In this document: piece after piece, positions 1 to 47,310 of the stretch | Layout of the letters: each line of letters opens with the position of its first letter | How positions within the stretch are numbered: position 1 is the stretch's first letter | Assembly: GCA_020859845.1 (NCBI GenBank) | Contig: JAJBVL010000084.1 | Span: forward strand, 1 to 47,310 | DNA from: Bacteroidales bacterium | Lineage (GTDB): Bacteria > Bacteroidota > Bacteroidia > Bacteroidales > Muribaculaceae | Reading direction: 5' to 3' | DNA: 47,310 nucleotides | Made by a program: the position numbers and the translations under genes | Notes under the pieces: model-generated | Told to the model about the DNA's origin: nothing | The model's input: the letters and a program-made list of their open reading frames with translations, nothing else | Databases searched by the model: none

Positions 1-52
1 AACGACCCCCTGATTAACAGTCAGGTGCTCTAACCAACTGAGCTACTGAAGC
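1..52 (-). tRNA. tRNA-Asn (GTT), 3' part cut by window edge
   Basis: Read on the minus strand, this begins with a 7-nt acceptor strand (46-52), then TA, a GCTC/GAGC D-stem, and a CCTGA/TCAGG anticodon stem. The 7-nt loop (14-20) carries anticodon GTT (complement of 16-18), which decodes Asn codons AAC and AAT. The T-arm and 3' acceptor strand lie outside the window, so the CCA end cannot be judged. Confidence 0.93.
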
Positions 53-93
53 ATTTATTCTTGGGGCAATCGCCCCTCTGGGGAATTGCGCTG

Positions 94-124
94 CAAAATT
101 AGCAGGTTTCTTTCAATTATGCAA
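94..124 (-). promoter_or_regulatory. Bacteroidetes-type promoter for tRNA-Asn
   Basis: On the minus strand a TTG (122-124) lies 20 bp upstream of TAATTTTG (94-101), matching the TTTG-N19-21-TAnnTTTG consensus of the Bacteroidetes primary sigma factor. A small GGGGC/GCCCC hairpin (63-76) lies between this promoter and the tRNA and may be a processing element. Confidence 0.55.
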
Positions 125-204
125 CTTTCTTGGCAAAAATTTTCGCCCCCTCGTGCCGAATCAAAAAAATATGCGCTTGCGGAGTAAATTTTTTCTTTCT
201 TTTC

Positions 205-235
205 TTGGCTATCTTAGCAATTTGTCGTATTTTTG
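205..235 (+). promoter_or_regulatory. Bacteroidetes-type promoter for the XRE/S24 regulator
   Basis: TTG at 205-207, a 20-bp spacer and TATTTTTG at 228-235 fit the -33/-7 consensus. Transcription would start near 242, about 60 nt before the ATG at 301. This supports starting the protein at 301, because the in-frame ATG at 130 would lie upstream of the promoter. Confidence 0.55.
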
Positions 236-300
236 CGTCACAAGTCAAAAATATCCTAACAACACAAAATACACTTACTCCCCCCCAACATCACACTCCT

Positions 301-990
301 ATGAGCACTCCAATAGGCAAAAAAATCAAAGACCTTTGCGGCATGAAAGGCATCTCAATGGCCCAGCTCGCCGAACATTTAGGAAAGACTAAACAGGCTA
401 TCTATGAGATAGTAGACAAGGAAGATCTCAACACCTCGATTATCCGCAAGGTGGCCGAACTCCTGGAGATTGACCCCGCCTACTTCTTGATGGACTCAAT
501 AGCCCTCGACCTCAACAAAGCGCAAATCCACGAGGTGTTTCACTCCAAAGCCTACGACCGGCTCGACCGCACGGGCGTAGTGCCTCTCTACGACATCGAG
601 GCTGCCGCCAACCTCAACACTCTCACTACTGAAGGAGCACAAGACTTGATAGGGACCATACGCATCCCCAACCTCCCCAAATGTGACGGCGCCGTATACG
701 TACGCGGCGATTCGATGTATCCACTCCTCAAAAGCGGCGACATCGTGGTGTTTAAGATCGTAGAGCCTCGCCTCGAAAACATCCTCTTCGGCGAGATGTA
801 TCTCGTACAGCTTTGCATCGACAACGACCCCTACCTCGTTGTGAAATACGTCAACCGCTCAGATCGCGGCGACCAATGGGTGAAACTCGTCAGCTACAAC
901 GAGCACCATACGCCCAAGGACGTGCCAGTGCAATCCCTCCAAAGCATAGCGCTGGTAAAGCTCACCATTCGCTACAATACGATGCTCTGA
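301..990 (+). CDS. XRE-family transcriptional regulator with S24 (LexA-like) domain
   Basis: The 229-residue protein has an N-terminal helix-turn-helix (about residues 5-65) and a C-terminal S24/LexA-like domain (about 92-225). The Ser-Lys dyad appears intact: S138 in GDSMYP and K182 in LVVKYV. No obvious Ala-Gly or Cys-Gly self-cleavage site is seen in the linker, so whether it autocleaves as CI/LexA do, or uses the fold only for oligomerisation or sensing, is open. The reading frame is open further upstream to an ATG at 130, but that extension is low-complexity, precedes the predicted promoter and lacks family similarity, so I start at 301. It converges on dnaX and no phage genes are nearby, so it is probably a chromosomal stress or metabolic regulator. 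Family assignment is secure; targets are unknown. Confidence 0.85.
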   Translation: MSTPIGKKIKDLCGMKGISMAQLAEHLGKTKQAIYEIVDKEDLNTSIIRKVAELLEIDPAYFLMDSIALDLNKAQIHEVFHSKAYDRLDRTGVVPLYDIEAAANLNTLTTEGAQDLIGTIRIPNLPKCDGAVYVRGDSMYPLLKSGDIVVFKIVEPRLENILFGEMYLVQLCIDNDPYLVVKYVNRSDRGDQWVKLVSYNEHHTPKDVPVQSLQSIALVKLTIRYNTML

Positions 991-1023
991 TGCTCTGCCC
1001 TATAAAGGCGCGCTCCGTCGTCG

Positions 1024-2778
1024 CTACGACAAGTTAAGCTTTAGATCCTCTATAAAGCGGCGCAGCATCGGCGTCTCGTTGAGCATCACTCCCACCAGCT
1101 CGCGGTCGTTGAGCGTCGAGCGGTCGTCGCCTTTCTCCACCAGCTGTAGCTGCAGCGCGACATGGTCGTTGACAAGGGCATCTCGCAGCGCCTGCGTTAG
1201 AGCAGGTTGATGAGTTGCTAGGGTGTCATAATTCACCTGGTTGCCCACCTCCACTATCCATTCGTCGCTCTCCCCAGCGCGTTTTAGCTCTACTGCGCGC
1301 ATAGCCGTGATGAGCAAGTGTTCCTTAGGGTGGGTATCTATAAAGCGTCGCCATTCTGCCTCCATCATCTGGGGGGTATAGGCTTGGCTTCGGCCACTGG
1401 AAGCAGGGGCCGAGTCGGGGGCCGCAGTCTTCTCCTCTTGACTTTGGCGGATAGAGATATTGGGCACGTTGAGCGTGAGGTTCGGGTGAGGCCGCGCAGC
1501 CGTGCGCCCGGGGGCCGCATAGGGCCGTGAGGGCCCAGGCGGTTCGGCCACCACGGTAGGAGAGGCCACAGGCGATGGTGAGGGCGTAGGCGCGTCCTGG
1601 GGAGTAGGCGCAGGAGCGGCTCCTTGGCGGGCAGCAATAGGTCCTAACGGCTGCCCCTCATCACTGCTGCCGTCGGCTGGTGAGGGGCTGCATAATTGGC
1701 ATATCTTGGCGAGCGTAAGCTCCACGAGAAATTGCTTGTTGGAGGCCGTGCGATAGTTGAGGTCAGCATCGTTGAGCAGGCTCATGGCTCGATAGAGGAA
1801 GTCGGGGCTACACTTCTGAGCCTCCGTCGCCATAGCTTGACGCGCCTCTTGGCTCGCTTCCAGCAGCACGAGCGTCGAGGGCTCGCGTGCCACCATAAGG
1901 TCGCGCATATAGCCGGCCAGCGAGTTGACAAAAAATTGGGAGTCAAAGCCGCGGTCGCGTATCTCCTTGTAGATCATCCAAGAGTCGAGCACCTTCCCCG
2001 CGAGGAAACACTCGAGCAGGCGGTTGCAATACTCATAGTCGAGGATGTTGAGATTGTCGAGCGTAGCTTGATAAGTGATGTTGCCGCGCGAAGAGGCCGC
2101 CACTTGGTCAAAGATGGAGAGCGCGTCGCGCATAGCCCCATCGGCCTTGCGAGCAATGACATTGAGCGCTGAGCGCTCAGTGGTGATACCTTCCTGCCGA
2201 GCCACATATTCCAGATGGTCAATCATGTCGTCGATCGTGATACGATGGAAGTCGTAGATCTGACAGCGCGACAGGATGGTGGGTATTATCTTATGCTTCT
2301 CGGTGGTGGCGAGGATAAACACTACGTAGCTTGGCGGCTCCTCCAGGGTCTTAAGGAAGGAGTTGAAGGCAGCGGTAGAGAGCATGTGGACCTCATCGAC
2401 GATAAACACGCGGTAGCGGCCTCGCGATGGTGGTATCTGCACCTGCTCGATGAGTGAGCGCATATCGTCGATACCGTTGTTGGAAGCGGCGTCGAGCTCA
2501 ATGATGTTCATCGACGTGCCTGAATTGAAAGCGCGGCACGACTCACATTCATTGCAGGCCTCGCCCTCGGGCGTGCGATGCTCACAGTTGATGGTCTTGG
2601 CAAAGATACGGGCACACGAGGTCTTTCCTACCCCTCGCGAACCGCAAAAGAGATAGGAATGGGCCAAGCGGCCGGTGGCTACCGCGTTCTTGAGCGTCGC
2701 CGTCAATGCCTTCTGCCCTACCACGGAGTCGAAGGTCGACGGACGATACTTTCTGGCGGATACTATATAGTTTTCCAT
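1024..2778 (-). CDS. dnaX: DNA polymerase III subunit gamma/tau
   Basis: This is the clamp-loader ATPase of the replicative DNA polymerase III holoenzyme, acting in the cytosol to load the sliding clamp. The 584-residue protein opens with the typical MENYIVSARKYRP start. It has a Walker A (GSRGVGKTS, 46-54), a zinc-binding cysteine cluster (C65, C75, C78, C81), a Walker B/DEVH segment (128-131) and a sensor/SRC region (ILSRCQIYDF). Domain III follows, then a Pro/Ala-rich linker (about 370-470) and a divergent C-terminal tau domain. No frameshift signal for a separate gamma form was recognised. It is transcribed divergently from the ABC exporter, from overlapping promoters. Confidence 0.97.
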   Translation of the reverse strand: MENYIVSARKYRPSTFDSVVGQKALTATLKNAVATGRLAHSYLFCGSRGVGKTSCARIFAKTINCEHRTPEGEACNECESCRAFNSGTSMNIIELDAASNNGIDDMRSLIEQVQIPPSRGRYRVFIVDEVHMLSTAAFNSFLKTLEEPPSYVVFILATTEKHKIIPTILSRCQIYDFHRITIDDMIDHLEYVARQEGITTERSALNVIARKADGAMRDALSIFDQVAASSRGNITYQATLDNLNILDYEYCNRLLECFLAGKVLDSWMIYKEIRDRGFDSQFFVNSLAGYMRDLMVAREPSTLVLLEASQEARQAMATEAQKCSPDFLYRAMSLLNDADLNYRTASNKQFLVELTLAKICQLCSPSPADGSSDEGQPLGPIAARQGAAPAPTPQDAPTPSPSPVASPTVVAEPPGPSRPYAAPGRTAARPHPNLTLNVPNISIRQSQEEKTAAPDSAPASSGRSQAYTPQMMEAEWRRFIDTHPKEHLLITAMRAVELKRAGESDEWIVEVGNQVNYDTLATHQPALTQALRDALVNDHVALQLQLVEKGDDRSTLNDRELVGVMLNETPMLRRFIEDLKLNLS

Positions 2779-2812
2779 ACGTGGATATAAGAGTTGAGAC
2801 TGAAAGAGAGGT

Positions 2813-2843
2813 CAAATGTAAGGAATAATTCGTAACTTTGCAA
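2813..2843 (-). promoter_or_regulatory. dnaX promoter
   Basis: On the minus strand TTG (2841-2843), a 20-bp spacer and TACATTTG (2813-2820) match the Bacteroidetes consensus. The start codon at 2778 is about 35 nt downstream. It overlaps the -7 element of the divergent ABC exporter gene. Confidence 0.55.
2833..2840 (+). promoter_or_regulatory. -7 promoter element for the ABC exporter
   Basis: TAACTTTG matches TAnnTTTG and lies 28 nt before the ATG at 2869. No clear -33 TTTG is visible at the right spacing. It overlaps the dnaX promoter on the other strand, so the two transcription units may compete. Confidence 0.4.
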
Positions 2844-2868
2844 CTCATTTTTAAAAAGACCATCATTT

Positions 2869-4701
2869 ATGGGTGATTTTTGGAGCCTGCTAAAGCGCTT
2901 TGTACCCCCCTATAAAAAATATCTTGCCCTCAACATCATCTTCAATCTCTTGGCGGCGGTGTTGACGCTCTTCTCGTTTGCGGTCATCATCCCCATTCTG
3001 GAGATGCTCTTTCAGATACGCGAGACGGGCTACCACTATATGCGTCTGGGCGAAGCATCGCTCAAGGATGTAGCCATCAACGACTTCTACTACTGGACCC
3101 AAGAAGCAATTGCTGCTTGGGGGCCAACCATGACGCTCGCCGTGCTCGCTGGAGTGCTTGTAGTTATGACGGCCCTAAAGACGGGCGTCACGTATCTCAG
3201 CAGCTATTGTATTATCCCTCTGCGTTCAGGCATCGTGCGCGATATCCGCAACCATGTCTACGACAAGATTGTCACCCTCCCCATAGGCTTCTTCACCACC
3301 GAGCGCAAGGGCGACGTGATGGCTCGCATGAGTGGCGATGTAGCCGAGATTGAGAGTTCGATAATGTCGTCGCTCGACATGCTCTTCAAGAACCCCGTCA
3401 TGATTATCGTCTGTCTGGCCACGATGATTGCTCTGAGCTGGCAGCTGACGGTGTTTGTGCTTGTGCTGCTGCCAATTGCCGGTGTGGCCATGGGTCGCAT
3501 AGGCAAGCACCTTAAGCGCAAGTCGCTTGAAGGGCAAGAGCAGTGGGGCACCATCATGAGCTGCATCGAAGAGACTCTCGGGGGGCTGCGCATCGTTAAG
3601 GCCTTCAACGCCGAGGGCAAGATGAAGACCCACTTCCACGAGGAGACGCAGAAGTTTTACACCATCTCCAATAGCGTGGCGCGTCGCCAGGCGCTGGCCC
3701 ACCCCATGAGCGAATTTCTGGGCACAGTCACCATTGCTATCGTATTGTGGTTTGGCGGCACGCTTATCTTGAGCGGCACGTCGAGCATCAACGCGGCCTC
3801 GTTTATCTATTACATGGTGATCTTCTATAGCATCATCAACCCGGCCAAGGACCTCTCCAAAGCTGCATATTCCATACAGAAGGGCTTGGCATCCATGCAG
3901 CGCATAGACAAAATCCTCAATGCCGTCAACCCCATCCAAGACCCAGCCACTCCTCGTGCACTCCCCAAACTCCATGGCGAGATAGAATACCACAACGTCA
4001 CCTTTGGCTACGACCCTGCTGTGCCTGTAGTAATCGATGCCTCGCTCAAGATACGTCCCGGAGAGACAGTGGCGCTCGTAGGGCAGAGCGGTAGCGGCAA
4101 GTCGACCATGGCCGACCTCCTACCTCGTTTCTACGACGTCAACCGCGGCCAGATTACCGTTGACGGTATCGACATACGTCAGCTGCGCGTCCACGACCTG
4201 CGCTCGCTGATGGGCAATGTCAACCAAGAGGCCATCCTCTTCAACGACACCTTCTATGCCAACATCACCTTCGGCGTGAAGCACGCCACGATGGAGCAGG
4301 TGATAGAAGCGGCCAAGATAGCCAATGCCCACGACTTCATCATGGCCTCCGAGCATGGATACCAGACCAATATCGGCGACCGCGGCTGTCGCCTGTCGGG
4401 CGGCCAGCGCCAGCGCATATCCATAGCACGAGCCATCCTCAAGAATCCTCCAATCCTCATACTCGACGAGGCCACCTCGGCTCTCGATAGCGAAAGCGAG
4501 CTCCTTGTGCAGCAAGCCCTTGACCGACTGATGAAAGATCGCACCACGCTCGTCATCGCCCATCGCCTCTCCACCATAAAAAATGCCACCCAGATATGCG
4601 TTATGCATGATGGGCGCATCGTGGAGCGTGGCACCCACGAGGAACTCCTGGCCCTGCGAGGCTACTACACCCGACTGGTGGAGATGCAATCGATGAAATA
4701 A
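2869..4701 (+). CDS. MsbA-like ABC exporter (fused permease/ATPase)
   Basis: The 610-residue half-transporter has an N-terminal six-helix transmembrane domain (about 15-330) and a C-terminal nucleotide-binding domain (about 370-605). Walker A is GQSGSGKST (405-413), the signature is LSGGQRQR (509-516), Walker B is ILILDEATSALD (529-540), and the switch His sits in IAHRLST. The homodimer would export a lipid or another hydrophobic substrate across the inner membrane. In Bacteroidetes such proteins are often annotated as lipid A exporters, but the sequence does not fix the substrate. It is a single gene, divergent from dnaX, with a long non-coding stretch after it. Confidence 0.9.
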   Translation: MGDFWSLLKRFVPPYKKYLALNIIFNLLAAVLTLFSFAVIIPILEMLFQIRETGYHYMRLGEASLKDVAINDFYYWTQEAIAAWGPTMTLAVLAGVLVVMTALKTGVTYLSSYCIIPLRSGIVRDIRNHVYDKIVTLPIGFFTTERKGDVMARMSGDVAEIESSIMSSLDMLFKNPVMIIVCLATMIALSWQLTVFVLVLLPIAGVAMGRIGKHLKRKSLEGQEQWGTIMSCIEETLGGLRIVKAFNAEGKMKTHFHEETQKFYTISNSVARRQALAHPMSEFLGTVTIAIVLWFGGTLILSGTSSINAASFIYYMVIFYSIINPAKDLSKAAYSIQKGLASMQRIDKILNAVNPIQDPATPRALPKLHGEIEYHNVTFGYDPAVPVVIDASLKIRPGETVALVGQSGSGKSTMADLLPRFYDVNRGQITVDGIDIRQLRVHDLRSLMGNVNQEAILFNDTFYANITFGVKHATMEQVIEAAKIANAHDFIMASEHGYQTNIGDRGCRLSGGQRQRISIARAILKNPPILILDEATSALDSESELLVQQALDRLMKDRTTLVIAHRLSTIKNATQICVMHDGRIVERGTHEELLALRGYYTRLVEMQSMK

Positions 4702-4748
4702 CCCTTTTTGTTTGATTTATACAAACTGAGGTTAAATTTAGTTAAATA

Positions 4749-4780
4749 TTTGGTGATGCTTAGTTTCGGTTGTATCTTTG
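4749..4780 (+). promoter_or_regulatory. Promoter of the outer-membrane barrel gene or leader RNA
   Basis: TTTG (4749-4752), a 20-bp spacer and TATCTTTG (4773-4780) are a near-ideal -33/-7 pair. The predicted transcript starts near 4787, about 265 nt before the probable start codon at 5054, giving a long leader that contains two terminator-like hairpins. Confidence 0.65.
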
Positions 4781-4898
4781 TGCCGAAATGGCAACACAAA
4801 TGACTAGTAAACGACTACATTATTAAGATTACATTGCAGAATTATTAGATTTGTAAGATAAGAAATAACATCCCTGTATACACTTTACAACATGTTTG

Positions 4899-4937
4899 TG
4901 AGGGTCGAGTCGTGAGACTGGACCCTCATCCTTTTTT
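4899..4937 (+). terminator. Rho-independent terminator-like hairpin in leader
   Basis: TGAGGGTC (4899-4906) pairs with GACCCTCA (4921-4928), with further pairing inside the loop (AGTC with GACT), followed by a six-T run (4932-4937). It lies between the strong promoter at 4749-4780 and the barrel gene, so it would either end a short leader RNA of about 150 nt or attenuate the gene. Confidence 0.6.
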
Positions 4938-4952
4938 AGAGCAAGAGAAAGA

Positions 4953-4977
4953 AACTTTCTAGTACGAAAGGTTTTTT
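4953..4977 (+). terminator. Second, weaker terminator-like hairpin in leader
   Basis: AAACTTTC pairs with GAAAGGTTT (one bulged G) around a 6-nt loop, and a T-run follows directly (4972-4977). It is the second hairpin plus T-tract within 80 nt. Confidence 0.35.
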
Positions 4978-5053
4978 AACTTTATTATTGTAACATTTTG
5001 TGACCGGAAAGGGTCTATACTACAAAATCATTAACCAACTCCATCCCATCAAC

Positions 5054-7536
5054 ATGATGCACCACTACTCACGCTTCACGCTCCACATCCTCTCTTCCCT
5101 CTTGGCTATTATGGCCTTTGCTGCTCCTACCCACGCTGCTTCCTACCAAGTGAAGGGCATCGTCACCGACTCAATCGGTGAGCCAGAGGCCTACGCCACT
5201 ATACATATCTACCATCTACCCGATACGGTGAAGACTGTGGCCAATCTCGTCACCAAGGACAATGGCTCCTTCTCGCGCACCCTGAAGGCACCAGGCGACT
5301 ATCGTCTGACGGTGTTTATCGTTGGCCGCGACCTGCTGGCCAAGGACTTCACCATTAGCGAAGCGCAGCCCGTGGCCAACCTCGGCACGCTCGTCACATC
5401 CTCCGAGGGCAATGTGCTCGATGAGGTGGAGGTAGTGGCCCAAAAGCCTATCGTCACCACCGAGATTGACCGCCTGGGCTATGACGTCACCGCCGACGAC
5501 GATGCAAAGGTGGCGATGACCGACGAAATACTACGCAAGGTGCCTCTTGTGGAGGTAGACGAAGAGGGCAATATAAAGATAAGTGGCTCTTCCAACTTCA
5601 AGGTCTACAAAAACGGTAAGCCCGACAAGTCGTTTACCAACAACGCCAAGGATATCTTCAAGGCTCTCCCAGCAGCCATGATTCAGAAAATAGAGGTAAT
5701 CACCGATCCAGGCGCCCGCGAAGATATGGAGGGTGTCGATGCTATCCTCAATATCATTACCGTCCCCAACACGATTATGAAGGGTGTGGTGGGCAACTTA
5801 AATCTGGGCGTCAACAACTATGGCGTGGTCTACCCAGGCACCTACCTCACCACCCAGCTCGACAAGGTGACGGCCGAAGTGTATGGAGGAATGACTATAC
5901 GCAACATCCACTCCAGTGGCAGCTACAGCGAGGCGTGGCAAGACTATTACGAGTCGGAGCAGCGTCTGGAGACCTCAAGCAGTTCGCGCTCTAAAGGCTT
6001 GGGAGGATATTGGGACTTAGCTCCAGCTACGAGATGGACACCCTCAACCTCTTCAACCTCGACTTCGGAGGATACGCCAGTCGCAACCATTCCTACAGCA
6101 ATGGTTCTCATCTGATGTTCTCCAGCCGCGCTGATGCCATAGATCCGGTGATTTATAGCTACAACACTATAGGGACCACTAGCCCCTCCACTTACCACGA
6201 CATCAACCTTGGCCTCAGCTACCAGCGCTCTACGCGCCGCAAGGGCGAATATATCTTGCTGGCCTATCGTCTGTCCACATCGGTGAGCCGTAGCGACGCC
6301 ACTACTGAATATACCGACACCTTCAATATGCCAGTGCCTTATGCTGGTATCATCTCCGACTCCAAGACTATCTACACCGAGCAGACGGGTCAGCTTGATT
6401 GGTCACGCCCTCTGGGCAAGGGGCAAACCCTCGAGATGGGTGGAAAATACATCAACCGACGCAACCACAACAAGGCTAATCAGGACTATCTTGACTACCG
6501 GCAGACTTTTACCGACTTTGAACACGTCACACAGATAGCCGCCCTCTACGCCGACTATCGCGCCAACCTCGCCAAATGGGGATTCCGCGCCGGCCTGCGT
6601 TATGAATACACCCACCTTAACGCCGACTATAAGAGCGGCGACGGGACATCGTTTAGCTCCAACCTCAACGACTGGGCGCCCAACGCCACTATCTCCTACA
6701 AGCTATCCCAGACGGGGACGCTCAAGCTATCAGGCAGCTCGTCGATACGTCGCCCAGGCATCTGGTATCTCAACCCCACCCGCTACGAGACCCCTACGAG
6801 CGTATCCTATGGCAATCCCGACCTTGAGAGCGAACGCATCACGCAGTTCACCCTTGGATATAGTATCTATACTCCGAGTGGCATCAACTTCACCATCAAT
6901 TCGTGGTATTCTTGGGCCGACAACAATATAATCCCCGTACAGTGGGCCGAGGGCGACGTCACCTACTCCACTTATGCCAACGACGGCAAGGACCGAACAT
7001 GGCGCACGCAATTCAACTTCTCAACGTTTCTCAACAAGTCGAAGAAGACCTACATCAACTTTGGAGCGTCGTGGGCGTGGAACTCTCATGAGAACCCCAG
7101 CTACGGCCTCTATCGTCAGGACTGGTCGGGGCGTTTCAATCTCAGTATCCGCCAGAATCTTCCCTACAAATGGCGTCTCAGTGGCTTTATGTATTGGAAC
7201 ACTCCCAACGACCGTGGGCTCTATAGCCGCGTCCACTACCGTCACGGCGCATCCATTGGCTACTATTCAATATCTCTCAGCCGAGGATTCCTCAAGGATG
7301 AGCGATTGTGGTTTAGCGTCTCTTGGAACAATCCCTTTGCCAGCAAGAAGCGCTGCACCGTCACTGAAACAGTCAACATGCCCTACGATGGCGAGAGCTA
7401 TTCCTACAGCCGCCATCCTCAATACGCCAACATCAACATCAGCTATCGCTTTGGCAAACTGAATGCCCAAGTGAAGAAAGTGAAAGGCAGCATCGACAAC
7501 AACGACGTGGTGGGGGGTGTCTCCCGCGGCGAATAA
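5054..7536 (+). pseudogene. Outer-membrane beta-barrel protein (TonB-receptor-like), frameshifted
   Basis: Two reading frames together encode one ~827-residue protein. The first part (5054-~6018) has a signal peptide (hydrophobic HILSSLLAIMAFAAP ending THAA), a carboxypeptidase-regulatory-like beta-sandwich (about residues 30-125) and a plug-like domain. The second part (~6019-7536) is the C-terminal barrel, rich in alternating aromatic strands. The frame changes from 2 to 1, equivalent to one missing base near 6018: WDL in the first frame continues as SSSYEMDTLNLF in the second. The upstream frame stops at 6113-6115, and a TAA at 5992-5994 limits how far the downstream frame extends. Either the gene is broken or phase-variable, or there is a sequencing error. 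A GTG at 5000 is also in frame, but ATG 5054 sits right before the signal peptide. Ligand unknown. Confidence 0.8.
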
Positions 7537-7585
7537 CCTCCCCGGCACCCTACCCCTACATCATTGCAAGAGCCTCAAAAACCTT

Positions 7586-7614
7586 AATCCCTACGAATCC
7601 CGTAGGGATTTTTT
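7586..7614 (+). terminator. Rho-independent terminator, possibly bidirectional
   Basis: A perfect 10-bp stem (7586-7595 with 7601-7610) and 5-nt loop are followed by a T-run. The gap separates the convergent barrel and beta-galactosidase genes. On the minus strand a T-rich segment also follows the stem, so it may terminate both. Confidence 0.85.
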
Positions 7615-7617
7615 ACG

Positions 7618-10044
7618 TCATTCTACGGCTACGCTTGCTGTGGCTGGTTTAAGGCCGGGGGAGGTAGCGGTTAAGGTGAGGGTACCGGGCTGTTGAGCTC
7701 GGGCAATGGCTGTGCAGACACCACTGAAGAGTTTCATCTGTGGCTCCTGAAACGACATCGTGCAGGTGGCATCGCCATTGGCCGTTGCCTCAAACGTCCC
7801 TGCCCCCTCAACCTTCAGCTTTACCAGATTGCTGGCCGTTGGCACCGGATTACCATTCTTATCTTCGACAGTGATGGTAAAATAAACCAACTCGTCGCCA
7901 CCTGATGCCACTTCTGTGCGGTTCGGTGTCACTACAAGATGGTGGGGCTTGCCTGCTGTCTTCACTGTCTGCTCAGCCACTGGATGCCCATTGTCGTCAT
8001 AAGCCACTACGCGAAGCTCGCCTGGCTCATAGAGAGTCTCCATCCACATCAGGCGATAGCGATTCATCACCGTCGAATCGTTCTTCTCACGCATGCCCTG
8101 ACTCTTGCCATTGATAAACAGTTCAGCCTTGGGAGAGGAGGTGTAGACCATTACTGGCGTCACCTCTCCCTCGCGTCCAGGCCACGTCCAATGTGGGAGA
8201 ACATGAAGCGTAGGACTGTCCTTGCGCCACTGCGAGCGGTAGAGATAGTAGCGATCCTTGGGAAGCGATGCCAAGTCGATAATACCAAAGTAGCTGCTAT
8301 GGCTTGGCCAAGCATCTGTGTCGTAAGGAGTGGGCTCGCCAAGATAGTCGAAGCCGGTCCATACAAACTGGCCTATCATCCACGGCAGGTCGTCATCGGC
8401 TGCAAAGTCGATATCGGGGATATTGCTCCAATAGCAAGCCTCGTTGTCGTAGCTCGACGACTGATTGTCGGGATGAATGGTAGCTTCATGGTCCTTAAAC
8501 ACCACTGGGAAATGGTACACACCACGGCTCGACACTGTGGATGCTGTCTCCGACCCAAGAATTATCTGCTGGGGGAGCATTTCATAGGCTTTCTCGTAGT
8601 ATTGCGGCTTGTAGTTAAAGCCTGGTATCTCTACAGTAGCGCCAAATCCATTGGTAAGCACAGCCCCTATCTGGTCCATACCATTCGTGATAGGGCGCGT
8701 AGGGTCGAGCTGATGGATAAGATCCTGGAGCATCGTCAGCTCGGCCACCCCATCAGGACCCCATTGGCTGGGCACCTCGTTGCCACTCGACCACATCACT
8801 ACCGATGGAGAGTTGCGATAATGCTTCACCATATTTGTAACATCGCGCTCAGCCCAGTCGGTGAAAAATCTCCCATAGCCATTCTCGCTCTTGGGACGGA
8901 ACCCCCAGTCGTCGAAAGGCTCCACCATCAGCATCACACCCATTTCATCGCAGAGCTCCACGAGCTCAGGGGCTGGCATGTTGTGACTCGTGCGGATGGC
9001 GTTGACGCCCATCTCCTTGAGCAGCTCTATCTGATGGCGCAGGGCAGAGCGGTTGACGGCTGCGCCGAGAGGACCAAGATCGTGGTGATTGCACACACCG
9101 CGAAATTTCGTCGGCTGCCCATTGAGTAGAAAGCCCTTGGTGGGTACGTACTGGAGGGTGCGCACACCAAAGCGAGTGTCGTAGCTATCCACCTCTTTGC
9201 CGTCTACCAATATCTTAGTAGTGGCTGTATAAAGCGTAGGTCTCTCAGGCGACCATAGGAGTGGGTGCTCTATTATGAGATTCTGAGCGCATGGCTGCCC
9301 TTGAAAGGTGTATAGGCTCTTCTTAGAGGCCACCTCCTGGCCCTGAGCATCGGTGATGGTAGTGAGCACGTCGACCTTCTGACCTTTCTCCAAGCCCTCG
9401 ATATCCATCTGGAGATGCACCTGAGCATACTCGTCGTTGACGATAGGCGTCGTGAGATAAGTGCCCCATACGGGGATGTGGATAGGATTGGTGGTAAGCA
9501 GATGCACATTGCGGTAGAGACCCGCACCAGGATACCAGCGCGAAGCCTTCTCGAAGTTCTCAAGGTCTACTTCCACCAGGTTCTCGCCGGGCGTCACTGC
9601 TGGATCAATATCTACCCAGAAAGAATTGTAGCCATAAGGCCAATAGGCCAGCTCCTGACCGTTGACCTTCACGCGGGCATGGCTCATGGCACCATCAAAG
9701 ACAAGCACGTGATGCTGGGCTGTATCAGGTATATTAATCGTGGTGCGATATGAGCCTTTCCCTATAAATGGGAGGCCGCCTGTACGCCCAGTCTTCAGCG
9801 TCTTCTCTGTCTCGCCGTTTTGCTCCACGGCTACCACCTGAAGGTCGTTGTTGATGTCAAAAGGTCCGTAGATAGCCCAGTCGTGGGGCACGTTGACCTG
9901 CTGCCACTGGCTGGAGGCCGTGGGCGTGCCGTGGGTAAACTCCCAGCCCTGACGGAGGGTTTCAGACGTGCGCTGTCCAGCAGCGGGAAGAATCATGAGC
10001 GACAGTGCGCTCAGCAATGCAAGGGTGCGAAGATGATTGGTCAT
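7618..10044 (-). CDS. Secreted glycoside hydrolase family 2 beta-galactosidase
   Basis: The 808-residue protein starts with a signal peptide (about 1-23). It then has the GH2 order: sugar-binding jelly roll (about 28-185), Ig-like sandwich (about 190-295) and TIM barrel (about 300-590). A further beta domain (DUF4982-like) and a bacterial Ig-like domain (about 715-805) follow. The acid/base Glu is E423 in SSGNEVP and the probable nucleophile is E499 in LGSETAS. It likely hydrolyses terminal beta-galactosides from dietary or host glycans in the periplasm or at the surface. Beta-galactosidase is the most common activity for this architecture, but other beta-glycosidase specificities are possible. 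No SusC/SusD pair is adjacent, so it is not in an obvious polysaccharide-utilisation locus. Confidence 0.9.
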   Translation of the reverse strand: MTNHLRTLALLSALSLMILPAAGQRTSETLRQGWEFTHGTPTASSQWQQVNVPHDWAIYGPFDINNDLQVVAVEQNGETEKTLKTGRTGGLPFIGKGSYRTTINIPDTAQHHVLVFDGAMSHARVKVNGQELAYWPYGYNSFWVDIDPAVTPGENLVEVDLENFEKASRWYPGAGLYRNVHLLTTNPIHIPVWGTYLTTPIVNDEYAQVHLQMDIEGLEKGQKVDVLTTITDAQGQEVASKKSLYTFQGQPCAQNLIIEHPLLWSPERPTLYTATTKILVDGKEVDSYDTRFGVRTLQYVPTKGFLLNGQPTKFRGVCNHHDLGPLGAAVNRSALRHQIELLKEMGVNAIRTSHNMPAPELVELCDEMGVMLMVEPFDDWGFRPKSENGYGRFFTDWAERDVTNMVKHYRNSPSVVMWSSGNEVPSQWGPDGVAELTMLQDLIHQLDPTRPITNGMDQIGAVLTNGFGATVEIPGFNYKPQYYEKAYEMLPQQIILGSETASTVSSRGVYHFPVVFKDHEATIHPDNQSSSYDNEACYWSNIPDIDFAADDDLPWMIGQFVWTGFDYLGEPTPYDTDAWPSHSSYFGIIDLASLPKDRYYLYRSQWRKDSPTLHVLPHWTWPGREGEVTPVMVYTSSPKAELFINGKSQGMREKNDSTVMNRYRLMWMETLYEPGELRVVAYDDNGHPVAEQTVKTAGKPHHLVVTPNRTEVASGGDELVYFTITVEDKNGNPVPTASNLVKLKVEGAGTFEATANGDATCTMSFQEPQMKLFSGVCTAIARAQQPGTLTLTATSPGLKPATASVAVE

Positions 10045-10085
10045 GGCGTAATGCTATAGTATCGTAGGGGTAAGATTGGTGTACA

Positions 10086-10093
10086 CAAAAGTA
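10086..10093 (-). promoter_or_regulatory. -7 promoter element for the GH2 gene
   Basis: The minus strand reads TACTTTTG, matching TAnnTTTG, about 40 nt before the ATG at 10044. The upstream -33 match (TTG at 10116-10118, 22-bp spacer) is weak. Confidence 0.4.
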
Positions 10094-10176
10094 ATCACAA
10101 CCTTTTAACCCATCACAACACAAATCAGAAAAAAAACGCCACAAATCGCCCTCTCATCAAAAAACGTGGCCGATGG

Positions 10177-10710
10177 TCACTCTTGGGCGCTTATTGCTGG
10201 CCGCAGGCAACGAATAATAAGGCTGCCAGCTAAGATTTGGGCAAGCAAGCCAGGCAACCCCAACCTCACATCCTGAAGAGCAAGATAGAGAGAGCCAGTC
10301 ATTGCCCATTCCCCGAGGATGCCCACCGCTTGGTAGCCTATAACCACCCCTACAAGGCTCCACAGTGTAGCCACGCCAGCCTTTTTATAGGCCACAGCGC
10401 TCGCCACAAGAGCCAAGGCCACTCCTTTGAAGATAATAATTGGGAGCATAGCTGCCGCTGGCATGCCAAAGAGCAGGCTATTGGCCAATGGCGAGAGGAC
10501 TGCCGTCAGCAAGCCTACACGCCACCCGCAGAGATAAGCACCAACGAGGGTAAAGAAATAGATGGGAAGCCATATCAGTCCGCCCTGAGGCATGAGATGG
10601 CATAATTGGGGCAACAGCACGTTGCCCACCACAAACAACGATGCAAAAAGATAAGTACGCCCCTCGTAGAAACGCAATGAGACAGCAGTGGTCAAGGATT
10701 GAGCTAACAT
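10177..10710 (-). CDS. ECF-transporter S-component-like membrane protein
   Basis: A small, very hydrophobic protein with about five to six transmembrane helices and the short loops typical of substrate-binding (S) components of energy-coupling-factor transporters. If so, it would bind a vitamin or cofactor precursor and use a shared ECF module encoded elsewhere. I chose the ATG at 10710 (177 residues) because it overlaps the stop codon of the DUF1893 gene (10704-10706) in an ATGTTAG arrangement, which suggests translational coupling. Upstream in-frame starts at 10749 and 10794 would add 13 or 28 residues inside the upstream gene. It is the last gene of a four-gene minus-strand operon. No substrate can be read from the sequence, and the family call is from hydropathy and appearance only. 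Confidence 0.6.
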   Translation of the reverse strand: MLAQSLTTAVSLRFYEGRTYLFASLFVVGNVLLPQLCHLMPQGGLIWLPIYFFTLVGAYLCGWRVGLLTAVLSPLANSLLFGMPAAAMLPIIIFKGVALALVASAVAYKKAGVATLWSLVGVVIGYQAVGILGEWAMTGSLYLALQDVRLGLPGLLAQILAGSLIIRCLRPAISAQE

Positions 10711-11132
10711 GATGACTGAGTGATAAAGTTTTGTATTAATGGTAGACATTCTTCGGCCGTTATAGCCTGCGAGCATAGTTTCTCTACTGGACACATACCC
10801 GTGGCCTGCCGATTGATGATATAGTCAGCAACAGTGTCGAAACTGATTTCAACACCCGCTTCTTGGAGCAACTTCTTGGCGCTCTGGCTCACCACCTGAG
10901 CATACACTACCCTCACGCCTCCCAATATCATCAGAGCCGCTGCGCCTTTGCCCACTACCTTGTCGGCGATGGAGGCTCCTTGGAGTATTTCGGGGCAAGA
11001 GGTATAGAGCTCGTATAGGTCGGCAATCCCACGGCTATGATAGGTGGACACTTGGCTCGTCATTGGCGAGTAAACCACCAACGAGCAGCCGCTATCAAGC
11101 AGCCGCTCCTTAAGTAGGGATAGTGATATCAT
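10704..11132 (-). CDS. DUF1893 domain protein
   Basis: The 142-residue soluble protein resembles the DUF1893 family, whose fold is related to cytidine deaminases. Family-like segments are SLVVYSP near the N terminus and the central Gly-rich ADKVVGKGAAALMILGG stretch. C-terminal cysteines occur in GMCPVEKLCSQAITAEEC. The ATG overlaps the stop of the preceding aldo/keto reductase gene in an ATGA quartet, and its own stop overlaps the next ATG, so it is translationally coupled at both ends. Its cellular role is not established. The context of a polyferredoxin and an Fe-S aldo/keto reductase hints at a redox function. Confidence 0.75.
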   Translation of the reverse strand: MISLSLLKERLLDSGCSLVVYSPMTSQVSTYHSRGIADLYELYTSCPEILQGASIADKVVGKGAAALMILGGVRVVYAQVVSQSAKKLLQEAGVEISFDTVADYIINRQATGMCPVEKLCSQAITAEECLPLIQNFITQSSC

Positions 11133-12556
11133 ACTGAGGTGGAGGACCGGCGGAGTTGTTCAGCAAAGAGGTCAATTCGTCTTAACTCTGCTGGGATATC
11201 TATCTGCTGGGGACACTGAGGCGAACACTGATTGCAACCAATGCAATGGTTGGCTTGACGCAATTTAGGCACACTGCGGTCATAACCAATCAAGAAGGCA
11301 CGTCGCGCCTGGCGATAATTCTCCGCCTGCTCATTCTCGGGGAGATTGCCTTCGTTGACACACTTGTTGTAGTGGAGCAGATTGGCTGGAATATCGATAC
11401 CATAGGGACAAGGCATGCAATACTTGCAATCGTTGCACGGGATTGTGGGAAATTGCAGCATCAAGTCGGCCGTGGCGTAGAGATAGCTGATTTCATCATC
11501 GTTGAGAGGCTCCAGGGGGCAATAGGTGCGGAGATTGTCTTGTAGGTGCTCCATGAAGGTCATACCGCTCAACACTGTCAGCACATTGGGCATTGTCCCG
11601 GCATAACGGAAGGCCCACGAGGCCACGCTGCGCTCAGGCTCGCGTTGCTTTAGGCGAGCCACCACATGGTCGTGCATCTTGGACAATCGTCCGCCGAGGA
11701 GTGGCTCCATCACTATGGCTGGTATGCCCCTTTTCTCCAGCTCCGCGTAGAGATACTCAGCATCTGTATTGCTGGGATTCATCTCGCGAGCGTGGTGCCA
11801 GTCGAGATAGTTGAGTTGGATCTGCACGAAGTCCCATTGATACTTGTCGTGATTCTCCAATAGGAAGTCAAAGACGCGTATGTCGCCATGGTAAGAGAAT
11901 CCCAGATTGCGTATACGCCCTGCTTCGCGCTCGGCTATCAAGAAGTCGAGCACACCGTTGTCGAGATACCGCGCGCTAAACTCAGCCATAGCGTCAGCTC
12001 CCTTCCCTACGTTGTGGAGCAACATATAGTCGATATAGTCGGTCTGTAGTTCGCGCATTGAGTTGTGGTACATCTCTATGGAAGCTTCGCGGCTCCAAGT
12101 GGCTGGAGCGAAGTTGGAGAGCTTAGTGGCGATAAAATATTTGTCGCGCGTATGTCGGCTAAGGGCTATGCCTGTGGCATGCTCTGAGCGCCCCTTGCAA
12201 TAGGCCGGCGACGTGTCAAAGTAGTTGACGCCATGAGCTATGGCATAGTCAACAAGCCGATTGATCATCTCTTGATCCATCTCATCATCATTGTCGCGCC
12301 CGCTATTTCCGGCCACTGTGGGCCAGCGCATACACCCATAGCCCAGGATCGACACGCGGTCGCCCGTCTTGGGATTGACACGATAGGTCATTTTGTCGGT
12401 GGGGATTTCGCCTGTGGCGGTTCCCTCCACTGAGAGTTGGGTCGCCTTAGGTCCGCATCCCGTAAGTGTGGCCCCAGCCACGGCTGCGGCGCCAAGGCCT
12501 AAGCGCCGTAGAAATTCACGACGGTCAAGCCCTTTATCTTTATTGTCGGTCTTCAT
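11129..12556 (-). CDS. Tat-exported aldo/keto reductase lipoprotein with ferredoxin domain
   Basis: The 475-residue protein begins with a twin-arginine signal (R12-R13 in RREFLRRLG), a hydrophobic stretch and a lipobox-like LTGC (C34). It should therefore be exported folded and possibly lipid-anchored. The central (beta/alpha)8 aldo/keto reductase domain (about 50-340) shows the expected tetrad in YFDTSPAY, ATKLS and LLHN. The C terminus (about 355-470) has two cysteine clusters, CNDCKYCMPCPYG and CIGCNQCSPQCP, for 4Fe-4S clusters. The combination suggests electrons arrive through Fe-S clusters. I chose ATG 12556; an overlapping GTG at 12580 and an ATG at 12562 are alternatives. The gene follows the membrane polyferredoxin, a plausible electron donor. 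Substrate unknown. Confidence 0.88.
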   Translation of the reverse strand: MKTDNKDKGLDRREFLRRLGLGAAAVAGATLTGCGPKATQLSVEGTATGEIPTDKMTYRVNPKTGDRVSILGYGCMRWPTVAGNSGRDNDDEMDQEMINRLVDYAIAHGVNYFDTSPAYCKGRSEHATGIALSRHTRDKYFIATKLSNFAPATWSREASIEMYHNSMRELQTDYIDYMLLHNVGKGADAMAEFSARYLDNGVLDFLIAEREAGRIRNLGFSYHGDIRVFDFLLENHDKYQWDFVQIQLNYLDWHHAREMNPSNTDAEYLYAELEKRGIPAIVMEPLLGGRLSKMHDHVVARLKQREPERSVASWAFRYAGTMPNVLTVLSGMTFMEHLQDNLRTYCPLEPLNDDEISYLYATADLMLQFPTIPCNDCKYCMPCPYGIDIPANLLHYNKCVNEGNLPENEQAENYRQARRAFLIGYDRSVPKLRQANHCIGCNQCSPQCPQQIDIPAELRRIDLFAEQLRRSSTSV

Positions 12557-12572
12557 AAGCATTATTTCAGGA

Positions 12573-14054
12573 TTACACACTACGATGCACTTCGTGGCCC
12601 TCTACATATATGGCGCTGAACGGACGTGCTGGACACAAATTCTCACATGCGCCACATCCTATACACCGCTCTTCGTTGACCACTGGGATTAGGCGCGAGC
12701 CTGGATTCTTAGGGTCAGACGCCACCATCTGAATGGCCATCGCCGGGCAATGACGTGCGCAGTTGCCACACTCCACGTTGTCGGTCAGCACTATACAGTT
12801 CTGCTTTATCCATACGGCATGGCCCACCTGTATGGCCGATTTCTCGGCCCGGTCAATCTTGACAATCGCCCCAGCAGGACACACCTCTGAGCAGCGCGTA
12901 CACTCTGGCCTACAATAGCCGCGCTCATAGGAGGCCTCGGGCTGCATGAGGCTTGATAGCGACGACGAAGGCCGCAAGACGCCCGACGGACAAGCCGAGA
13001 CACAGAGTTGACACGCTGTGCAATGCTGCTCAAAATGACGTATACTGGCGGCGCCTGGAGGCACAATCTTAGTGGACCTCTGTGGCACTTTCTTGTCGAG
13101 GATGGTAGCCAATCCTCCATCCACCTTCTTCTCCTGAGCCTTCACCACAGCGGTGCCAACGGCCACCGCTCCTATAGTGAGAAATGAGCGACGTCCTGAA
13201 TCAGTCTCTGGAGTCAAAGCGGCTTTCACGGCCTTAGGGTGGGAGTAGGTGATAGCGCCCTTACTACACTGGGTCATGCAATCCATGCAGGCCACACATC
13301 GTGTATAGTCAATTCTATGATTCTTGGAGTCGATACACGAGGCCTTGCAGCTACGCCCACAAAGCCCGCAGGAATTACACTTCTCGAGGTTGATCACTGG
13401 CTTGAGCCATGCATAGCGCGAGAGCAATCCCAGCACCGAACCCACGGGACAGATAGTGTTGCAATACGTGCGTCCATTGCGCCAAGCCAGTATGGCCAGT
13501 GTCACAAAGGTCACGACAGCAATGCCAAGCGTAGCTGCACTCCTCATCCATATCTCACGTTCATAAAAGGCGTAGCTCTCTGCTCGCTCGGCCATTGAGG
13601 CCATCAGATTGTTCCCCCATAGCCATACGGGGGAGAGCAAGCTGTTAACGATACGGCCATAGGAGCTATAGGGGGCAAGTAAAGCCACAAAGCCTCCTAT
13701 CCCCGCCACCAAAGCCACTACAAACAGCGCCAACACTCCATAACGGAGCCAGTTGAGAGCGGGGGAATAGGTGAAGCGATGGCCTTTGCGACGACGGCGA
13801 CCGCTCAACCACGACACTACATCCTGCATCACGCCCAGCGGACACACCACCGAACAGTAGACGCGCCCACACACTAAAGTGAGGGCCACAAGCCCTACCA
13901 CTACTCCTACATTGAGCGCCAACAGCGCTGGCAGGAACTGCACACGTGCCATCCAGCCCAGCCAAGCATGAGCCGTGCCCGTAAAGTCGAGAAACAGCAA
14001 CGTGATCCCGACCCAGAAAACCATGGCAGCAATGATTCTAATCTTTCTAAGCAT
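12573..14054 (-). CDS. Membrane polyferredoxin (NapH/MauN-like 4Fe-4S protein)
   Basis: The 493-residue protein has about five N-terminal transmembrane helices carrying the CGRVYCSVVCPLG motif and a second Cys-rich loop (CNTICPVG). Several ferredoxin-type motifs follow: CNSCGLCGRSC, CVACMDCMTQC, CTACQLCVSAC, CTRCSEVC, CGNCARHC and CIGCGACENLC. Between the second and third motif is a Tat-like RRSFLTIGAVAVG segment, as in fused membrane/periplasmic polyferredoxins. It likely passes electrons across the inner membrane, perhaps to the exported aldo/keto reductase encoded next. ATG 14054 is chosen over a TTG at 14081. It is first in the operon. Confidence 0.88.
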   Translation of the reverse strand: MLRKIRIIAAMVFWVGITLLFLDFTGTAHAWLGWMARVQFLPALLALNVGVVVGLVALTLVCGRVYCSVVCPLGVMQDVVSWLSGRRRRKGHRFTYSPALNWLRYGVLALFVVALVAGIGGFVALLAPYSSYGRIVNSLLSPVWLWGNNLMASMAERAESYAFYEREIWMRSAATLGIAVVTFVTLAILAWRNGRTYCNTICPVGSVLGLLSRYAWLKPVINLEKCNSCGLCGRSCKASCIDSKNHRIDYTRCVACMDCMTQCSKGAITYSHPKAVKAALTPETDSGRRSFLTIGAVAVGTAVVKAQEKKVDGGLATILDKKVPQRSTKIVPPGAASIRHFEQHCTACQLCVSACPSGVLRPSSSLSSLMQPEASYERGYCRPECTRCSEVCPAGAIVKIDRAEKSAIQVGHAVWIKQNCIVLTDNVECGNCARHCPAMAIQMVASDPKNPGSRLIPVVNEERCIGCGACENLCPARPFSAIYVEGHEVHRSV

Positions 14055-14078
14055 ATCTCTTGATGAAATTTGATTGTG

Positions 14079-14086
14079 CAAATATA
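14079..14086 (-). promoter_or_regulatory. -7 promoter element of the polyferredoxin operon
   Basis: The minus strand reads TATATTTG, about 25 nt before the ATG at 14054. No good -33 partner is seen. Confidence 0.4.
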
Positions 14087-14161
14087 GTTTCCCTTCTTTA
14101 AAGTCCCTTTATACATCTTGAGGATATTCTTTCCAATTTGGTGGGAAAAACGCCGTGGACC

Positions 14162-14485
14162 TCAATCTGGCACCTTCTTCTTTGCTCGTCGAGGATTGGC
14201 CGGAAACCATCCACGAGCCACACGTTTCTCTTGGTCAAAGATCTCCTTGATGGTCCAAAACGAAGAGAATGCCACCACGCCAAGGATGCTTGACCAAAAC
14301 ACGTCGTAGACCACCAGCGAGAATCCTATACAGACTATGCCAAAGAGCAGAAACCACCACCAGCAGCGAGTGCCCCACCAGTAATGGAATTTTATCACTA
14401 TCGGGTGAAACATCCCGATAATCAGAAAGGTAGAAAGCCCGATCACGAGCCCCAGGACATTGTATTGAGAAAGAAATTCAGTCAT
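14162..14485 (-). CDS. DUF4491 family membrane protein
   Basis: The 107-residue protein has three transmembrane helices. Its landmarks are typical of DUF4491: GLSTFLIIGMFHPIVIK near the start, a GTRCWW motif, and the tail EQEKRVARGWFPANPRR in a close variant (here DQEKRVARGWFP). The family is essentially confined to Bacteroidetes and has no assigned function. It lies 52 nt after the TPM-domain gene on the same strand and is probably co-transcribed with it. Confidence 0.88.
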   Translation of the reverse strand: MTEFLSQYNVLGLVIGLSTFLIIGMFHPIVIKFHYWWGTRCWWWFLLFGIVCIGFSLVVYDVFWSSILGVVAFSSFWTIKEIFDQEKRVARGWFPANPRRAKKKVPD

Positions 14486-14537
14486 TGTTAGTTCTTGTTA
14501 CCATTTAATCGCTTAATAGCATTTTCGCTCATGCCTC

Positions 14538-15824
14538 TTACCAGCCGCCGCTGGCACCGCCACCGCCAGTAGAGCCACCACCAAAGCTGCCTCCCGAGAA
14601 GCCACCGCCACCAAAGCCGCCACCACGTCGGCTGCCAAGCATGGCGCCGGCCACTGCTCCAGCCACAATGGCAGCATCGTCGACCTTCTTAGGTATCTTA
14701 TATCCCTTATTGTTGTTGTGTCCACAGCTACGACAGGTATACGTCTTCTCGCCGTAACCCTCGCGACTGGTGGTAGGGGGAGCGATAATACGGTCGGCGG
14801 TCAGTTGGCAAGCCCGTGCCCCACACTTCTCACACACCGAGTAGGGTGCCTGACGATTGACGTAGGGAATGATGTCGGTCTCATTGCATTTAGGGCAGAG
14901 CCACACATCGTAATCGATAGAGTTGATGCGTTCCTCCGTGTCTTGCGCTGGGGTGAGATAGAGATTGTCGGTGTCTTCGTCGAGCCGGTTCATCTTGGCC
15001 CCACAGTTGGGGCATATTCGTGGCCGGTTGCGCAGGCGCTTTAGTTTGCCCACAAGGATAAGATATGCCACAATGGGCATTCCCAGTCCCAGAAAGGTGA
15101 AGAATAGCATGGGAGTGCGCAGGGTCTCCAGCTTTTGGTATCTCGGAGTGGGTTCCATCTTGCGTGTGCTCATTATCTCCCACAGGACGACGATCAAGCA
15201 TATTAAGCCCATGATACCGGCAATCCCAAGAAACCACTCGAAGAGGTCGCCCATCGACATGTCGTCGCCACTCGAATGGCGCGCATCGTTGGCATACCGC
15301 GACTTGAGCTCCTCAGCAGCCTCGGGATTGGTAAGCACATCGCTCATAGCTTTTACCGTAGAGATAGTACCCTCGTCGTAATTACCCTGACGGAAAGCAG
15401 GAAACATCACATTGCGCAGCAGGCGTCCGCATACGATGTCGGGGAGCACGCCCTCTGCACCATAGCCAGTACGTATCACGGCCTTGTGCTTGTCCTTGAC
15501 TATCAAAACCAATACGCCATTGTCCTTGTCGCTCTTGCCGATACCCCACTCTTCAAAAAGGCGTGTGGCAAAGTCGTCGACATCATCGCTATCAATATCG
15601 TCTACAGCCACCACAACTGGCTCCGCCGTCGTGGTCTGCCATATCTGTGCCAAGGTCTGATTGAGCTGGGCCACTGCCGAGGCAGAAAGCACACCGTCGG
15701 GATTGGACACGTAGGCCGTGCGGTCGGCCACGTGTACATTGGGAATATCTGTGACGCTATGGGCAGCCAGCATCGCCAGAGCGCCTACCCATAGACATAT
15801 AATTGTTAATGCAATTCGTTTCAT
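14538..15824 (-). CDS. TPM-domain (YgcG-like) protein with zinc ribbons and Gly-rich tail
   Basis: The 428-residue protein has a signal peptide (about 1-20) and a TPM domain (about 28-150; VSNPDGVLS, the RTGYGAEGVLPD core). Two hydrophobic segments (about 195-215 and 245-265) follow. A cytoplasmic zinc-ribbon region contains CPNCGAKM, CPKC, CEKCGARAC and CRSCGH, and the tail is Gly/Ser-rich ending in SGGW. TPM proteins of this architecture are linked to membrane protein quality control and photosystem repair in plants; in bacteria the role is unclear. ATG 15824 is chosen over an in-frame GTG at 15830. A -7 box lies immediately upstream, so the mRNA may be leaderless. Confidence 0.87.
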   Translation of the reverse strand: MKRIALTIICLWVGALAMLAAHSVTDIPNVHVADRTAYVSNPDGVLSASAVAQLNQTLAQIWQTTTAEPVVVAVDDIDSDDVDDFATRLFEEWGIGKSDKDNGVLVLIVKDKHKAVIRTGYGAEGVLPDIVCGRLLRNVMFPAFRQGNYDEGTISTVKAMSDVLTNPEAAEELKSRYANDARHSSGDDMSMGDLFEWFLGIAGIMGLICLIVVLWEIMSTRKMEPTPRYQKLETLRTPMLFFTFLGLGMPIVAYLILVGKLKRLRNRPRICPNCGAKMNRLDEDTDNLYLTPAQDTEERINSIDYDVWLCPKCNETDIIPYVNRQAPYSVCEKCGARACQLTADRIIAPPTTSREGYGEKTYTCRSCGHNNNKGYKIPKKVDDAAIVAGAVAGAMLGSRRGGGFGGGGFSGGSFGGGSTGGGGASGGW

Positions 15825-15829
15825 ACCCA

Positions 15830-15837
15830 CAAAGATA
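15830..15837 (-). promoter_or_regulatory. -7 promoter element abutting the TPM gene start
   Basis: The minus strand reads TATCTTTG, ending six bases before the ATG at 15824. A transcript starting 5-8 nt downstream would have almost no leader. No clear -33 box. Confidence 0.4.
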
Positions 15838-15910
15838 CAAAATAATGCTCAATAGCGACGTCTTGACATCTCTTTCTCCCAAAAAGTGTGCATAATTTCA
15901 GAATTATGGG

Positions 15911-15918
15911 TAACTTTG
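15911..15918 (+). promoter_or_regulatory. -7 promoter element for the DUF5715 gene
   Basis: TAACTTTG matches the consensus about 40 nt before the TTG start at 15959. No clear -33 element. Confidence 0.4.
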
Positions 15919-15958
15919 AAGTCATTTTTCGACTCATCACGTCATAAACGCCTACACA

Positions 15959-16816
15959 TTGACTCGCATTATATATAAACCCATAGTAGCTGTAACGGTA
16001 GTGGCTTCCCTTATGCTTGCATTTAAGGGGCAACCCTCCACAGCCTTACCCGTAGAGGAGCCAGAGCCTCAAGAGGCTCCGGCTGCCTCATCCATCGGCC
16101 AAAGGGCCCAGCAGGCTCCTATACCGCTCAATCTTCCCAGCCGCCTGCCCCTCATCATGGCCGACACCACCTCTCAATATTGCCAAATACTCGACAGCAT
16201 GCCCGAGCCGACAGTAAGACTGCGGCTCAACCGTCTGCCCGACTCCTACGGACGTCTGTTCAACGACAGCAACTACGTACACTGGCAAGCGGCAGAGAAA
16301 ATAGGCCTCACGCCCCTCAGCGACCTGGCCTCCCACTGGCAACTCAATCGCCCACTAGTCAAAGTGGAGTCGTGTGAAGACTACTACGTGGAGCCCCTGC
16401 GCTATTCGCGTCCCTACATGGTGCCAGAGGGAGCAGAGATGCTCCGCGAGATAGGCCACCGCTTTCGCGACTCGCTGGCGGCCCGTGGTGGCGGCGCTTA
16501 TCGCATCAAGGTGACGAGCGTGCTTCGCACTCCCGAAGCCGTGAGCCGGCTGCGTCGACGCAACACTAATGCTGTCGATTCCTCAGTGCACCAGCTTGGC
16601 ACGACCGTCGACATCTCCTACTCGCGATTCGTGGCCGACAACGACACGCTGCCTCGCTCCATCGACGACCTTAAGGGATTGCTGGCCGAGGTGTTGTGGG
16701 CCATGCGTCAAGAGGGGAAAATCTATATCAAGCACGAGCGTCAACAACCCTGTTTCCACATCACTGCGCGCCCACGCGAAGATTGGGTAATCCCTGAGCT
16801 TTCTAACGAACAATAA
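15959..16816 (+). CDS. DUF5715 family exported protein (M15-peptidase-like)
   Basis: The 285-residue protein has an N-terminal hydrophobic signal or anchor (about 8-24), an acidic Pro/Ala linker, and a C-terminal domain (about 120-280). That domain has features of the DUF5715/M15 D-Ala-D-Ala peptidase fold: a conserved RIKVTSVLRT strand, SSVHQLGTTVDISY (candidate metal-binding His and Asp) and CFHITAR (candidate His). This points to a periplasmic cell-wall role, but enzymatic activity is inferred only. The start appears to be TTG at 15959: no in-frame ATG lies just upstream, and the first internal ATG (16013) would cut the signal. The AsmA-like gene follows 59 nt later. Confidence 0.75.
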   Translation: MTRIIYKPIVAVTVVASLMLAFKGQPSTALPVEEPEPQEAPAASSIGQRAQQAPIPLNLPSRLPLIMADTTSQYCQILDSMPEPTVRLRLNRLPDSYGRLFNDSNYVHWQAAEKIGLTPLSDLASHWQLNRPLVKVESCEDYYVEPLRYSRPYMVPEGAEMLREIGHRFRDSLAARGGGAYRIKVTSVLRTPEAVSRLRRRNTNAVDSSVHQLGTTVDISYSRFVADNDTLPRSIDDLKGLLAEVLWAMRQEGKIYIKHERQQPCFHITARPREDWVIPELSNEQ

Positions 16817-16875
16817 CCCCACCCAAGGCTTTTTATATAAAAGCAATTCACGTTTCCAACTCCCCCACCCCTCTC

Positions 16876-19800
16876 ATGGCTACCCCCCATACACCATCCA
16901 CTGAGCCACCGACGCAGGCTCCAGAGCCTCAACAGGCGCGCGCCAAGCGCCCTAAGCGTCCTTTTTGGCATCGCTTCCTCCTCTGGCTGACGGGGATAGT
17001 GGCTGGTGTGGTGTGTCTGGTCATCATCGCTATCGCCATTGTGGTATGGACGCTCTCCCCTCAGAAACTGACGCCTCTCGTGGAGGAATATTCCAGCGAC
17101 TATCTCTATGGCAAGGTGAAGTCCACTAAAATTGAACTCACCTTCTGGAAGACATTTCCTCGCGTACAGCTCGACATCGACAGTCTGGCCATCATCAGCC
17201 ATGCTCTCGATAGCTTGCCTGCCGACAAGCGAGCATTGCTTCCAGCCAACGCCGACACGCTGCTCACCGTGCGCCGCTTCAGTGGGGGCATCAATGTGAT
17301 GGCTCTGATGCAAGGTGATATTCGCCTTTACGACGTAGAGTTTGAACATCCGCGTCTCAACTTCGTCAGCTACGATGGCGAGTGGGCCAACTACAATATC
17401 GTACCCCCCTCTACCGACACTACTGCCCTCACCATTCCAGCCATCTCCATCAATCATTTTATCATCAAGGATGGCGCACCGGTGCGCTACTTCTCAGCCG
17501 TCGACTCCACCGACGTCACACTGATGCTCCGCACCACAGAGATTGATGGCCATGAAGCTCCTCTGTATATGGTCGACGTGCAAGGCGGCGGCGAGGGGCG
17601 TCTGAGTCCCCACTTCTCCCTCCCCGAGATGCCTTTCGGTCTGGATGGCAAGATAGAATGGCAGGAGAAAGACCCACGGCGTATGCGGCTTGAGAATTTC
17701 ACCATCAGCGCTGCCGGCCTGAGCCTCACCATTGACACCGAGGTGACCTACCACGATCTCTTGACCGTAGAGGGCTTTGAACTGCGCACCAATAGTCTGC
17801 GCGTCATGGACATCATCGACCTTATCCCCGAGGAGTATCGCCGCGAGTTTGGCCAGATATCCACCGACATTGCCCTCGACCTCAAGCTCAAACTCATGAA
17901 GCCTTACACGCCCTCAGCAAGCGAGATGCCCACTGTCACGCTTGAGATGGATATTCCCAAGGGCTCAGTGAGCTACGACAATGTCACGCTCCCAACCGTC
18001 AAGGCGGCCATGACGGCCACTATACGTGGCGACGACCTCAACCAGTCGGTGCTGCGTGTCGATGAACTGACTGTAGGTGGACGCTCAGTGCTCTTCACCC
18101 TCTCGGGCACTATGAGCCAACTCTTCACCGATCCTCTGGTCAACGGCCACTTTGACGGCAAGATGGACTTCGGGCTGATGCCGCAGGCCCTCCTACGCCA
18201 GCTCCCATTCTCAGCCACAGGCACCCTCGAAGGAGCCTGCGACCTCAAGCTCCATCTCAGTCAAATCACTCCCGAGACCTTCCATTATATCCAAGGACAA
18301 GGAAAGGTGACCCTCCGCGACTTCCACTTCGCCATGAACGACAGTTCCCTGCAAGCCTACACTCCTCATGGGCTACTGGAACTGGGCACCAACACCACCA
18401 TTACCCGCGCCGACACCATCAAAATCGATTCGCTGCTCACGATGAAGCTGCAAGTTGACAGTCTCGCAGTGGCCTCTCAGGGATTTCACGCCGTGGGCAA
18501 CAAGCTACTACTCGTGGCAGCCGCTAAAAACATAGCCTCGTCGACTGACACCACACTGGTCAATCCTCTGGGCTTCAGCGCTCGCGGCGAGAAGATAACG
18601 CTGCGTAGCGATAGCGACTCGATGAGGGTGAGGCTGACCAATGCCTCCATCACGGCCTCGCTACAACGCTACAAGCAGAATGCGCGTGTGCCGCTGCTCC
18701 GCCTCAAGGTAGGGGCCGACCGTCTACGCTACCACGACCCAACAACTCATCTGTCGCTCCGCAACGGCCAGGTCGACTTCACTCTCCATCCCCGCAAGCG
18801 GCAGCAGCAGCCTCAGGACTCTGCTTCGCGTGCACGCCGCGCCGCTCGTCGCGACAGCTTAGCTACACTGGCTTCGCTCAACAACCCCGACCGTGAGCTA
18901 CTCGACTTCGAGGTGGACCACAGCGTCAAGAGCTGGCTGCGCCAGTGGCAAGCCTCTGGCCATATCACCGCCGAGCGGGGTCGTATGTTTACGCCCTACG
19001 TCCCTGTGCGCAACACGGTAAAAAATCTTGACATAGCCTTCGACACCGACAGCCTGGTGATCACCAATAGCTACCTGCGTATGGGCGAGAGCGACTTCAC
19101 AATCAATGGCACCATCTCCAACATACGCCGCGCCCTCACCTCGCGTCGCGGCCAGCCACTGCGCATCAACCTTGACCTGCGCAGCGACACCATCAACATC
19201 AACGAGATAACGCGCATCATTATGGCCAGCTCGGCCTACTCGGCTCGGCAAGACAGCATAGCCCACCTATCCCTCGCCGATAACGACGACGACTCGGCTA
19301 TGGAGAAGGCCGTGGCCTCCCAAAACTCTCTCGACGAGCGCGCAGCCTTTATCGTACCAGCCAATATCGAGGCCTCGCTCAATGTCAATGCCAAAGATGT
19401 GCTATATGCCGATATATGGTTTCAGCGATTTGTGGGACGCGTAGAGATGCGCGATGGGGCCATCAATCTCCAACGCATGGCTGGATATACCCCAATGGGG
19501 TCGATGGACTTGACGGCCCTCTACTCCGCTCCTAATGTCGACGACCTCAGCTTTGCAGCAGGTATAGTGGTGCGCAAACTCAATCTCCGTCGCTTCCTCG
19601 ACATGCTACCATGGATCGACTCCATCATGCCTCTGCTCAACGAAGTGGAGGGCACCATTACAGCCGATTGCGCCATGACCACCGAGCTCGACTCGATGAT
19701 GGACATCAAATTCTACACGCTCAACCTCGTCCTCAAACTCACGGGCGATAGCCTCGTGGTGATTGACAACGAGACCTTCCGCACCATGGCCAAGTGGCTT

Positions 19801-20310
19801 ATGTTTAAGCATAAGGATCGCAACCTAATCGACCACATGCAGGTAGAGATGATGATTAAGGACTCGCGCCTCGACCTGTTCCCATTCGTCTTCGACTTGG
19901 ATCGATACAAGTTTGGTGTCAGCGGCTGGGCCGATGGCGATCTCAATTATGACTACCATATAGCCGTGCTCAAGTCGCCGTTGCCTTTCAAGTTTGGCGT
20001 CAACATCAAGGGTGAAGATGGTCATCGCAAGATACGCCTGGGCCGCGCCCACTTCAACGAGGATGCCATCTCCCATGTCCACCAGCTCTCCGACACTGCC
20101 CGCATCAATCTCCTCCATGAGATTGAGAAGGTGTTTAAGTTTGGTGTGAAGAATGCCCATGCAGGGGTGAAGATGAAGATGCCTTCGACGGTTGACCAGA
20201 GCGAGTTTTCTGTGGCCGACACGTTGACCCATGCCGACTCTATCATCTTTATCCAAGGAGGAGCTATCGAGGGGCCTAAGGAGCCGCCATTCCCTGAGGG
20301 AGACAATTGA
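16876..20310 (+). CDS. Large AsmA-like inner-membrane/periplasmic protein
   Basis: The 1144-residue protein has a short basic Pro-rich cytoplasmic tail (1-33), one transmembrane helix (about 34-57), and a long periplasmic region of repetitive beta structure. AsmA-type features include an N-terminal LTPLVEEY...FWKTFPRVQLDIDSLAI region and the C-terminal AsmA_2-like segment (about 880-1090), with alternating D/S/N beta strands. A low-complexity Q/R-rich insert lies near 635-660. AsmA/TamB-family proteins are thought to bridge the envelope and help phospholipids or outer-membrane components reach the outer membrane. It follows DUF5715 in the same direction. GCAAAAG-type heptad repeats begin directly after its stop codon. 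Confidence 0.85.
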   Translation: MATPHTPSTEPPTQAPEPQQARAKRPKRPFWHRFLLWLTGIVAGVVCLVIIAIAIVVWTLSPQKLTPLVEEYSSDYLYGKVKSTKIELTFWKTFPRVQLDIDSLAIISHALDSLPADKRALLPANADTLLTVRRFSGGINVMALMQGDIRLYDVEFEHPRLNFVSYDGEWANYNIVPPSTDTTALTIPAISINHFIIKDGAPVRYFSAVDSTDVTLMLRTTEIDGHEAPLYMVDVQGGGEGRLSPHFSLPEMPFGLDGKIEWQEKDPRRMRLENFTISAAGLSLTIDTEVTYHDLLTVEGFELRTNSLRVMDIIDLIPEEYRREFGQISTDIALDLKLKLMKPYTPSASEMPTVTLEMDIPKGSVSYDNVTLPTVKAAMTATIRGDDLNQSVLRVDELTVGGRSVLFTLSGTMSQLFTDPLVNGHFDGKMDFGLMPQALLRQLPFSATGTLEGACDLKLHLSQITPETFHYIQGQGKVTLRDFHFAMNDSSLQAYTPHGLLELGTNTTITRADTIKIDSLLTMKLQVDSLAVASQGFHAVGNKLLLVAAAKNIASSTDTTLVNPLGFSARGEKITLRSDSDSMRVRLTNASITASLQRYKQNARVPLLRLKVGADRLRYHDPTTHLSLRNGQVDFTLHPRKRQQQPQDSASRARRAARRDSLATLASLNNPDRELLDFEVDHSVKSWLRQWQASGHITAERGRMFTPYVPVRNTVKNLDIAFDTDSLVITNSYLRMGESDFTINGTISNIRRALTSRRGQPLRINLDLRSDTININEITRIIMASSAYSARQDSIAHLSLADNDDDSAMEKAVASQNSLDERAAFIVPANIEASLNVNAKDVLYADIWFQRFVGRVEMRDGAINLQRMAGYTPMGSMDLTALYSAPNVDDLSFAAGIVVRKLNLRRFLDMLPWIDSIMPLLNEVEGTITADCAMTTELDSMMDIKFYTLNLVLKLTGDSLVVIDNETFRTMAKWLMFKHKDRNLIDHMQVEMMIKDSRLDLFPFVFDLDRYKFGVSGWADGDLNYDYHIAVLKSPLPFKFGVNIKGEDGHRKIRLGRAHFNEDAISHVHQLSDTARINLLHEIEKVFKFGVKNAHAGVKMKMPSTVDQSEFSVADTLTHADSIIFIQGGAIEGPKEPPFPEGDN

Positions 20311-20315
20311 TTAAG

Positions 20316-20343
20316 GCAAAAGTAAAAAGTCAAAAGGCAAAAG
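20316..20343 (+). repeat. Four A-rich heptad repeats after the AsmA-like gene
   Basis: GCAAAAG, TAAAAAG, TCAAAAG, GCAAAAG occur as four consecutive 7-bp units starting 6 nt after the stop codon. The same units, in the same orientation relative to transcription, occur at 38081-38178. No hairpin is formed. Confidence 0.8.
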
Positions 20344-20387
20344 TATTAATTATCCCAAAGGGTAAAGAAGCAAAGGATTAGAGAACA

Positions 20388-21098
20388 ATGGAAAAAGAAG
20401 ACAAGATACGCTATAGCCGCAACATACTGCTACCCGAGATTGGGGAAGAGGGCCAAGAGCGCCTGCTCGGCTCTTGCGTTGCCATCGTGGGATGTGGAGC
20501 TCTGGGCACCGTTTCGGCCATGTATCTGGCAGGAGGTGGCGTGGGAAGGCTGCGTCTCGCCGACTTTGACACCATCGACATTTCCAACCTCCAGCGTCAA
20601 CTCTCATTCACTGAGGCCGACCTGGGGCGTCCCAAAGCGACCACTCTTGCTGCTAAGCTCCAGCTTATCAATAGCGCCATCCGCGTGGAGCAGGTAGGCA
20701 CGATGCTCGACGAGGCTGGAGCGCGCGGTTTCATCCAGGGGGCCGACTTCGTCCTCGAGTGTAGCGACAATCCCACGACCAAGCATCTTATCTCTCGCCT
20801 ATGCGCCGAGGCGGCCATCCCCTGCTGCATAGGCGGTGTGGTGGGCTGGACAGGACAGGCCACCACGTGGATCCCCGGCTCGGCCACCTATGCCGACATC
20901 TTTGCCCAGCAGGCCGACGAAGGGAGTTATCTCTCCTGTGCCCTTGGGGGAGTAGTGGGTCCGTTGCCTGGCATCATCGGCGCTGTAGAGGCCTTGGAGG
21001 CCATCAAGTATCTCACCCGCAGCGGTCGCCTGCTCACCAATCGTCTGCTGACAGTAGACGCTTTAACTCTTGAATTTCACACTTTTAATATAGCCTGA
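20388..21098 (+). CDS. ThiF/MoeB/HesA-type E1-like adenylyltransferase
   Basis: The 236-residue enzyme has the Rossmann nucleotide-binding motif (VAIVGCGALG, about residues 30-39), the DFDTIDISNLQRQ segment with conserved Asp and Arg, and the C-terminal GPLPGIIGAVEALEAIKYL helix typical of this family. Such enzymes adenylate the C-terminal Gly of a ubiquitin-fold sulfur carrier (ThiS or MoaD) for thiamine or molybdopterin synthesis. No carrier gene is adjacent, and the CxxC zinc pairs of longer MoeB proteins are absent, as in compact ThiF/HesA forms. The HAD gene starts immediately after its stop (TGAATG), suggesting coupling. The exact pathway cannot be decided from sequence. Confidence 0.85.
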   Translation: MEKEDKIRYSRNILLPEIGEEGQERLLGSCVAIVGCGALGTVSAMYLAGGGVGRLRLADFDTIDISNLQRQLSFTEADLGRPKATTLAAKLQLINSAIRVEQVGTMLDEAGARGFIQGADFVLECSDNPTTKHLISRLCAEAAIPCCIGGVVGWTGQATTWIPGSATYADIFAQQADEGSYLSCALGGVVGPLPGIIGAVEALEAIKYLTRSGRLLTNRLLTVDALTLEFHTFNIA

Positions 21099-21848
21099 AT
21101 GTTTCAGACCCAAATCCTCAACTTCCTGAAGCGCCACCATTACATGCGCATCGAGCCCGAGGTGGCTCTCATCGACATGGATGGCACGCTCTACGACTCC
21201 ATGCCCAATCATGCTCGCGCCTGGTATCAGATGGTGCAGGAATACGATATCCCTTGCACGCCCGAGGAATTTTATCTCTACGAGGGGCGTACGGGAGCCT
21301 CCACCATCAATCTCCTATTCCAGCGCACCTTTGGCCACGATGCCACTCCAGAGCAAATCGAGGAGATGTATCATCGCAAGACGGTGATCTTTGCCTCCAT
21401 GCCCGAGCCTAAGCCTATGCCAGGAGCAGCCGAGATGCTACGCTTTCTCAAGGAAGTGGGCATACGGCGAGTGCTGGTCACCGGCTCTGGACAGAATTCC
21501 CTCCTCCAGCGCCTTGACCGCGACTTCCCTGGTATATTCAGCGACGAGCTTAAGGTGACGGCGCGCGACGTGGTCCACGGCAAGCCCCATCCAGAGCCGT
21601 TTCTCAAAGCCTTGGAAAAGGCTGGAGTCCACGCATCCCACGCCATCGCCATCGAGAACGCACCGCTGGGGGTCAAGAGCGCCGACGATGCCGGGGTGTT
21701 CACCCTGGGCGTCACCACGGGCCCCATCCCCGCCATCAAGCTCATTGAGGCTGGAGCAGGCCTCACCTTCCCTTCGATGACCGACCTCGCTTCCCAGCTT
21801 CCCATGCTCATCTATTCCCTAATGACTACCAGCAACAATCTCAACTGA
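21099..21848 (+). CDS. HAD-superfamily hydrolase (phosphoglucomutase-like subfamily)
   Basis: The 249-residue enzyme has the HAD nucleophile motif DMDGTLYDS (near residues 26-34), motif II with Thr/Ser in VLVTGSG, a Lys in HGKPHPEPF, and a downstream acidic motif in IAIENAPLGVKSA. An alpha-helical cap domain sits between motifs I and II. This is the beta-phosphoglucomutase/phosphatase subgroup, acting on small phosphorylated sugars or related metabolites in the cytosol; the substrate is not predictable. The start at 21099 directly follows the ThiF stop codon; an in-frame ATG at 21144 would still leave the core intact. Confidence 0.9.
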   Translation: MFQTQILNFLKRHHYMRIEPEVALIDMDGTLYDSMPNHARAWYQMVQEYDIPCTPEEFYLYEGRTGASTINLLFQRTFGHDATPEQIEEMYHRKTVIFASMPEPKPMPGAAEMLRFLKEVGIRRVLVTGSGQNSLLQRLDRDFPGIFSDELKVTARDVVHGKPHPEPFLKALEKAGVHASHAIAIENAPLGVKSADDAGVFTLGVTTGPIPAIKLIEAGAGLTFPSMTDLASQLPMLIYSLMTTSNNLN

Positions 21849-21877
21849 CCATCACCGCCTCTTCAATAAGACCAATC

Positions 21878-22930
21878 ATGGACCAACAACTCATATTCAC
21901 CAACGACACCATCCCCGCTATCCAGAAGTGGGTAGCCACCGTCAAGCCTTCTACTCTGTTTATCGTATGCGACGAAAATACTGCCTCGCGGGTGGGCGAG
22001 TCGATTCTGACGGCGCTGCCGCAAGCTCAGATTATCACAATAGGTGCTGGCGACAAGCATAAGGATCTCGTGAGCGTCAGCCAGATATGGGAGCAGATGA
22101 GTGCCAATGGGGGAACACGCCGCTCTGCCGTAATCAATGCCGGAGGTGGTATGATTACCGATATTGGCGGTTTTGCCGCCGCTACGTTCAAGCGTGGGGT
22201 GAGGTTTCTCAACCTCCCCACCACCCTTCTGGGGGCTGTCGACGCTGCCGTTGGAGGCAAGACGGGATTCAACTTCAATGGCCTTAAGAATGAGATTGGA
22301 GCCTTCGCGCCTGCCGATGCTGTGGTTATCTCCACACGTTATTTCTCCACGCTGCCCAGCGAGGAACTGCTGTCGGGCTACGCTGAGATGATAAAGCATG
22401 GTCTTATAAGCTCTCGCGAGATGTTTATCCAGCTTCTCGACTTCAATATCTCCCATGCCGACCTCGACCGCCTTCTCCCTTTGCTTGAGGAGAACGTGAT
22501 GGTGAAGAAGCATGTGGTAGACGTCGACCCCAAGGAGCAAGGCCTCCGCAAGGCTCTCAACCTGGGCCACACCCCGGGCCATGCCTTTGAGGCTTGGGCC
22601 CTCCACCGCGAGCGTCCTGTGCCCCACGGCTATGCCGTAGCTTGGGGGTTGGTGGTCGACCTCATCCTCAGCCACTTGCGTTGGGGTTTCCCCAGCGAGG
22701 ACCTCCATCTCCTTGCCAGCTACGTCAAGGCTCACTACGCGACACCCTGTATCACCTGCGACGACTATCCAGAGTTGCTTGAATACATGCGCCACGACAA
22801 GAAAAACGCCCGTGTAGGCGAAATCAACTTCACCCTCCTCGCCGCCCCTGGCGACTTGCGCCTCGACAGCCTTGTGCCCGACGACGACATCCGTGCCGCC
22901 CTCGACATCTTCCGCGACCTGACGGAGTGA
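21878..22930 (+). CDS. aroB: 3-dehydroquinate synthase
   Basis: This catalyses step two of the shikimate pathway, converting DAHP to 3-dehydroquinate in the cytosol with NAD+ and a divalent metal. At 350 residues it is normal length. NAD-binding GGGMITDIGGFAA is near residues 88-100, followed by PTTLLGAVDAAVGGKTG. Metal and active-site residues lie in GYAEMIKHG and in NLGHTPGHAFE. It is 29 nt after the HAD gene, in the same direction. A purine-rich GATAGAG repeat follows its stop codon. Confidence 0.96.
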   Translation: MDQQLIFTNDTIPAIQKWVATVKPSTLFIVCDENTASRVGESILTALPQAQIITIGAGDKHKDLVSVSQIWEQMSANGGTRRSAVINAGGGMITDIGGFAAATFKRGVRFLNLPTTLLGAVDAAVGGKTGFNFNGLKNEIGAFAPADAVVISTRYFSTLPSEELLSGYAEMIKHGLISSREMFIQLLDFNISHADLDRLLPLLEENVMVKKHVVDVDPKEQGLRKALNLGHTPGHAFEAWALHRERPVPHGYAVAWGLVVDLILSHLRWGFPSEDLHLLASYVKAHYATPCITCDDYPELLEYMRHDKKNARVGEINFTLLAAPGDLRLDSLVPDDDIRAALDIFRDLTE

Positions 22931-22966
22931 GAGATAGAGGATAGAGAGATAGAGAAATAGAGAGAC
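22931..22966 (+). repeat. GATAGAG short tandem repeat after aroB
   Basis: Units of 7-8 bp (GATAGAG with AGATAGAG/AAATAGAG variants) begin at the base after the aroB stop codon. Imperfect and purine-rich; no terminator hairpin was found between aroB and the convergent gene. Confidence 0.6.
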
Positions 22967-23062
22967 GGGGGATTTTGATGTGTAATATCTCGGCATTTAT
23001 GTTGTAAGGGCAATGGCCAGATATCTAAGGGTTGAATACAAATCGGCTATGAATGAGATCTT

Positions 23063-24073
23063 CTATCTGCGATAGCAATGCGGGCAGTAGGGATGCTGAT
23101 GCCAGCGGCGCTCTGAGCAATAGGGACATTTTGCTCCATCTTGATTGGTATACCCACCAATGTTCATACCAACGATTCCATCCAGATAAGGATATACATC
23201 ATACCCTATGCCTTTGCAATATTTACACGTTTCCTTTGAAGAAGACCTACTGCTGGAGCTACCCGAATTGTCGCTACTGTCATCATACCGAGAGGGTGTA
23301 GCATCGTAGGTTTTGCCGGTATAAGGGTTAGTGCCATGCGCTGTGCTCGAACTTGGATCAAACGTAGTATACATCAGAGATTCTCCTGTACCTCCGCAAT
23401 ATTTGCATTTACCGCCCCCTTCACAAAGCATACACACAGTATAATATGGACGATACATCCCCACCATCCTACCTCCTGCGCCATGGCACGCGCTACACAC
23501 GCCTGAAGCCTTGCAACTATAACACTTGGAGTGGATCACACTGCTTACAGTGCCATCTGCATTGACCACTCTCTCTTGCCAAGAACCATCCGGTAGATTC
23601 ACCACCTGGGGCGTTTGCTTTTTAGCCACGCCTGTGGCTTCGAATGGATAAAGTTCAGAGCTTACCAAGGTGTTAGAATCTTCATCGCGGATATATACCT
23701 TGCAATAGTAGGTATGGGTGCCTTCTTTAAAATCCAGAGCTTCTACTGGAATGAAGTTGCAGAAGTCAGACCAACGAGTGTCATCATAAGTGGCTTTACT
23801 GGTGTCGTACGTACAAGCTTTATTATTTCTTGTTTGATAGCCCACGCAAGAGCTCCCGACGCGTTCTCTATCTTCGTCGTAAAAAAACGCAATACATTCT
23901 ATCTGATGGCCTTTCATGCCTGCCACGTGGAAGTCGCAATGCACGTTCATACCTATCTTGCCGTTCTGAGTCACATTATGCTCCAGCCATACAGAGTTGA
24001 TGGAGGCTGTTGTTTCGCCCTTGGCCCATAAGCCCATCATAAGCAGTAAAGTGAAAATGACAATTCTATTCAT
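23063..24073 (-). CDS. Secreted protein with DnaJ-like CxxCxGxG zinc-finger region
   Basis: The 336-residue protein has a signal peptide (about 1-19) and a beta-rich N-terminal domain (about 22-150). It then has a Cys-rich region: CYSCKASGVCSACHGAGG, CMLCEGGGKCKYCGGTGE and, after a Ser-rich linker, CKYCKGIG, CPYCSERR and CPHC. The CxxCxGxG units resemble the DnaJ central zinc-binding domain, but there is no J-domain. Similar Cys-rich exported proteins are common hypothetical proteins in Prevotella-like genomes. An extracytoplasmic zinc-binding or protein-protein role is possible. It converges on aroB and diverges from the region before slyD. Confidence 0.78.
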   Translation of the reverse strand: MNRIVIFTLLLMMGLWAKGETTASINSVWLEHNVTQNGKIGMNVHCDFHVAGMKGHQIECIAFFYDEDRERVGSSCVGYQTRNNKACTYDTSKATYDDTRWSDFCNFIPVEALDFKEGTHTYYCKVYIRDEDSNTLVSSELYPFEATGVAKKQTPQVVNLPDGSWQERVVNADGTVSSVIHSKCYSCKASGVCSACHGAGGRMVGMYRPYYTVCMLCEGGGKCKYCGGTGESLMYTTFDPSSSTAHGTNPYTGKTYDATPSRYDDSSDNSGSSSSRSSSKETCKYCKGIGYDVYPYLDGIVGMNIGGYTNQDGAKCPYCSERRWHQHPYCPHCYRR

Positions 24074-24153
24074 TGAAAAAAAAGCGTGATATCAGGATTT
24101 GGTAAATTGACTTGTGGATTAACTCATTTGAAGCATTATTCACAGCTCCATCG

Positions 24154-24161
24154 CAAAGGTA
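24154..24161 (-). promoter_or_regulatory. -7 promoter element for the Cys-rich protein
   Basis: The minus strand reads TACCTTTG about 80 nt before the ATG at 24073. No clear -33 element. Confidence 0.4.
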
Positions 24162-24187
24162 CAACAATTTCTAATTCTTTCAGGCCT

Positions 24188-24358
24188 ATGGTTAGAGAAA
24201 TGGATCATTTCTTCGATCGCAACGAGCTGGAGGAGTATCTATTCACTAATACATACTTCGACACCCCATCTACATCTCGGCATGAGTTTGGCAAACTATA
24301 TAGAGAAGATGGAGCCACTCTACTCAAGCTCAATTTGCTTGTACGGTTTATAGGATAA
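24188..24358 (+). CDS. Possible small hypothetical protein or gene remnant
   Basis: An ATG at 24188 opens a 56-codon frame encoding an acidic N-terminal half (MDHFFDRNELEEYLF) and a short hydrophobic end. I do not recognise a family. The frame is open upstream to a GTG at 24086, but that part overlaps the divergent promoter. It could be a real small protein, a remnant, or chance. The region up to slyD also holds AGGATAA-type repeats near 24350-24365. Confidence 0.2.
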   Translation: MVREMDHFFDRNELEEYLFTNTYFDTPSTSRHEFGKLYREDGATLLKLNLLVRFIG

Positions 24359-24456
24359 AGGATAAGAGGGGGGATGGTCTTACTTTTTGGCACGGAAATT
24401 GTTATAGAGGATAGAGAAAATCTGATTACTAACAATTTTCAAAATCATATACATTT

Positions 24457-25029
24457 ATGGAACGTATCCAACCTGGAAAGTATGTGGAGCTGGTCTATAA
24501 CATCTACGACCTCTCCGACGGCAACGAAACCCTCATCCATCAGAGCGACCGCGAAGACCCCGAGCGCTTTGTCTATGGCGTTGACCGCGGGCTGCTCCCA
24601 GCCCTCGAGCGCGAACTGATGAACCTGGAGCAAGGCGACGAGTTTTCCTTCACCGCCAAGCCCGAAGAGGCTTTCGGCCCCTTCACCTCCGACCTGCTCG
24701 TGGAGCTGCCCCGCGCTATCTTCGTCGATGCCGATGGCAAATTTGACGAGGAGATGGTGAAGGAGGGCAACGCCCTGCCTATGATGACCCAGGAGGGCCA
24801 GCACGTGATGGGTAAGGTGATCGAGGTGACCCCCGATACTGTGAAGATGGACTTCAACCATCCTTTGGCAGGCAAGACTGTGAAGTTTACTGGCACCGTC
24901 CTGACCGTGCGCGAAGCCACTCCCGAAGAGCTCCAGCCCGAGCGCTGCGGCTGCGGCTGCAACCCTGCCAACTGCGGCGACGGAAGCTGCGGCGATGGTT
25001 GCGGCGACAAAGGCTGTGGCTGCGAGTAA
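24457..25029 (+). CDS. slyD: SlyD-like FKBP-type peptidyl-prolyl isomerase
   Basis: The 190-residue protein catalyses prolyl cis-trans isomerisation. Its FKBP domain (about 1-70 and 125-155) is interrupted by an IF chaperone domain (about 75-125), with the SlyD order GKYVELVYNIYD, the E-E-A-F-G-P segment and FNHPLAGK. The C terminus (about 165-190) is a Cys-rich tail with CGCGC and repeated CGDG units, suited to binding nickel, zinc or copper as in SlyD. It likely assists folding and metal delivery in the cytosol. It is a single gene ending in a strong terminator. Confidence 0.93.
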   Translation: MERIQPGKYVELVYNIYDLSDGNETLIHQSDREDPERFVYGVDRGLLPALERELMNLEQGDEFSFTAKPEEAFGPFTSDLLVELPRAIFVDADGKFDEEMVKEGNALPMMTQEGQHVMGKVIEVTPDTVKMDFNHPLAGKTVKFTGTVLTVREATPEELQPERCGCGCNPANCGDGSCGDGCGDKGCGCE

Positions 25030-25052
25030 CCTTCTACACCCTAAAAATAATG

Positions 25053-25096
25053 AGCGTCGACGCGACCACAAGGGCCACGTCGACGCTTGCATTTTT
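25053..25096 (+). terminator. Rho-independent terminator after slyD
   Basis: A perfect 10-bp stem (25053-25062 with 25078-25087), a 15-nt loop and a five-T run (25092-25096). The T-run overlaps the spacer of the next promoter. Confidence 0.8.
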
Positions 25097-25117
25097 GACG
25101 GAAAGTAGCTACCTTTG
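25087..25117 (+). promoter_or_regulatory. Promoter of the FtsB/DivIC-like gene, near-leaderless
   Basis: TTG (25087-25089), a 20-bp spacer and TACCTTTG (25110-25117) fit the consensus. The ATG at 25126 begins only 9 nt after the -7 box, so the mRNA probably has no or almost no 5' leader. Confidence 0.55.
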
Positions 25118-25125
25118 CCGCCGTT

Positions 25126-25428
25126 ATGGAGACACGTCGAAACAACTGGTGGCGCTGGTGCCGTAGATACATTCACGTAGGCTTCCTGCTTATGGTGGTG
25201 ATACTGGGCTATATCCTCTTTTTCAACGATAATTCGGTGATGGATAGTTATCGCTACGAACAAGAGATAGAGGCTCTACGTTCTGAAATAAAGGCCAATC
25301 GCGACACCCTTGAGCTCTACCAACAGCTCAACCGCAGCCTTGACACCGACCCTGAGACTATGGAGCGCATCGTGCGCGAGCGCTACCACATGCAGCGGCC
25401 CAACGAAGACATCTACGTTATCGACTGA
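25126..25428 (+). CDS. FtsB/DivIC-type septum formation initiator
   Basis: The 100-residue bitopic protein has a short basic Trp-rich cytoplasmic tail, one transmembrane helix (about 17-34), a coiled coil (about 40-72) and the conserved C-terminal ERIVRERYHMQRPNEDIYVI segment of the FtsB/DivIC family. It would join the divisome subcomplex with FtsL/FtsQ-like partners at the division site. It is followed 20 nt later by a small membrane protein gene, probably in one transcript. Confidence 0.9.
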   Translation: METRRNNWWRWCRRYIHVGFLLMVVILGYILFFNDNSVMDSYRYEQEIEALRSEIKANRDTLELYQQLNRSLDTDPETMERIVRERYHMQRPNEDIYVID

Positions 25429-25448
25429 CCATCACACCCTCATCACCC

Positions 25449-25835
25449 ATGACCCCCGACAACAACACCCCCAGCTCCACCCAAATTGCTGGCTCTTGGC
25501 TGGCTATCTTCGGCCTACTACTGGTAGGTAGCGGCACCCTCATGCCCCTCCTCAACTTCGGCATCCCCTACAACAAATACATCTACTGCACGGGCGCTGT
25601 GGCTCTCCTCGTAGGGCGCATTGCCGCGCCCTACCGTGGCTCGTCGATGCGCGTAAAGCGCCTGTCGAGAATCGAATTTTGGAGCGCCGTCATCTTCTGC
25701 GTGGCAGGCTTCTTCATGTTTTACGAGCCTGCGGGCGTGCGCGACTGGCTGGCTTTCACCTTGGCAGGTGCTGTGCTTCAGGTCTATAGCTCGCTGATGA
25801 TACCCCGCGCCGAGAGCCGCGACCGCCAAAGCTAA
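25449..25835 (+). CDS. Small four-helix membrane protein, function unknown
   Basis: The 128-residue protein has about four transmembrane helices (about 12-32, 42-60, 76-92, 98-115) and a basic loop after helix 2 (PYRGSSMRVKRLSRIEFW). I do not recognise an assigned domain, although similar proteins following divIC-like genes are familiar in Bacteroidales. The tail is charged. The 20-nt gap from the FtsB-like gene suggests co-transcription. Confidence 0.7.
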   Translation: MTPDNNTPSSTQIAGSWLAIFGLLLVGSGTLMPLLNFGIPYNKYIYCTGAVALLVGRIAAPYRGSSMRVKRLSRIEFWSAVIFCVAGFFMFYEPAGVRDWLAFTLAGAVLQVYSSLMIPRAESRDRQS

Positions 25836-25946
25836 ACAAATCAAGATAAAGAGTAAAAAGAGTTAAAAAATGGCTCTTGCTCCACATTCCACGGCATGAC
25901 AGGGAAAATAGCGCCCCCACACGACCTTTATTTAGAGAGGATTTAG

Positions 25947-25954
25947 TAATTTTG
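25947..25954 (+). promoter_or_regulatory. -7 promoter element before coaX
   Basis: TAATTTTG ends 8 nt before the coaX ATG at 25963, again implying a near-leaderless mRNA. The -33 region is weak. Confidence 0.4.
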
Positions 25955-25962
25955 CCCCCAAA

Positions 25963-26712
25963 ATGGCTTACAACCTTACCATAGACCAAGGCAACACAGC
26001 TGCAAAGCTCGCCCTGTGGGACCACGACAAGCTCGTAGCTCTCAGCATTGAACCACGCCTCTCGGCGCCGGCGATGCTGGAATGGCTGCGTCCCTATCAG
26101 TCACAACCCATACTGAGCGTTCTATGCTGCTCGGTGGCGCCCCTACCCTCGGAGGTGGTGGCCGAGATGAAGCATGTGGTGCCTGTGGTGAAACGCCTAA
26201 CGCCCAAGACGCCTCTGCCCATCAAGATAGAGTATGGCATACCGGGGCATCCCTGCACCCTCGGCACCGACCGCATAGCGGCTGCCGTAGGAGCCTGGGC
26301 CACCTTCCCGCAGACGGAGCTGCTGGTGGTCGACGCTGGCACGGCAGTGACCTACGACCACGTGACGGCCGACGGCCGCTTCGTGGGAGGCAACATCGCC
26401 CCTGGCATGCGCATGCGCCTCGACGCTCTCCATCGCTACACCGCGCGCCTGCCCAAGCTCGAAGTGCCCTGGGACTTTGACTATCCCCACTTCCTGGGCA
26501 CCGACACCGAGAGCGCCATGATTCTTGGCGCCATCTATGGCATTGTGGGAGCCATATCCTACTACCAGGCCCATCTCCCCAAGGGGCTCAAGGTGGTGAT
26601 GACTGGCGGCTGGGCCAAAAGCCTGAGCCGTCTATGCGACTTTGAAGTGGAAGTTGCCCCCGACTTAGTAAGCAAAGGACTCAATCAAATATTACTCTAC
26701 AACCAGCGATGA
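25963..26712 (+). CDS. coaX: Type III pantothenate kinase
   Basis: This phosphorylates pantothenate with ATP in the first step of coenzyme A synthesis, in the cytosol. At 249 residues it is typical of CoaX. Phosphate-binding IDQGNTAAKLALW is at the start, then GHPCTLGTDRIAAAVGA and VVDAGTAVTYDHV (catalytic Asp region) and GGNIAPGMRMR, and a late MTGGWAKSL motif. Its stop overlaps the ATG of the next gene (ATGA at 26709-26712), so the four genes coaX to corC are likely one coupled operon. Confidence 0.95.
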   Translation: MAYNLTIDQGNTAAKLALWDHDKLVALSIEPRLSAPAMLEWLRPYQSQPILSVLCCSVAPLPSEVVAEMKHVVPVVKRLTPKTPLPIKIEYGIPGHPCTLGTDRIAAAVGAWATFPQTELLVVDAGTAVTYDHVTADGRFVGGNIAPGMRMRLDALHRYTARLPKLEVPWDFDYPHFLGTDTESAMILGAIYGIVGAISYYQAHLPKGLKVVMTGGWAKSLSRLCDFEVEVAPDLVSKGLNQILLYNQR

Positions 26713-27953
26713 ACATCTCTCACAAAATATTATTAGCGCTAACCACAGCCTGCCTGGCCGTATCATTCCTTTCAGCACAGACAACGGCCAACAGTCCCTA
26801 TTCACGCTTTGGCTATGGCATCCTCGGCGACAACGCCTCGGGGGCACAGCGCATGATGGGAGGCGTGGGCTACGCCATGAACTCCGGACGCCAAATCAAC
26901 GTCATGAACCCCGCATCCTACGCCTACATGGACAGCTTGACCTTCCTCTTCGACATGGGGCTCGACCTCGTGCGCGTCAACCGCACGGAGGACAACACCA
27001 AGAATAAAGAGTGGGGTGGCGGTCTGGAGTATATCACTATGCAATTTCCCATCGTGAAGGGCCTCGCTGGTAGCATTGGCATCCTCCCTTATTCGTCGGT
27101 AGGCTACACCTTTGGCTCTGAAATCGACAACGGCACGGAGAGCCACACTGGCTCGGGCGGCCTCAACCAGATTTATCTCGGCTTAGGCTACACTCCATTT
27201 GAAGGCTTTGCCATCGGCGCCAACGTATCGTATCTCTTTGGCAACACCTATAATGACATCTACGTTTATACCGAAGCTGGCTCCACATCGCTCTTTGAGC
27301 AGAGCTTCGAGGTGAGAGACTACCACTTGCAGTTTGGCGCCCAGTATAGCCAGCGCATTGGTCGCAACCACCGCATGACCCTCGGCGTGATGTTCTCGCC
27401 AGGCAAGGACCTGCTGGGCCATGCGCAGGTGATGAAGTACGACGTGTCGCAGAGCGACACTCCCGACACCCTCTCGCGTGTGTCGCTACGCCACAACTTC
27501 AGTCTGCCCTCCACCTGGGGCGTGGGTCTCAACTATCAGTGGCAGGAGCGACTGATGGTAGAGGCCGACTTCACCTACCAGCCCTGGAGCAAGGTGAAGT
27601 TTGCCGAGATGCCCGACTTCTCCGTGACGCGCTTCAACAATCGCTATAAAGGAGCCGTAGGTCTACAATACACCCCTCGCGAACGCGGCAAGTGGGTGCA
27701 GCGCATCAACTATCGCGCGGGGGCCTTCTACGGTCGCGACTATATGAAGGTGGGCGACAACTCCGTGCGTGAATGGGGTCTGAGCTGCGGCTTTGGTATG
27801 CCAAACCCCAACAACAAGACCATCATCAGTCTGGGCTTCGAGTATCGTCATCGCCAAGCCCACCCCAATCCTCTCCTGAAGGAAAACTACTTCTCGATCA
27901 CGCTCGGCGTCAACTTCAACGAGATGTGGTTCTTCAAAAACAAGATTAACTAA
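26709..27953 (+). CDS. Outer-membrane beta-barrel protein (FadL/PorV-like)
   Basis: The 414-residue protein has a signal peptide (about 1-24) and then the N-terminal pattern NSPYSRFGYGILGD...RMMGGVGYAM...NVMNPASYA seen in Bacteroidetes barrel proteins of the FadL-like class. Amphipathic aromatic strands follow up to a C-terminal FNEMWFFK strand. It is likely a passive or assembly-related outer-membrane channel; cargo unknown. It overlaps coaX by 4 nt and lptC by 1 nt (TAATG), so it belongs to the same operon. Confidence 0.82.
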   Translation: MNISHKILLALTTACLAVSFLSAQTTANSPYSRFGYGILGDNASGAQRMMGGVGYAMNSGRQINVMNPASYAYMDSLTFLFDMGLDLVRVNRTEDNTKNKEWGGGLEYITMQFPIVKGLAGSIGILPYSSVGYTFGSEIDNGTESHTGSGGLNQIYLGLGYTPFEGFAIGANVSYLFGNTYNDIYVYTEAGSTSLFEQSFEVRDYHLQFGAQYSQRIGRNHRMTLGVMFSPGKDLLGHAQVMKYDVSQSDTPDTLSRVSLRHNFSLPSTWGVGLNYQWQERLMVEADFTYQPWSKVKFAEMPDFSVTRFNNRYKGAVGLQYTPRERGKWVQRINYRAGAFYGRDYMKVGDNSVREWGLSCGFGMPNPNNKTIISLGFEYRHRQAHPNPLLKENYFSITLGVNFNEMWFFKNKIN

Positions 27954-28720
27954 TGAGGCAACTCTTGGCATGGGCTCTGAGCGCCGTGGCGCTCATGGAG
28001 ATAGTGTCAACCTTGACCGCCTGCTCCGATGGCAACTCGGCGGTGGTGGCAGGCGCTATCGACCCCGAGACCTTTGCCACGATGACCACCCGCGATGTGG
28101 AGACCCTCATCTCCGACTCGGGCATCACGCGCTATCGTATAGAGGCCCCGCTATGGCTCGTCTTCGACGAGGCCAAGGAGCCACGCTGGACCTTCCCCGA
28201 GGGTATGCACATAGAGCGCTTTGACAACTTTTTCCAGCGCGAGGCCACCATCGACTGCGACAGTGCCACCTACTTCCGCCAGAAGCAACTGTGGCGCCTT
28301 GATGGCTATGTCGACATCTCCAACATGGCTGGCGAGCGCTTCAAGACCCAGCAACTTTTTTGGGACCAGAAAAAACAAACCGTCTACTCCGATTCGTTTA
28401 TACATATAGAGCGCGTTGACCGTGTGATAGAGGGCTATGGCTTCATCTCCGACGAGAAGATGACCCAATACGAGGTGCTCAACGTTCAGGCCATTCTCCC
28501 CGTGCAGGAACGTCAAGCCTCAACCTCATCGGTGCCTACCGACAGCATCGCCGCCTCTCCCACTCGCTCCACGCCTACGCGCCGCTCGTTGCAGCGCCCC
28601 TCAGCAGCTGAGGCTGAAACAGCCGACACCATCGAGCCTCCAGTTTCCACCCCTGCAGCTACTACTCCCAAGGCTAAAACGGCCCCTAAACCTCTACGCA
28701 AACCCACCGAACGCAAATGA
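27953..28720 (+). CDS. lptC: LptC-like LPS transport lipoprotein
   Basis: The 255-residue protein carries a lipobox (LTAC, C24) rather than an uncleaved anchor, as common in Bacteroidetes. The LptC beta-jellyroll (about 40-180) has the pattern SGITRYRIEAPLW, a central DCDSATYFRQKQLW and ERFKTQQLFWDQKKQTVYSD. It would move LPS from the LptBFG complex to LptA in the periplasm. The C-terminal ~75 residues are Pro/Thr/Ala-rich and disordered. It overlaps the next gene by 4 nt (ATGA). Confidence 0.88.
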   Translation: MRQLLAWALSAVALMEIVSTLTACSDGNSAVVAGAIDPETFATMTTRDVETLISDSGITRYRIEAPLWLVFDEAKEPRWTFPEGMHIERFDNFFQREATIDCDSATYFRQKQLWRLDGYVDISNMAGERFKTQQLFWDQKKQTVYSDSFIHIERVDRVIEGYGFISDEKMTQYEVLNVQAILPVQERQASTSSVPTDSIAASPTRSTPTRRSLQRPSAAEAETADTIEPPVSTPAATTPKAKTAPKPLRKPTERK

Positions 28721-29988
28721 CCCTTACCACCTGGCTTATACTTGCCATCGTCTCGCTCATCTTCTCCGCCCTCTTTTCAGGCATGGAGATAGCCTACGTC
28801 ACCTCCGACCGTGTGCGCGTAGAGCTCGACGTGAACAATGGCGGCCTCCTGGGCAAGATAATCAATCGCTTCTATAGCGACCCCGACTTTTTCATCTCCT
28901 CCATCCTTGTAGGCAATAACGTGGTGCTCGTCATCTATGGTATGGGGGCAGCAGCTCTGCTCGACCCCTGGATAGAGACGTGGTGTCACAATCAGGCCCT
29001 GCTGCTCATCATCTCCACCCTCATCTCCACGGCCGTAATACTGCTGATGGGGGAGTTTGTGCCCAAGACCATCTTTAGGATCAACCCCAATAAGTCGCTG
29101 CGCCTCTTTGCTTGGCCAGTCTACATCATCTATCTCCTCATCTATCCCATCTCGCTCTTCACCACTTGGCTCTCAAAGTCGCTGATGAAGCTCTGCGGCA
29201 TCAAGTCGAGTGCCGCCACACTGGGAATGCTCTCGCTGGGCGACCTCAACCAGTATCTTGAGCGCACCATCGACGAAGTAAACCCTGAAAAAGCGCCCGT
29301 AGAAAACGAGGTGAAGATATTTCACAACGCTCTCGACTTCTCGTCGACCCACCTACGCGACTGCATGCAGCCACGCAACGAGATAGTGGCGGTCGACATC
29401 GAAGAGACCACCCGCGAGCAGCTCAGTCGCCTCTTCACCACCTCTGGGCGCAGCAAGATAGTGGTGTATCGCGAGGATATCGACAACGTGCTTGGCTACA
29501 TCCACGTCAGCGAGCTCTTTGTCCCCGACAAGGACTGGACCCAGTGTCTCAAGTCCGTCATCTTTGCACCCGAGACCCTCCTGGCCAACAAGCTCATGAA
29601 GCGACTGCTGGCCGAGAAACGCTCTATGGCCATCGTGGTCGACGAGTTTGGCGGCACGGCAGGCCTGGTGACCCTTGAGGACCTTGTAGAGGAGATATTT
29701 GGCGACATACAGGACGAGCACGACACCACCTCAACGATGGTAAAGGCGCTCGACGATGGGGTCTACGAATGTGCCGGACGATGCGAGATAGAGATGCTCC
29801 GCGAGAGCTACCACATCGACATCCCCGAGGACGACGCTTATCAGACCCTCGCCGGCTATATCCTCCACAACGTAGGAGCCATCCCCGCTCAAGGCGAAGT
29901 GATAGAGATTGCCGACTTGACCTTCACCATCGTCAAGCGCACATCTACGCGCCTCGAGCTTATTCGCGTAGCGCCTGTCAAAGAGTAA
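28717..29988 (+). CDS. CNNM/CorC-family (hemolysin-type) membrane protein
   Basis: The 423-residue protein has an N-terminal CNNM/DUF21 membrane domain (about 1-190, four hydrophobic segments), a pair of CBS domains (about 205-330; DCMQPRNEIVAVD, VVDEFGGTAGLVTLEDLVEEIFGDI) and a C-terminal CorC_HlyC domain (about 345-420). Family members are implicated in magnesium or cobalt efflux; the name hemolysin is historical. It is the last gene of the coaX operon. Confidence 0.92.
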   Translation: MTLTTWLILAIVSLIFSALFSGMEIAYVTSDRVRVELDVNNGGLLGKIINRFYSDPDFFISSILVGNNVVLVIYGMGAAALLDPWIETWCHNQALLLIISTLISTAVILLMGEFVPKTIFRINPNKSLRLFAWPVYIIYLLIYPISLFTTWLSKSLMKLCGIKSSAATLGMLSLGDLNQYLERTIDEVNPEKAPVENEVKIFHNALDFSSTHLRDCMQPRNEIVAVDIEETTREQLSRLFTTSGRSKIVVYREDIDNVLGYIHVSELFVPDKDWTQCLKSVIFAPETLLANKLMKRLLAEKRSMAIVVDEFGGTAGLVTLEDLVEEIFGDIQDEHDTTSTMVKALDDGVYECAGRCEIEMLRESYHIDIPEDDAYQTLAGYILHNVGAIPAQGEVIEIADLTFTIVKRTSTRLELIRVAPVKE

Positions 29989-30288
29989 GGATGGGGAAAG
30001 AAATGTTAATTTTTATGCAACGGCGTTTGAGCTATTAAATTTAATATAGGCGTGTGCCGCGCATTCTTCGACAGATAAAAGTCGTTTACTGAATTTGGTT
30101 GCTTTCTCAGAACTTTTTCGTGCATATTGTGGTTAGATATTATGACTGCGAACGATGACCACATTGTCTAACGAAACAACGTAGCTAATCCTAATACCCT
30201 TCGCAAGTCGACATTGAGATAATCCACTGGTAGCCTCTCCCCAGGCTCCTCATTTACAAACCTCTCTTATAACCAAAATTCAACTATT
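29989..30288 (+). other. 300-nt leader region before the first PSD-like gene
   Basis: No coding sequence is seen. The region contains competing short inverted repeats near 30128-30172 (TGTGGT/ACCACA and GTTAGA/TCTAAC), a TTTG at 30094-30097 without a convincing -7 partner, and a CAACTATT element (30281-30288) directly before the ATG. I could not place the promoter with confidence. Confidence 0.5.
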
Positions 30289-31452
30289 ATGGCACATCAA
30301 CCTGTAGTGCAGGAACTTATAGACATGATTGCCGCCAATGGCTGGCAGGATAAGTTCCAAGCTGTAATCGACAAGACACAGCAACTCAACGTAGAAGGCA
30401 TGGAAGACCTCAAGACACTCGAAGACTGGTATGACTGGCTCGACAAGTTCCTCGTTTGGGTACCTGTCGAGGATAATTATGGCACACTGGTCTACGATCA
30501 TCTTGTAAAGTTCTACTACATCTTCGACCAGCAGCCTGTCTTCAGTCTGATGACCCCCGAGGTTCCTACTCCAGAACAACCTAAAAAGCTTACCCAGCTC
30601 TCCGAGTGGATTGTGAAGTACATCCGTGAGGAAGGTAAGTTCCTTGACACTCCTGCTTCTCTTACCCCCGAATCGCTCGCTACGTTCTATGCTTCTCCAG
30701 CATACCACATGGGTGAGTATGAATGTCCTCACGGCGGTTGGAAGACCTTCAACGAATGGTTTGCACGTCACACCAAACCGAGCTTCCGTCCTATCGCCGC
30801 TATCGAAGATGATACCGTCATCGTAGCCGGTGCCGACGCCACATTTGATGGCCAATGGGAAATCCGCGCCGACTCTGGCGTCACCATCAAGGGCCTTCAC
30901 TGGAAGATCTCTGAGCTCCTCGATGGCAGCCCCTATGCCAATGAGTTCCTCGGTGGTATGTGGACCCACTCCTTCCTCAACACCAGCGATTACCACCGTC
31001 AGCACGCTCCTGTAGGCGGTAAGATTGTAGAGGCACGTGTAATCCAAGGTGCCGAATACGTAGAGGTAGAATGCGAGCCTGTCCCCGGCGATCCTAACGG
31101 CAAGCACAGAGCTGTGGGCAAACGTCAGTATCAGGCTTGGTGCCCCGACCACGCCGGCTTCGAATTCCTACAGACCCGTGGTCTTATCATGATTGACAAT
31201 CCTATCGTAGGTCTTGTAGCTATCATGCCTATCGGTATGAGCAACGTATCGTCGGTGATTATCACGGCCGAGGTTGGTCGTGAGGTACAGAAGGGCGAGG
31301 AAGTAAGCTACTTCCAGTTTGGTGGCTCCGACTATGTAATGCTGTTCCAGAATAAGGCCAACGTAAGCTTCACCGCACAGCCTGGCAACCACTACAAGGT
31401 TGGCACCCGCATCGCTGAGGCTTATCCTGTAGGCTATCGCAAACGTCACTAA
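30289..31452 (+). CDS. PSD-like pyruvoyl-dependent decarboxylase, paralogue 1
   Basis: The 387-residue soluble protein has an N-terminal alpha-helical PSDC-like domain (about 1-130) and a phosphatidylserine-decarboxylase catalytic domain (about 140-387). Catalytic features are FNEWFAR (155-160 region), FDG with the candidate catalytic D187, YHRQHAP with H236 and H239, and FGGSD, where G346-S347 should be the self-cleavage site producing a ~346-residue beta chain and a ~41-residue pyruvoyl alpha chain. No membrane anchor is seen, unlike lipid-acting PSD. The fungal tryptophan decarboxylase PsiD has this two-domain layout, so an amino-acid substrate is plausible, though unproven. Codons are CGT/GTA/GGT-rich, suggesting strong expression. 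It is first of three tandem paralogues followed by two transporters. Confidence 0.88.
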   Translation: MAHQPVVQELIDMIAANGWQDKFQAVIDKTQQLNVEGMEDLKTLEDWYDWLDKFLVWVPVEDNYGTLVYDHLVKFYYIFDQQPVFSLMTPEVPTPEQPKKLTQLSEWIVKYIREEGKFLDTPASLTPESLATFYASPAYHMGEYECPHGGWKTFNEWFARHTKPSFRPIAAIEDDTVIVAGADATFDGQWEIRADSGVTIKGLHWKISELLDGSPYANEFLGGMWTHSFLNTSDYHRQHAPVGGKIVEARVIQGAEYVEVECEPVPGDPNGKHRAVGKRQYQAWCPDHAGFEFLQTRGLIMIDNPIVGLVAIMPIGMSNVSSVIITAEVGREVQKGEEVSYFQFGGSDYVMLFQNKANVSFTAQPGNHYKVGTRIAEAYPVGYRKRH

Positions 31453-31539
31453 TCTTCTCTCTGCACGAAGACATAGACGTCCGAATGTGAGTATTATTCA
31501 AGTATATATTCTTAACACCTAACATATTACTATAATATT

Positions 31540-32697
31540 ATGGCAAAACAGCATCAACCCATGGTACAGGAGCTTATCGCAATGATAGCTCAGAATGGGT
31601 GGCAAGAGATCTTTGAGAAGGGCATCCAAAACTGCATTTCACAGAATGTAGTGACCTTGGATGACATTCACTGCCTCGACGACTGGTTTGATTGGCTAGA
31701 TGCTCAGCTCACCTGGATACCAGTGGAAAACAACTATGGCACAGAGGTCTACAACCACCTGGTAAAGTTCTCCTTCATCGTTGACCAGGAGCCTATCAAG
31801 AGCCTCCAGAACAAGGAAGCGCCTGCAGTGCCCCAGCCACAGCTCACCCCGTTTAGCGCTTGGATCGACCGTTTCTTCCACGCTCAGGGTGCATTCCTTG
31901 ACACTCCACAGAGTATCAATCCCGAGAGTCTTGCTACCTTTGCTGATAGCCCCAACTATCATGAAGACGAATATGAGGAGCCACGTGGCGGCTGGAAGAC
32001 CTTCAACGAATGGTTTGCCCGCTACACCAAGCCTGGCTACCGTCCTATAGCCGCACAAGATGATGATACTATCATCACCATGGCAGCCGATGCCACCTGG
32101 GCCGGACAATGGGAAATCCGCGCCGACTCTGGCGTCACCGTAAAGGGTCTCGACTGGAAGATTGCCGAGCTGCTCGAAGGCAGCCCCTACAAGGATGAAT
32201 TCCTGGGTGGCAACTTCGTTCACGCCTTCCTTAATACCAGCGACTACCACCGTCAGCACGCTCCTATCAGCGGTAAGGTTATCGAAGCACGTGTAATCCA
32301 AGGTTGCGAGTATGTAAACGTCATCGCCATTCCCGATCCCGAGAATCCTGGCCGCAACAAGCTGGTAAAGCAGCGTGTGCTTGAGGCTCCTGACAATGCC
32401 GGCTATGAGTTCATGCAGACCCGTGGCTTGATCATCATCGACAATCCTTATGTAGGTAAAGTCGCTGTCCTCCCAATGGGTATGGGTCAGGTATCGTCGG
32501 TAATTCTTACCGCCGAGGTGGGCCGTACACTCCGCAAGGGCGAAGAGATCAGCTACTTCCAGTTTGGTGGCTCCGACATCGTGATGGTATTCCAGAACCA
32601 GAGCAATATCAGCTTCACGGCCCAGCCTGGTGTTCACTATAAGTTTGGCACTCGCATAGGTAAAGCCTATCCTGTAATCCCCAAATTTCGTGGATAG
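31540..32697 (+). CDS. PSD-like pyruvoyl-dependent decarboxylase, paralogue 2
   Basis: The 385-residue protein has the same PSDC-like N-terminal and catalytic domains as its neighbours. It retains FNEWFAR, YHRQHAP and FGGSD, with cleavage predicted at G344-S345 and a 41-residue alpha chain. It differs from paralogue 1 near the active-site region (GSPYKDEFLGGNFVHAF against GSPYANEFLGGMWTHSF) and near the alpha chain (DIVMVFQNQSN against DYVMLFQNKAN), which may reflect a different substrate. The 87-nt gap from paralogue 1 holds an A/T-rich leader ending in ATTATGGC but lacks the CAACTATT element. Its N terminus starts with KQHQPMVQELIAMI, parallel to the other two. No transmembrane helix. Confidence 0.88.
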   Translation: MAKQHQPMVQELIAMIAQNGWQEIFEKGIQNCISQNVVTLDDIHCLDDWFDWLDAQLTWIPVENNYGTEVYNHLVKFSFIVDQEPIKSLQNKEAPAVPQPQLTPFSAWIDRFFHAQGAFLDTPQSINPESLATFADSPNYHEDEYEEPRGGWKTFNEWFARYTKPGYRPIAAQDDDTIITMAADATWAGQWEIRADSGVTVKGLDWKIAELLEGSPYKDEFLGGNFVHAFLNTSDYHRQHAPISGKVIEARVIQGCEYVNVIAIPDPENPGRNKLVKQRVLEAPDNAGYEFMQTRGLIIIDNPYVGKVAVLPMGMGQVSSVILTAEVGRTLRKGEEISYFQFGGSDIVMVFQNQSNISFTAQPGVHYKFGTRIGKAYPVIPKFRG

Positions 32698-32791
32698 GTG
32701 AGGGTCTATAAACAAAAGTAGACTACCCCAACAACTTCAACAACCTCCAATCAACTATTAACAACTACTAAGAAAAACCCTCCTTAAAGAT

Positions 32792-33943
32792 ATGGCAACA
32801 ACACATCAACCTATCGTACAGGACCTTATAGACATGATCCAGGCCAATGGCTGGCAGGAAAAGTTTGAGCAGGCCCTTAAGAAGTGCCAAAGCTACAACG
32901 TAGCAGCTTTTGCCGACATCAAGACCCTCGACGACTACTTTGACTGGCTTGACAAGCAGCTCACTTGGATTCCTGTTGAGAATCGCTATGGTGAGGTAGT
33001 GCTCGACCATGTATGTAAGTTCTACTTCATCCTCGACCAGGAGCCTGTAAAGAGCCTCCAGAACGCCGTGGTGCCTCACGATGAGATGCAGCCTCTGACC
33101 GAGCTCTCCAAGTGGATGAAGAGATACATCATCGAGTTTGGTGCATTCATGGACACCCCAGCATCTATCACCCCCGAGAGCGTACAGACCTTCTACGACT
33201 GCCCCGAATACCACATGGACGAGTATATCCAGCCTCACGGAGGATGGCGTACCTACAACCAGCTCTTTGCCCGTCGTGCAAAACCTGGCTATCGTCCTGT
33301 AGCCGACATCTGCAACGACCGCGTCATCACCTCGCCTGCCGATGCCACATTCGACGGACAGTGGGAGATCCGCGCTGATTCAGGTGTCACCATCAAGGGC
33401 CTCCACTGGAAGATTGAGGAGCTGCTCGAAGGCAGCCCCTACAAGGACGAGTTCCTGGGTGGCAACTGGATGCACTCCTTCCTCAACACCACCGACTATC
33501 ACCGTCAGCACGCCCCTGTAGGTGGCCGTGTACTTGAAGCCCGCAACATTCAGGGCACAGTATACCTTCAGGTGACTGCCGAGCCTATCCCTGGCGACCC
33601 CAACGGGGCTCACAAGATTGTAGGCAAGCGAGTATTCGGTGCTCCTGATGATCCTGGCTATGAGTTCATGCAGACCCGTGGCTTGATCGTCCTCGAAAGC
33701 TCAATCGGCAAGGTAGCCGTGCTGCCTATGGGTATGGCACAGGTATCATCCGTAATCATCACCGCCGAGGAAGGCCGCACCCTCCAGAAGGGCGACGAGA
33801 TCAGCTACTTCCAGTTTGGTGGCTCCGACATCGTGATGGTATTCCAGAACCAGAGCAACGTCAGCTTCACTGCCCAGCCAGGCGTACACTACAAGTATGG
33901 TACCCGCATCGCCGAGGCCTATCCTGTACGTCGCCGCAAGTAA
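32792..33943 (+). CDS. PSD-like pyruvoyl-dependent decarboxylase, paralogue 3
   Basis: The 383-residue third copy keeps YHRQHAP and FGGSD (G344-S345; predicted 39-residue alpha chain). The catalytic-domain entry motif is altered to YNQLFAR instead of FNEWFAR. It resembles paralogue 2 around the cleavage site and paralogue 1 at the N terminus (HQPIVQDLIDMI). It lies 94 nt after paralogue 2, with a CAACTATT element (32752-32759) and a CCTCCTTAA segment in the gap. A hairpin (33952-33970) and a GC-rich terminator-like hairpin (33986-34020) follow. The tail is basic (PVRRRK). Substrate unknown; soluble and cytosolic. Confidence 0.88.
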   Translation: MATTHQPIVQDLIDMIQANGWQEKFEQALKKCQSYNVAAFADIKTLDDYFDWLDKQLTWIPVENRYGEVVLDHVCKFYFILDQEPVKSLQNAVVPHDEMQPLTELSKWMKRYIIEFGAFMDTPASITPESVQTFYDCPEYHMDEYIQPHGGWRTYNQLFARRAKPGYRPVADICNDRVITSPADATFDGQWEIRADSGVTIKGLHWKIEELLEGSPYKDEFLGGNWMHSFLNTTDYHRQHAPVGGRVLEARNIQGTVYLQVTAEPIPGDPNGAHKIVGKRVFGAPDDPGYEFMQTRGLIVLESSIGKVAVLPMGMAQVSSVIITAEEGRTLQKGDEISYFQFGGSDIVMVFQNQSNVSFTAQPGVHYKYGTRIAEAYPVRRRK

Positions 33944-33985
33944 ACCCCTGCCAGTGGCTCCATGCCACTGATACATAAGCATACT

Positions 33986-34020
33986 GGGGCCGGGGGCAGC
34001 CAAGCCCTCGGCCCCTTCTC
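33986..34020 (+). terminator. GC-rich hairpin between paralogue 3 and the antiporter
   Basis: GGGGCCGGGGGC (33986-33997) pairs with GCCCTCGGCCCC (34004-34015) with one G-U pair around a 6-nt loop, followed by TTCTCT. A second stem (CAGTGGC/GCCACTG, 33952-33970) lies before it. With only a weak T-tract, it may reduce rather than stop read-through or stabilise the upstream mRNA end. Confidence 0.55.
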
Positions 34021-34111
34021 TATAAATATTGGGTCTCTTACACAACAACACTCAACTATTTAACTCTCCTTCTCTATTTAATCTCACCCTTATCATTCAA
34101 CTATTACTGTT
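34021..34111 (+). promoter_or_regulatory. Leader of the antiporter gene with two CAACTATT elements
   Basis: CAACTATT occurs at 34053-34060 and again at 34098-34105, the latter just before the ATG at 34112. The stretch is pyrimidine-rich (CTCTCCTTCTCT). A promoter is likely here but no clean TAnnTTTG was found. Confidence 0.45.
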
Positions 34112-35764
34112 ATGGCAACACCTACAAAACCTGCTGGGAAACCGGCAGCCAAGGCAGCAGCGGCCCCAAAGCCTGCTGTCAATTCAAAAGCCGGCACAGT
34201 GTCGATGATGATGATGGCCGTGCTGTCAATCACTGCCATTCTGAGCCTCCGTGGTCTATCCTCCCAGGCTGAGTTTGGTTGGACCTCGATATTCTGGTAT
34301 CTCTTTGCAGCAGTCTTCTTCCTCATCCCATTCTCTCTTGTATGTGCCGAGCTGGCCTCTACGTGGACCAAGAGCGGTGGGCTCTTCCGCTGGTGTGCTG
34401 AGGCGTTCGGTATGCGTTGGGGATGGGTGGCTATGTTCCTGGAATGGATGACGGTGACCATTTGGTTCCCCTCGGTGCTTATGTTTGCCGCGGTGGCCTT
34501 GGCCTATGTCTTCTGGCCCGAGAGCTTTGATGCCACGCTGTCCAACAACCGTATCTACACCCTTATCCTTGTGCTCGCCGTCTACTGGCTGAGTACCTTC
34601 AACTGTTTCCGAGGCATGAAGTCGGCCAACAAGCTGTCGTCGATTGGCGGTATCTGCGGCACGATTATTCCTGGAGCTATCCTTATCATCCTCGGTATCA
34701 TCTACGTATGTATGGGCAAGCCCATCGACATCACTCCTCATCAGCCCTTCTGGCCCGACTTCACTAAATTCTCCACCTTCGTGCTTGCCGCGAGCTGCTT
34801 CCTGTTCTATGGAGGTATGGAGATGAACGCCGTCCACGTCCCGCTGATGAAAAATCCTGCCAAGGAGTTCCCACAGTCGGTACTCATCGCTGTGATTGTA
34901 ATCCTCGTGGTGTTTATTGGCGGCACACTCGCTATCGCCTTCGTCACACCTCAGAAGGATATCAACCTGCTGGCCTCGCTGCTGACTGCCTACAATAACC
35001 TCTTCGCGGCCCTACACTGTGAGTGGCTTGGCCATGTGATGGCCGTCTTTATCACCTTCGGTGTTATCGGTCAGGTATCAGTGATTATCGCTGGTCCTTC
35101 CACCGGTATCTTCGTAGTAGGTAAGAGCGGCTATCTCCCACTGTCGCTTCAGAAGACCAACAAGAACGGCATCCAGACCCCTATCCTTTGGATACAAGGC
35201 ATCATCGTGTCGATTCTGTCAATCGTGCTGGTAGTCTTGCCTTCGGTTGAGTCGGCTTACCAGATTTTGAGCCAGATGGCCACCATCTTCTACCTCCTGC
35301 TGGTAATCATCATCTTCTTGGCATTCTGGCAGCTGCGCCGCACAGAGCCTAAGGTAAAGCGTGGTTTCCGTGTGCCTGGTGGTGCTTTTGGCAAGTGGCT
35401 TGTCACCATCATCGGTCTCTTCGGTGCTATCTTCGCTTTGATCCTTAGCTACGTTCCACCGAGCCAGATCACTACCGGCTCCCCCGGCACGTATGTAGGT
35501 ATACTTATCGCAGGCACCATTATCCTCTGCGCTATCCCCTTCATCGTCTTTGCATGCCGTAAGCCCTACTGGCGCGACCCCAACACCGACTTCCAGCCCT
35601 TTGACTGGCAGATCGAGGGTCGTCGTCCCGACCAGATCTCCAAGTGGCCGGCAGGCTATCAGCCTACAGAGGCTCAGATAGAAGCTATCATCAAAGGCAA
35701 AGATGTAGCGGCGGCCAAGGCCCGTACTGCCCATCAAGAGCAAGAACAAGAAGAAGACTCTTGA
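34112..35764 (+). CDS. APC-family amino-acid antiporter, GadC-like
   Basis: The 550-residue protein has about 12 transmembrane helices after a 30-residue Ala/Lys/Pro-rich tail. The amino acid-polyamine-organocation pattern is seen in helix 1 (ILSLRGLSSQAEFGW), ELASTWTKSGGLFRW, and a helix 6-like segment (FYGGMEMNAVHV). A long hydrophilic C-terminal tail (about 490-550; WRDPNTDFQPFDWQIEGRRP) resembles the C-terminal plug of the glutamate/GABA antiporter GadC. Such antiporters exchange an external amino acid for the internal decarboxylation product. Directly downstream of three decarboxylases, it is a natural partner. Exact substrates cannot be read from sequence. Confidence 0.88.
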   Translation: MATPTKPAGKPAAKAAAAPKPAVNSKAGTVSMMMMAVLSITAILSLRGLSSQAEFGWTSIFWYLFAAVFFLIPFSLVCAELASTWTKSGGLFRWCAEAFGMRWGWVAMFLEWMTVTIWFPSVLMFAAVALAYVFWPESFDATLSNNRIYTLILVLAVYWLSTFNCFRGMKSANKLSSIGGICGTIIPGAILIILGIIYVCMGKPIDITPHQPFWPDFTKFSTFVLAASCFLFYGGMEMNAVHVPLMKNPAKEFPQSVLIAVIVILVVFIGGTLAIAFVTPQKDINLLASLLTAYNNLFAALHCEWLGHVMAVFITFGVIGQVSVIIAGPSTGIFVVGKSGYLPLSLQKTNKNGIQTPILWIQGIIVSILSIVLVVLPSVESAYQILSQMATIFYLLLVIIIFLAFWQLRRTEPKVKRGFRVPGGAFGKWLVTIIGLFGAIFALILSYVPPSQITTGSPGTYVGILIAGTIILCAIPFIVFACRKPYWRDPNTDFQPFDWQIEGRRPDQISKWPAGYQPTEAQIEAIIKGKDVAAAKARTAHQEQEQEEDS

Positions 35765-35803
35765 CAAGGCCGCCCATACAGTGCCATTAGATTGAATTGA
35801 AAT

Positions 35804-35866
35804 AAAAGTGGCGACCCCGAGCCCGGACATCCAACGGTGGTCGCAACCCGAGGGTCGCCACTTTTT
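35804..35866 (+). terminator. Long terminator-like hairpin with an alternative pairing
   Basis: AAAAGTGGCGACCC (35804-35817) pairs perfectly over 14 bp with 35852-35865, ending in a T-run. The 34-nt loop contains a second GGTCGC (35839-35844) that could pair with the same left arm, so two mutually exclusive folds exist. It separates the antiporter and MFS genes. Confidence 0.7.
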
Positions 35867-35944
35867 CCTCCCTTAGTATCCAACTATTTACATTCCACCT
35901 ACTCTCTACCTCCCTTATAACCTCCTTAAGCTGCCACCACCGTC
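35867..35944 (+). promoter_or_regulatory. Leader of the MFS gene with CAACTATT element
   Basis: CAACTATT (35881-35888) and a CCTCCTTAA segment (near 35927-35935) recur here as in the leader of paralogue 3. This suggests joint control of the MFS gene with the decarboxylases. No clear -7 box. Confidence 0.4.
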
Positions 35945-37288
35945 ATGCAAGTCAAAACAGGAAAGGGCACCATCCCATTGGCTACACTGATAGCCATCTG
36001 GTCAATTTCGCTCACCGTCAATCTGCCGGGCCTCGCCATCACGCCTATGCTCGACAATTTGAAGGCCATCTTTAGCGACACTACCGAGTTGGAGGTTCAG
36101 CTTCTCACCGTATTACCCAATCTTCTCATCATCCCCTTCGTATTGCTTGCAGGCAAGCTGTCGCTCTCCAAGAGCAAGATAGCGCTTGTAGTTTGGGCCT
36201 TGGTAGCCTATCTGGTGGCAGGTCTGCTCTATTTCTTCGCTAAGTCGATGGTGGCGTTGATTATCATCAGTTGTCTTCTGGGGTGTGGTTGCGGCCTGCT
36301 GATTCCTTTGGCCGCCGGTCTGCTCTCCGACACGTTTGTCGGTAAGTATCGTATGAAGCAACTCGGCATCAAATCGGGTATTAGTAATATCGCCCTCGTG
36401 GCTGCCACCTACATTGTGGGCTGGCTCACCGAGAGCCACAACTGGCACCTCCCCTTCCTCGTCTATACCATCCCTCTTATCCCGCTGGTATTGACTCCCT
36501 TCCTCAAGAAAATTCCTTACAACGACCTATATCCCCAAGAGCCTACAGCCGCTGCCAAGGCTTATACTAAAGCTACGGCGCCAAAAGGCGAGGTGATACG
36601 TGATGGTTTCTACGTGAAGCGCATCTGGCAATTGATCTTTGTCTACTTCTTTGTATGCTACTGGGCATTGATCGTTTCCTACTATATGCCCTTCTTGGCC
36701 GCCGCCCACCATATCTCCACCTCGCAGGTAGGCCTGATCACGTCGCTCTTCTTCCTGGCTATCTTCCTGCCGGGCACCACGCTCCCCTACGTCATCCGGA
36801 TGCTGAAAGGCGCCACGCTGACCATCTGTAGTTTCTTGATGTTGGGCGGATTGGCTCTGATAGCTTTTATCCCAGCCATGTGGAGCTACACTATCGGCGC
36901 CATCCTAATTGGTCTGGGCTACGGTGTGTTCCAGCCTGTCATCTACGATAAGGCCACCGAGACTGTGCTCAGCGAGCGTAAGGCCACCTTGGCTCTGGCG
37001 TTTGTGTTGGCAGCCAACTATCTGTCGATCTCCGTCACCCCCTTCATCGTTGACGGCATCGGCGACCTGCTCCACATCCACTCCAACCAGTTCCCCTTCA
37101 TCCTCAATCTTATCCTCGGCGCTGCCTTCACCGTATGGGTAATCCTTGGGCGCAACACGTTTGCCTTCACCATCAAGGATGAATACTACGCCTCGGGGTC
37201 CGACACTTCCGAAGCCAACTCCACGCCGGCTCCGGCTCCGCAAGCCTCGACCACCGACAACACTCCTACCCCTCCCGCCAGCAAATAA
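35945..37288 (+). CDS. MFS transporter
   Basis: The 447-residue protein has 12 predicted transmembrane helices in two halves split by a loop (about 190-220), with the MFS-like loop LAGKLSLSKSKI after helix 2 and GLLSDTFVGKYRMKQLGIKSG after helix 4. The C-terminal tail (about 415-447) is Ser/Thr/Pro/Ala-rich. It belongs to the drug/metabolite transporter side of MFS, with no diagnostic substrate motif. Its shared leader element and position suggest it imports the substrate or exports the product of the decarboxylases. Confidence 0.88.
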   Translation: MQVKTGKGTIPLATLIAIWSISLTVNLPGLAITPMLDNLKAIFSDTTELEVQLLTVLPNLLIIPFVLLAGKLSLSKSKIALVVWALVAYLVAGLLYFFAKSMVALIIISCLLGCGCGLLIPLAAGLLSDTFVGKYRMKQLGIKSGISNIALVAATYIVGWLTESHNWHLPFLVYTIPLIPLVLTPFLKKIPYNDLYPQEPTAAAKAYTKATAPKGEVIRDGFYVKRIWQLIFVYFFVCYWALIVSYYMPFLAAAHHISTSQVGLITSLFFLAIFLPGTTLPYVIRMLKGATLTICSFLMLGGLALIAFIPAMWSYTIGAILIGLGYGVFQPVIYDKATETVLSERKATLALAFVLAANYLSISVTPFIVDGIGDLLHIHSNQFPFILNLILGAAFTVWVILGRNTFAFTIKDEYYASGSDTSEANSTPAPAPQASTTDNTPTPPASK

Positions 37289-37312
37289 CGACCCACTTAC
37301 ATAATATGCTTT

Positions 37313-37346
37313 AGGGGCTGTGTCAAATCCACTTGACTCGGCCCCT
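37313..37346 (+). terminator. Hairpin terminator after the MFS gene
   Basis: AGGGGC (37313-37318) pairs with GCCCCT (37341-37346), with inner pairing of GTCAA and TTGAC. The following T-tract is weak. It lies between convergent genes. Confidence 0.5.
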
Positions 37347-37371
37347 ATCGTTTGTTATTCCTGCCCATCCA

Positions 37372-38049
37372 TTAATACGTATTGTAATGTACACGCTCCG
37401 GACGCCACTTGTCCTTGGGGCGTGAGGGCGAATCGGGATGCCCTATCACCACTACCGCCAATGGAATAATTGTCGATGGCAGACCCAGTAGCTTTTGGAT
37501 ACGCTCCACGCGGTCTTGCATAGGATACACGCCTGTCCATACTGCTCCGAGGCCCAGCGACTGTGACGCCAAAAGTATATTCTCAGTAGCTGCCGACACA
37601 TCCTGCACCCAGAAGGGCTGTGCTTCCCCCTCAAAGGCCAGCGACAAGTCGCCACACGTCACGATGGCCAGAGGAGCCTGCGCGGCCATCTTCATATACT
37701 GCTCCTGGTCGGCAATGGTCTGCAGTGTAGAACGGTCGGTGACGACTACAAACTGCCACGGCTGCTTGTTGCCAGCCGTGGGCGCCGCCATCGCCGCACG
37801 CAGTAGCATCTCTTGATCTTCCTTGCTTACAGCCTCATCCGTGTAGCTGCGCACGCTTGTGCGCGCCATTATGGTCTGCAGCGTAGGGTTGAGGCTATTC
37901 ACCATTGGCGTTGCTGTAGTCGTTGCCTCTACCATGGTTGATGTCTCTTCCTCCTCGCACGAAGGCTCCTTCTGGCTCCTTACGAGCGCTATCGACAGCA
38001 GCACCAGCGCCGCAGCCAGCAAAATATTAAGTATCCTTGAGTAGTTCAT
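37372..38049 (-). CDS. Membrane-anchored nitroreductase-family protein
   Basis: The 225-residue protein has an N-terminal hydrophobic anchor or signal (about 6-24), an acidic Thr-rich linker, and a nitroreductase fold (about 52-220). Family features are RTSVRSYTDEAV (FMN phosphate-binding Arg/Ser), AAPTAGNKQPWQFVVV, and SLGLGAVWTGVYP. Nitroreductases use FMN and normally NAD(P)H in the cytosol; the anchor suggests this one works outside the inner membrane, needing another electron donor. The FMN-binding/4Fe-4S membrane protein encoded upstream on the same strand is a candidate. Substrate unknown. Confidence 0.85.
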   Translation of the reverse strand: MNYSRILNILLAAALVLLSIALVRSQKEPSCEEEETSTMVEATTTATPMVNSLNPTLQTIMARTSVRSYTDEAVSKEDQEMLLRAAMAAPTAGNKQPWQFVVVTDRSTLQTIADQEQYMKMAAQAPLAIVTCGDLSLAFEGEAQPFWVQDVSAATENILLASQSLGLGAVWTGVYPMQDRVERIQKLLGLPSTIIPLAVVVIGHPDSPSRPKDKWRPERVHYNTY

Positions 38050-38080
38050 AATCTTTATTCTTTAATCCTTTACCCCTTAC

Positions 38081-38178
38081 CTTTTTACTCTTGCCTTTTG
38101 ACTTTTTACTTTTGACTTTTTACTTTTGCCTTTTGACTTTTTACTTTTGCCTTTTTACTCTTGCCTTTTGCCTTATCT
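38081..38178 (-). repeat. About 14 heptad repeats, TAAAAAG/TCAAAAG/GCAAAAG
   Basis: Read on the minus strand, 7-bp units TAAAAAG, TCAAAAG and GCAAAAG alternate for about 14 units between the stop codon of the FMN-binding gene and the nitroreductase gene. The same three units occur four times at 20316-20343, in the same orientation relative to transcription. Confidence 0.85.
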
Positions 38179-39260
38179 CATTTCCTCTCCTCCGCCACCT
38201 TAAACAGCGACCCCGTGGGACACACAAACCGGCAGAAAGGCCTCGGGACAAACAGACTCAACACCACAAACGCCGCGGCCACCACTACCACTATCCACGA
38301 GGCTTCGCCCGGCTTAAACGCCGAGAAAATCTCATTGGCCATCCATTCGCTCCAGACGCCCAGCCATAGCAGCAACATCAACACACACCAGAGAGCCACC
38401 CTGGCACGGTCGAGCCATTTCACTAAGGCGGGATTCATCCTCAGTTTCTTCTTACAGCAACGTCCTGCCAGCTCCTGCAGCGACCCAAAGGGACATATCT
38501 GCAGGCAATAATAGTTGGGGCGTCCGAAGAGGGGAAATATGAATGCGGCCACCAGCATAATCACCGCCGGCAGCATCAGCCATACGTTGAGCCCCTCGGC
38601 AAGAAACTTCACCATCAGCGAATACGACAGAAACTGCCCTGTCCAAAAGCCCAGCACGCCCACGTTGAGCAGTTGCTGGAGCAAGCGCAGCGGCTTGGCG
38701 CTCTTGAAGAGAGGCACTATCGTAGAGAAGATGACCACCAGCAGCGAACACATGAAGCCCGTTGTGGTCACCTCCGAATAGTCGACTGCAGCGCCGATGC
38801 TCGCGCCTTGACTTTGGGCATACTTCAACCCAGCCTCCACGTTGGCTATCAGCGCTGTGGAGCTATAGGTGGCGCCAGTGACTCCATCTGCTTTCACGCG
38901 TAGCGCCTCGTCGACTGTCAGTCCTTGCCAGCGACTCAACAGCCCGCTCGAAATAGCTTTATTGAAGAAGGTAGGGGACTCAGCGTTGGGGAGCGCACGG
39001 ATGGTATCAATGCGCCCATCGGTTATCACAATCTCCACGGGGACACGCCCACCAAAGCCTTGCGTAGCCACATCAAGTTCGGAGGTGTTGATAATGGTCT
39101 GCCCATCTTTCTCCTCCACCACAGCCTCCGTGGTGGCCTCTATGGAGCGTCCAAAGAGACGCTTGCTGTTGACCACCGCCACGGCCATCATCAGCCCGAA
39201 ACACACCACGAGCATGGCCGCGCCGCGAAGCCACTGCAATCTGTCTGCGTTGGATGCCAT
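38178..39260 (-). CDS. FMN-binding/4Fe-4S membrane protein (NosR/RnfG-like)
   Basis: The 360-residue protein has a transmembrane helix (about 13-30) and an extracytoplasmic FMN-binding domain (about 55-150) with DGVTGATYSS, where T131 is the predicted ApbE-type covalent flavinylation site. About four more helices follow. Cysteine motifs of polyferredoxin type occur at CLQICPFGS and CRFVCPTGS in the membrane part. It likely carries electrons to extracytoplasmic partners. It starts in a TAATG overlap with the stop of the upstream secreted protein gene, so the two are coupled, and the nitroreductase follows. Confidence 0.87.
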   Translation of the reverse strand: MASNADRLQWLRGAAMLVVCFGLMMAVAVVNSKRLFGRSIEATTEAVVEEKDGQTIINTSELDVATQGFGGRVPVEIVITDGRIDTIRALPNAESPTFFNKAISSGLLSRWQGLTVDEALRVKADGVTGATYSSTALIANVEAGLKYAQSQGASIGAAVDYSEVTTTGFMCSLLVVIFSTIVPLFKSAKPLRLLQQLLNVGVLGFWTGQFLSYSLMVKFLAEGLNVWLMLPAVIMLVAAFIFPLFGRPNYYCLQICPFGSLQELAGRCCKKKLRMNPALVKWLDRARVALWCVLMLLLWLGVWSEWMANEIFSAFKPGEASWIVVVVAAAFVVLSLFVPRPFCRFVCPTGSLFKVAEERK

Positions 39261-41644
39261 TATTTAAGGTTGAGTTTGTAAGAGTCCTCAGCACTCTTGA
39301 TGAAGTATACGCCACGTGGCAGGGTGATCGACGAGGCATCGCCTTGATAAAGCTGGCGTCCCTGGAGGTCGTAGACGCTCAGAAGCAAGCGCTGGTCGTT
39401 GATGATGCATCGGCCCTCAACTCTCAGCGTCTTATCCAAGCCTACGGTTGTGATAGCCTCAATCTCGGGATTGCCACCGCCGTTGAGCAGCGGATAAGCG
39501 TCTTGGTCGAGTGTCTGACCCCAAGGCGTAGGCTCTTGCTTGCCATTGAGCGACACACACACTCGTCCGCTGGCAAAGGTCTCTGCCGTAGCCGCGATAG
39601 GATTCTCTGTAAACCATCCAGCCTCGTCGCCTACACCTTGCAGATCATCCACGGGGAGATAGTAGACTGCAGAGCAAGCTACCGACTCAGCGTCTGTGTC
39701 GACATAACCCGTGCCAAGCACGAGTCCTGTGGTCTTAATATCAAGGGTCGTCACCTCACCGTAGTTGAAGCATGATGACAATCGTGGCTCTTCGCGAGTG
39801 GTAGTAAGGTTATAGGCCAAGCCCCCCACATAAACATTGCCCTCCACATTACCAGCATTGTAGCAATTGATGGCCGAATGAATCGACCAACCAAGACCTC
39901 CCACCCACTCCTGACCTCTTACATCTCCTTCATTATGGCTACGACTCCAGGCTGCTTGACAACCCCCAAGGCCCGACACGTAGCGGTTGCCTCTCACAGA
40001 GCCATAGTTGTGGCAGTCGTCATAGAGGATTTCAGGATATTCTCCCGAATAGTAGATGTAGGCTTTGCCTATCAATCCACCCACATAGTCGTCGCCCTCA
40101 ATAGAGCCGTAGTTGACGTTGCCCGAAAATTCCAGAGCCTCGATGAGAGTGGGTGTTATGCCTCCAGCACTTTCCGTAGCCGTCACCGTCCCATAGTTAA
40201 CGCAGTCGGTGATGGTATATCCCATGTCGCCTGAATTGGTGAATCCCAATATGCCACCCGCATTGGGAGCATCGAGGTTGCCCCAGTTGGCGCATCCTTT
40301 ACATGCGCCGCCCCAGAGGATACCGTCGCCCACGATGCCAGCGGCTTGCACCGTGGCTATCACATCGCCCTCGTTCAAGCAGTCGATATATTGGGTGGCG
40401 TAGAGGCCTCCTTGGCTCACCAAGCCTCCTCCAACCCTTACATTGTCAATCTGGCCATGATTTTCACAGCTTATCACTTCGGTCAAGAAATCGCCATACC
40501 CCACGAGGCCACCGCCGCAAAAGCCCGACCAGTCGTTGCCGCTGATGGGTCCATAATTCTTACAGCGCTCCAGCCGAGAGAAATAGCAGTTGCTGATAAG
40601 TCCACTGCCATTGGTGATGGCGCCATAATTGAGGCCATCGGTGAGGCTCCGACCGTCAAACTCGCCGGGGCCAAACAAGCCACTGCCATTGGTGATGGCG
40701 CCAAAATTGTATATCTCAATATAATCGCTTAGATAATAGCCTCCATTGCCTGCTATGCCCGCTGCGCTACCCAGCCGCTCCTTGCTATTGAAATATACGT
40801 CGCCATAGTTGTATATCTTGTTAAGAACAGAAGTCTGGATGGTAGGCGCAATGCCAGCTGCGTAGCCTTCTCTGCTGCAATTCACCGTCACCGATGCTGA
40901 ATTTGAGCAACCCTCCACGCCAATTTCGCTATTTGGATTTAGGCTATCGGAATTGAGTATCTCAGCCGCCAAGCCTCCTACTCTCGCCTCATCGGCAGCA
41001 GTGACCACTATTAAGCCATCGGTTGACACCTCCGTAAAGGCCACCTTCGTGGCTTGCGAAGCCACCAGTCCTCCTATCACCTCATAGTAGCTACATCCCT
41101 CAGGATAGTCTACATCGGTGATTATCACCGCGCTACCCTTGATATTTAGATTGCTTATCGAGCCATCCTGAATGTAGCCAAAGAGGCCGCATATCGAGTA
41201 GTAGGAATCGCCTCCTGTCATCCATGGCCGCATCTCCGAGCTGTCGAAGAAAAGGCCCTTGATGGTATGGCCGTCGCCATCGAAGTGGAGCGAGCAAGTG
41301 TGGCTTCGATCCTTGCCTATGGGGTGCCATGCTTGTAGCGTCCCTTCGCCGCTCCACGTGCCATCCTCTTCGAGCGTCCATCCTGAATTGAGGTCAATGT
41401 CGGCCCCGAGCTTGAAATAACAGCCCTGATAGGCAGTGCCCTGCGTGTATTCGTTGATTTGCCACGCCAGGTTGGCCAGTTGTTGGGCCGTAGTGATTAG
41501 ATATGGCGCATCGGCAGTGCCCATGCCGACTTCATAGGGGAGAGCCTGTGGCGAGTCGGGGTATTCCCATGCCATCGCCGGGGTCGTGACGCTCATCATA
41601 GCCACTGCCACCAGCCACAGTTTTTTTCTACTATAGATCTTCAT
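39260..41644 (-). CDS. Secreted GLUG-like repeat beta-helix protein with T9SS-type tail
   Basis: The 794-residue protein has a signal peptide (about 1-25), an N-terminal segment with GTADAPYLITTAQQLANLAW and DIDLNSGW typical of GLUG-containing proteins, and many repeats of the form NYG-x-I/V...GGL/SGGLVG (about 150-640), consistent with a beta-helix. The C-terminal ~75 residues (VYDLQGRQLYQG...LPRGVYFIKS) resemble the type IX secretion sorting domain. It is probably surface-exposed or secreted; the ligand is unknown. It ends by overlapping the FMN-binding protein gene. Confidence 0.85.
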   Translation of the reverse strand: MKIYSRKKLWLVAVAMMSVTTPAMAWEYPDSPQALPYEVGMGTADAPYLITTAQQLANLAWQINEYTQGTAYQGCYFKLGADIDLNSGWTLEEDGTWSGEGTLQAWHPIGKDRSHTCSLHFDGDGHTIKGLFFDSSEMRPWMTGGDSYYSICGLFGYIQDGSISNLNIKGSAVIITDVDYPEGCSYYEVIGGLVASQATKVAFTEVSTDGLIVVTAADEARVGGLAAEILNSDSLNPNSEIGVEGCSNSASVTVNCSREGYAAGIAPTIQTSVLNKIYNYGDVYFNSKERLGSAAGIAGNGGYYLSDYIEIYNFGAITNGSGLFGPGEFDGRSLTDGLNYGAITNGSGLISNCYFSRLERCKNYGPISGNDWSGFCGGGLVGYGDFLTEVISCENHGQIDNVRVGGGLVSQGGLYATQYIDCLNEGDVIATVQAAGIVGDGILWGGACKGCANWGNLDAPNAGGILGFTNSGDMGYTITDCVNYGTVTATESAGGITPTLIEALEFSGNVNYGSIEGDDYVGGLIGKAYIYYSGEYPEILYDDCHNYGSVRGNRYVSGLGGCQAAWSRSHNEGDVRGQEWVGGLGWSIHSAINCYNAGNVEGNVYVGGLAYNLTTTREEPRLSSCFNYGEVTTLDIKTTGLVLGTGYVDTDAESVACSAVYYLPVDDLQGVGDEAGWFTENPIAATAETFASGRVCVSLNGKQEPTPWGQTLDQDAYPLLNGGGNPEIEAITTVGLDKTLRVEGRCIINDQRLLLSVYDLQGRQLYQGDASSITLPRGVYFIKSAEDSYKLNLK

Positions 41645-41663
41645 GTGATGATTACTTTTTCTT

Positions 41664-41694
41664 CAAAGTTACTCCACTTTTCCTTTTCCACAAA
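41664..41694 (-). promoter_or_regulatory. Promoter of the GLUG-protein/FMN/nitroreductase unit
   Basis: On the minus strand TTTG (41691-41694), a 19-bp spacer and TAACTTTG (41664-41671) fit the consensus very well. The ATG is 20 nt downstream at 41644. Confidence 0.7.
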
Positions 41695-41779
41695 GAGAAG
41701 TGGTGGAAAATATTTGAAGATTCAAGTTGGAAGTACAAAATTCGAGAATGAAAATTATCAATATCTAAAAATTTCTTTA

Positions 41780-41787
41780 TATCTTTG
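41780..41787 (+). promoter_or_regulatory. -7 promoter element for the secreted/RHS pair
   Basis: TATCTTTG matches the consensus 40 nt before the ATG at 41828. The -33 region has no clear TTTG. Confidence 0.45.
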
Positions 41788-41827
41788 GCAAGTCATCACA
41801 TTTCTTAACCCTTAGCTCCTCCTTCCC

Positions 41828-42814
41828 ATGAAGATTTCTCTATCCATCCTCCTTTTGCTGATGTCCCTCATGAGCATCAGATCCCAGAGGCTGCCACGCG
41901 ATGGGGAGACGGTATGGCTGTGGGAGATCGAAGAGGTAGAATTGCTAGAGGCTGGAGATGCTGCCTCAATCTGGGACCTGCGCAACGTGGTGAAGACAGG
42001 GGAAGTGGAGCGCACATACAGAATCTACGGCGACACCCTCGTCGGCCGCACCACGGGGCGCGTGCGCGACTGGTTCCTCCTCTCGGGCGACACAGTGAAA
42101 TACCTTGGATGCAACAACCTGAGCTCTATGTTGGCCTCCGCCGTGCGGCCTCCATACCTTGTGCTTTCGTACCTAGGAGCCAATGGAGAATTCCCCGACT
42201 CGCTCTCCCACGAACAGGCGGGAGCGGCCCCGTACTCCACGGGCGCCACGTGGGGCATGGAGACGGAATTTGGGGCGACCATACTGCTTCCTCCCAACGA
42301 CACCGTCAAGGCCACAGTAGCCGTCCGCACATGGGCCACGGACACCGTGACGGTTGACGACCTCGGCACGATGGCCGCAATCCGCGTCGAGAGCCGCAGG
42401 TGGTACGCCCAGGGAAGCGTCGTGCCAGTGGTGGAGAGGACCCGGCAGAGCGTGACCGTGGCCGACAGCACAGCGTGCACGTCGCGGATGCTCGTCTGCC
42501 CCGAGGCAGCGGCCTCCGAGGTCGCAGCCACCTCCCGCAGCCTCTCTTCCCGCAGCGCAGCAGCGACGGAGGAGGGAGCCCCGGCGCTCCCTATGGACGC
42601 CTACACCATCGCCACGGAGCCTGGCACCCTCGCCGTAGCAATGGCCGAAGGCTACCCCGCCGGGGATATAACCGTCCACGACGCCCAGGGGCGCCTGTGG
42701 CTCGCGGGACGCGCGGGTACCGCGCTGTCGACCGCCTCCCTCCCACCGGGGCAGTACCTCGTCACCGTAAGGGTAGGCCAAAGGTCGTCCACCCGGGCCG
42801 TCGACATAAGGTGA
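41828..42814 (+). CDS. Secreted protein with T9SS-like C-terminal domain, upstream of RHS gene
   Basis: The 328-residue protein has a signal peptide (about 1-19), a central region of unknown fold (about 25-210), a Ser/Ala-rich linker and a C-terminal sorting-like domain (about 270-325; ITVHDAQGRLWLAG...LPPGQYLVTVRVG). I know no family name for the centre. The first ~300 nt have ordinary composition, while the remainder becomes very GC rich, continuing into the RHS gene 69 nt downstream. Same strand, short gap and shared composition suggest one operon. Confidence 0.78.
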   Translation: MKISLSILLLLMSLMSIRSQRLPRDGETVWLWEIEEVELLEAGDAASIWDLRNVVKTGEVERTYRIYGDTLVGRTTGRVRDWFLLSGDTVKYLGCNNLSSMLASAVRPPYLVLSYLGANGEFPDSLSHEQAGAAPYSTGATWGMETEFGATILLPPNDTVKATVAVRTWATDTVTVDDLGTMAAIRVESRRWYAQGSVVPVVERTRQSVTVADSTACTSRMLVCPEAAASEVAATSRSLSSRSAAATEEGAPALPMDAYTIATEPGTLAVAMAEGYPAGDITVHDAQGRLWLAGRAGTALSTASLPPGQYLVTVRVGQRSSTRAVDIR

Positions 42815-42883
42815 CACGAGATTCCTCCCACATACAAAGCCAACCCATGCCATCACCACCGTAAAGCCTGCAGGAACCACGCC

Positions 42884-45800
42884 ATGACAACACCCAGACA
42901 TTTGCCAACCCACCTCGATTTCCCGTCCCTCGCTGGCCGACGCGCCATGCTCCTGGCGGCCGTGGCCGCGCTGTCCATTGCAGGCCCCTTCGTGGCGCCC
43001 GCCGTGGCCGACGAGGTCCCGACGGTTACCACCGACGGGCTGCGGCCCCCGCGCACGGGGCGGGAGGCCGTGGCGCTGCCGGAGGCCGGCTCGGGGACGC
43101 TCCCCGTCCACGCCGAGCCGTGGCTGGACACCTCCACGGGGGTGGCCACCTTCGCCTTCGAGCCGCTGGCCTACGAGGCCGGGGAGCTGAGGCTGCCCGT
43201 GACGCTCAGCCACTCCACCGGGGGCGTGCGCATGGACGAGCCCTTCGGGCTGGCGGGGATCGGCTGGGAACTGTCGGCCGGGGGCGAGGTGACGCGCTCC
43301 ATAGCGGGGATGCCCGACGAGGACGGGCCCCTCGCCGGCGGGGGCACCAGGACCTTCTCGCTGCTGACGGGGACGGCCCAGAACTCGCTGGCCTACCTCA
43401 GAAGCCTTTGGGAGCACACGCTGGAGGCCGAGCGCGACCGCTACCGCTGGAGGGCGGGGACCCGCTGCGGGGAGTTCGTCATGGACGGGGGCACGGTGGT
43501 GAAGCTGACGATGGACGACGCGCGAATAGAGCGGACCGCGGCGGGCTTCGAGGTGACTCTCGAGGACGGGACGCTCCTGACCTACGACCTGGAGGAGACG
43601 CTCGACTACTCGTACACCCCCGAGACGTACGACGGGACGTTCCACAGCCCCTCCTACTCGGGGGCGGCGGTGTGCTGGCGCCTGACGAGGGTCGTCGGCC
43701 CGTCGCGCACCGACACGGCGAGGCTGGCCTACTCGGCGCTGCCGGACCTGCAGCGCGTCCTCGAGCCCGGCCTCCTGAGGACCATCTCGGCCACGAGCGT
43801 GCTGGGGATGGGCGGGGGCACGCACATCAACACCTCGGCCCCGGCCACCGTGGGCCCGCGCCACGCGTACACCTACCGCTCGCGCCACGCCCTGTCCTCC
43901 ATCGAGGGGAGGGCGGGGAGCCTCGCCTTCGACACAGCGCCGTGGAACGACACCCCCGGGGAGCGGTGGCCCACGTGCCGCGCCGTGCGGCTGCTCGACC
44001 CCTCGGGCGCGGAGGCCGCGCGCCTGACGCTGGAGTACGGCACGCAGGCGGTGCGCTCCAGCGCCGTCCCGCAGCTGAGGGCGTGGAGGCTGGAGCGCCA
44101 GGGCGTGGTGGTGGACGGCGCCGACTTCACGTACCACGCGGGGGCGATGACCCACCCCGACATGGCGGGGATGAACAACGGGCTTGCCTCGACGACCCCC
44201 TGCTCCGCGCTGTCGTGGGGCGCCGACGGCCGCGACCCGACGGACTACGGCGTCAAGCCCTCGGAGTGGTCGCAGTCCTCCCTCTCCCACGCCAAGGCGG
44301 GGACGCTCAAGACTGTCGCCACGGCCGCGGGCGCCACCACGACGCTCGACTACGAGCTGAGCGGCGACAGCGCGGGGCTCGGCGTGCTGGGGCGTCGTTG
44401 GCCGCTCCACACGGGCCTGAGGCTGAAGAGCGCCAGGACCAAGGACGCCAATACGGCGCTGACGACGACGCGCGCCTACTCCTACTCCGAGCCGGCGTGC
44501 GACCTCGACCTGGGGTCGCTCCCCGCCGAGGCCTTCCTCGCCGTCGGCGGCTCCCACTGGGCCGAGGCGACGGGCATCCTGGCAACCGTCCACTGCACCA
44601 CGGGGACGGTGGCCACGCGGCGCTCGCGGCTGCCGGGGGCGCCGGCGGAGGGGGCCGCGACGCGCTACGGGCGCGTGGTGGAGACCGTCACGGGCGGGGG
44701 GCTGGGCGCGCCGGTGGTGACGCTCTACGAGCACGACACCTCCTCGCTGGGGGTCGGGCTGGTCGCCGCGGGCCGCGGATGCCTCACGCCCTCGGAACTC
44801 GACAGCGTTCGCTTCGCCGGGACGCTGACACTCTCGCCAGCGGAGGCGCTGCTCTCGGAGATGGGCCCGGCCTACGCGACGCTGCTGGGGCCGCAGATAG
44901 TCCCGGGCTACTACCCCGAGATGGCCGGCAACTGCGCGCCCCTGGCGAGGAAGACGGAGTACCGCGTCGCCCCCGGGGGGAGCGCTGCGGACACCGTGGC
45001 TTGGAGGGTCACCGAGTACTTCCACGGGCGCACGCCCTGGGAGGCCGTGGAGATGGGGGTCTACTGCGAGCCGGTGACGCGCTCGCTCGTCCCCGTCGTT
45101 GGGGGGACGGTGCCCCAGGACGCCATGCGGCTGGCCACGGACTTCAACCACTTCGGGTGGCGGGCGTGGCGCAGCCGCCTCTACCTCGACAGCGTGGCTG
45201 AGAGGACGCTGGGCGACAACGGGGTGTGGCGCACGGTGACCACGGCCTACCAGTACGACGACCGCCCGCGCCTGACGCAGCTTGTCCCCAGCGGCATAGT
45301 GGCAGGGGGGAACCCTGTCTCCATAGTATTCGCGGCCTCGGACGGGCTGCCGCGCACGCGGCGCTGGCGCTGCGGCGACGAGAGCGTGGTGGAGGAGACG
45401 CGCCGCGCCTCCTCCGCCTACCGTGGCTACGCCGCCGCGCGCCGCGCGGGGCGGCTGTCGCTGCGCGTCTCCACGGCCACTACCTTCTCCACGCCCTGGG
45501 GCTCGTACACCCTCCTCGAGCGCGACAGCCACGGCCACGAGCCCGCTGCCGCGGGGCTTGGCGTGCTCTCGGGCCGCGCCCTGCTCGGGGGGCCGGTCTC
45601 CGACCCCTACGGAACGGAAGCGGGTTCCACCTCGTCCACCCAGTCGGCTGACTGGACAGTCCTCGACACACTCTCGATAGAGGCGGTGGACACCCGCGGC
45701 AACCCGCTGCGTGCCGTGCGCAACCACGTCGCCACGGACCACTACGGATGGGACGCCACGGGTATGTACCTAGTGAGCCGCCGCCGCGGCACCGAGACCG

Positions 45801-47310
45801 CGCGCTACACGCACCTGCCGCTCGTGGGGCTCGCCTCCGCCACGACCCCCGCGGGAACCGTCCGCGCGTGGGAGTGGGAGGGCGGCCGCCCCTCGGCCGA
45901 GCGCGAGGCGGGGACTCTGCTGCGCGAGTGGGAGTACGCCATAGGACAATCCTCCTCGGGGGCGATGGGCGCCGGCGGGGTCTCGGTGACCGAGCGCGCT
46001 CGCACGGGGCTGCCGTCGGAGGGGACCACGGTCGACCGGCTGACGCGGCTCGACGCCCGCGGCCGCGCCGTGGCCGAGGCCCTGGGCTCGTCGGCCTTCG
46101 GCGCGCAGGGCGCCGACGCCCTGGCGACGGTGCGCAACGTCGACCCGCTGGGTCGCGAGACCCGCGCCTTCGCCCCTGTCACCGTGCCGTGGGCCGTCGC
46201 CGCCACCGGGTACTACTCCGCGCTCAAGGTGCGGGCCAAGGGGGAGCACGCCGCCGTGGACAGCGCCGAGACGGCGCCGTGGGCCGACCGCGCGTACTGG
46301 GGCTGCGCCTCCGGGGTGCCGCTGGCGGCCAACCCCCTGGCGGGCGCCGCGTTCGCCGGCCATCCCTCGGCCATCCGCGTCCTCTACAACGAGGCCGGGC
46401 CCTCCTCCGGCTCCTCCGCGAGCCCCTACGCCTGCCGCCGCTACCGCGGAGGCTCGCTCGGGGGCGACGGGTCGCTGCGGCTGGAGGGCTGGTACCCCGA
46501 GGGGATGCTGGAGGTCCTCGAGACCACGAGCCCCGACGGGGAGGCGACGCTGGAGTTCGCAGACTGGAGGGGGAGGAAGGTGCTGGAGCGCAGGATGCTC
46601 TCGGGCTCCGCGTCCTCCCCGGCCTCGGCCGCGTGGGCCGACACCTACTGGGTGTGGGACGAGGCCGACCGCCTGCTCTTCGTTCTGACCCCCCGGGCCT
46701 CGCGGGAGCTGACAGAGGTGGGCGGGGAGTGGAGCGTCTCGGGAAGCGGCTCGGCCGACAGGCTCCTCCGCTGCGCCTCCCACTCGTGGACCTACGACCG
46801 CAGGCTCCTGCCCACGTCGTACACTGGTCCCGGGCGCTCCCCGGTGCTCTACGTCCACGACGCCTCGGGGCGCAGGGTGCTGGAGCAGGACGCCTCTCTG
46901 CGGAGCCGCTCGCGGTGGGCCTTCTCCGTGGCCGACGACCACGGCCGCGAGGTGCTCGCCGGCGAGTGCCCCGACGCCGAGGGCCTCGCCGCGGCCGTGG
47001 AGGCCGCGCGCGTGAGCGGCGCCTACTCCCCCTCCTCCCAGGGGGCGGTGCTGGGCTACGCGGTGGCGCCGGCGGCGCTGGCAGAGGCCGTCGCGGACGC
47101 CTCGGCCGCGGTGGACCGCGCCTCCTACCGCGGCTCCTACGCCTGCCTGTCGCTGGCGCCCTTCGCCACGCTCTCGGCCCACCTCTCCTCCGCGGGCACC
47201 CCCTCCCACCGCTCATCCTCCGCGGGGTTGGAGACCGCCACGCTGCGGCGCGTGCTGGAGCCGCCCACAGGCTCCTTGTCCGCCTCGCCCCAGTACCTCG
47301 CCTCGGCGAC
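42884..47310 (+). CDS. RHS/YD-repeat family protein (DUF6443-like), 3' end outside window
   Basis: I traced this frame codon by codon from ATG 42884 to the window end: 1475 codons with no stop. A signal peptide lies at about 20-43 (MLLAAVAALSIAG...VADE), and an AGGA ribosome-binding-like site precedes the ATG. The body has YD-like units (YVHDASGRRVLEQD near residue 1322, FSVADDHGREVLAG near 1345, YWVWDEADRLLFVLTP near 1255), as in Bacteroidetes RHS proteins with DUF6443 domains, which often end in a variable toxin or effector. The C terminus is not in the window. GC is extreme (50 of 60 bases in 45421-45480), with third positions nearly all G or C. Long frames on the opposite strand here are shadows of this composition. 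Role: surface or intercellular-competition protein by family analogy. Confidence 0.85.
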   Translation, partial: MTTPRHLPTHLDFPSLAGRRAMLLAAVAALSIAGPFVAPAVADEVPTVTTDGLRPPRTGREAVALPEAGSGTLPVHAEPWLDTSTGVATFAFEPLAYEAGELRLPVTLSHSTGGVRMDEPFGLAGIGWELSAGGEVTRSIAGMPDEDGPLAGGGTRTFSLLTGTAQNSLAYLRSLWEHTLEAERDRYRWRAGTRCGEFVMDGGTVVKLTMDDARIERTAAGFEVTLEDGTLLTYDLEETLDYSYTPETYDGTFHSPSYSGAAVCWRLTRVVGPSRTDTARLAYSALPDLQRVLEPGLLRTISATSVLGMGGGTHINTSAPATVGPRHAYTYRSRHALSSIEGRAGSLAFDTAPWNDTPGERWPTCRAVRLLDPSGAEAARLTLEYGTQAVRSSAVPQLRAWRLERQGVVVDGADFTYHAGAMTHPDMAGMNNGLASTTPCSALSWGADGRDPTDYGVKPSEWSQSSLSHAKAGTLKTVATAAGATTTLDYELSGDSAGLGVLGRRWPLHTGLRLKSARTKDANTALTTTRAYSYSEPACDLDLGSLPAEAFLAVGGSHWAEATGILATVHCTTGTVATRRSRLPGAPAEGAATRYGRVVETVTGGGLGAPVVTLYEHDTSSLGVGLVAAGRGCLTPSELDSVRFAGTLTLSPAEALLSEMGPAYATLLGPQIVPGYYPEMAGNCAPLARKTEYRVAPGGSAADTVAWRVTEYFHGRTPWEAVEMGVYCEPVTRSLVPVVGGTVPQDAMRLATDFNHFGWRAWRSRLYLDSVAERTLGDNGVWRTVTTAYQYDDRPRLTQLVPSGIVAGGNPVSIVFAASDGLPRTRRWRCGDESVVEETRRASSAYRGYAAARRAGRLSLRVSTATTFSTPWGSYTLLERDSHGHEPAAAGLGVLSGRALLGGPVSDPYGTEAGSTSSTQSADWTVLDTLSIEAVDTRGNPLRAVRNHVATDHYGWDATGMYLVSRRRGTETARYTHLPLVGLASATTPAGTVRAWEWEGGRPSAEREAGTLLREWEYAIGQSSSGAMGAGGVSVTERARTGLPSEGTTVDRLTRLDARGRAVAEALGSSAFGAQGADALATVRNVDPLGRETRAFAPVTVPWAVAATGYYSALKVRAKGEHAAVDSAETAPWADRAYWGCASGVPLAANPLAGAAFAGHPSAIRVLYNEAGPSSGSSASPYACRRYRGGSLGGDGSLRLEGWYPEGMLEVLETTSPDGEATLEFADWRGRKVLERRMLSGSASSPASAAWADTYWVWDEADRLLFVLTPRASRELTEVGGEWSVSGSGSADRLLRCASHSWTYDRRLLPTSYTGPGRSPVLYVHDASGRRVLEQDASLRSRSRWAFSVADDHGREVLAGECPDAEGLAAAVEAARVSGAYSPSSQGAVLGYAVAPAALAEAVADASAAVDRASYRGSYACLSLAPFATLSAHLSSAGTPSHRSSSAGLETATLRRVLEPPTGSLSASPQYLASA

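Follow-up and report, generated by a model that had tools for sequence, protein, structure and literature searches.

Three groups of pyruvoyl-dependent amino acid decarboxylases, the histidine, aspartate, and arginine types, are named in the available part of a 2025 gut survey (PMC12484125), and the word "phosphatidylserine" occurs 0 times in the main text of that survey as available. In the accessible portion of another paper (PMC12915299), phosphatidylserine decarboxylase (PSD) is named solely as an annotated non-amino acid decarboxylase. Among the matches listed from open-licence PubMed Central, no PSD-fold enzyme linked to an amino acid antiporter was found. The window analyzed here, a 47,310-nucleotide stretch of contig JAJBVL010000084.1 from a Bacteroidales bacterium (Muribaculaceae), carries the following features:

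30289..31452, + strand: PSD1, 387 aa, PSD-fold protein (PF02666), predicted pyruvoyl amino acid decarboxylase
31540..32697, + strand: PSD2, 385 aa, 64% identical to PSD1, with WAG where FDG is expected
32792..33943, + strand: PSD3, 383 aa, 65 to 66% identical to PSD1
33986..34015, + strand: GC-rich 12-pair hairpin in the interval between PSD3 and the antiporter gene, a consensus match only
34112..35764, + strand: APC antiporter, GadC-like but in a separate subfamily, with Q304, I308, and V382 (E. coli GadC numbering)
35945..37288, + strand: MFS transporter (PF07690), a frequent but optional neighbor

We consider it likely that PSD1, PSD2, and PSD3 are pyruvoyl amino acid decarboxylases that feed an amino acid/amine antiporter, the whole acting as a proton-consuming virtual pump. 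The observations behind this reading are the gene content, the intact catalytic residues, the co-inheritance and adjacency of the antiporter, a PLP decarboxylase found in the same place, and, with modest support, the position in the tree. An earlier sequence-only reading of the locus, as an amino acid decarboxylation/antiport system, is partly supported. Its layout of tandem paralogues of 387, 385, and 383 aa followed first by a GadC-like antiporter and then by an MFS protein was confirmed by the Pfam matches and the reading frames, all five of which are open and on the same strand. The hairpin is possibly an attenuator or partial terminator; terminator-like sites in the region numbered 3, versus 5.8 expected from shuffled sequences.

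PF02666 spans the domain in all three paralogues with E values of 2e-40 to 2e-43 (139 to 149 bits against a curated cut-off of 22), and their pairwise identities are 64 to 66%. Three motifs had been described as intact; FGGSD and YHRQHAP are present in 3/3 paralogues, but FDG is missing from PSD2 and found only in PSD1 and PSD3. All three proteins retain the Asp aligned to D90 of E. coli Psd, both His of YHRQH, and the cleavage Ser. We take D90, H144, H147, and the cleavage Ser of E. coli Psd to be the residues of self-cleavage and catalysis. A 19-residue Kyte-Doolittle scan detected no hydrophobic anchor in PSD1 to PSD3, in line with the earlier claim that they lack a membrane anchor. However, the top 19-residue means were 1.4 to 1.9 in these proteins, 2.8 in the housekeeping PSD of the same genome, and just 1.55 in E. 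coli Psd, so that hydropathy cannot separate PSD1 to PSD3 from a membrane-associated PSD. The N-terminal PSDC-like domain and PsiD two-domain layout also proposed earlier hold only in a loose sense. Pfam PF12588 (PSDC) had no match in PSD1 to PSD3 even at an E value of ≤5, yet the N-terminal part on its own, aligned by hhalign with PsiD-like proteins that carry PSDC, gave 74.4% over 61 columns (0.1 to 1.1% in five column-shuffled controls), indicating a remote similarity. An AlphaFold2 model of PSD3 (mean pLDDT, 86.0; pTM, 0.82) predicts a helical N-terminal domain.

The phylogenetic tree was built from 88 of 94 sequences after identical trimmed rows were dropped, with PsiD and 9jer entered as partial segments only. 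The PSD1 to PSD3 clade fell inside an FGGSD group (support, 73.3/94), beside a PsiD-like clade (99.8/100) that contains fungal tryptophan decarboxylase and excludes PSD1 to PSD3. The union of the FGGSD and PsiD-like groups stood apart from the housekeeping PSDs with a support of 53.8/90 (205 columns), and the PSD clade of the host family was itself weakly supported (11.1/79). Placement among the lipid PSDs, which had been named earlier as evidence against an amino acid role, did not occur; with modest support, PSD1 to PSD3 appear to group outside the housekeeping PSDs and beside the PsiD-like proteins. They score under every NCBIfam PSD equivalog cut-off, and their best solved relatives by sequence are entries of the tryptophan decarboxylase PsiD, ahead of E. 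coli PSD (2.5e-17 versus 2e-9).

We then compared 198 genomes of the host family, taken to be Muribaculaceae. The PSD clade was present in 38 of them, two genomes with E values of about 1e-47 and 1e-43 (G140 and G041, respectively) being scored as without it, and a single PSD-clade match was found in 31 of the 37 other PSD-bearing genomes. Antiporters were divided into classes under and over 650 bits; neither class includes G108, whose match covers 385/479 positions at 636 bits and shares a contig with a GadB. The sub-cut-off GadC-like antiporter occurred in 38/38 PSD-clade genomes and in 3/160 others (Fisher P = 1.3e-37, a value that overstates independence because the genomes are related), and chance linkage was rejected by this co-occurrence. 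The antiporter gene lies directly downstream of PSD on the same strand in 37/38 genomes, namely, the JAJBVL010000084.1 locus and 36/37 others, in which 51 to 340 bp separate the match ends; the outer neighbors of the pair vary. PSD and antiporter are unlinked in G115, L009 has PSD with no antiporter in its 17 kb, and G168 and G176 carry additional unlinked PSD copies. Lack of conserved linkage, another outcome that had been said to count against the proposal, was thus not observed for the antiporter. The expected linkage with both transporters was borne out only in part, since an MFS gene was near in at least 18/37 other loci (MFS and porin-like counts are lower bounds where contigs end). With 18/37, the MFS transporter looks optional and was downgraded as a core part. 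The PSD genes therefore show the conserved pairing with one APC antiporter that marks a decarboxylase/antiporter pump, with the PSD-fold protein as the presumed decarboxylase. Also in favor of this reading, no PF00282 (PLP group II decarboxylase) match passes the cut-off in 30/38 PSD genomes, and the assembly carrying the locus, 97.9% complete, has no PF00282 match and a single match to the antiporter model TIGR03813, at 34112..35764.

Three genomes with the antiporter and no PSD (G076, G096, and G106) carry a PLP decarboxylase, c4, directly upstream of the antiporter gene, so that the PSD-fold enzyme seems to fill a decarboxylase slot. c4, PSD, and the antiporter occur together in 5/37 loci. 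c4 belongs to the PF00282 family; in Plesiomonas and Polymorphobacter, c4-type decarboxylases sharing 54 to 58% identity with the L059 c4 are paired with Q304/I308 antiporters. Among solved structures, the nearest relatives of c4, 7cwx and others, bear the name "Decarboxylase"; we take these to be tyrosine decarboxylases. Its lysine motif is DFHK, not the SGHK of GadB, and matches none of the lysine motifs in the available part of a table in PMC12484125.

The best-scoring model for the antiporter is TIGR03813 (glutamine/GABA antiporter), at 614.8 bits against a cut-off of 650; its class scores 570 to 624 bits, and the cut-off is not a sharp line, as a relative (L010) reaches 649. This kinship is one of two observations that suit a PSD-fold glutamate decarboxylase acting in place of GadB, with glutamate converted to GABA and the antiporter an ordinary GadC. 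The other is that PSD and GadB are seldom found together (GadB in 2/38 PSD genomes versus 30/160 others; P = 0.049). We nevertheless regard a glutamate decarboxylase as unlikely. The PSD-linked antiporters form a clade separate from that of GadB-linked GadC (98 and 100) in a tree that included only 4 of 25 over-cut-off copies and sampled 4 GadB-linked copies. Gln304 is found in 54/54 antiporters of the PSD-linked subfamily, and position 308, Ile at this locus, is L, I, V, or N in 54/54 and Trp in none. In E. coli GadC, the W308A exchange abolished Glu transport, according to the accessible part of PMC4970712. In addition, c4, the other enzyme found beside this antiporter, is unlike GadB (22% over 332 residues in the longest local alignment with the E. 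coli protein), and both the PSD and GadB systems are retained in G167 and G194. The protein is thus GadC-like, as first described, in its APC/TIGR03813 kinship, but it falls below the cut-off in a subfamily of its own and is not an ordinary GadC; without Trp308, Glu/GABA exchange is unlikely. Glutamate was downgraded as a substrate on the separate clade and the missing Trp308; a neutral amino acid is the likeliest substrate, aliphatic or aromatic with neither preferred.

It is quite improbable that phosphatidylserine, or some other lipid or lipid precursor, is the substrate of PSD1 to PSD3, with the transporter next to them for some other shared need. The catalytic domain is PF02666, the D90 position holds Asp as in housekeeping PSDs (Glu in 11/11 bacterial PsiD-like sequences), and FGGSD relatives elsewhere in the phylum had linked genes in 0/20 cases (of 23 other genomes, 20 were retrieved, some of them on short contigs). 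However, a lipid PSD was rejected as the main role because the genome already has a separate housekeeping PSD (G000:C15, 221 aa), and the near-absolute co-inheritance with an amino acid antiporter and the occupation of the same site by a PLP decarboxylase in 3 genomes also argue against it. Synthesis of an amine for a modified lipid or natural product from amino acid supplied by the antiporter is very improbable: fungal PsiD serves a biosynthetic pathway (PMC12099186, in the part available) and the same 20 FGGSD relatives lack antiporter neighbors, but crude gene calls clustered at ≥30% identity revealed no widely recurring neighbor cluster beyond MFS, porin-like, and c4 genes.

For the preferred reading, a decarboxylase/antiporter pump, PSD1 to PSD3 are predicted to be cytoplasmic and would self-cleave before Ser345 (PSD3 numbering) to form the pyruvoyl group. 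Each would decarboxylate a free amino acid with the consumption of one proton, and the antiporter would import the amino acid and export the amine, as in GadB/GadC. Together they would raise the internal pH, the membrane potential, or both; the MFS protein, and a porin-like protein in some relatives, may help substrate or amine movement. A broader reading, to which we give even chances, is that this class of PSD-fold pyruvoyl decarboxylase was recruited at least twice for amino acid/amine pumps, that tandem paralogues widen the substrate range, and that the class is an overlooked source of gut amines. The two recruitments would be in Bacteroidales with a GadC-like antiporter and on gammaproteobacterial plasmids with a basic amino acid antiporter. 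In that separate case, plasmids of Enterobacter and Photobacterium have a TIGR00905 antiporter gene beside a PsiD-like gene. An amino acid antiporter was found in 3/10 annotated PsiD-like plasmid neighborhoods; two of these three come from Photobacterium plasmids that share the same protein accessions. Because of gaps in the plasmid gene tables, the absence of an antiporter from them counts for little.

Members of the Muribaculaceae are common in the gut. Annotated plasmid records label related genes "phosphatidylserine decarboxylase family protein" and "putative glutamine/gamma-aminobutyrate antiporter GadC," so that surveys relying on gene names could overlook a pathway that would produce amines and consume protons in 38/198 sampled genomes of this family. 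If confirmed, the system would bring a further fold to the few known among pyruvoyl amino acid decarboxylases and would indicate that two unrelated enzymes can serve one antiporter type.

Compared with known systems, the locus resembles GadB/GadC of E. coli and Bacteroidales in that a decarboxylase-type gene adjoins a GadC-family APC antiporter in what may be a virtual proton pump. In contrast to GadB, PSD1 to PSD3 are PSD-fold and expected to use pyruvoyl rather than PLP, and their antiporter belongs to a separate clade without Trp308. The c4-type systems of Plesiomonas, Polymorphobacter, and some host family genomes share the antiporter subtype and position but use another protein family and cofactor (PF00282, PLP). 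Housekeeping PSDs (E. coli Psd and the genome's own 221-aa protein) share PF02666 and the D/H/H/S residues, and E. coli Psd likewise has no strong hydrophobic segment, whereas PSD1 to PSD3 are about 385 aa, have a predicted helical N-terminal domain, are multicopy and antiporter linked, and fall below the NCBIfam PSD cut-offs. The pyruvoyl histidine, aspartate, and arginine decarboxylases act on free amino acids with the cofactor expected here. The nearest solved relatives by sequence, fungal L-tryptophan decarboxylase PsiD (PDB 8x4q and 8zia), and the bacterial PsiD-like proteins have a PSD-family catalytic domain, an N-terminal domain, a GGS cleavage site, and a full-length profile match to PSD1 to PSD3. 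However, PSD1 to PSD3 belong to a sister group with FGGSD rather than GGST, Asp rather than Glu at the D90 position, and no Pfam PSDC match.

The PSD/antiporter locus is a real, conserved gene module and most likely a decarboxylation/antiport system, as judged from sequence comparison. Its genes are arranged as follows.

30289-37288, + strand: five-gene module, all open frames
First three genes, + strand: PSD1, PSD2 and PSD3, PSD-fold proteins of 387, 385 and 383 aa with 64-66% mutual identity
After PSD3, + strand: GadC-like antiporter, then MFS protein (family profile matches)

The equivalents of E. coli Psd D90, H144 and H147 and of the cleavage Ser are kept in all three window PSDs in the alignment and, among 50 other family sequences, in 47, 50, 48 and 50, respectively. 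The Asp following the cleavage Ser (GGSD) is invariant in the 56 aligned proteins. An FDG motif, attributed to all three paralogues by the sequence-only reading, was present in PSD1 and PSD3, but PSD2 reads WAG at this site. Hydropathy analysis found no strong hydrophobic segment in PSD1 to PSD3, and because the same measure likewise finds none in E. coli Psd, we can only infer that they are soluble. The AlphaFold2 model of PSD3 was confident (mean pLDDT, 86.0; pTM, 0.82), with helices predicted up to about residue 160 and a beta-rich catalytic domain thereafter. A GC-rich 12-pair hairpin lies between PSD3 and the antiporter gene (33986-34015) and possibly sets the enzyme:antiporter ratio. Directly downstream of the module, the minus strand (37372-39260) encodes a nitroreductase-family protein and an FMN_bind/Fer4_5 protein.

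The PSD search matched 40 of 198 family genomes at E ≤ 1e-30, spread over 13 of 30 genera, and the close PSD clade (E ≤ 1e-100) comprised 38 genomes. In the same 198 genomes, the Gln/GABA antiporter model TIGR03813 (cut-off, 650) was matched over the cut-off in 25 and below it, as in the window copy (614.8), in 41, with both in two. A GadB-type PF00282 gene was found in 32 genomes, including all 25 with an over-cutoff antiporter. The sub-cutoff antiporter was present in all 38 PSD genomes versus 3 of the 160 others (Fisher p = 1.3e-37, a value that overstates the independence of these related genomes). It lay directly downstream of the PSD gene on the same strand in 36 of the 37 other PSD genomes (37 of 38 with the window), with 51-340 bp between match ends in those 36; the exception, G115, carries both genes apart. 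Among the 37 other loci, an MFS gene was nearby in 18, a porin-like protein in 12 (Porin_2 barely over its cut-off, DcaP under), and c4, a PLP decarboxylase, in 5. Tandem PSD copies occurred in 6 of the 37 genomes. PSD1 and PSD2 cluster with copies of other genomes, away from PSD3 (weak support), so the duplications may be old. Among loci of the named collection outside the 198-genome set, one (L007) has the PSD and antiporter pair, two (L010 and L011) have c4 and the antiporter beside PSD on the opposite strand, and two (L009 and L012) lack the antiporter.

In the three genomes with the antiporter and no PSD (G076, G096, and G106), c4, a PF00282 member by profile match, was directly upstream of the antiporter in every case. 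One antiporter type is thus accompanied by a PSD-fold protein, by an unrelated enzyme of the PLP decarboxylase type, or by both, and no other observation argues more strongly that the PSD-fold proteins would decarboxylate the substrate of the adjoining antiporter. Homologues of c4 (54-58% identity) are also paired with same-subtype antiporters on Plesiomonas and Polymorphobacter plasmids. Plasmid p1 of Plesiomonas shigelloides (L145 and L118) carries a c4-type decarboxylase and two GadC-like antiporters, with a PsiD-like gene about 26 kb off. The window's own assembly (112 contigs, 97.9% complete) encodes a separate housekeeping PSD of 221 aa; its only TIGR03813-type antiporter is the module copy, and no PF00282 PLP decarboxylase was found at that completeness. 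Should the antiporter be served by its own decarboxylase of one of these types, the available candidates are the PSD-fold enzymes. We found no description of a PSD-type fold in a decarboxylation/antiport role in the open-licence literature searched.

Among solved structures, the best sequence matches were to the tryptophan decarboxylase PsiD (8zia, 2.5e-17; 8x4q, 3.4e-17), followed by 9jer (6.9e-11) and E. coli PSD (2e-9); the family profile likewise matched PsiD entries best. PsiD is described as PLP independent and PSD related (PMC12099186). The catalytic-domain maximum-likelihood tree (88 sequences, 205 columns) strongly supported a PsiD-like group (99.8/100), moderately supported the FGGSD group including the window (73.3/94), and modestly supported joining these two groups to the exclusion of five housekeeping-type sequences (53.8/90); support for the family PSD clade was weak (11.1/79). 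PsiD-like sequences carry GGST, also present in two housekeeping-type sequences, whereas the window type carries GGSD. The N-terminal domain of the window PSDs had no Pfam PSDC match; against PSDC-bearing proteins it gave a remote profile match (74.4%; five shuffled controls, 0.1-1.1%), and the whole proteins aligned at 100%.

In the wider phylum, PSD relatives occurred in 24 of 395 genomes, own included, and none of 20 examined among the 23 others (several on short contigs) had any of the linked genes nearby, which counts against the proposed system. In genus g89, about 430-aa FGGSD PSD-like proteins (L090-L104) have signal-peptide-looking N termini, as judged by eye, and possibly represent an exported PSD-fold enzyme; the window-type antiporter is absent nearby. 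Another FGGSD protein (L106, G202:C1) has a long N-terminal extension in a 585-aa reading from a putative start. On Enterobacter cancerogenus plasmid pUPC1, a TIGR00905 antiporter is followed after 29 bp by the gene for a PsiD-like protein (L115; 1.9e-76 to 9jer and 2.5e-75 to PsiD 8x4q), and on Photobacterium damselae plasmids another such antiporter precedes a PsiD-like gene by 97 bp. A long match was found in 23 plasmid records, and 11 neighborhoods were examined; an amino acid antiporter was present in 3 (two of them, both from Photobacterium, have protein accessions in common) and absent in 7, and 1 was unannotated.

In a tree of 59 antiporters, the 54 of the window type (PSD linked, c4 linked, and ten unaccompanied) formed a single clade (98) separate from four GadB-linked GadC copies (100). 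The ten without adjoining PSD, c4, or GadB (L124-L133) are all from PSD-bearing genomes; nine are second copies, and the tenth is the sole copy of G115. PMC4970712 equates Trp308 of GadC with Trp293 of AdiC and reports that W308A abolishes Glu transport. In the window-type clade, E. coli GadC position 308 is Leu in 29, Ile in 18, Val in 6, and Asn in 1, position 304 is Gln in all 54, and position 382 is Val in 49. Glutamate is an unlikely substrate, and these residues suggest a changed one, probably a neutral amino acid whose side chain could be larger. In contrast, the four GadB-linked GadC copies retain Trp308 and Tyr382, while the Plesiomonas and Polymorphobacter antiporters resemble the window type in Q304 and I308 but retain Tyr382.
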